DNA of 33,812 nt from Nitrospiraceae bacterium. Its GTDB lineage: Bacteria > Nitrospirota > Nitrospiria > Nitrospirales > Nitrospiraceae. Position 1 is the first letter of the stretch. The number at the start of each line of letters is the position of its first letter. The stretch is taken from contig CAKKRE010000082.1 of the NCBI GenBank assembly GCA_919902505.1, forward strand, positions 1 through 33,812, given 5' to 3'. A model generated the notes under the pieces. That model ran no database searches. It was given only the letters and a program-made list of their open reading frames with translations, and was not told the DNA's origin. The position numbers and the translations under genes were made by a program. Of this stretch, positions 1-33,812 are shown piece after piece.

Positions 1-2
1 CG

Positions 3-3000
3 GATCCGGCACTGGCTGCCCTCGCGGTGGATGCAAGTTCCGGTCAGTACGTCCATGCGCTTAATACAGGAAGCATTGCCATCAATACGGCGGGAGGTAC
101 CGTACCGTCGACGGACCAGCGTGGAGTCCTGCGCGGTGCAGCGGCTGACGTGGGGGCCTTTGAAGCCAATAACGCGCCCACCATCACCAATTTGAGCGGC
201 GACAGTCTGGCCTATAACGAAGGCGACGGGGTCGTGGTAATCGAGCAGGGGAGCAACGCGCTCGTGGCCGATGCGGATAGCGTCGACTTCAGTACGGGCA
301 CGCTCACCGTGAGCTTCACCGCCGGCAGCGACAGCGCCGAGGACGTGCTGAGCATCCGCAACCAAGGCACCGGCGCGGGCCAGATCGGCGTGAGTGGCAC
401 CAACGTGACGTATCAGGGCGTGACCATCGGGACCTTTACCGGCGGCAGCAGCGGGAGCAATCTCGTCATCACATTCAACGCCAGCGCGACGCCGACGGCA
501 GTCACGGCCCTCGTCAAGAACATCACCTATGAGAACACGGATGCGGCCGTACCCACGACCGGTGCCCGCACCGTGCGCTTTGTACTGACCGACGGCGACG
601 GCGGCACCAGCGCCAACTACGACACCACGGTGACGGTCAGCGCCATCAACGATGCACCGATTGCTGCCGATGATCGACTGGCCCTCGATTTCGACGGCAT
701 TGATGATTTTGTTCAAATCAGTAGTAACCCGATCTTCGAAGTGACCAATCAAGTCACAATGGAAGCCTGGATCAACCCGGATGCTTCGACGAACTTTAGA
801 CAGATCATCATCAACAAAGAAGGCGAATACGAGATCGGTCTCGATGCGAATGCCCATCTCCAGTGGGCCTTCGCCAATGCCGACCCTGGGTGGAATTGGC
901 ACGATACGGGAATCGTGGTCCCGCTCCACACCTGGACCCATGTTGCGGTCAGCAATGATAACGGTGTCGTCACAACCTATGTGAACGGAGCCGCGGTCGA
1001 AACCTACAACGGGTCCGGTGTGATCGGGGATAACTATCCGCTTTTGAATGATCTGCGCATCGGTGGACGGTCCAACAATCCTGCAAATCAATACTTCGAT
1101 GGTCGAATCAATGATGTACAGGTTTGGAACGTCGCTCGATCAGGCGGTGAGGTCCTTAGCGATATGGCCGGAAGTCTTACCGGTGGAGAAGCCGGTCTCC
1201 TTGGCTTCTGGCGTTTCAATGAAAATACGGGCGGCACCACCAATAACCTCGTGGCAGCCAACGACGATGGAACGCTGGGCGGGGGAGTCGCTGGGCAAAC
1301 GCCTGGATGGATCGGGTACCGGATCAACGAAGACGGTTCAGTCAATGCCGCTGCTCCGGGCATCTTGTCGAACGACTTCGATGCGGAAAGCAACCCGTTG
1401 ACTGTCATTCCAGTGACGGGTCCCTCCTATGCAGCCTCCTTCACGCTGAATCCGGACGGGTCCTTCACGTATGCTCCTATCGCTAACTTCTCGGGTACCG
1501 ATTCGTTCACCTACCGGGTAAACGACGGTACCGTCAATTCCAACATCGCTACCGTGACCATCCAAGTCGATCCCGTGAACGATCCGCCTTCCCTCCTGGA
1601 TACGACCGTGGCGCTGGACGAGAACAGCGCGAACGGCACGGCGGTGACCAACGTGAGCGACAGTTTCACCGGGACCGACCTGGACCGGGACGGCCAGGCC
1701 CTCACCTACAGCATCACGGCGGGCAATACGGGCGGGGCCTTCGCCATCGACAGCGCGACCGGGGCCCTCACCGTGGCCAACAGCGCCCTGTTGGACTACG
1801 AAACCACGCCGAGTTTTACCCTGACCGTACAAGCGAGCGACGGCACCCTCAGCGATACCGCGGCGCTCACGATCACCCTGAACAACCTGAACGACAACGC
1901 CCCCAACATTGTGGATACGACCGTGGCGCTGGACGAGAACAGCGCGAACGGCACGGCGGTGACCAACGTGAGCGACAGTTTCACCGGGACCGACCTGGAC
2001 CGGGACGGCCAGGCCCTCACCTACAGCATCACGGCGGGCAATACGGGCGGGGCCTTCGCCATCGACAGCGCGACCGGGGCCCTCACCGTGGCCAACAGCG
2101 CCCTGTTGGACTACGAAACCACGCCGAGTTTTACCCTGACCGTACAAGCGAGCGACGGCACCCTCAGCGATACCGCGGCGCTCACGATCACCCTGAACAA
2201 CCTGAACGAGCCGCCGATGATCACCTCTCCGAGCGGGTACAGCATCGTCGAGAATACGGCCGCTGTGGGCTCCGTCACCTCCTCCGATGTGGACGGTGGG
2301 CCGCCGACATACAGTATCGTGGGCGGGGCGGATGCGGCTCGCTTCACCATTAATGCGGGCAATGGCGACCTGGCGTTTGTCACTGCACCGGACTTTGAGG
2401 CGCCAACCGATGCCAATGGCGATAACGTCTATCTCGTCCAGGTTCAGGTGGCTGATGGGAATGGTGGTACGGCGGTTCAAACTGTGGCCGTGTCGGTTAC
2501 GGATGTGCTGGAAGGGGCGATCACGCCGCCGGTCGGGCCTGTGCCCTCGGGTGGAACCCCGTCGGGTGGGAGTGGGCCGCCGGCCGGGTTTCCATCGCCC
2601 GCTCCTCCGAGTGCTCCACCGGCAGGGTCGAGTGTGCCAGCGGAGGTCGGTTCACCCATTTACCTGGACCAAGGATTAGGTCTGGTTCGGTCGGCCCTGC
2701 AGGTCGGCAAGACGGTCGATCGTGAGCCACCGTTGGTCGCCAAGCAGGAACTTCAGGTCCCGTTCTTCGACAAGCTTGGCCCTGAACTCCTTGCCCAAAT
2801 CGGAGAGGAGGCGCACCGGGTGGTTGAAGCGATCAAGGACACCTACATCCCGGCCAAACTTGCCAAGGCCATCGTCCAGGAACTGAATACCATGACGGAG
2901 GCCTTGCAACGAGCGACGGACGAGCGAAAGGAGCAGGCGATCTTGACGGCCACGGCGGTGAGCGGAGTCAGTCTTGTGCTGTCGGCCGGCTATCTGGCGT

Positions 3001-3194
3001 GGATTCTTCGTGGGGGCTGGTTGCTCGCGAGCCTGTTGGCGACCATGCCGACGTGGCACCATTTCGACCCCTTGCCGGTGGTGCGTGCGGCCAGGCGTCG
3101 TGAGAAGCTTGATCGGGAGTCCAGCCAAGACGAGGGTTTCGAGGGGCGCCAGTCGAAGCATGTCGACGAGATGTTCGGTTCGGGCGGTGGGTAG
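3..3194 (+). CDS. Large cadherin/LamG surface protein, C-terminal part (5' end outside window)
   Basis: The frame is open from the first complete codon (position 3), so the true start lies upstream. A GTG at 27 is only an internal codon. The first ~50 residues end in STDQRGVLRG...VGAFE, typical of the tail of a parallel-beta-helix surface protein. Domains follow, numbered from the GTG at 27: a calcium-binding-type beta domain (~50-210), a LamG/concanavalin-like domain (~215-400, starting ALDFDGIDDFVQ), a VCBS/cadherin-like module (~435-522, with NEDGSVNAAAPGILSNDFD), two identical cadherin repeats (~523-732) and a third divergent one (~733-833). A Pro/Gly-rich linker (~834-880) leads to a helical stretch, a hydrophobic segment (~972-1010) and a basic/acidic tail of about 40 residues. 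The layout fits an exported, membrane-anchored adhesin. Family assignment of the modules is solid; ligand and role are unknown. It stops 21 bp before the chosen kinase start, so co-transcription is plausible. Confidence 0.85.
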   Translation, partial: DPALAALAVDASSGQYVHALNTGSIAINTAGGTVPSTDQRGVLRGAAADVGAFEANNAPTITNLSGDSLAYNEGDGVVVIEQGSNALVADADSVDFSTGTLTVSFTAGSDSAEDVLSIRNQGTGAGQIGVSGTNVTYQGVTIGTFTGGSSGSNLVITFNASATPTAVTALVKNITYENTDAAVPTTGARTVRFVLTDGDGGTSANYDTTVTVSAINDAPIAADDRLALDFDGIDDFVQISSNPIFEVTNQVTMEAWINPDASTNFRQIIINKEGEYEIGLDANAHLQWAFANADPGWNWHDTGIVVPLHTWTHVAVSNDNGVVTTYVNGAAVETYNGSGVIGDNYPLLNDLRIGGRSNNPANQYFDGRINDVQVWNVARSGGEVLSDMAGSLTGGEAGLLGFWRFNENTGGTTNNLVAANDDGTLGGGVAGQTPGWIGYRINEDGSVNAAAPGILSNDFDAESNPLTVIPVTGPSYAASFTLNPDGSFTYAPIANFSGTDSFTYRVNDGTVNSNIATVTIQVDPVNDPPSLLDTTVALDENSANGTAVTNVSDSFTGTDLDRDGQALTYSITAGNTGGAFAIDSATGALTVANSALLDYETTPSFTLTVQASDGTLSDTAALTITLNNLNDNAPNIVDTTVALDENSANGTAVTNVSDSFTGTDLDRDGQALTYSITAGNTGGAFAIDSATGALTVANSALLDYETTPSFTLTVQASDGTLSDTAALTITLNNLNEPPMITSPSGYSIVENTAAVGSVTSSDVDGGPPTYSIVGGADAARFTINAGNGDLAFVTAPDFEAPTDANGDNVYLVQVQVADGNGGTAVQTVAVSVTDVLEGAITPPVGPVPSGGTPSGGSGPPAGFPSPAPPSAPPAGSSVPAEVGSPIYLDQGLGLVRSALQVGKTVDREPPLVAKQELQVPFFDKLGPELLAQIGEEAHRVVEAIKDTYIPAKLAKAIVQELNTMTEALQRATDERKEQAILTATAVSGVSLVLSAGYLAWILRGGWLLASLLATMPTWHHFDPLPVVRAARRREKLDRESSQDEGFEGRQSKHVDEMFGSGGG
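1597..2209 (+). repeat. Perfect tandem duplication of a cadherin-repeat coding unit (2 x 298 bp, 315-bp period)
   Basis: Positions 1597-1894 and 1912-2209 read identically base for base, starting TGGATACGACCGTGG and ending CCTGAACGA. The period of 315 bp equals 105 codons, so the duplication keeps frame and adds exactly one cadherin module. The 17-bp joint between the copies (1895-1911) is not part of the identical stretch. Lack of even synonymous differences points to a recent duplication or ongoing gene conversion. Confidence 0.95.
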
Positions 3195-3215
3195 CCCATG
3201 AGGAGCCTGGGGATT

Positions 3216-5132
3216 ATGAAACGTCGCTCGCCGATCGTGTGGATTTCGTTCGGGCTGGTGTCCCTCACGCTCAGCCTGATGATGGTAGGCAACGTGTTGC
3301 TGAAGGTGGCGCCCGACCAGAACGAAGACGCGTTCTGGTATCGTCGATCCCTCGTCGAGGCTCTGGCTGTGCAGTACTCCAAACTCGCGGAACGGGCTGA
3401 GATAGAGACTATGCGGATCACCATGCAGGCATTGGTCGAGCGCAACGATCAAATCCGATCCATGGCGCTTCGACGTGCCGATGGGCAGGTGCTGTCTCAA
3501 GCAGGAGAACACCAGAAACAGTGGGTGAAGCGACCGGGAGACGAATCGACCTTTGACCAGGTGCAGGTGCCCATCATGAACGGGGAGTCCCGATGGGGTA
3601 CGCTGGAGGTCGCGTTCCGCCCGCTCTCCGAGTCTGTCACCGGTGGCATGTTGCAGGACCCCTGGATGCAGTTTCTCGCGCTTATGGCTGTCTGCGGCTA
3701 TCTGGGGTATCTGACGTTTATGAAACGGACGCTCAAGCAACTGGATCCTTCCTCTGTGGTGCCTGAGCGAGTGAGAAACGCACTCGACGTGCTCCCGGTA
3801 GGCGTGGTGCTGGTGGATCCGCAGGATCGGATCGTGTTGGCAAACAAGATGTTTGCCGACCGTGTCGGAGCAGAACCCGCTGCGTTGATGGGGCACGACC
3901 TCTGTGAGTTTTCGTGGGTGGCCGGCGGGCCGAACGTCGTCGAGCCAGAACTGCCCTGGATCATGGCCCGAAAGCACAAACGCGCCGCTCCGGCCCTGCC
4001 GCTGGAATTGCGTAAGGGGGATGGAGAGGTCAGACGATTTGTGGTGACGAGTTCGCCGATCCTGGATAATCGTGAGGCCTTGAGAGGAGTGATGGTATCC
4101 TTCCACGATGTCACCGATCTCGATCAAGCGAATTCCCAACTCCGGGACGCGAATACCGAATTGGAAGTATCCCGCGCCCAGATTCTGCAAAAGAACGAGG
4201 AACTCGAAACCACCAATGCGAACCTCCACATCGAGATCAACGAGCGGAAAAAAGCTCAGGCGGAGCGCGAAGAACTGCATCAGCAACTCATGCAAGCGTC
4301 ACGCCGGGCCGGTATGGCGGATGTGGCATCGAGCGTGCTCCATAATGTCGGCAACGTCCTCAACAGCATCAATGTGTCGACGGATACGTTGCTGAAAACC
4401 CTCAAGAAGCCGATGGTGGGAGACGTGTGCCGAATAGCGTCGATGTTCCACGAACACCAGAACAATCTGCAGGCATTCCTGACGCAAGATCCTAAGGGGA
4501 AACAGATTCCCTCCTACCTGGGCCTGGTTGCCGAGTCTCTGAGCGGGAGTCACCAGACCATCCAAGCCGAACTCGACTCCCTCGTGAAGAAAGTCGACCA
4601 TATCAAACAAGTGGTCATGTCGCAGCAGGATATCGCCCATTCGGGGGCAATCCGTGAGACAGCGGCGGTCGCGGACTTGATGGAGCAAGCCTTGATGATG
4701 GGGATGCCCGAGCCGGAAAAGTATGGGATCCGAGTCGCGCGGGAGTATGCCACGGTTCCAACAATTATGACGGATCGACATCAAGTTCTTCAGATCCTGG
4801 TGAATGTGATCACCAACGCCAAGAACGCCATGGTCGAATATCCGGCGATCTCGCATTGCCTCACGGTCAGAATCCAACTGCCTGCCGACCGCAGAGGAGT
4901 CGTGCGATTGGAGGTGTCCGATACCGGGGGCGGCATGAAGGCGGAGAACATCCCACGCTTGTTCGCTCAGGGTTTCACCACGAGAAAGGCCGGTCACGGT
5001 CTTGGTCTGCATAGTGCGGCCATCTCCGCCAAGAATCTTGGCGGAGCCCTACACGCCCAGAGTGCGGGAGAAGGGCGCGGCGCTACCTTCACCCTCGATC
5101 TTCCATTGACCGTGGCGGAGGCTGCCGCATGA
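3216..5132 (+). CDS. Membrane PAS-domain sensor histidine kinase
   Basis: This is a 638-aa sensor kinase. I chose the ATG at 3216 because AGGAG lies about 10 bp upstream; an in-frame ATG at 3198 would add six residues. There is an N-terminal membrane helix (residues ~7-30), an extracytoplasmic segment of ~120 residues, a second helix (~152-170) and a PAS domain (~185-305, with PVGVVLVDPQDRIVLANK). A coiled-coil linker (~305-365) follows. The dimerisation helix carries the divergent H-box SSVLHNVGNVLNS (His376), and the GHKL ATPase shows an N-box (NVITNAKNAM), a G1 box (DTGGGM) and a G2 box (GHGLGLH). It should autophosphorylate on His376 and pass phosphate to a receiver. The next gene overlaps it by 4 bp (ATGA) and begins with a receiver domain, an obvious partner. 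The signal sensed cannot be read from sequence. Confidence 0.92.
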   Translation: MKRRSPIVWISFGLVSLTLSLMMVGNVLLKVAPDQNEDAFWYRRSLVEALAVQYSKLAERAEIETMRITMQALVERNDQIRSMALRRADGQVLSQAGEHQKQWVKRPGDESTFDQVQVPIMNGESRWGTLEVAFRPLSESVTGGMLQDPWMQFLALMAVCGYLGYLTFMKRTLKQLDPSSVVPERVRNALDVLPVGVVLVDPQDRIVLANKMFADRVGAEPAALMGHDLCEFSWVAGGPNVVEPELPWIMARKHKRAAPALPLELRKGDGEVRRFVVTSSPILDNREALRGVMVSFHDVTDLDQANSQLRDANTELEVSRAQILQKNEELETTNANLHIEINERKKAQAEREELHQQLMQASRRAGMADVASSVLHNVGNVLNSINVSTDTLLKTLKKPMVGDVCRIASMFHEHQNNLQAFLTQDPKGKQIPSYLGLVAESLSGSHQTIQAELDSLVKKVDHIKQVVMSQQDIAHSGAIRETAAVADLMEQALMMGMPEPEKYGIRVAREYATVPTIMTDRHQVLQILVNVITNAKNAMVEYPAISHCLTVRIQLPADRRGVVRLEVSDTGGGMKAENIPRLFAQGFTTRKAGHGLGLHSAAISAKNLGGALHAQSAGEGRGATFTLDLPLTVAEAAA

Positions 5133-6004
5133 AGCGCGACGAGACGACCGACAATCGGCGGATTCTGGTGATTGACGATAACCAGTCCATCCACGAGGAC
5201 TTTCGTAAGATTTTGGCGCCGCCGAAAGATTCCGACTCGCTCGATCAGGCACGGGTGGCCTTGTTCGGAGAGCCGCCGAGTGTCCTGCCACAGAAGCACT
5301 ATGAGCTCGACTTCACGGACCAAGGGCAAAAGGGGCTCGGTTTGCTTCAGAGCGCTCAGCAAGAGGGTGTCCCTTACGCGATGGCCTTCGTGGACATGCG
5401 TATGCCGCCGGGATGGGACGGCCTCGAAACGATCGAACATCTGTGGTACGTCGATCCTGACCTCGAAATCGTCATCTGCACAGCCTATTCCGACTATCCA
5501 TGGGAAGACGTGAGCCGCCGAATCGGGAGCACCGATAAGCTGCTCATCCTGTTGAAACCCTTCAATAGCATCGAGGTCGTCCAGCTGGCACATTCGCTCA
5601 CGAAGAAATGGAATCTGACGCGTTCGGTCAAGCGGCAGATTGAGAGCCTCGCGTTCGGCGTGAGCCAGCGAACGGCCGAATGGCATGACGCGAACGACCG
5701 CCTTCAAGAACACATCGCTCGGAGAATCGCGGAGACCATGAAGGATCAGCCTATGGACGCTGCCGCGGCCGCGTTCCGCGAGAAAGAAGAATTTTTGGCG
5801 ATCATGAGCCATGAAATCCTCACGCCCATCAATGAATTGATCGGCAAGGCGAGTCTGTTGTTCGACAGTCCGCTCAATCCTGGGCAGCGAGAGCATGCGA
5901 CGACCATACAGAGATGTGCGCAAGATCTCCTGGCCCTCCACAACGACATGTACGAGTTCATGGCTGGTCGAGCGCACGGCACTCGGGCAGGCGGACGTCC
6001 ATGA
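5129..6004 (+). CDS. Receiver-HisKA protein lacking an ATPase domain
   Basis: The 291-aa product starts at an ATG overlapping the stop of the upstream kinase (ATGA), which implies translational coupling. The receiver domain has the acidic pair D16-D17, phospho-acceptor D89 (AFVDMRMP) and K143 (LLKPF), with an insertion of ~40 residues between the acidic pair and D89. After a helical linker comes a HisKA-like helix with an H-box at H228 ([18 protein letters not shown]). The protein ends about 60 residues later with no HATPase domain. It closely resembles the first half of the next gene, so it is probably a tandem duplicate that lost its catalytic half or became a phosphotransfer protein. With a receiver and a histidine in one chain it could relay phosphate from the upstream kinase. 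That role is inferred. Confidence 0.85.
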
Positions 6005-6047
6005 CGATGGGTATCCCATCCCCACGGGTAGAAAGAAAGGAGTGACC

Positions 6048-7286
6048 ATGGATGCCCATGCCGAAAACCGTCGGATTTTCGTGATCGACGACAACCTGTC
6101 CATTCACGAGGATTTTCGCAGGATTCTTCAAGCACATACCGAGGAGGCGAATCTCGAGCAAGCCCGGGCGGCCTTGTTCGGTCAGCCGCCAGCGCGGGCG
6201 CTCGAACGGTTCGAGCTGGATTGCGCCGATCAGGGGCAAGTCGCTGTTGCCTTGGTGGAGTCGGCACGCCATGAAGGCCGGCCGTATGCGGTGGCCTTCG
6301 TCGATATGCGCATGCCCACCGGCTGGGACGGGTTGCAGACCATTGAGCGTCTCTGGTTGGTCGATCCCGACATTCAAACGGTCATCTGCACGGCCTATAC
6401 GGACTACCCCTGGGAGGAGATCGTCCACCGACTGGGGAATGACGACCGTCTCTTGATTCTGCAAAAACCGTTTTCCAGCGTCGAGGTGTTGCAATTGGCG
6501 ACCTCATTGACGAAAAAGTGGAATCTAGCGCAACAGGCGAAAGTGCGCTTGGAGGCTGCCGAGGCAGCCAGCCTGGCGAAATCGCAATTTCTCGCGAATA
6601 TGAGTCATGAGATCAGGACGCCGATGAATGGCATCCTCGGCATGAACGAGCTGCTGTTGCAGACACCCCTGAACGACAAACAGCGCCGGTTTGCCGAAAC
6701 CGTTCAGCGCTCAGGAATGGCGTTGCTGGGAATCATCAATGACATTCTTGATTTTTCGAAGATCGAAGCCGGCAAGTTGGCGATCGAGAGCATTCGCTTC
6801 GATCTTCGGCAGGTGGTGAAAGATTCGATGACTCTCTTTTCTCATCAGGTGGCGTCCAAAGGCGTAGAACTGACGTGTATCCTGCCGGATTCCCTCTCGG
6901 CATGCTACGAGGGAGATCCCGTCCGTGTGCAGCAGATCCTGGTGAACTACCTTGGAAATGCGCTGAAGTTCACGGAGTGTGGAGAGATAGTCCTGTGCGT
7001 GACCGTCGTGGAAGAGTTCGGCGGATACGCGACACTCGGTCTCGAAGTAAAGGATACGGGGATCGGCATGGAACCGGCTGCGCAGGACCGTCTGTTCAAG
7101 GCCTTTATGCAGGCTGATGGTTCGGTGACAAGAAGATATGGCGGCACCGGTTTAGGGTTGGCCATTGTCAAGCAATTGGCCGAGTTGATGGGCGGGACGG
7201 TGGGCGTCGAAAGTACCCTTGGGCAGGGGTCGAACTTTTGGTGTACGATTCGCCTCAAGACCTGCGTGGGTGGAACAACCGAATGA
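6048..7286 (+). CDS. Receiver-HisKA-HATPase hybrid histidine kinase (soluble)
   Basis: The 412-aa product starts at the ATG at 6048, preceded by AAAGGAG at a good distance; the frame is open further upstream but there overlaps the previous gene. The receiver domain has D14-D15, phospho-acceptor D86 (AFVDMRMP) and K140 (LQKPF), with the same ~40-residue insertion as its upstream paralogue. HisKA has H187 ([15 protein letters not shown]). The ATPase has N304 ([11 protein letters not shown]), G1 DTGIGM, an F-box around LFKAFMQAD, and G2 GGTGLGL. No membrane segment is visible, so it is cytoplasmic. The receiver at the N-terminus suggests the kinase is controlled by phosphorylation, perhaps by the membrane kinase two genes upstream. 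No output domain is present in any of the three, so the final target is elsewhere. Confidence 0.92.
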
Positions 7287-7692
7287 CCGGCCTTGTCTCT
7301 TTCGGGGTGAGGAGATGCGGGTCCTCATGGGCTGAGATCGTCACGACTCGGAGCGTCCGTGACCATCTCGATCGCCGCCTCATCCAAAAACCCGTTGCTC
7401 ACCGCGCCGATCCTGAGTCTGGGAGTCTCCTCGGTCGTGACGGGCGACGCGACACCGATCTAGCGAGAGTAGAGAGACCTCTCGCGTTGGACAGCTAGCC
7501 AGGATTATTCATGAATGCCGTCGCGAGGCGTTTGAGACCGAAGCCCGCCGGGGCTTCTCGCACGTGAGACTGACGCAGGCGTACTTGCAGTCCGTCGAGG
7601 AGGCCGAACGAGAACAGCCCCGCCGGGCGAGAGGATCGGACGAGGGAGCAGGTATTCATGAATAGTCCGGGCTAGGCCCTCCCCGGAGTTGT
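7287..7692. other. Gene-free stretch with two ATTCATGAAT palindromes and a GC-rich hairpin
   Basis: I find no convincing gene in these 406 bp. They hold a 10-bp palindrome ATTCATGAAT at 7507-7516 and a 12-bp palindrome TATTCATGAATA at 7653-7664, about 147 bp apart. A perfect hairpin AAGCCC-GCCG-GGGCTT lies between them at 7541-7556, and GTCACG/CGTGAC (7340-7345, 7358-7363) can pair. None has the U-tract of an intrinsic terminator. A short frame running 7238-7498 resembles no family I know and overlaps the kinase end. The paired palindromes suggest a small repeat element or a binding-site pair; this is inference. Confidence 0.5.
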
Positions 7693-9003
7693 ATGGACAG
7701 ATTGCGCCGTTCAATTGCCCGGTTCGTTCAGGCGGAGCCGCAGGAAATATGGCCGCTGGCCTGGTCGTTCGGGTATTTCTTCTGTCTCCTCTGCGGCTAC
7801 TACATCCTTCGGCCCGTGCGCGATGAAATGGCCATTCAGGGCGGTGTGCACAATCTGCCCTGGATGATGACCGGGACCTTCCTGACGCTGTTGGCCGTCA
7901 CGCCGCTGTTCGGCTGGTTGTCGGCCCGCTATTCCCGCTATCGATTGCTGCTCGCCGTCTATCTGTTCTTCATCGCCAATCTGGTCGGCCTGTATCTGCT
8001 GATGACCGGCCGGCAGTACATCGAGTGGGTGGCCCGCGGGTTTTTTGTGTGGCTCTCGGTCTTCAATCTGTTCGTGGTGTCGGTGTTCTGGAGTTTCATG
8101 GCCGATCTGTTTACCCCGGCTCAGGGCGCGCGCCTCTTCGGCATGATCGCTGCGGGGGGAAGCACCGGCGCTCTGTTTGGCCCCCTGTTCACGACGGGAC
8201 TGACCTATCTCTTCCCGGTTCCGGTGCTGATGCTGGTGTCGGCGCTCTTCCTGTTCGCCTGCATCGGATGCATTTACAAGCTGGAGGCCTGGAGTCGTAG
8301 CCGGACTGTGTCTCACCGGGAGAACAGCGGAGAGCCCCTCGGCGGCGGCTTTCTGGCCGGTGTGCGACTGGTGTGGTCCTCGCCCTATCTGCTGGGGATC
8401 TGCGGCTATCTCACCTTCCTAACCATGACGGCGACGTTCCTGTACTTCGAACAGGTTCGCCTGGTCGCCGAGCACTTCGACACCCCGGAAGCCAGGACAC
8501 GCCTGTTCTCGACGCTCGATTTTGCGACGAATGTGCTCACCTGGCTGACCCAACTGTTCATCACCAATCGTGTGGTGGCCCGGTTCGGCCTGGTGGCCTC
8601 GCTCCTGTTCCTGCCGGTCGTCAGTCTGGTCGGGTTTCTCGGCATCGCCCTCTGGCCCGGGCTCGTCGTGTATGTGAGTTTTTCTGTGTTGCGCCGGGTG
8701 GGGGAATATGCCCTTTCCAAACCAGCCCGCGAAGTCCTCTTCACGGTCGTGAGCCGCGAAGAGAAATACAAAGCGAAGAATTTCATCGACACGGCGATTT
8801 CGCGCGCGGGGGATGCGTCTACCGGTTGGCTGCTATCCGGCATCAAGGCTCTGGGCGTGACCACGGGGCAGATTTCTTGGGTATTGGTTCCGCTCATGCT
8901 CCTCTGGGCCTGGCTCGGCCGGTGGCTTGCCGGGCAGCAACGCACGCAGCTGCGAACCGGTCAGGTTCCTCCCGGCGCTTCCGTCGAGCGAGGCGGCGTC
9001 TGA
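7693..9003 (+). CDS. MFS / Npt1-Npt2 nucleotide-transporter-like membrane protein
   Basis: The 436-aa integral membrane protein starts at an ATG preceded by CGGAG. About 12 hydrophobic segments are visible. The region after the first helix reads GYYILRPVRDEM, a motif I associate with bacterial MFS proteins related to the ATP/ADP translocase (NTT/Npt) group. A second loop motif, GWLSARYSRYRLL, occupies the MFS loop 2-3 position. The C-terminal half has SKPAREVLFTVVSREEKYKAKNFIDT, also typical of these translocase-like proteins. True ATP/ADP translocases of intracellular parasites are longer, so substrate specificity should not be assumed; free-living bacteria often carry such homologues with no known substrate. 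The downstream gene has its own promoter overlapping the end of this one, so it is probably a separate unit. Confidence 0.75.
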   Translation: MDRLRRSIARFVQAEPQEIWPLAWSFGYFFCLLCGYYILRPVRDEMAIQGGVHNLPWMMTGTFLTLLAVTPLFGWLSARYSRYRLLLAVYLFFIANLVGLYLLMTGRQYIEWVARGFFVWLSVFNLFVVSVFWSFMADLFTPAQGARLFGMIAAGGSTGALFGPLFTTGLTYLFPVPVLMLVSALFLFACIGCIYKLEAWSRSRTVSHRENSGEPLGGGFLAGVRLVWSSPYLLGICGYLTFLTMTATFLYFEQVRLVAEHFDTPEARTRLFSTLDFATNVLTWLTQLFITNRVVARFGLVASLLFLPVVSLVGFLGIALWPGLVVYVSFSVLRRVGEYALSKPAREVLFTVVSREEKYKAKNFIDTAISRAGDASTGWLLSGIKALGVTTGQISWVLVPLMLLWAWLGRWLAGQQRTQLRTGQVPPGASVERGGV

Positions 9004-9017
9004 CGGCCGCTCCGGCT

Positions 9018-9047
9018 TTGACTCACAAAAAAATCGCATGGTATAGT
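9018..9047 (+). promoter_or_regulatory. Sigma-70-type promoter for the ProA-like gene
   Basis: TTGACT at 9018-9023 and TATAGT at 9042-9047 are separated by 18 bp; each differs from consensus by one base. The expected transcript start is near 9054, giving a leader of about 100 nt before the ATG at 9152. The pair begins just after the stop codon of the transporter gene. Confidence 0.6.
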
Positions 9048-9115
9048 CCGGCGCCAAGCATGCGTCACGTCGTGAGGCGATGACTTGGCGATTTCCAGAC
9101 CTCAGAACATCGCCG

Positions 9116-9138
9116 GATCACCCAATCACCAGATCACC
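9116..9138 (+). repeat. Three short direct repeats RATCACC in the leader of the ProA-like gene
   Basis: GATCACC (9116-9122), AATCACC (9124-9130) and GATCACC (9132-9138) recur with an 8-bp period just upstream of the start codon at 9152. They fall inside the predicted transcript leader. They may be a simple slippage product or a binding array; the sequence alone does not decide. Confidence 0.6.
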
Positions 9139-9151
9139 GAACAGGTACACC

Positions 9152-10516
9152 ATGGTTGAAGTTCCCGTTAAGCTCTATCTCGACAAACTATTGAAATCAG
9201 CACGTGAAGCCGTGCGGCCATTTTCTCTGATGACGGGTCCGGACAGAGATAAGGCCTTGCGGGGGATGGCGACCTCGATTGCGGAGGCAGAAGAGGACAT
9301 CCTGGCCGCCAATGAGAAGGATGTGGACGCGGTCGGGAAGTCCATGACGGGGTACGAGAACCGGGAGCGAGTACGAGACGCGGTGGCGCGGGTTCGTATG
9401 ACGGCCGACGACGTGAAGGCGATGGTGGATCGACTGCACCGGATCGCCGACTTGCCGGATCCGCTCGGTGAGGTGTTGGGACGTCACGATGAACCCAACG
9501 GGCTCCAGGTCAGCCGCGTGCGTGTGCCGATCGGGGTGATCGGTATTGTGTCGGAACTGGCGCCGCTCGAAACGATCGACGCACTGGCGCTCTGCTTGAA
9601 GTCCGGTAACGTCTGTGTGTTCCGCGGTTCCCCGGATTGGACGCTGACGCAACAGACCATTGCCGCCTGTCTCTCGAAGGCCGCCGCAGATGCCGGAGTT
9701 CCTCTCGGCGCCTGTACGATTATCGAGCGCCCGGAGAAGGAGGCGGCGCTGGAACTGATCAAGTCCGGCAAGGCCTTGGACGCGATCATTCCGCGCGGCG
9801 GTGCGGGGCTGCGCAAAGTGGTGCAGGAGCAGGCCAAGATGCCGATCCTGTGTCACGACGGCGGCATCACCCATGTCTACATCGACGGTGATGTCGATAT
9901 TCCGCTGGCCCAAAACATCGTGGTGAACTCCAAAGTGCAGCAGCCGTCGGCGGCCAATTCATTGGATACGTTGCTGGTCCATCAAGGCATCGCCAGGCCG
10001 CTCCTGTCGGCGCTGATTCTGCGGTTGCTCGACGAATTCAAGATCGACGTGCTGGGCTGTCCGAAGACCGTGGCGCTCATGGGCCAGATGCTCATGACCG
10101 GACACAAGGCCGTCAAGCCGGCGCAGGATGCAGATTGGAATCGGCAGTTTCAGGGGCCTACCATGGCGATCAAAATGGTGCCGAGTTTCGATGACGCGCT
10201 GGCTCATATTACGCAACACGGGCCGAGTCACACCTGCGTCATCGTGACGAAATCGTATGAGTCCGCCATGCGCTTCACCAAAGAGGTCGATGCCGGTTCG
10301 GTCCTGGTCAACGCCTCGTCGCGCCTGAATGCCGGCGACAGTTTGGGATTCGGCGCCGATGTCGGGTTGAGTTCCTCGCGCCATCATGCGCGAGGGCCGA
10401 TCGGCCTGGCGCAGCTCACCTGCGAAAAGTATGTCGTCTTCGGCAGCGGTCAGCTCCGGCACCCCCATCCGGTGCCGCTGGCCTACGAGGACGCCATCAT
10501 GCTCAAGAGGCCGTAA
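9152..10516 (+). CDS. ProA-like aldehyde dehydrogenase without the catalytic cysteine
   Basis: The 454-aa protein aligns along its length with glutamate-5-semialdehyde dehydrogenase (gamma-glutamyl phosphate reductase), the second step of proline synthesis. I use the ATG at 9152, where ProA-like homology starts (VEVPVKLYLDKLLKSAREA); an earlier in-frame start at 9080 would add low-complexity residues. Conserved parts include PIGVIGIV, ALCLKSGN, IPRGGAGLRK and SSSRHHARGPIGLAQLT. Two active-site signatures are changed. The family's R-P-S-x-C-N catalytic loop here reads QPSAANS, with Ala268 where the thiol nucleophile should be. The Y-E-x-R-P-N-V segment reads SELAPLE. A C-terminal tail of about 25 residues (GQLRHPHPVPL...) extends past the usual end. 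I therefore do not call it proA: it is a divergent paralogue, possibly non-catalytic or with another chemistry. It has its own promoter and is followed after 10 bp by a methyltransferase. Confidence 0.85.
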   Translation: MVEVPVKLYLDKLLKSAREAVRPFSLMTGPDRDKALRGMATSIAEAEEDILAANEKDVDAVGKSMTGYENRERVRDAVARVRMTADDVKAMVDRLHRIADLPDPLGEVLGRHDEPNGLQVSRVRVPIGVIGIVSELAPLETIDALALCLKSGNVCVFRGSPDWTLTQQTIAACLSKAAADAGVPLGACTIIERPEKEAALELIKSGKALDAIIPRGGAGLRKVVQEQAKMPILCHDGGITHVYIDGDVDIPLAQNIVVNSKVQQPSAANSLDTLLVHQGIARPLLSALILRLLDEFKIDVLGCPKTVALMGQMLMTGHKAVKPAQDADWNRQFQGPTMAIKMVPSFDDALAHITQHGPSHTCVIVTKSYESAMRFTKEVDAGSVLVNASSRLNAGDSLGFGADVGLSSSRHHARGPIGLAQLTCEKYVVFGSGQLRHPHPVPLAYEDAIMLKRP

Positions 10517-10526
10517 CGCGAGTATC

Positions 10527-11780
10527 GTGAACGTCTCTCGTGAAAAGGACCCTGTGCCCGGCGACACGAACGACGAGATACGAGCGAGCCTGCGCGAGCA
10601 CTTAGCCTGGTGGGGACTCCGGCACGTCGAAACCGATGCGGCCTACTTTGCCTGGCAGCGGGAAGTCTTCTCCCCGCAAGAGATCACGACACTTCATCGG
10701 CACATTGACGCCAAACGGCAGGCCACAGGCGGTCCTGCTGCTGAAATTGCGTTCTACGATCTGACCGCTCAGCCCCGCTCCGTTCCCGCGCTCTACAGCC
10801 AGCGATACGAATATTATCTGGAGGTCGGCGCACGCGTGGCCGGGCATCTCGACGATGCCTCGACGATGCTCGATGTCGGCTGCGGCATCGGCATTCTCAC
10901 GACCTTCTATGCGAAACGGTGCCCGGGATCGACCATTGTCGGGATCGATCGATCGCCGGCCTCCATTGACCTTGCCCGGCAGCGGGCGCAGGAGCTGGGC
11001 CTGACCAATGTACGCTTTGAATGCCGTGATTTAGATCAACAGGATCTCGCCGGGTATGTTGACCTGATCATTGCCACCCACACATTGCTGCAGGCTGAGC
11101 AGGAGCCGGGCCTGCCCAGTTGCGGCTGGAGCACGTTCGCACGTTCAGCAGATGCGCAGGCGCAACGAGGATTCGAGCAGCGGACCGGCGTGGGTATTCT
11201 GCTTGACAGGCTCCGTGCCGGGTTGACTCCTGCCGGCCGCATGGTGCTGTTCGAAAAAACCAGACAACTGGCACGCCGCATTCCATTCCAGCGCGCGCTC
11301 GCTGCTCGCGGCCTCGTATTGCTCGCGCCGCCGGAGCCGGTCCGTTATCGATCGGTGGAGGAGGTCACGGACGACGGGCCGTTGTATGTGTTGGGACTGG
11401 TGTCCCCGGAGCAAGGATTACTTTGGGATGAATCGCCGGAAGCGGATGGAATCCCGCCGCTCGATCTGGACTCGCTCCGCTCGGCTCGGGCACAAGGCGA
11501 CCAGCCGCTGTACGAAAATCATCAGCCTTCCGCGGAACAGGGATGGCGCTCGTTGCCGTCGAAACACGTGACCGCTCAGGTCACCAGCACAGAGCCGGAT
11601 GGCCGACAGTTGCATGTCGAATGGGGGCGGGCAGGGGCATTCGTCTATCTGTATTGCGCCAACACCTTCGACCAGCGTCAATTGGTCCTGATTGAGCCGG
11701 CCCGCGCTGCTGTGCTGGAGACCTACTATCGGGAAATCACCAGGGAGCAGCCTGTCGGTGGGAAGGAGCCCGTGCGATGA
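10527..11780 (+). CDS. Class I SAM-dependent methyltransferase with unknown C-terminal domain
   Basis: The central part has a Rossmann methyltransferase core: motif I MLDVGCGIGILTTFYA, then the acidic residue after strand 2 (IVGIDRSPASIDLARQRA) and a motif near FECRDLDQ. The N-terminal ~95 residues and C-terminal ~130 residues (including ENHQPSAEQGWRSLPSKHV) are not familiar to me. The start is uncertain: GTG at 10527 is used. A GTG at 10554 with AAGGA 4 bp upstream is an alternative; the frame is open further upstream but there overlaps the ProA-like gene. It follows that gene by 10 bp and overlaps the next gene by 4 bp (ATGA), so the three probably form one operon. The substrate is unknown; small-molecule methylation is a guess from context. 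Confidence 0.75.
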   Translation: MNVSREKDPVPGDTNDEIRASLREHLAWWGLRHVETDAAYFAWQREVFSPQEITTLHRHIDAKRQATGGPAAEIAFYDLTAQPRSVPALYSQRYEYYLEVGARVAGHLDDASTMLDVGCGIGILTTFYAKRCPGSTIVGIDRSPASIDLARQRAQELGLTNVRFECRDLDQQDLAGYVDLIIATHTLLQAEQEPGLPSCGWSTFARSADAQAQRGFEQRTGVGILLDRLRAGLTPAGRMVLFEKTRQLARRIPFQRALAARGLVLLAPPEPVRYRSVEEVTDDGPLYVLGLVSPEQGLLWDESPEADGIPPLDLDSLRSARAQGDQPLYENHQPSAEQGWRSLPSKHVTAQVTSTEPDGRQLHVEWGRAGAFVYLYCANTFDQRQLVLIEPARAAVLETYYREITREQPVGGKEPVR

Positions 11781-12628
11781 CGCCTGCGATCAATCGGCCT
11801 GAATCTTCTGCATCGGCCGTACAGGAAGTGGTTGGGCTGGTGCCCGCAGCCGGGCTGGCGAAACGCTTGCAACCCTTCCCCTGTAGTAAGGAGGTCTATC
11901 CGGTCGGCTTCGTGCCGGATCGGCAAACCGGGAAGCCTCGTCCGAAGGTCGCGGCGCATTATCTCCTGGAAAAATTCAGCGCTGCCGGGATTACAAAGGC
12001 CTATCTGGTGATTCGAGACGGCAAATGGGACATTCCGAACTATTTCCGCGAGGGCGGAGTGGTGGGGTTGTCGCTCGCCTACATCGTGATCGCCGGCTCG
12101 CTGGGACCGCCGGATACCATCGACCGCGCCTATCCCTTTCTGGAACGGAAGCGTGTGGCCTTCGGATTTCCCGATATTCTCTTCGGCCCGGACGATGCCT
12201 ATCGGCAGCTGATCGCGGCGCAAGAGCGAACCGGAGCGGATGTGGTCCTGGGGCTGCATCGGGTGTATGACCATCGCGTCTGGGACATGGTGGAGTGCGA
12301 TGCCGACGGCCTCGTGCGGAATATCGTGATGAAACCGGTGACGACGACGTTGACCTACGGCTGGTGTTGCGCGGTCTGGACACCGGCCTTCTCGGAGTTT
12401 CTCCACCGCTTTCTGCGCGCGGAGGAGACTCGCCGCAATTTGGCGCAATTGGCCAATACCGCCCATGATCTGGGCGGGGATTTAGCCGTGGGGGTGGTAC
12501 TGCAGGCCGCGTTGAAAGCGGGGTTGTTGCTGCAGAGCGTGATCTTTCCCCACGATACCTACATCGATATCGGCACGCCGGAAGATCTTGCCAAAGCGGT
12601 GCGTCGGTTCAACCCGCCCGAACGATAA
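11777..12628 (+). CDS. Sugar-1-phosphate nucleotidyltransferase-like protein
   Basis: The 283-aa product belongs to the NTP_transferase family (glucose-1-phosphate thymidylyl/uridylyl-transferase type). The nucleotide-binding loop near the N-terminus reads GLVPAAGLAKRLQPFPCSKEVYPVG, a variant of the usual G-x-G-T-R-x-x-P-x-T signature in which the Lys of SKE is kept. Further family features are FGFPDILFGPDDAY (the acidic metal ligand region), GADVVLGLH, and DTYIDIGTPEDLAKAV at the end, which matches the common Y-x-D-x-G-T-P-E-D motif. It would activate a sugar phosphate as a nucleotide sugar. It overlaps the methyltransferase stop by 4 bp. It converges on the CHAT gene with 9 bp between stops. 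The exact sugar and nucleotide are not determinable. Confidence 0.82.
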   Translation: MTPAINRPESSASAVQEVVGLVPAAGLAKRLQPFPCSKEVYPVGFVPDRQTGKPRPKVAAHYLLEKFSAAGITKAYLVIRDGKWDIPNYFREGGVVGLSLAYIVIAGSLGPPDTIDRAYPFLERKRVAFGFPDILFGPDDAYRQLIAAQERTGADVVLGLHRVYDHRVWDMVECDADGLVRNIVMKPVTTTLTYGWCCAVWTPAFSEFLHRFLRAEETRRNLAQLANTAHDLGGDLAVGVVLQAALKAGLLLQSVIFPHDTYIDIGTPEDLAKAVRRFNPPER

Positions 12629-12637
12629 CTCCGACAC

Positions 12638-15600
12638 TTACGGATAGGCCGCCAGGAGCCGCTCGGCAATCCTGAGGCGATCCCGATCTTCTTGTTTCTT
12701 GCACTGTCTTCGACAAGCCGCGCAGAACCGCAGGCGACCGGCAATCGAGCTGATGCCGCGGTCCTTGTTGTAGAAAAACGGGCAATCGGCCGGTCCCACG
12801 CCGGGGAGATGGGGAATGAGGTTCGCGACCACGGCAGCCGCGAGGTGGGCCATCATCCGTTCGACCGTAAATTCCGGACCCGTCAGCTGGTCGAGCAGGT
12901 CGAACGTGGACACGATGGAGAGACGCTCGCCCTTTCCCGGTTCGATCGGCCAATAGTAGAGATTTTTCTTTTTTCCGCTCCTGAGCGGGAAGTTGATCAT
13001 GCAGACCAGTCGATCCAGACCCAGTTCTCTTGGCTTGTTTTTCAGCCGCTCATAGAGGGTTTCGGCGACCACGTAGGCCTGATCTTCGTCTTGTTCCCGT
13101 CGCCAGGTGCCGATCGGCGCAGGGAACGAGACGGTTTCAAAGGAATAGACATCCTGCACCGTTGTCAGACGATCGCAAATCTCGGGGAGGTGGGGAATCA
13201 TGCGATGCGCGTTCCACATGCCGATCTTGATCCGGTCCTGTATGGCGCGTCTGCGCTGTCGTTCCGAAATGGTCCTGGTGCGTTCATACTCGGCTGCCGG
13301 TCTCGGAACACAAATCCGCTGGGCCGGGTTGCGCGCAAACACGACCGGTACGGCCCAATCGATGGCTTCTCCCGAAATCGAATAATTGACGGCCACCCGC
13401 GCTTCACGCGCCGCATCGCCGATGGACTGGCCCATGGCCAGCGCCCAATAGAAGTGGCGGGCAAAGGATGTCGCCGACACGTCCAGCACAGGGTATTGGT
13501 TGGCAACGACGGCCGGGACGCCGCCGGCGATCAAGGCCTGCGCCACCCCTCGGCTGAAGTCTTCGCGTCCCCCCTGTCCGGTCTCGCAGGCGTTCAGACA
13601 CACCAGACGAATGCCGCGCCGGCATACAATCTGCCGGAGCGTGGTTGAATCCAGTTCATGCACGCCGCCCTCAGCATTTTCGAAGAGGAGATAGCCGCAG
13701 TCGTCCTGCTCCCGATATTCGCCATGTCCGATGAAGTGCAGAATGTCGAACGGCGCGGCGGCGCCTTCGAGCGTTCGATGTAACAACTCAGGCGTGGCGT
13801 CGAGCAGGAGTTCCACGTCCGCCAGTTTCGCGTCGAGCAGTCGACGGAATCCGCTGCGAATGACGTCGGTTTCTTCCTCGACGGACAAGGCACCCAATCC
13901 CAACGGCTGTGCGACGACGACGAGAATGCGCATAGGGCCGGTTCGAGCCGGTATGCGTTCGGCGGGAATGGATGTGAGCACGTTGCGTGTGAAATTCACT
14001 TCCTCCAGCGCCAGGAAGGTCCTGCGATCGGGATCGTAGATGAATTCCCACGCCTGTCTGGCGAGCCAATGATTGTCCGAGGTAAAGATCAAGTTGAGCC
14101 GTTGCGTGACCTGTTCAGACCGGGCGGCATCGTAGAGACGGCGGACCTGGTCAGGAAAGAGCGCATTAAACAATGCGCCGCCGAATTCCTGGAGGTCTTT
14201 CTCGCCGGGTAGTTGAGGATAGCGGGGATCCCCGTCGATATAGCCGTGGAGGTGCTGTTGCATGGCATCGATGTCCTGCCACTGCGCGGCCGCCGGCTTC
14301 TGTTTGGCGCGGGCTCTGCCCGCAGTGCTGCCCGTCCCGATGTGCACCGTCTCCATCACCCGCGCATTACGGAAGGTGGCGATGAGCGTCGCGACCGCAT
14401 CGCGCGGGTCGGGATCGATGAGGGCGAGTTGGAACACGTCGTCGGGTTCGGCGCTCTGGGTCAGGGCGACTAGAGGCGGGACTGTCGTTGAGGCATGAGT
14501 CGCAGTCACAGTGGGGGAGCTGATGGCCGGTTGCTCGCGTGCAGGACCGGCTGCGATGGTGGGCTGCGCTTCAGTGCGAACCGCGCCCCGCCGCTTGCCG
14601 GACGGCAGGTCGTGCTCGATGTCGATCGGTGCCGCGGGCTGGGCCTCCCCGCGTAGAGCGCGGACCAAGAAGTCGACCGTGCCCGGATCGTCGAAGAAGT
14701 TCACATGGTTCACCGCCTTCTGTTGCGCCAGGTTTCCACCTAATCCGAAGCAGCCGACGCGGGTGCCCGGGATCGTGATCGCCCCACCGCTTCCCGAATC
14801 CACTCGCCAACCGCCTTCGGTCGGAACGACCAGATCGTTGGCCGTGGGAAAGAACAAGTCGGCTCCCGCATCGATGATTCGTTGCAGCACCCCCGCGTCC
14901 GGTTCGTAATTGGCGACCAGGGCCGAGTAGGCCTCGTTGGGAGGGTTTGGGGTGGCCTGCAACGCCTGGATGATGTCACCCTTATTGTCCATCGAGGCCA
15001 GCCCCGGTAGCCCGCCCACCAGACGGCGAGCGATCCAGGAGAGGGCTTCGCTGACAAATTCGACGCCGGTGGTGAAAGGATTGTCGGGAAATAATTCCAG
15101 GACGTTGGAGAGCCAGCTGGTGTACTGGGTGACATGGTCGGGTGAAGCCAGGGGGGTGCCTTCATTCGGGCTGGCGACGAGCACGGCACGGCCCAGTACA
15201 AACCGGTCAGCCAGCGAGCCGAAGAGGTCGCGACGTTCCACCAGATGCCGCAGGACCAGGCCACCGCGCGAATGGGTGATCACGTCGAAGGTCGTCGGGC
15301 GAGCGGGGAGGGCTTCGAGCAGCATCTGCACGTTGTCTTGCGGCGTGCGACTCAGGGTGAAGTGATCGAATCCATAGATGCGATTGCCATACACCGCCTG
15401 CAGTTCTTCGAAGAATGTTCTGCCGTTGCTGCCGCGGGTCTGCGCCAGCGAGCGGAAGGCTGCTTTGGTGCTGGAAAAGGTCCCGTGGATGAACAGAAGA
15501 TTCCGCTCCGATGCGCTCAACGTCTGTAAGTCTGCGGCAGGCAGGCCCGATTCTCCGCCGAGACTGTCGGCGGTTATGGACAGCCACCCTTCCCGTTGTT

Positions 15601-16114
15601 TTTTCAATTTCCACGTGGCGGTTTCCCACAGCAGCGCGAGTTTCGAGAGGGCAAAGTCGGCAATTTTCCCTGCCACTTTGAGCACCACGGCTTTGATCGC
15701 CGCGCTGATGAATCCGCGGCGGCCGCCTGCTTCAGCGATGGGCGCGGCCGGCACCGGGATCGAGAACCGATAGATTCTCTTCCCGCCGCGTCGAGTCCCG
15801 CGTCGGGCCGGTTCCGTCGGCATATGGAAGCGGATGGCTCCGGAGGCGTATCGCGTCATCACGATATACGCGTCGTCAGGAGCGCCTTCGACATCCAGGG
15901 TGAGGGGAGCCGGGGCCGCCTCGCCTCGTCTGGCCTTCGGCGTCGCGGTGAGGGTTTGCTCGACTTCCCAGCGCTTGGTGGCGGTGAGGTTGGCCACAAA
16001 GGGGTCAGGTACCTCTCCTGCTGCCCGTCGCCCTCCACGAGCCTGTTCCGCCGCACGAACGTCCCAGCCCTCTGTTGTCGACCAGCTTACCTTGCCGGAT
16101 TTTTTGTGCGCCAT
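12638..16114 (-). CDS. Lipase-like alpha/beta hydrolase - CHAT protease fusion protein
   Basis: A 1158-aa soluble protein with three recognisable parts. Residues ~200-485 form an alpha/beta hydrolase: oxyanion-type LLFIHGTFSS, nucleophile elbow THSRGG (Ser282), and candidate acid and base D427 (TANDLVVP) and H470 (AVNHVNFF). Residues ~725-930 form a CHAT (caspase-HetF) protease with the dyad His797 (HFIGHG) and Cys843 (LNACETG). The C-terminal ~220 residues are less familiar. They end with a cysteine cluster (one Cys in ADCPFF, then FCAACRRQC) that could bind zinc, and resemble the degenerate metallopeptidase-like modules seen in effector proteins, though no HExxH motif is present. No signal peptide is visible. 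CHAT proteases often act in prokaryotic cell-death or immune systems, but no sensor gene lies beside it. The start at 16114 has only a G-rich run as ribosome-binding site. Confidence 0.85.
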   Translation of the reverse strand: MAHKKSGKVSWSTTEGWDVRAAEQARGGRRAAGEVPDPFVANLTATKRWEVEQTLTATPKARRGEAAPAPLTLDVEGAPDDAYIVMTRYASGAIRFHMPTEPARRGTRRGGKRIYRFSIPVPAAPIAEAGGRRGFISAAIKAVVLKVAGKIADFALSKLALLWETATWKLKKQREGWLSITADSLGGESGLPAADLQTLSASERNLLFIHGTFSSTKAAFRSLAQTRGSNGRTFFEELQAVYGNRIYGFDHFTLSRTPQDNVQMLLEALPARPTTFDVITHSRGGLVLRHLVERRDLFGSLADRFVLGRAVLVASPNEGTPLASPDHVTQYTSWLSNVLELFPDNPFTTGVEFVSEALSWIARRLVGGLPGLASMDNKGDIIQALQATPNPPNEAYSALVANYEPDAGVLQRIIDAGADLFFPTANDLVVPTEGGWRVDSGSGGAITIPGTRVGCFGLGGNLAQQKAVNHVNFFDDPGTVDFLVRALRGEAQPAAPIDIEHDLPSGKRRGAVRTEAQPTIAAGPAREQPAISSPTVTATHASTTVPPLVALTQSAEPDDVFQLALIDPDPRDAVATLIATFRNARVMETVHIGTGSTAGRARAKQKPAAAQWQDIDAMQQHLHGYIDGDPRYPQLPGEKDLQEFGGALFNALFPDQVRRLYDAARSEQVTQRLNLIFTSDNHWLARQAWEFIYDPDRRTFLALEEVNFTRNVLTSIPAERIPARTGPMRILVVVAQPLGLGALSVEEETDVIRSGFRRLLDAKLADVELLLDATPELLHRTLEGAAAPFDILHFIGHGEYREQDDCGYLLFENAEGGVHELDSTTLRQIVCRRGIRLVCLNACETGQGGREDFSRGVAQALIAGGVPAVVANQYPVLDVSATSFARHFYWALAMGQSIGDAAREARVAVNYSISGEAIDWAVPVVFARNPAQRICVPRPAAEYERTRTISERQRRRAIQDRIKIGMWNAHRMIPHLPEICDRLTTVQDVYSFETVSFPAPIGTWRREQDEDQAYVVAETLYERLKNKPRELGLDRLVCMINFPLRSGKKKNLYYWPIEPGKGERLSIVSTFDLLDQLTGPEFTVERMMAHLAAAVVANLIPHLPGVGPADCPFFYNKDRGISSIAGRLRFCAACRRQCKKQEDRDRLRIAERLLAAYP

Positions 16115-16419
16115 GATGGGCCCCCACTTCGCTCGTCATACCGAGCGCAATCGATTCATGTGGTCTTGTAGCTCGTGTCGCGTGAAGCGTGAGGTGAGCG
16201 AAGTTGAAACGAGATACGCTTCACGAGTGACGAGCGACGGCGGTTCGACTCGTGACCGTCGTTTGAACTGCTTGCGCTTATCCCACAACCGGAACAATCA
16301 GGCAAGAGATTCGTTACGGGGTAGGAAGGAAATACAGGTATTACGCCGTCTGCGATCGTGCCGTCGGTATGCAGCCAGGGGAACCACAAGAATCCTCGCG
16401 CGTCCCTGTCGTAGACGGG
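16115..16419. other. Gene-free stretch upstream of the CHAT gene, containing a dyad repeat
   Basis: No supported gene lies in these 305 bp. It must hold the promoter of the minus-strand CHAT gene and the 3' end of the slipin transcript. Its one clear structure is the inverted repeat listed at 16171-16235. I see no convincing intrinsic terminator. Confidence 0.5.
16171..16235. repeat. REP-like inverted repeat (20-bp arms)
   Basis: The arm 16171-16190 (GCTCGTGTCG then CGTGAAGCGT) pairs with 16216-16235 (ACGCTTCACG then AGTGACGAGC), with three mismatches in 20 and a 25-nt loop. The innermost ten pairs are perfect. The core CTCGTGAAGCGT recurs at 18675-18686 in another intergenic region, as expected for a dispersed repeat. 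As RNA it would form a long stem-loop. Confidence 0.75.
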
Positions 16420-17199
16420 TTATGGCTCGATTGTCTTACCCCAGTTTTTCAAGAACGGGGCGATCGTGTCGATAGGAATCGGGAAGATGGTGGTCGAGTT
16501 TTTCTCGGCGGCAATCTCCACCAGGGTCTGCAGGTAGCGGAGTTGCAGGGCCGCCGGGTTTCGGCTGATCACATCGGCGGCGTCGGCCAGGCGTCGCGAG
16601 GCTTCGAACTCACCTTCGGCATGGATGACCTTGGCGCGACGTTCGCGTTCCGCTTCCGCCTGACGCGCGATGGCCCGTTGCATTTCCTGCGGCAAGTCCA
16701 CGTTTTTTACTTCCACCGCCGTCACCTTGACGCCCCAGGGCTCCGTCTGTTGATCGATGATCCGCTGGAGGTCGGCGTTGATCTGTTCCCGTTTCGACAG
16801 CAGGTCGTCGAGCTGACTCTGCCCCAGCACGCTGCGGAGTGTCGTCTGCGACATCATGGAGGTGGCGTAGAGGTAGTCTTCGACTTGGATGATGGCCCGC
16901 TCCTGGTCCACGACCCGGAAATAAATGACTGCGTTCACCTTGACGGTGACGTTGTCCTTGGTGATGACGTCCTGGGGCGGCACGTCCATCGTCACGGTCC
17001 GCAGGCTGACCCGCACCAGCTTGTCGATGAAGGGGATGATGACCACGACACCGGGACCATTGCCCCCGACGAGTCCCTTGGCAAGCCGGCCCCAACGAAA
17101 GATCACGCCTCGTTCGTATTCCCGGAGCACATTGAACCCCATCAAGATCAGCACCGCCACGAGAAACAGGAGTGCAAACGGACTCGCGAGCGGACCCAT
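16420..17199 (-). CDS. Slipin / stomatin-like SPFH protein
   Basis: The 259-aa product has an N-terminal hydrophobic segment (~8-27) and an SPFH/Band-7 domain with the stomatin signature [46 protein letters not shown] and the coiled helical end [22 protein letters not shown]. This is the usual length for prokaryotic slipins. Slipins form membrane-associated oligomers and are partnered by NfeD-type membrane proteases, which cleave the stomatin C-terminus. The NfeD gene lies immediately upstream on the same strand with 1 bp between stop and start; AAAGGGG in the end of nfeD acts as ribosome-binding site. The pair is therefore an operon. The assignment to the slipin family is firm; the membrane process served is not known. 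Confidence 0.93.
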
Positions 17200-17200
17200 A

Positions 17201-18532
17201 TCAGACCCCTTTCTTCGAGACCGGTTTCACATACAAACGCAACCCATCCACACGGGTGACTTCAGCTTCGTCGCCGGGCTGGAGCGGCTGCTCGCTGACG
17301 GCCTGCCACAGTTCTCCATGCACCGCCAATTGCCCCTGCGGCGTAAGCGCCGTTTTGACCATCCCCACCAGGCCGACCATTTCCTCGCGGCCTGTCACCG
17401 GCCGCCGCCGCATCGCCTTCACCCCCATCCCGACCATAAAGAGAGAAAGACCGGCGACGAGTGCGACCACCGGCAGGATGAGCGACCAAGAAATCTGAAG
17501 GAACTCCGCATCGGTCTTGATCAGCATGACCGATCCGAGGAGCATCGAGATGATTCCGCCGATGGCCAGCAAGCCGAAACTCGTGACGGTGGCTTCCAGA
17601 ATGATGAAGACAATCCCGAGGAGGAACAACAGCACGCCCGCGTAGTTCACCGGCAGCGACTGGAGGGAGTAACACGCCAGGATCAGGCTGATGGCGCCGA
17701 CGATGCCGGGCAGAATGGCTCCGGGGTTATAGAGTTCGGCGATGAGCCCGATGGTGCCGATCGTCATGAGCAGGTAGGCGATGTTCGGATCGCTGAGGAT
17801 TTTGAGAAACTCCAAGCGAAGCCCCATCGGGAATTCGCGCAGGGTCGCGCCTGTCGTGTGCAATATCGTCGGACCGGATTGAAGCGAGACCGTGCGGCCG
17901 TCCAGTTGCTTCAACAATGCCGGCAGGTCATCTGCCACCAGATCGATGATCTTCAGCTTCAGGGCTTCCCGTTCCGTCACGGAGACGCTTTTGCGAACGG
18001 CATCCTCTGCCCAGGCGGCGTTCCGACCCCGCTGCGAGGCGATCGATTTGAGGTAAGCCACGGAATCGTTCTCCACCTTTTCCTTCACCGTCTTGTCCAT
18101 CTCGCCGCCGCCCATGGCGACCGGATGGGCCGCGCCGATATTCGTGCCGGGAGCCATGGCCGCCACATGCGCGGCCATGGTGATGAACACACCGGCAGAG
18201 GCGGCACGACTGCTCGAGGGCGACACGTAGACGACCACGGGAATGGCGGCGCCGGTGATGTCCTTGATGATGAGCCGCATCGAAGGATCGAGGCCGCCGG
18301 GCGTATTGAGGCGGATGATCAAGGCCTGAGCCCCGCTCTCTTGCGCTGATAGGAGCGCATCATGCAGGTATTCGGCGGAGACAGGGGTAATAACTCCGTC
18401 ATAGGTGGCGAGCACCACGAACGATTCGGCTCGCACGGCGATTGGCTCTGCTAAGAGCGCGGTGAGCAGCGCAATCGCGGCGACCATCATTGGGGGAAGC
18501 GGCAGCCGGGGAAGAGGTCTTCGCACATCCAT
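17201..18532 (-). CDS. NfeD-family membrane-bound serine protease (long form)
   Basis: The 443-aa protein has a signal peptide/anchor (~13-35), a ClpP-like protease domain (~38-215), a bundle of membrane helices (~230-385) and a C-terminal NfeD OB-fold domain (~390-443). The Ser-Lys dyad of this class is visible: Ser112 in [11 protein letters not shown] and Lys162 in AYLKSIA. The region [10 protein letters not shown] matches the oxyanion region of the family. This is the long (NfeD1b-type) architecture, known to cleave partner stomatins. The partner slipin gene follows directly in the same operon. The expected location is the inner membrane with the protease outside the cytoplasm. Confidence 0.93.
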
Positions 18533-18780
18533 CCAGATGTCCCTCCTACGAAGTGGAGGCGCAGGGAGATGAACCGGATACTTAAAGCATACGAGCCGCT
18601 ACGGAACCAGTCAAGGATGGGAGATGGGGGGGAGCTTATGGCCGATGCCCGGTAGCAGGAACAGAACCAGGAATCTCGTGAAGCGTCTTTTGTGGCTCGT
18701 GTTTAAAGAAGGACAGCAGGACAAACGAATGACGTTTCGCGTCTGACGATGCGGAGAGCAGTAGCGGACACATCAGCTAG
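18533..18780. other. Intergenic region between nfeD and the insertion sequence, with a second dyad repeat
   Basis: No gene is seen in these ~250 bp. It should contain the minus-strand promoter of the nfeD-slipin operon, but I cannot point to convincing boxes. CTCGTGAAGCGT at 18675-18686 repeats the core of the dyad repeat at 16216-16227 (inverse orientation). CGTGAAGCGTC (18677-18687) can pair with GACGTTTCGCG (18731-18741) with two mismatches. CTAG at 18777-18780 is the left copy of the insertion-site duplication. Confidence 0.5.
18675..18741. repeat. REP-like dyad repeat, second and more degenerate copy
   Basis: The left arm carries the 12-bp core CTCGTGAAGCGT shared exactly with the repeat at 16171-16235. 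The right arm GACGTTTCGCG pairs with 9 of 11 bases. Together the two copies flank the nfeD-slipin operon. Confidence 0.55.
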
Positions 18781-20321
18781 GAGCCTGTCCGAGTAACGCC
18801 TAAAGGCAATGCGCGATGTGGTTTCTCTGCTGCATGGCTACAACAGTCACATCGTGGGACGTCGATCAGCTGGTGCTGCGGCCTCCCTCGATTCAGGAAC
18901 TGGTGCCCACGGGACATCTGGCGCACTTCGTGCGGGACCTGGTCCGAGACTCGCTGGACCTGTCGGCCATCCTGAAGACCGACACGGAAGATCGCGGGTT
19001 TCCGCCGGACGACCCCGTCATGATGACCGCCCTGTTGCGGTCTGCCGACGGACAAGGACCCTCCGCCTCGCGGCGGATCGCGAAGGCGTGTGAGGAGCGG
19101 GTGGACGTCATGGCGGTGACCGCCCGACAGGCGCCCGACTTTCGCACGGTCAGCGATTTTCGGAAGCGCCATCTCACGGCGTTGGGCGAGCTGGTCACGC
19201 AAGTGCTCAAGTTCTGCCAGAAGGCGGGGTTGGTCACGTTGGGGCACGTGGCGCTTGAGGGCACGAAACTCAAGGCCAATGCCTCGAAGCACAAGGCGAT
19301 GAGTTATGGCCGCATGCAACAGGCCGAAGCGGACCTGACGGCGACGGTGTAGGGGTGGCTGGAGAAGGCGGCGGCCCTCGACGCCCGAGAAGATGTGGAG
19401 TGGGGCCGAGACCGTCGTGGGGATGAGCTGCCGGCGTGGATCACGGATAAGCAGCACCGGCTGGAGAAGATTCGGCATGCGAAGGTCGCCTTGGAGGCGG
19501 AGGCTCGTGCGAACGCCCAGGCCGCGCACACGCGTCGTGCGGGCAATGCCGAGGCTCGGCCTCAGCGAGGCCGCCCGCCCATACACCCGCCAGGCGCCCC
19601 TCGGGACAGGGCCCAGCGCAATTTCACCGATCCCGATAGCCGAATCATGAAGACGACAGAGGGCTTCGTGCAAGGGTACAACGCGCAGGCGGCGGTGGAT
19701 GCGGCCAGCCAGATCATCGTGGCGCACCGAGTAACGGCGGCGGCCACCGACCTGCAGCAACTCGCTCCGATGGTGGCCCAGATCAAGCAGCAGACCGGTC
19801 GGCAGGCGCGGGAGGTGTCGGCCGATGCCGGCTACAGTTCGGACGCCAACTTCCGAGAGCTGAATCGGCGTCATATCCGTGGCTACGTCGCGACGGGCCG
19901 GCAACAACACGGGCACGCCGCGGCCGACGGAAGCCGTCAGGCGAAGGCTGGGACTCGCACACGAGCCATGCAGGTGACGCTGAGACGGGGTGGTCATCGC
20001 AGTCGATATCGGCTGCGCAAGCAGACCGTGGAGCCCGTCTTCGGCCAGATCAAACAGGCGCGCGGGTTTCGGCAGGTGCGGCTGCGCGGGATCGAGAAGG
20101 TAACCCAGGAGTGGAGTCTGGTGTGCAGCGCCCATAACCTCTTGAAGCTGGCGAAGGCCCTCACCAGGTAAGGGTGTAAGCCCGGCACGATTCCGCCGTG
20201 AGGTTTCAACGTGGTCGAGTTCCTCGGGGGATGTCATCCCGCCCCCCCCGATGAGAACATCGGAGCAGCTTCTAAGAAAGCCGGCTTTAATTGCTCGTCG
20301 GACCATTACTCGGACAGGCTC
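18781..20321 (+). mobile_element. IS1182-like insertion sequence, complete ends, 1541 bp
   Basis: The left end GAGCCTGTCCGAGTAA (18781-18796) is the exact inverse of the right end TTACTCGGACAGGCTC (20306-20321). Both are flanked by CTAG (18777-18780 and 20322-20325), which fits a 4-bp palindromic target duplication. One transposase frame fills most of the element, followed by about 135 bp of non-coding sequence. Intact ends suggest the copy could still be moved by a transposase supplied elsewhere, although its own gene is interrupted. Confidence 0.9.
18834..20171 (+). pseudogene. IS1182-family transposase interrupted by one in-frame amber codon
   Basis: The frame reads from ATG 18834 (MATTVTSWDVDQLVLRPPS) to a TAG at 19350-19352 and continues in the same frame, without another stop, to 20171. 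Family features on both sides are clear. Before the stop are QAPDFRTVSDFRKRHL and HVALEGTKLKANAS. After it are FTDPDSRIMKT, GYNAQAAVDAASQIIVAH, EVSADAGYSSD and the C-terminal helix TVEPVFGQIKQARGFRQVRLRG. The full product would be about 445 residues. A single nonsense change (for example CAG or AAG to TAG) explains the break; there is no frameshift. The segment LLRSADGQGPSA replaces what I would expect to be a tyrosine-rich LLxYAY stretch, a possible second lesion. Unless amber is read through, the gene is inactive. Confidence 0.88.
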
Positions 20322-20325
20322 CTAG

Positions 20326-20892
20326 GCCTCTCCAAGGAGTCAGTCTCATGGCTGGGTTGCTCTCATGTACCTGTGCCGGCATCCTTGCCAAGCCGCTTAC
20401 GAGACTGCCCGGAGTGTCCTTCGGCCGTTGGTGCGGGGAAATCTTTTATGTGTATAGGCAAGGGGTGTTGAAATTGGTCCGGTATTCCGGGACTTGTATC
20501 GTCGATGGATGTGGTGGAAGCCTGTCTCTTACAGGCGAAAGAGAAGCAATGGCAAATTTAGTGGGTGTGTCAGGGCAGCGGTGGGTATTGGCCTGCAAGA
20601 ACGTTCCGACGGAGCATCCTCGTACGCCATTTGACTTCACGGCCCCCGATCGAGCTCAGGTTCCGAACGGTTCGTCCGAACGCGAATTAGCCCGTACGGC
20701 GTGACTCTTCCCTGGTTTCTTCTTGCATCTCTCCTGAACAAACGATTCGAGCTCACGATGTCCCAGTAGGGAAGGGCCTTATTGGGAGGATACTTCCTCC
20801 TGACTGAAGATGATTTTCCAGCGGGAAACGGGTATTCTTCCGTCAACTAATAGCCTTCCCTATAGGTCATCTTTCTCATGTCAAAGTCATAA
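20326..20892. other. Gene-free stretch between the insertion sequence and the restriction operon
   Basis: These ~570 bp contain short open frames, none with a recognisable domain, credible ribosome-binding site or typical codon use. A perfect 6-bp hairpin GGAGGA-TACT-TCCTCC lies at 20785-20800. The last ~180 bp are less GC-rich than the chromosome to the left and presumably carry the promoter for the restriction operon. I cannot define its boxes with confidence. Confidence 0.45.
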
Positions 20893-23800
20893 ATGAGTAC
20901 GGACTTTTTCTCGAAACCGATTCTGAATACTCCGTATGCATGCCCCGCCCGGCATTGGGAACTCGATGAGCAAGGCCAGCCGACGCATCAAATCATAGAG
21001 AGCCGCCGTCCTGCCGAATTCATCACGCCGATTCCCAAGCCCAAGAAACGAAAATCCTCAGAAAAGCAGTCTTCGATGGTTTTCGACGAGGGAAAGGGGC
21101 TCTCAACACAGGAACAGCAGTATGACATCACGGCCATCATCAACGGGGTGCGTACCCAAGTTGAGGCATGGCGAAATTTGCAGAGCTCGAATGATTGGCA
21201 GGTCACTCCCGAAACTGCTCGCTTACTGCAACACTGGCGGCATCACAAGTTCAGTAACACTCGACCATTCTTTTGCCAAGTTGAGGCGGCTGAAACGGCC
21301 ATCTGGCTGACAGAAGTTGCCCCCAATACCAAGGCAGGCAAAGGTTTTCTTGAGCACCTCGCGAACGCCAACAACGACGCGAATCCAGGCTTAACGCGAC
21401 TGGCGTTGAAACTGGCCACAGGAGCCGGCAAGACCACGGTCATGGCCATGCTGATCGCGTGGCAGACGATCAACGCCGTACGGCGCCCCAACAGTAAGAA
21501 ATTCACCCGTGGTTTTCTCGTCGTGACGCCTGGCCTCACGATCAAAGACCGCCTGCGCGTTCTTCAGCCGAATGATCCGGACAGTTACTACGCGAGCCGT
21601 GAATTGGTGCCCAATGATCTGCTCGGCGATGTGAGTCACGCGAAGATCGTCATCACCAATTTTCACTCGTTCAAACTTCGAGAACGAATCGAGTTGTCAA
21701 AGGGTGGCCGGTCGCTGCTTCAAGGACGAGGCGAAGAGCTGCAGACTCTCGAAACCGACGGCCAAATGCTCCAGAGAGTGATGCCCGATTTGATGGGCAT
21801 GAAGAATATTCTCGTCCTCAACGACGAGGCGCACCATTGCTACCGAGAGAAGCCAGGTGCAAAGGCCGAGGAAGAAGACCTCAAAGGGGATGATAGGAAA
21901 GAGGCCGAGAAGAACAGCGAAGCGGCTCGCCTCTGGATTTCCGGCCTAGAGATAGTCACACGAAAACTCGGTGTCACGCAGATCGTCGATCTATCGGCCA
22001 CCCCATTCTTTCTGAGTGGCTCAGGTTACGCGGAGGGCACCCTCTTCCCCTGGACCATGAGCGACTTCTCGCTCATGGACGCCATTGAGTGCGGCATCGT
22101 CAAACTCCCGCGTGTGCCCGTCGCCGACAACATTCCCGGTGAAGAGATGCCCATGTTCCGCAATCTGTGGGAACACATCCGGACGAAAATGCCCAAGAAA
22201 GGGCGGGGCAAGTCCGACAACCTCGATCCACTCAGCCTACCGCCGCAACTCCAAACCGCGCTCGAAGCCCTCTATGGTCACTACGAGAAGACCTACGAGC
22301 TTTGGGACAAAGCCGGTATCCGAGTGCCGCCCTGCTTCATTGTCGTCTGCAACAACACCTCCACCTCCAAGTTGGTCTACGACTATATCTCCGGCTTTCT
22401 CCGCGAGAACGATGATGGGTCAGAGACTCCTATAGCCGGACGCCTCGCGCTGTTTCGCAACTTCGATGAACACGGTAACCCGTTCGCCCGGCCGAACACT
22501 TTACTGATTGACAGCGAGCAACTCGAATCCGGCGAAGCCCTGGACGACAAATTTCGCAGTATGGCCGCCGATGAAATCGCCCGCTTCCGAAACGAGGTCA
22601 TGCAGCGCGGTGGCAAGCTGGCTGATGAACTCCGAACAGGGAAAGAACTCGATGACGTGACACTGCTCCGAGAAGTCATGAACACCGTGGGCAAATACGG
22701 CCAGTTGGGCGGGTCAATCCGCTGCGTCGTCTCCGTCTCCATGCTCACCGAGGGCTGGGATGCAAATACCGTGACGCATGTGTTGGGCGTTCGAGCCTTC
22801 GGCACGCAGCTCCTTTGCGAACAGGTCATTGGCCGCGCCCTCCGCCGCCAGTCCTACGATCTGAATGAAGATGGGCTATTCAATGTGGAATACGCCGATG
22901 TCTTGGGCATTCCCTTCGACTTTACTGCCAAGCCGGTGGTCGCGCCTCCTCAGCCGCCTCGCGAAACTATCCACGTCAAGGCCATGCGTCCCGAACGCGA
23001 TCTCCTCGAAATCCGTTTCCCGCGTGTGGTGGGCTACCGCGTCGAATTGCCCGAGGAACGTCTATCTGCCGAGTTCAACCAGGACTCCATGCTGGAGCTG
23101 ACCCCGGACCTGGTCGGGGCGACAGAGACAAGAAACTCAGGAATCATTGGCGCACCGGCGGACCTCACGCTGGTTCATACCGGGGATGTTCGGCCCTCGC
23201 AGGTTCTCTATGAGCTGGTGTCTCATCTTGTGCTGACCAAGTGGCGCGATCCGGGTGAAGATCCCAAGCTCCACCTCTTTGGGCAGCTGAAGCGCATCGC
23301 CCGACAATGGCTTGATGGGTACCTCGTCTGCAAGGGCGGCACCTATCCAGCGCAGTTAAAATACAAGATGCTGGCTGACATGGCTTGCGAACGCATCACC
23401 GCCGGGATCATACGAAAGTTCGTCGGCCAGCGGCCAATCATGGTGCTGCTCGATCCCTATAACGCCACTGGTTCCACCGCTCACGTTAACTTCAACACCT
23501 CAAAAACCGATCGCTGGGAGACGGATGCCCGCCGTTGTCACCTCAACTGGGTCATCCTCGATAGCGATTGGGAAGGGGAATTCTGCCGCGTGGTCGAGTC
23601 CCATCCACGCGTTCGGGCCTACGTTAAGAACCACAACCTCGGTTTCGAAGTGCCGTACCGCTATGGCTCAGAATCGCGGAAGTATCTGCCCGACTTCATC
23701 GTGCTGGTGGACGACGGACACGGCGAGGAAGATCTCTTGCACCTCATCGTCGAGATCAAAGGATACCGGCGCGAAGACGCGAAGGAGAAGAAATCGACCA

Positions 23801-23961
23801 TGGAGACCTACTGGGTGCCTGGTGTGAATCATCTGGGCACCTATGGGCGCTGGGCCTTTGCCGAGTTCACTGAGGTCTATCAGATCGAGGCCGACTTCAA
23901 GGCCAAGGTCGAAAGCGAGTTTAACAAGATGATCGACACGGTCACAGGCGCGAAGGATTGA
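20893..23961 (+). CDS. Type III-like restriction helicase-nuclease (Res subunit, BPTD_3080-like)
   Basis: The 1022-aa product is a superfamily 2 helicase fused to a C-terminal nuclease. Motifs: Walker A ATGAGKT (175-181), motif II NDEAHH (~308-313), motif III LSATPF (~366), motif VI QVIGRALRR (~643-651), preceded by SMLTEGWDANTVTHV. Near the C-terminus PDFIVLVDD (~932) and LIVEIKGY (~951-958) form a PD-(D/E)xK nuclease signature. The order helicase then nuclease, and a type III-like methylase two genes downstream, indicate a restriction subunit that translocates or scans DNA and cuts unmodified sites. The N-terminal ~130 residues are family-specific. The start ATG has no strong ribosome-binding site. 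The next gene begins within 1-10 bp of its stop, so they are co-transcribed. Confidence 0.9.
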   Translation: MSTDFFSKPILNTPYACPARHWELDEQGQPTHQIIESRRPAEFITPIPKPKKRKSSEKQSSMVFDEGKGLSTQEQQYDITAIINGVRTQVEAWRNLQSSNDWQVTPETARLLQHWRHHKFSNTRPFFCQVEAAETAIWLTEVAPNTKAGKGFLEHLANANNDANPGLTRLALKLATGAGKTTVMAMLIAWQTINAVRRPNSKKFTRGFLVVTPGLTIKDRLRVLQPNDPDSYYASRELVPNDLLGDVSHAKIVITNFHSFKLRERIELSKGGRSLLQGRGEELQTLETDGQMLQRVMPDLMGMKNILVLNDEAHHCYREKPGAKAEEEDLKGDDRKEAEKNSEAARLWISGLEIVTRKLGVTQIVDLSATPFFLSGSGYAEGTLFPWTMSDFSLMDAIECGIVKLPRVPVADNIPGEEMPMFRNLWEHIRTKMPKKGRGKSDNLDPLSLPPQLQTALEALYGHYEKTYELWDKAGIRVPPCFIVVCNNTSTSKLVYDYISGFLRENDDGSETPIAGRLALFRNFDEHGNPFARPNTLLIDSEQLESGEALDDKFRSMAADEIARFRNEVMQRGGKLADELRTGKELDDVTLLREVMNTVGKYGQLGGSIRCVVSVSMLTEGWDANTVTHVLGVRAFGTQLLCEQVIGRALRRQSYDLNEDGLFNVEYADVLGIPFDFTAKPVVAPPQPPRETIHVKAMRPERDLLEIRFPRVVGYRVELPEERLSAEFNQDSMLELTPDLVGATETRNSGIIGAPADLTLVHTGDVRPSQVLYELVSHLVLTKWRDPGEDPKLHLFGQLKRIARQWLDGYLVCKGGTYPAQLKYKMLADMACERITAGIIRKFVGQRPIMVLLDPYNATGSTAHVNFNTSKTDRWETDARRCHLNWVILDSDWEGEFCRVVESHPRVRAYVKNHNLGFEVPYRYGSESRKYLPDFIVLVDDGHGEEDLLHLIVEIKGYRREDAKEKKSTMETYWVPGVNHLGTYGRWAFAEFTEVYQIEADFKAKVESEFNKMIDTVTGAKD

Positions 23962-23970
23962 TTGACGACG

Positions 23971-25443
23971 ATGCCGACGAAACGACTCAGAATCTTTATC
24001 AGCAGCGTGCAGAAAGAGTTCGCGCAACTTCGCCGGGACCTGAAAGCCTTCTTGCTCGGTGATGCCGTGCTGCGCCGTTTTGTGACTGAGGTGTTTCTGT
24101 TCGAGGAGATGCCGGCCAAGGACCGCCGCGCCGATCAAGTCTATCTCGAAGAAGTCGAACGCTGCGACATCTACCTGGGCCTCTTCGGTTATGAATACGG
24201 CAACGAAGACCGGCAAGGCGTGTCCGCGACGGAGCGCGAATATAATCACGCCACCCAACTGGGCAAACCCCGGCTGATCTATGTCTGGGGCGCCGACGAC
24301 AGCAAGCGCGCCGTCAAGATGAAGTCGTTGGTTCGGAAAGTCGGCAGCGAACTGATCCGTCGCCGTGTCGAAGATGTGAGCGCGCTGACGACCGAGGTCT
24401 ATGCCAGCCTTGTGGACTATCTGGACGACATGGGCGCGCTGCGTGTCCCGCCGTTCGATACCTCCGCATGCGACGGCGCCGGCCTGAAAGACCTCTCGCG
24501 CAAACGTATCGGCTGGTTCCTGGAAACCGCTGGCCGCGAGCGCGGTTTTCCACTCAAGCCTAACACCACGACCCAGGCCCTGCTCACCCACCTCAATCTG
24601 CTCGACCATGGCAAGCCCACCAATGCCGCCATGCTCCTGTTTGGCGCGAATCCTCAGCGCTTTCATCGCACCGCCGAGACCAAATGCGTGCATTGCCACG
24701 GCACTGAGTATCGCCGCCCCTTCGCCTCCCAACAGATTTATTCCGGCGACCTGTTCGACCAGGCGAATCAGGCGCACGATTTCGTGCTGGCAAAAATCAA
24801 CCGTGCCATCGGTACCCGCGCCGTCAGCATCACCGCACCGGCCACCTACGAACTGCCGCCCGATGCCGTGGGTGAGGCGATCGTCAACGCCATCGCCCAC
24901 CGCGATTATCACAGTAACGCTTCAGTCGAGGTCCGCCTGTTTGCCGACCGGCTTGAAGTCTGGAACCCCGGTTCGCTCCCTGGAACGCTCACGCTCGACG
25001 ACTTGCGCAATGATCATCCTTCCGTGCCCCGCAACCCGCTGATTGCCGAGTCGCTCTATCTCACCCGCTACATTGAGAAAGTAGGGTCGGGTACCCAGCG
25101 CATGATCGAGCTCTGCCGGCAAGCTGGACTGCCCGAACCGGATTACGAACTGCGCGCCGGATCGTTCGTCCTCACCCTGTGGCGCAACTGGCTGACCGAT
25201 GAGGTGTTGGCCCGACTCGATCTCAGCGGGAGGCAGCGGCAAGCTATTGCCGTTGTCAAAGCCCAAGGTCACATCACGAATCGGAATCTCCGCGAGCAGA
25301 GTGGTGTAACCATTCGGACAGCTTCCCGCGACCTGGAAGATCTCGTCCGAAAAGGAGTACTGACGAAAGTCGGGGACACGGGCCGGAGCACCTTCTATGT
25401 GATATCCCGTAAACTGGACACAAACAGGACAAACAGGACATGA
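23971..25443 (+). CDS. DUF4062 - GHKL ATPase - winged-helix protein in the restriction operon
   Basis: About 490 aa. The N-terminal ~110 residues are DUF4062 (LRIFISSVQKEFAQLR ... CDIYLGLFGYEYG ... SATEREYNHA), a TIR-related fold found in signalling and defence proteins. Residues ~180-400 resemble the AlbA/RecG-like ATP-binding proteins, with a GHKL N-box AIVNAIAHRDYHSN and EKVGSGTQRMIELCRQAGLPEP. The end is a winged helix (NRNLREQSGVTIRTASRDLEDLVRKGVL). The usual AlbA_2 domain seems replaced by DUF4062. I use ATG 23971; a TTG at 23962, right after the upstream stop and 4 bp from AAGGA, is an equally possible start. The tail DTNRTNRT is coded by the short repeats that continue downstream. The role is probably regulatory or abortive-infection-like; this is inferred from domains and position. 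Confidence 0.85.
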   Translation: MPTKRLRIFISSVQKEFAQLRRDLKAFLLGDAVLRRFVTEVFLFEEMPAKDRRADQVYLEEVERCDIYLGLFGYEYGNEDRQGVSATEREYNHATQLGKPRLIYVWGADDSKRAVKMKSLVRKVGSELIRRRVEDVSALTTEVYASLVDYLDDMGALRVPPFDTSACDGAGLKDLSRKRIGWFLETAGRERGFPLKPNTTTQALLTHLNLLDHGKPTNAAMLLFGANPQRFHRTAETKCVHCHGTEYRRPFASQQIYSGDLFDQANQAHDFVLAKINRAIGTRAVSITAPATYELPPDAVGEAIVNAIAHRDYHSNASVEVRLFADRLEVWNPGSLPGTLTLDDLRNDHPSVPRNPLIAESLYLTRYIEKVGSGTQRMIELCRQAGLPEPDYELRAGSFVLTLWRNWLTDEVLARLDLSGRQRQAIAVVKAQGHITNRNLREQSGVTIRTASRDLEDLVRKGVLTKVGDTGRSTFYVISRKLDTNRTNRT

Positions 25444-25610
25444 ATGAGACAGGCCCACAAACTGGCCATAAACCGGACAAACAGGACAGGAAAGGGCTCA
25501 CAAAGGGCTCAAACGACTCATTCCGACCCCGGCAACCGTTATGAACTGGTCAGCCCGGCGGGAAAGGGGTCACAAAGGGGCCACATGGGACATGTATGGG
25601 ACATGGCGAG
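25411..25610 (+). repeat. Short degenerate direct repeats between the DUF4062 gene and the methylase
   Basis: Units of the form AAACNGGAC recur at 25411, 25422, 25431, 25470 and 25479. These are followed by CACAAAGGGGTC/CACAAAGGGCTC-type copies (25498-25580) and two copies of ATGGGACATG (25585-25610). The array covers the last codons of the upstream gene and most of the 200-bp spacer before the methylase ATG at 25644. It has no regular spacers, so it is not a CRISPR; it looks like slippage-prone sequence. Confidence 0.7.
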
Positions 25611-25643
25611 CGCAATGACAAATAGAAACAAACAGGTATAACC

Positions 25644-28600
25644 ATGGCCAAGACACCCAAGAACACCACCGGTTCGAAGAAGAGCGTCGAAGCGCTGAAG
25701 CACGACGAAGCCAAGCGCAAGAACATCCCCACGGCTGAATACCAGTCCGTCTTACAAAAGACAGAGCAAGACCCGGTTCGTGTTGCCTATAAACGCGAGG
25801 CAGCCAGACTCGAAGAGGAAAAGACAGGACGCAACCGCGATCTCGACCCGCAGCTCATCTGGCGTGGCAAGGATGAGCAAGATTGGTCCGACCTCGTCGT
25901 CCAGGCCCCGCCGCTCTACATTCAGGAGAAAGTCCACCCCAAGGCACTCATCGACGACCTGCTGCGTGAGTCGCGTGAGCGTGAATACGAAACCGGGCAA
26001 CTCACGCCCGACCTGTTCGCGGACTTTAACGGCATCCCCAAGGGCGTGGACAAGACCGAGTTCTATCAGCACGACCAGAACTGGTCGAATCGCATGATTC
26101 TCGGCGACTCGTTACAAGTGATGGCGAGCCTCGCCGAGCGTGAAGGATTGCGCGGCAAGGTGCAGTGCATTTATCTCGACCCTCCCTACGGCATCAAATT
26201 CAACAGCAACTTCCAGTGGTCTACCACCAGCCGCGACGTGAAGGACGGTAACGCCAGCCATATCACTCGCGAGCCCGAGCAGGTCAAAGCCTTCCGCGAT
26301 ACCTGGCGCGATGGCATCCATAGCTACCTCACCTACTTGCGGGATCGGCTCACAGTCGCCCGCGATCTCCTCACCGATTCCGGCTCCATCTTCGTGCAGA
26401 TCGGCGATGAAAATGTCCATCGCATACGGGCGGTGATGGATGAAGTTTTCGGTGAGGATAATTTCTGTTCAACAATTCAAGTCACTAAAACGGGAAGCCA
26501 ATCCGGCGCTCTTCTGTCAAATGTTGCGGATTCCATTGTTTGGTATTCGAAATCAAAACCGAATATCAAATTCCGGAAATTCTTTCTGGAACGCCCCGAA
26601 AGAGAATCCCGTGAGGCGTCGCCCGATCCTGTTCTGTCTTCGGGCTTCAGAACGAACACTTCTGTTCCATTCACATTTAGAGAGAAAGTCTATGATCCGG
26701 GCACCAGCTACAACTGGAAAACCCACCTTGTAGGAATGGAGCGATTAGCAAAGGCGGATCGCCTGATTCCGCAAAAGACAGCACTCCGATACGCACGGTA
26801 TTTCGAAGACTACCCTGTAAAGGAAGCCAGTAACATCTGGGCAGACTTAGGCGGGGCATCCGATCTGATTTATGTAGTCCAGACAGCCACCAAGGTTATT
26901 CAGCGTTGTATCCTTATGGTCACTGACCCCGGTGACCTTGTGCTCGATCCGACGTGCGGTTCCGGCACTGCCGCCACCGTCGCCGAGCAATGGGGCCGGC
27001 GGTGGATCACGATTGATACGTCGCGTGTGGCGCTGGCGCTGGCCCGTGCGCGCATCATGGGCGCGCGCTATCCGTTTTACCTATTGGCTGATTCCCTAGA
27101 AGGCCAGATCAAAGAAGCTGAAGTATCCCATACCGCGCCGTCGTCGCAGCCAGTGCACGGAAACATTCGCCATGGCTTCGTCTATGAACGCGTGCCGCAC
27201 ATTCAATTAAGTGACATCGCCAACAACGTGGAGATCGATGTCATCTGGGACAAGTGGCAGACAACGCTAGAGCCGTTGCGCGAGTTGTTGAACACCGCAC
27301 TCAAGAAGACGCCTGCCGTCCGAAGCCTTGGCGAAGGAGGGTGGCAGGAGTGGGAGATTCCCCGTGAAGCCGATGCCAAGTGGCCGGACGCGGCGAAGAA
27401 GCTGCACGCCGATTGGTGGCAAGCCCGCATCGCCAGGCAGCAGGAAATTGATAAGTCCATTGCCGCCAAGGCTGAGGTCGAATACCTCTACGATAAGCCC
27501 TATCCCGATAACAAGAAGGCCCGCGTGGCCGGGCCATTCACGGTCGAAAGCCTCTCGCCACACCGTGTGCTTGGGGTGGATGAAAACGACAAATTGATCG
27601 ACCAGCTGAAGGAACGCAGCCCGGAGTACGGTGCGAAGCAAAGCTTTGCCCAAATGATTTTGGATAATTTGAAGACTGCCGGCGTTCAGCAGGCTCACAA
27701 GGAAGGTCGCATCACCTTTACCACTCTCACGCCATGGCCTGGCGATCTCGTCTGTGCCGAAGGCCGGTATATCGAAGGCAACGCCACAACGGGCGTTGAA
27801 AAGCGCGCTGCCATCTTCATCGGCCCGGAGTTTGGGACTGTCACCCGCCCCGACCTGGTCGCTGCCGCCCGCGAGGCGGGCGATGCCGGCTTCGATGTGT
27901 TGATCGCCTGCGCCTTCAACTACGACGCCCACTCTACGGAGTTCAGCAAGCTGGGCCGCATTCCGGTGCTCAAAGCCAGGATGAACGCTGATCTGCACAT
28001 GGCCGACGATCTCAAGAATACCGGCAAGGGAAACCTCTTTGTCATTTTCGGTGAGCCTGATATTACGGTGGTCAGTGGCCAGTGGTTGGTGGCCAGAAAT
28101 GGGAGGATGATCGCCAATTATGAGCACGTTAAAGAGTTATCAGGACTTGGAAGTCTGGAGGAAATCAATCGAGCTGGCCGAGCAGGTCTATCGGATATCG
28201 GGAAGGTTTCCGGTGGAGGAACGGTTCGGACTAACGTCCCAAGTTCGGCGGGCCGTGGCGTCAGTGGCGGCGAATATCGCGGAGGGAGCGGAACGGGAAG
28301 GGACGCGGGAGTTCCTCCAGTTCCTGGGGATCGCGAGCGGGTCACTGGCGGAGACGGAAACATTTCTGCATTTGGCTGCAAGGCTTGGGCTGGTGTCCCA
28401 GCCCGATATCAATCCGATTCTAGAACAGGCGGCCACCGTTGGTCGAATGCTCAACGGACTCAAGCACTCTCTGCGCTCGAAAACCTGAGGGAATCGGATT
28501 TCCCTCTTTCACTGACCACCGACCACAGGGCACAGGTCACCGTCCACGGCGTGGACGTATTCAAGCCTCAGACCGGCGAAGTCATCAGCGACGGCGCCGA

Positions 28601-28853
28601 CGGCATCGCCTGCTGGTTCATCGATACCGACTATAACGAAGAGAGCTTCTTCGTCCGCCACGCCTATTTCCTAGGCGCGAACGATCCCTATAGCGCGCTC
28701 AAGACCACACTCAAAGCGGAGATTGATCCAGAAGCCTGGGCCACCCTCAATAGTGACACCTCACGCGCCTTCCCCAAACCGAAGTCCGGACGCATCGCCG
28801 TGAAAGTCATCAACCATCTCGGCGATGAGGTGATGAAGGTGTTTAAGGCATGA
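25644..28853 (+). CDS. Type III-like (beta-class) site-specific DNA methyltransferase, carrying an in-frame inserted element
   Basis: The 1069-aa product is an adenine-type DNA methylase. Motif IV DPPYGIKFNS (~178) precedes the target-recognition region and then motif I DPTCGSGTAATVAEQ (~434), the beta-class order typical of type III Mod proteins. It should protect the sites cut by the Res protein two genes upstream. Residues up to ~806 (LFVIFGEPDI) are collinear with the family. About 160 residues follow, coded by the element at 28065-28543 and partly Gly-rich. The conserved C-terminal block then resumes at VHGVDVFKPQTGEV, through GIACWFIDTDYNEESFFVRHAYF, to the end. No stop or frameshift interrupts the frame, so a full-length protein with a long internal insert is possible. 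The recognition region (26440-26930) is visibly richer in A+T than its flanks. Confidence 0.9.
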   Translation: MAKTPKNTTGSKKSVEALKHDEAKRKNIPTAEYQSVLQKTEQDPVRVAYKREAARLEEEKTGRNRDLDPQLIWRGKDEQDWSDLVVQAPPLYIQEKVHPKALIDDLLRESREREYETGQLTPDLFADFNGIPKGVDKTEFYQHDQNWSNRMILGDSLQVMASLAEREGLRGKVQCIYLDPPYGIKFNSNFQWSTTSRDVKDGNASHITREPEQVKAFRDTWRDGIHSYLTYLRDRLTVARDLLTDSGSIFVQIGDENVHRIRAVMDEVFGEDNFCSTIQVTKTGSQSGALLSNVADSIVWYSKSKPNIKFRKFFLERPERESREASPDPVLSSGFRTNTSVPFTFREKVYDPGTSYNWKTHLVGMERLAKADRLIPQKTALRYARYFEDYPVKEASNIWADLGGASDLIYVVQTATKVIQRCILMVTDPGDLVLDPTCGSGTAATVAEQWGRRWITIDTSRVALALARARIMGARYPFYLLADSLEGQIKEAEVSHTAPSSQPVHGNIRHGFVYERVPHIQLSDIANNVEIDVIWDKWQTTLEPLRELLNTALKKTPAVRSLGEGGWQEWEIPREADAKWPDAAKKLHADWWQARIARQQEIDKSIAAKAEVEYLYDKPYPDNKKARVAGPFTVESLSPHRVLGVDENDKLIDQLKERSPEYGAKQSFAQMILDNLKTAGVQQAHKEGRITFTTLTPWPGDLVCAEGRYIEGNATTGVEKRAAIFIGPEFGTVTRPDLVAAAREAGDAGFDVLIACAFNYDAHSTEFSKLGRIPVLKARMNADLHMADDLKNTGKGNLFVIFGEPDITVVSGQWLVARNGRMIANYEHVKELSGLGSLEEINRAGRAGLSDIGKVSGGGTVRTNVPSSAGRGVSGGEYRGGSGTGRDAGVPPVPGDRERVTGGDGNISAFGCKAWAGVPARYQSDSRTGGHRWSNAQRTQALSALENLRESDFPLSLTTDHRAQVTVHGVDVFKPQTGEVISDGADGIACWFIDTDYNEESFFVRHAYFLGANDPYSALKTTLKAEIDPEAWATLNSDTSRAFPKPKSGRIAVKVINHLGDEVMKVFKA
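28065..28543 (+). mobile_element. IVS-like element with terminal inverted repeats and a four-helix-bundle gene, inserted in the methylase gene
   Basis: The left end (28065-28096, ACGGTGGTCAGTGGCCAG...) is complementary to the right end (28512-28543, ending CACAGGTCACCGT) at about 25 of 32 positions, including the outermost six. The interior holds one complete gene (28120-28488) with its own ribosome-binding site. The element interrupts the methylase between FGEPDI and VHGVDVF, motifs that normally lie close together. The host frame is open through the whole element. The last few bases of the right arm may be host sequence that matches by chance, so the exact borders are uncertain by about 15 bp. 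I see no clear target-site duplication. Confidence 0.78.
28120..28488 (+). CDS. Four-helix-bundle protein (23S-rRNA IVS / S23 / Avd-like family)
   Basis: The 122-aa product has the hallmark sequence of this family: SYQDLEVWRKSIELAEQVY at the start, FPVEERFGLTSQVRRA in the middle, then SVAANIAEGAEREGTREFLQFL and SGSLAETETFLHLAARLGL. Length and spacing are normal and the frame is intact. The ATG at 28120 is preceded by GGGAGGA 12 bp upstream. Members are encoded in intervening sequences of 23S rRNA genes, in intergenic regions, and, as Avd, in diversity-generating retroelements, where they bind nucleic acid. Here the gene lies on the same strand as, but in another frame from, the methylase that surrounds it. 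It would be translated from the methylase transcript or from its own. No reverse transcriptase is nearby, so a retroelement role is unlikely. Confidence 0.9.
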   Translation: MSTLKSYQDLEVWRKSIELAEQVYRISGRFPVEERFGLTSQVRRAVASVAANIAEGAEREGTREFLQFLGIASGSLAETETFLHLAARLGLVSQPDINPILEQAATVGRMLNGLKHSLRSKT

Positions 28854-28911
28854 TCAGGCATTTATATCAACTTATTCGAGAATTCATGTATAAAAGAGTG
28901 TAAATCAAAGC

Positions 28912-29694
28912 ATGGAACCCTCTAGAACATCCACAACTGTCCCCGAGCTCAAGCTATCGCATGCACCGATTGTGGAAGCGGTGCTTGATATTGACTGTGA
29001 CATGCCGCCCGCGTTCGACCTCGCCGCGGTGGAAGGAAAATTACAAGACGCCTTCCGCGATGAATATCCTAAGTTTCGAACGCAATATCTTGAGGAGTTT
29101 CGCATTGAGCGGGAAGGGGATCAGCCGTCGAGGCATTCAGCGAAGCGCGCGATTCAATCGTTGCAATTTCTGCAGAACGAGGGGAAACAGCTGGTGCAAG
29201 TTCGGACGCAGGGTTTCTCCTTTAATCGATTAGCTCCGTATGGCACACTGGATGAGTATTTGCCTGAGATTGAAAGGGTTTGGGGTCTTTTTACTAGCAT
29301 TGCCTCGCCCGTTCAAATTCGAATTGTGCGTCTTCGTTACATTAATCGTATTTTGCTTCCGTTTGCCAACGAGCATGTGGAGTTGGAGCATTACCTGAAA
29401 GTGAGTCCGAGGCGCCCTGAGGAGGAGCAACTGCAATTTGCTGGTTTCCTGAACCAGTACGCCGCAGTGGAGGTGGGTACGGGGCATCAGGTTAATATCG
29501 TCTTGACCTCCCAGCCACGTGAGAACGACATGCTTCCTATTATTCTCGACATTTGCGTGGCCAGCACGGAAACGGCCCCACCCGAAAACTGGACTTGGAT
29601 TTTAGCGAAGGTCCAGTCATTAAGAGTCTTGAAGAACCGTATTTTCAGAAACACGTTGACCGACAAATGCCTGACCCTCTTTCAGCAACACTAG
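28912..29694 (+). CDS. TIGR04255 family protein
   Basis: The 260-aa protein matches the TIGR04255 family. It begins with LSHAPIVEAVLDIDCDMPP and contains FSFNRLAPYGTLDEYLPEIERVW and IVRLRYINRILLP. It ends in SLRVLKNRIFRNTLTDKCLTLF, the family's typical C-terminal helix. The molecular function is not established. It starts 58 bp after the methylase stop, in an A+T-rich gap (TATAAA at 28889-28894 might be a -10 box, without a good -35). Its last 28 bp overlap the next gene, indicating translational coupling. In my memory such genes are sporadic and sit in accessory or defence-rich DNA, as here. Confidence 0.82.
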   Translation: MEPSRTSTTVPELKLSHAPIVEAVLDIDCDMPPAFDLAAVEGKLQDAFRDEYPKFRTQYLEEFRIEREGDQPSRHSAKRAIQSLQFLQNEGKQLVQVRTQGFSFNRLAPYGTLDEYLPEIERVWGLFTSIASPVQIRIVRLRYINRILLPFANEHVELEHYLKVSPRRPEEEQLQFAGFLNQYAAVEVGTGHQVNIVLTSQPRENDMLPIILDICVASTETAPPENWTWILAKVQSLRVLKNRIFRNTLTDKCLTLFQQH

Positions 29695-30212
29695 GTATCT
29701 GGCTAGGATATGCAACCGTGCAAGGGTATGCGCGCGAAAGTAGCGCCGTTTCCTCCGAAGCCCGGGTGCTGCGCAATGCTGTCAACGGTGTGCTGAAATT
29801 GGCTGAGCGATCGCAGGTCCTTTTTGGTGATAAAGCCGCTGCCATTTCGCAGCTAAGAACCATTGCGAATGAGTGCGCTGAGGTTGGCTGGGATGGTTAT
29901 AATGCCTCTCCCATTGAATGGACATCCGTTCGATTGGCCGAGGAATTTATTCGTGCAATGCCTGACGATTTGCCATTGCCAGAATTCGCTCCGGAGCCTG
30001 ATGGCTCTGTTTCTCTGGATTGGATTCAGTCCCGGAATCGCCTGTTCTCACTAAGCATGGGCATGACCAACCGGCTGGCCTATGCTTGGCTAGATGGTTC
30101 GGACAAGGGGCATGGCGTAGCCCGATTCGACGGGGAGAGAATTCCGACAAGAGTCATCGAAGGTATCACCGGGATCATGAATCATGGGAGTGCTCCCATC
30201 GGGGCTCGCTGA
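29667..30212 (+). CDS. Uncharacterised protein with WDGYNA motif, partner of the TIGR04255 gene
   Basis: I take the ATG at 29667 (MPDPLSATLGIWLGYATV), giving 181 residues; an upstream in-frame start at 29553 would lie deep inside the preceding gene. The recognisable segment is ANECAEVGWDGYNASPI followed by ALPLPEFAPEPDGSVSLDW-type sequence (here LPLPEFAPEPDGSVSLDWIQ) and LAYAWLDG. I have the impression of a conserved companion of TIGR04255 genes, but know no function. There is no signal peptide; one weakly hydrophobic N-terminal segment is seen. It overlaps both neighbours (28 and 29 bp), so the three genes are one translational unit. Confidence 0.75.
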   Translation: MPDPLSATLGIWLGYATVQGYARESSAVSSEARVLRNAVNGVLKLAERSQVLFGDKAAAISQLRTIANECAEVGWDGYNASPIEWTSVRLAEEFIRAMPDDLPLPEFAPEPDGSVSLDWIQSRNRLFSLSMGMTNRLAYAWLDGSDKGHGVARFDGERIPTRVIEGITGIMNHGSAPIGAR

Positions 30213-30597
30213 GGTAATTAGTGATGACGAAGATCTCGCGAGGTTTCTGACATCTTCGAGCCAGTTTAACGCCCACATGGCGAAACCAGCCTCTTTTCTG
30301 CCAAATCCTCAAGATCGCGAAACCTCTATTTTCCGCCACGGGAACAACCCCCTAGATAGGTTAAGGGCAATTGGCGTCGAACATGTCGCCGGCCAACGCA
30401 ATCTTCATGGAGCTGCCATTTTCAAAGCCCGCCACGTCAGAGCTGCACAACTCGATGTAACCGCAGCGGAGCCCCCTCCGCGGCACGCTGCGATTCGGAA
30501 TTGGCCTTGGCTTGAGAACGACCCTGAGTTGCAGAGGGCAAAGCAGAAGGAAATGGCGGCTGTCATTTCTAGCAAAGCAGAGTTGGTGCGTCTTTGA
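30184..30597 (+). CDS. Uncharacterised small protein, third gene of the TIGR04255 cassette
   Basis: The 137-aa product contains DDEDLARFLTSSSQFN, KPASFLPNPQDRETSIFRHG, NLHGAAIFKARHVRAAQLDV and EPPPRHAAIRNWPW, a pattern I associate with a conserved hypothetical family found next to TIGR04255 and WDGYNA genes. No catalytic motif is evident. The ATG at 30184 lies inside the end of the previous gene. The start codon forms one arm of a short hairpin (ATGGGAG-TG-CTCCCAT, 30184-30199), which could influence initiation. It ends 21 bp before the helicase gene. Confidence 0.72.
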   Translation: MGVLPSGLAEVISDDEDLARFLTSSSQFNAHMAKPASFLPNPQDRETSIFRHGNNPLDRLRAIGVEHVAGQRNLHGAAIFKARHVRAAQLDVTAAEPPPRHAAIRNWPWLENDPELQRAKQKEMAAVISSKAELVRL

Positions 30598-30618
30598 GAA
30601 AACCACGAAATTGAACGA

Positions 30619-32703
30619 ATGGAATTTCGTATTGCTGATACCTTCACTGACAGCCTCTCACGCCTGACCGGCGAGAAGCAGAAGGCCGTCAAGACGACTG
30701 CCTTCGACTTGCAGCTCAACCCGGCCAACCCGGGAATGAGCTTTCACAAGCTCGACAAGGCCAAGGATAAAAACTTCTGGTCGGTTCGCGTCAGCGGCGA
30801 CATTCGACTGATTGTCCACAAGACTCAAGGCAGCCTTCTGCTCTGCTATGTCGATCACCACGACAAGGCGTACGACTGGGCCGAGCGCCGTAAACTGGAA
30901 ACCCATCCCAAAACAGGTGCGGCTCAGTTAGTGGAGATTCGCGAGAAGGTTCAGGAGATTGTCGTTCCGAAATACGTCGAAGCCCCGAAGGCAGAGCCCA
31001 CCCAAAAGACGCTGTTCTCTAAGATGCCTGATGCGGAGTTGCTGAGTTACGGCGTGCCTGCAGAATGGCTGCAGGACGTGCGCCAGTCTACAGAAGACAC
31101 ACTTTTAACGTTGGTCGATCATCTGCCCGGCGAGGCTGCAGAGGCACTTCTTGAACTGGCGACTGGCGGGAAGCCCCGCCCGCCTCAGGCAGTGGTTGCG
31201 ATGGCAAACCCCTTCGATCACCCTGACGCACAACGCCGGTTCCGCGTGATGACCAACGTCGAGGAGCTGCAGCGCGCACTTGAGTTCCCCTGGGAGAAGT
31301 GGACGGTTTTTCTCCACCCGGAGCAACGGCAATGGGTGGAACGGGACTACAGCGGTCCTGCGCGAGTGTCGGGCTCGGCAGGGACGGGGAAAACGATCGT
31401 GGCGTTGCATCGGGCCACATTTCTGGCTCGTGCCCATCCCGATGCCCGAGTATTACTCGCCACATTTTCTGACACACTGGCGCATGCGCTCCATACGAAG
31501 CTGAGGCGACTGGTCGGCAATGAACCACGCCTTGGAGAACGCATTGACGTACATTCGTTGAATGCGCTTGGCTTACGGCTCTACAAATCGCTCTTGGGGC
31601 CGGTCAAGCTGGCAAGTCGTGGTGATGTGCGGGAACTCCTTCGCGAGGCATCAAAAGCAGTATCCGGCCACAAGTTCAGCCTCCATTTCCTTCTTACCGA
31701 ATGGGAACAGGTTGTAGATGCCTGGCAGTTGGCAAGCTGGGAGGCCTACCGCGATGTGGCTCGGTTGGGACGCAAGACTCGGCTTCCCGAAGCGCAACGG
31801 GCGGTCTTGTGGTCGATTTTCGAGAAGGTCCGCAGTGGTTTGAAGGAGCGTGGGGTCATGACTCAGGCGGCTGTGTTCACAGCGGTAGCGGCTGCAATGA
31901 CAAAGAGCAAGAACCCACCGTTCGAATTTGTAGTCGTGGACGAAGCACAGGACCTCAGCATTTCACACTTGCGGTTCTTTGCAGCACTTGGAGCAGGGCG
32001 TCCCAATGCCCTCTTCTTTGCCGGCGACCTCGGCCAACGGATTTTCCAGCAGCCGTTCTCTTGGAAAGCCCTGGGTGTCGATATTCGCGGACGGTCTCGC
32101 ACACTTCGGGTCAATTACCGAACGTCACATCAAATCCGCAAGCAAGCTGATCGTCTCTTAGGACCAGAGGTGTCCGATGCCGATGGTAACGTCGATGATC
32201 GGAGAGATACCGTCTCTGTATTCAACGGCCCACCGCCTTTGATCCAAGTCCTGAAGAATGAGAAAGAAGAGATCAAGACGGTCAGTGCCTGGCTATCAGA
32301 GCATCTGAAGATGGGAGTAGCACCTCATGAGTTTGGGGTGTTTGTCCGGTCTGAGGCCGAGCTGTCACGCGCCCGTGCTGCCGTTGAGGACGCTGGAATC
32401 CCATTCAAGGTTCTTGATGAGCACGTCGAAACAACGAGCGGCTACGCTTCAATCAGCACCATGCACTTGGCCAAAGGCTTGGAATTTCGCGCGGTAGCCG
32501 TGATGGCCTGCGACGATGAAATTATCCCTCTGCAGGAACGAATTGAAACAGTGGGTGACGATGCAGACTTACAGGAAGTTTATGACACCGAGCGGCATCT
32601 ACTTTACGTAGCCTGCACCCGTGCCCGAGACTATTTACTGATGACCAGCGTTGCTCCGGCATCGGAGTTTCTGGATGATCTAAGGCTTACTCGGCAGCAA
32701 TAG
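30619..32703 (+). CDS. RelE/ParE-like domain fused to UvrD/REP-type helicase
   Basis: The 694-aa protein has an N-terminal ~95-residue RelE/ParE-superfamily domain (FHKLDKAKDKNFWSVRVSGDIRLIVHK, then LCYVDHHDKAYDWAERR), a linker of ~130 residues and a superfamily 1A helicase. Helicase motifs: Walker A GSAGTGKTIVALHRA (~251-265), motif II VVDEAQDLS (~438-446), motif III FAGDLGQRIFQ, motif IV LRVNYRTSHQIRKQA, motif V STMHLAKGLEFRAV, motif VI RHLLYVACTRARDYLL (~655-670). It would unwind DNA using ATP; the RelE-like part may be an RNA-binding or cleaving toxin or only a binding domain. No antitoxin gene is adjacent. It lies 21 bp after the previous gene and 1 bp from the stop of a convergent transposase remnant. 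Confidence 0.88.
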   Translation: MEFRIADTFTDSLSRLTGEKQKAVKTTAFDLQLNPANPGMSFHKLDKAKDKNFWSVRVSGDIRLIVHKTQGSLLLCYVDHHDKAYDWAERRKLETHPKTGAAQLVEIREKVQEIVVPKYVEAPKAEPTQKTLFSKMPDAELLSYGVPAEWLQDVRQSTEDTLLTLVDHLPGEAAEALLELATGGKPRPPQAVVAMANPFDHPDAQRRFRVMTNVEELQRALEFPWEKWTVFLHPEQRQWVERDYSGPARVSGSAGTGKTIVALHRATFLARAHPDARVLLATFSDTLAHALHTKLRRLVGNEPRLGERIDVHSLNALGLRLYKSLLGPVKLASRGDVRELLREASKAVSGHKFSLHFLLTEWEQVVDAWQLASWEAYRDVARLGRKTRLPEAQRAVLWSIFEKVRSGLKERGVMTQAAVFTAVAAAMTKSKNPPFEFVVVDEAQDLSISHLRFFAALGAGRPNALFFAGDLGQRIFQQPFSWKALGVDIRGRSRTLRVNYRTSHQIRKQADRLLGPEVSDADGNVDDRRDTVSVFNGPPPLIQVLKNEKEEIKTVSAWLSEHLKMGVAPHEFGVFVRSEAELSRARAAVEDAGIPFKVLDEHVETTSGYASISTMHLAKGLEFRAVAVMACDDEIIPLQERIETVGDDADLQEVYDTERHLLYVACTRARDYLLMTSVAPASEFLDDLRLTRQQ

Positions 32704-32704
32704 G

Positions 32705-33716
32705 CTAGTGTAGTGCGTCCAACGCTTCTTGACATTTGGCGACGTTGGCCAAAATGTGTTCCGCGGACGCTGTCCAGGTGAAGACCCGGGGCTTCAGGTT
32801 GTGATGATGGACGTAGGCGTCGATGGCGGCCATGAGTTCACGGACGTTGCGGAAACTGCCTCGGCGAATGCGCTTGTCCGTGAGGTCTCGAAACCACCGT
32901 TCCACCATATTGAGCCACGAACTTGATGTGGGGATGACGTGTAGATGGAAGCGCGGATGCCGGCGCACCCAGCTCTTCACCCGAGGATGTTTATGGGTCC
33001 CATAGTTGTCCACAATGAGATGCAGATCGAGAGGGGAGAGGGTCTCGGCGTCAATCTTCTTGAGGAACCGGATGAACGCCTGATGCCGATGCCGCGGCAG
33101 GCAATCGCCGATCACGTTCCCATCGAGCCGGTTCAGCGCCGCAACAAGGTCGTCGTGCCATGGCGTGTATAGCAGGCTGCGGAAAAACTCGATTGTTGCG
33201 TAATACGTGACGATCAACTCAGACGTCGTGTCGGTATCAGCATCACCCGCAGGCTGCGCAACAAGGCCGTCCAGCAGGCCGCAGCACGCGAAGAGGCGAA
33301 TCGTACTCGCGCCGTACGGTGAGCTTCTGAGCGCCGCGAGAACGCCGCTGGCGGACTTTTTCCGCAGCCTGCTAGGCATGCGTCCGGGTCCCACTGCGGC
33401 CCTTCTTCATCGGCAGGCCTGGCTGGGTGCGGTCGAGGGCTTGGATCTGGCTGTTCTCGTCCACGGAGAGCACCACGGACTTGTCCGGAGGATTCAGATA
33501 CAGCCCCACCACGTCGTAGAGCGTCTCAACAAACTGGGTGTCACGGCTGCGCTTGACGGGCTTGCTCAGAGGAGGCTTGAGCCCCTGCTGCTTCCAGATG
33601 CGGCGCACCGTGGCTTCGCTGACCCCTTGCGCGTCCGCCAGGGTCCGGGTACTCCAGTGCGTCGTAGCGGGTGGCGTGTTGTGCAGGGTTGCCTCAACGA
33701 TCGTGCGGCCCTGCAT
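32705..33716 (-). pseudogene. IS630-family transposase, broken by a MITE insertion and a one-base deletion
   Basis: Reading on the minus strand from 33716: IVEATLHNTPPATTHWSTRTLA, a helix-turn-helix segment, and the catalytic strand VVLSVDENSQIQALDRTQPGLP run to GTRTHA at ~33375. The MITE follows. After it comes YTRHGTTTL in the original frame, then a one-base deletion near 33150 (TTGTT-GCGGCG, where TTGTTCGCGGCG is expected). The rest is AALNRLDGNVIG, LHLIVDNYGTHKHPRVKSW and TSSSWLNMVERWFRDLT to the stop at 32705. Removing the MITE with one TA restores the codons across the first break exactly. The N-terminal ~70-100 residues of the family are not found intact: a stop lies in frame near 33742. 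The gene is dead. Confidence 0.88.
33172..33372. mobile_element. 201-bp MITE with TA target duplication inside the IS630 transposase
   Basis: The ends are GCAGGCTGCGGAAAAA (from 33172) and TTTTTCCGCAGCCTGC (to 33372), perfect inverse copies. Both are flanked by TA (33170-33171, 33373-33374), the target preferred by IS630/Tc1-mariner transposases. No gene is inside. Excision with one TA reconstructs an uninterrupted transposase coding sequence (TRTHA followed by YTRHG), which confirms the borders to the base. Confidence 0.92.
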
Positions 33717-33812
33717 TCTACGCGTGGAGAATCGAGCGGTCTATCCCGCGGGTGCATAGAAGTGGCCCCATTCGTTTGAACAGCAGCCCGAGGGTTTTCA
33801 GTGGACTCTCTG
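33717..33812. other. Window edge, degenerate transposase N-terminal sequence or flanking DNA
   Basis: On the minus strand TARFSTRRMQGR precedes the transposase remnant, with a stop at about 33741-33743. The remaining ~70 bp do not match the family in a single frame. I cannot say whether it is decayed IS630 or another sequence. Confidence 0.35.

Follow-up and report, generated by a model that had tools for sequence, protein, structure and literature searches.

The intervening sequence (IVS) in the rRNA of Coxiella carries an S23p gene, inverted ends that form a stem and GACAGAT heptamers upstream, and rRNA IVSs are excised by RNase III without ligation of the fragments (PMC4990558). In-frame insertion into protein genes is already known from another system, the Rickettsia palindromic elements (RPEs), which carry no gene in a second frame (PMC10969869). 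Our literature search, outside which most subscription papers lie, returned no report of S23/IVP (PF05635) elements inside protein genes.

Cyanobacterial STRRs are tandem repeats of degenerate heptamers that lie mostly between genes. The heptamer arrays TAACTGA (PMC4679880) and GGGAATC/GGGGATT (PMC4692102) are also mostly intergenic, and their origin is unexplained.

Here we describe a locus that ties together the unexplained S23p/IVP protein of rRNA IVSs, the heptamer repeats, likewise unexplained, of many bacterial genomes, and the insertion of elements in frame into protein genes. The locus lies in a 33,812-nucleotide stretch of DNA from a Nitrospiraceae bacterium (contig CAKKRE010000082.1, positions 1-33,812, assembly GCA_919902505.1), which is called the window below. 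Sequence comparisons point with good probability to an IVS-type mobile element sitting in a hairpin turn of a type III DNA methyltransferase (Mod), in an orientation and frame that keep the host open reading frame (ORF) open, with the DNA read twice. An initial annotation of the window had recognized an IVS-type element in frame in a methylase, and this part stands; it had not seen how general the arrangement is, with heptamer ends and with copies in many phyla and four host families.

The element and its host gene

The host gene encodes an N6/N4 DNA methyltransferase of 1069 aa and is open throughout (25644-28853, + strand). The protein matches PF01555 (E 7e-32) and, in separate stretches, the PADLOC model MTase_III PDLC03632 (1430 bits), has the EcoP15I Mod (4zcf) as its best fold match, and retains intact catalytic motifs DPPY and DPTCGSGT. 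The partner restriction (Res) subunit of the same type III restriction-modification (RM) system is encoded at 20893-23961 (+), recognized by a ResIII match, an RE_endonuc match just under the cut-off and PADLOC. The full-length match, the catalytic motifs and the Res partner together identify the host as a type III Mod. Two neighbors in the window are defence-like, a CHAT protease with DUF7379 (12638-16114, - strand) and a DUF4062/HATPase_c_4 protein (23962-25443, +).

The borders of the element (28065-28550, +) were placed by alignment with close Mod homologues, mostly 68-90% identical and found in the same order, which are without residues ~811-959 of the window Mod. Where the site is empty, the protein runs GEPDI-DILKEKDGKLRVKVKG-VDVF, and where it is filled, GEPDI-TVVSGQWLV...LTTDHRAQVTVHG-VDVF, with the ESDFPLSLTTDH region forming part of the host-frame insert peptide. 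No target-site duplication is visible at the borders; the element replaces a 16-codon hairpin turn of the empty homologues, for a net gain of 146 codons, and the Mod C-terminus restarts undamaged at VDVF (28551-28853, +). This mapping against uninterrupted homologues had been proposed with the initial annotation, whose in-frame split of the methylase before an undamaged C-terminus it confirms. Of the borders given there (28065-28543), the left one is retained and the right one moves to ~28547-28550. The annotation would have been refuted by homologous methylases keeping the same ~160 residues without the bundle frame; the close homologues have no insert at all.

In the Mod fold, the element stands in place of a beta-hairpin turn. 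An AlphaFold model of the window Mod, a prediction also suggested earlier, places strands at residues 806-816 and 958-973 on either side of the insert, at low overall confidence (pLDDT 56), and shows little order between them, with residues 853-932 under 50. On this model, the ends of the insert probably extend the hairpin strands and its middle is probably disordered.

The element is bounded by two arms of degenerate heptamers, delimited by inverted-repeat and duplex analysis of the sequence. Reading at period 7, the left arm (28068-28095, +) follows GTGnnnn four times (GTGGTCA GTGGCCA GTGGTTG GTGGCCA) and the right arm (28510-28547, +), its inverse, follows CACnnnn five times plus a final CAC (CACTGAC CACCGAC CACAGGG CACAGGT CACCGTC CAC). 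Positions 28066-28077 and 28510-28521 form a perfect inverted 12-bp core. The arms of the window copy pair far better than shuffled controls (duplex z -3.9), and the predicted RNA fold of the element stretch beats 100 of 100 shuffles (z -3.95). The inverted terminal repeats of the initial annotation are real, and the long stem that it expected from them is predicted here as well.

Between the arms lies a four-helix-bundle gene of the 23S_rRNA_IVP or S23 type (PF05635; 28120-28488, +; 122 aa), supported by its ORF, Pfam, structural relatives and purifying selection. A Shine-Dalgarno-like GGGAGG (28101-28106, +) stands 13 nt upstream of its ATG; most embedded copies have such a purine-rich run and some are without one. 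The ORF covers PF05635 from end to end (positions 1-106 of 106, E 6e-37, 126.5 bits against a curated cut-off of 33.8) and has solved S23-type relatives in 2GSC (E 5e-26) and 2RLD, in agreement with the earlier description of a complete IVS-type bundle gene. The family of the DGR accessory protein Avd (bAvd, PF22296) is matched with only 24.2 bits, against a cut-off of 40. A Pfam search of the element and the methylase returned PF05635, the sub-threshold bAvd match and methylase domains only, with no splicing or homing-endonuclease domain and no transposase inside the element; no recombinase was found. Directly after the bundle stop codon and inside the host coding sequence (CDS), a GAGGGAA-TTCCCTC hairpin followed by T's (28487-28506) looks like a terminator; it is poorly kept in other copies. 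Host codons begin at the third codon base of the bundle gene, which we call the +2 frame.

Recurrence at one Mod site and in other hosts

We scanned an alignment of the bundle against 84,980 species genomes and obtained 49 loci. The 18 closest (L090-L107) lie within or adjoining Mod sequence with the +2 host frame open, and come from Nitrosomonadales, Methylococcales, Thermodesulfobacteriota, Chloroflexota, Poribacteria, Methylomirabilota, Planctomycetota, Verrucomicrobia/PVC, Balneolota, Bacteroidota and Nitrospirota. Both Mod borders are visible at the identical site in 15 of these 18 further loci, or 16 counting the window copy; L098 and L099 end at contig ends. L102 (53-979) carries an embedded-type element with Mod on its right side only, the left flank not being Mod, possibly through rearrangement or an assembly join. 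The element ends and the +2 relation are identical in both Mod subfamilies, and two distant Nitrospirales Mods share the arrangement of the window copy. Eighteen loci besides the window thus carry the element in Mod, and other genomic copies with matching ends, a search for which had been proposed as a test of the initial annotation, do exist.

No carrier genome has more than one embedded copy. A DNA-level search of the window's own genome found no other like copy, and its three other PF05635 genes are all free. The host-frame profile A2, which contains no conserved stretch, was run on 398 Pseudomonadota genomes, and the already known carrier was the only one open beyond the element. A phage collection gave no match, and IMG/VR gave one PglX case and otherwise free copies.

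Outside Mod, four further copies are in frame with a host protein, all in +2. One interrupts a BREX PglX between AGG and ADKD (L140, on an IMG/VR contig that is possibly a bacterial fragment). Two lie in HmaB methylases of Chloroflexota (L315 and L320), between PPVNPE and GAQGLAADVRYYG, at a site that is empty in Meiothermus. The fourth, with arms GGTTCAGGGTTCAGGG and CCCCGAACCCCGAAC, is in a Peptidase_C39 protein of Nitrospirales (L216), for which a search for an empty-site homologue found none. Two surveys of Nitrospirales (34 and 80 loci) gave 114 PF05635 loci, three of them embedded in a recognizable host (the window copy, G195 and G017); in Chloroflexota, the figure is three of 90 (one Mod and two HmaB), the 60 loci of the later scan among these 90 showing no +2 embedding. 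The embedded fraction in these two groups is about 3%, and five of the six embedded copies are in defence methylases. This count leaves out L228, L116, L110 and L139, in which the +2 frame is open with no recognizable host protein; these free-looking bundle genes, two of them from Caldilineaceae (L110 and L116), are possibly descended from embedded copies. Two loci are of other kinds. In L369 (G814:C1:5550200-5550514, - strand), a PF05635 gene runs stop-free through SHLQP repeats into a DegT-type-looking aminotransferase, a fusion in the bundle's own frame, and in L194 (NZ_OY725717.1, Collinsella), pglX is broken up into three CDS and has a gap, apparently by something other than a PF05635 element.

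Free PF05635 genes are also bracketed by inverted arms of degenerate heptamers. Over 46 loci, arm scores have a median of 16.5, versus 9.0 on average when the loci are mismatched, and the strong arms among them reach an identity of.48 at lag 7 and.45 at lag 14, versus about.28; a second set of 79 loci gave an arm score of 15.0 versus 8.0 and a lag-7 identity of.35 versus.25. The sequence of the heptamer unit differs from element to element while its period of 7 is constant. The array upstream of one free bundle gene (L319, G728:C11:238196-238513, - strand) reads as LSVISYQ repeats, which is the peptide of the reversed TAACTGA heptamers of Beggiatoaceae (PMC4679880). A link between these Beggiatoaceae repeats and PF05635 elements is possible.

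These distributions bear on whether the bundle is a mobile element's gene or a domesticated module, encoded within the defence methylase and serving it as partner or regulator, for example by binding the mRNA stem or the enzyme, and kept for the benefit of the host. Embedded copies do favor defence DNA methylases (Mod, PglX, HmaB), occur once per genome and conserve the bundle protein, all of which a domesticated module would explain. We nevertheless consider it unlikely, since close Mod relatives do without the bundle, a C39-peptidase protein is also a host, the majority of PF05635 genes are free and have comparable heptamer ends, and the distribution is scattered.

Less probable still is a single old insertion that is not itself mobile and has travelled with Mod by horizontal transfer, with occasional loss. 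It would account for the common site and ends of the clade A copies, and Mod, an RM gene, is itself mobile and occurs on plasmids. However, a Mod tree built without the insert columns requires four or more changes between filled and empty, and on it the window Mod and L090 are nested among empty Mods, the former among empty Mods of Nitrospirales. On the bundle tree, the embedded copies fall into three clades, a single clade being rejected (p 0.04), and clade B is present in both of the divergent Mod subfamilies. The PglX, HmaB and C39 hosts are further points against one insertion, as is the need for a clean loss to restore the empty hairpin. The trees thus favor repeated entry into one Mod site, and some of the changes between filled and empty states could be losses by recombination with empty homologues.

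Selection in two reading frames

Judging from sequence divergence, the bundle protein is under purifying selection: its three codon positions diverge by.19,.14 and.44 in clade A. Within the bundle gene, the two frames are not selected alike, the residues of the host frame being nearly free, and fourfold sites diverge slightly less in the insert (.48) than they do in the flanking host sequence (.52). The part of the element outside the bundle gene, here called element-only DNA, carries a coding signature in the host frame, with divergence at the three host codon positions of.22/.13/.40 on the left and.21/.11/.44 on the right. Downstream of the bundle stop codon, a segment with host-frame coding only (28489-28509, +; the ESDFPLSL region) contains an invariant DFPL, in which first and second positions are kept and third positions vary freely. 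Since the third positions of the host frame are silent in element-only DNA, the methylase appears to be translated through the element, and the simplest reading is that ribosomes read the host frame from one border to the other.

The initial annotation had also offered an mRNA excision and a switch inactivating the enzyme, and the coding selection on the host frame in element-only DNA speaks against both. The RNA-level explanation holds that RNase III cuts the arm stem, removing the insert from the mRNA or splitting Mod. A strong arm stem is predicted in most copies, and rRNA IVSs set the precedent for such excision, but excision needs neither an open host frame nor silent third positions, and excision without ligation, as in rRNA IVSs (PMC4990558), would split the mRNA. 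In L103, L104 and L140, moreover, arm pairing is not above shuffles, over an analyzed interval that does not take in the whole right arm of these copies. We regard an RNA-level event as very unlikely.

The openness of the host frame was assessed by synonymous codon permutation of the bundle gene. Twenty embedded copies have 0 host-frame stops versus 51.5 expected, three later-found copies have 0 versus ~6.8, and synonymous shuffling predicts ~58 for all 23, which have 0, the copies being phylogenetically related and so not independent. Stops in the +1 frame of embedded copies are as numerous as the permutation predicts (3-17 per bundle gene), and 45 free bundle copies have 327 stops versus 380 expected. 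Embedding is always in +2, likely because +1 is full of stops and +2 is expected to carry few. Taken alone, the window copy would allow a GC-rich alternative frame that merely happens to stay open (P = 0.057), but the recurrence, with 23 of 23 copies open where about 58 stops are expected, effectively excludes chance, and the host frame bears a coding signature. The earlier claim that one stretch of DNA encodes two proteins is borne out to the extent that stop counts and coding selection in both frames can tell.

A probable mobile element read twice, and its known relatives

Building on what these comparisons establish (the insertion, the double openness, coding selection in two frames, recurrence at one site and repeated changes of host), we propose that an element made of a PF05635 gene and inverted heptamer arrays has entered the exposed beta-hairpin turn of mod, in the only orientation and frame to leave the host ORF open. 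The bundle would be made from an internal start behind GGGAGG, and a ribosome on mod would pass through the element to yield a full-length methylase with an insert of ~146 residues, presumably still active. The bundle or the heptamer stem may take part in movement or site choice. Among the three meanings offered by the initial annotation, a mobile element kept frame-neutral fits best.

It is quite possible, if short of probable, that heptamer-armed PF05635 elements form a mobile class that is dual-coding and chooses its sites, repeatedly entering exposed loops of Mod, PglX and HmaB and persisting through an overprinted open host frame, with both proteins expressed. The locus is a natural and broadly sampled example of overlapping coding, one stretch of DNA serving both a host gene and the gene of what is probably a mobile element. 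It further provides a short, testable model for site choice by PF05635 elements, and indicates that the hairpin of defence methylases is permissive and takes up about 146 residues more.

Like inteins and homing introns, the element sits at one conserved position in a conserved gene, probably spreads horizontally and leaves the host product in place; unlike them, it has no splicing or endonuclease domain in Pfam, and the insert apparently remains part of the protein. With the TAACTGA (PMC4679880), GGGAATC/GGGGATT (PMC4692102) and STRR arrays it shares tandem degenerate heptamers of varied sequence, which here, in contrast to those arrays, form inverted ends around a PF05635 gene. RPEs (PMC10969869) are likewise inserts of palindromic type that lie in frame in unrelated protein genes and lengthen the protein, translation being deduced here from selection. 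However, RPEs are about 150 bp long, have many copies per genome and are without a PF05635 gene in a second frame, whereas the embedded element is about 440 bp long, has one embedded copy per genome and covers a wide phylogenetic range.

Further close counterparts are the rRNA IVSs of Leptospira and Coxiella with an S23p ORF, which have in common with the window element a single PF05635/S23 ORF, a length of about 430-450 nt, stem-forming inverted ends, tandem heptamers beside the ORF and a patchy distribution (PMC4990558). The differences are that the window element lies in the mod CDS and not in a helix of an rRNA gene, and that it is dual-coding with an open host frame, such that removal from the RNA is not needed. 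The S23p ORF of Coxiella is decaying (PMC4990558), whereas the bundle gene is conserved in embedded copies. On this sequence evidence, we class the window element with the rRNA IVSs, as an element of their kind that resides in a protein gene, departing from the definition in its location outside rRNA.
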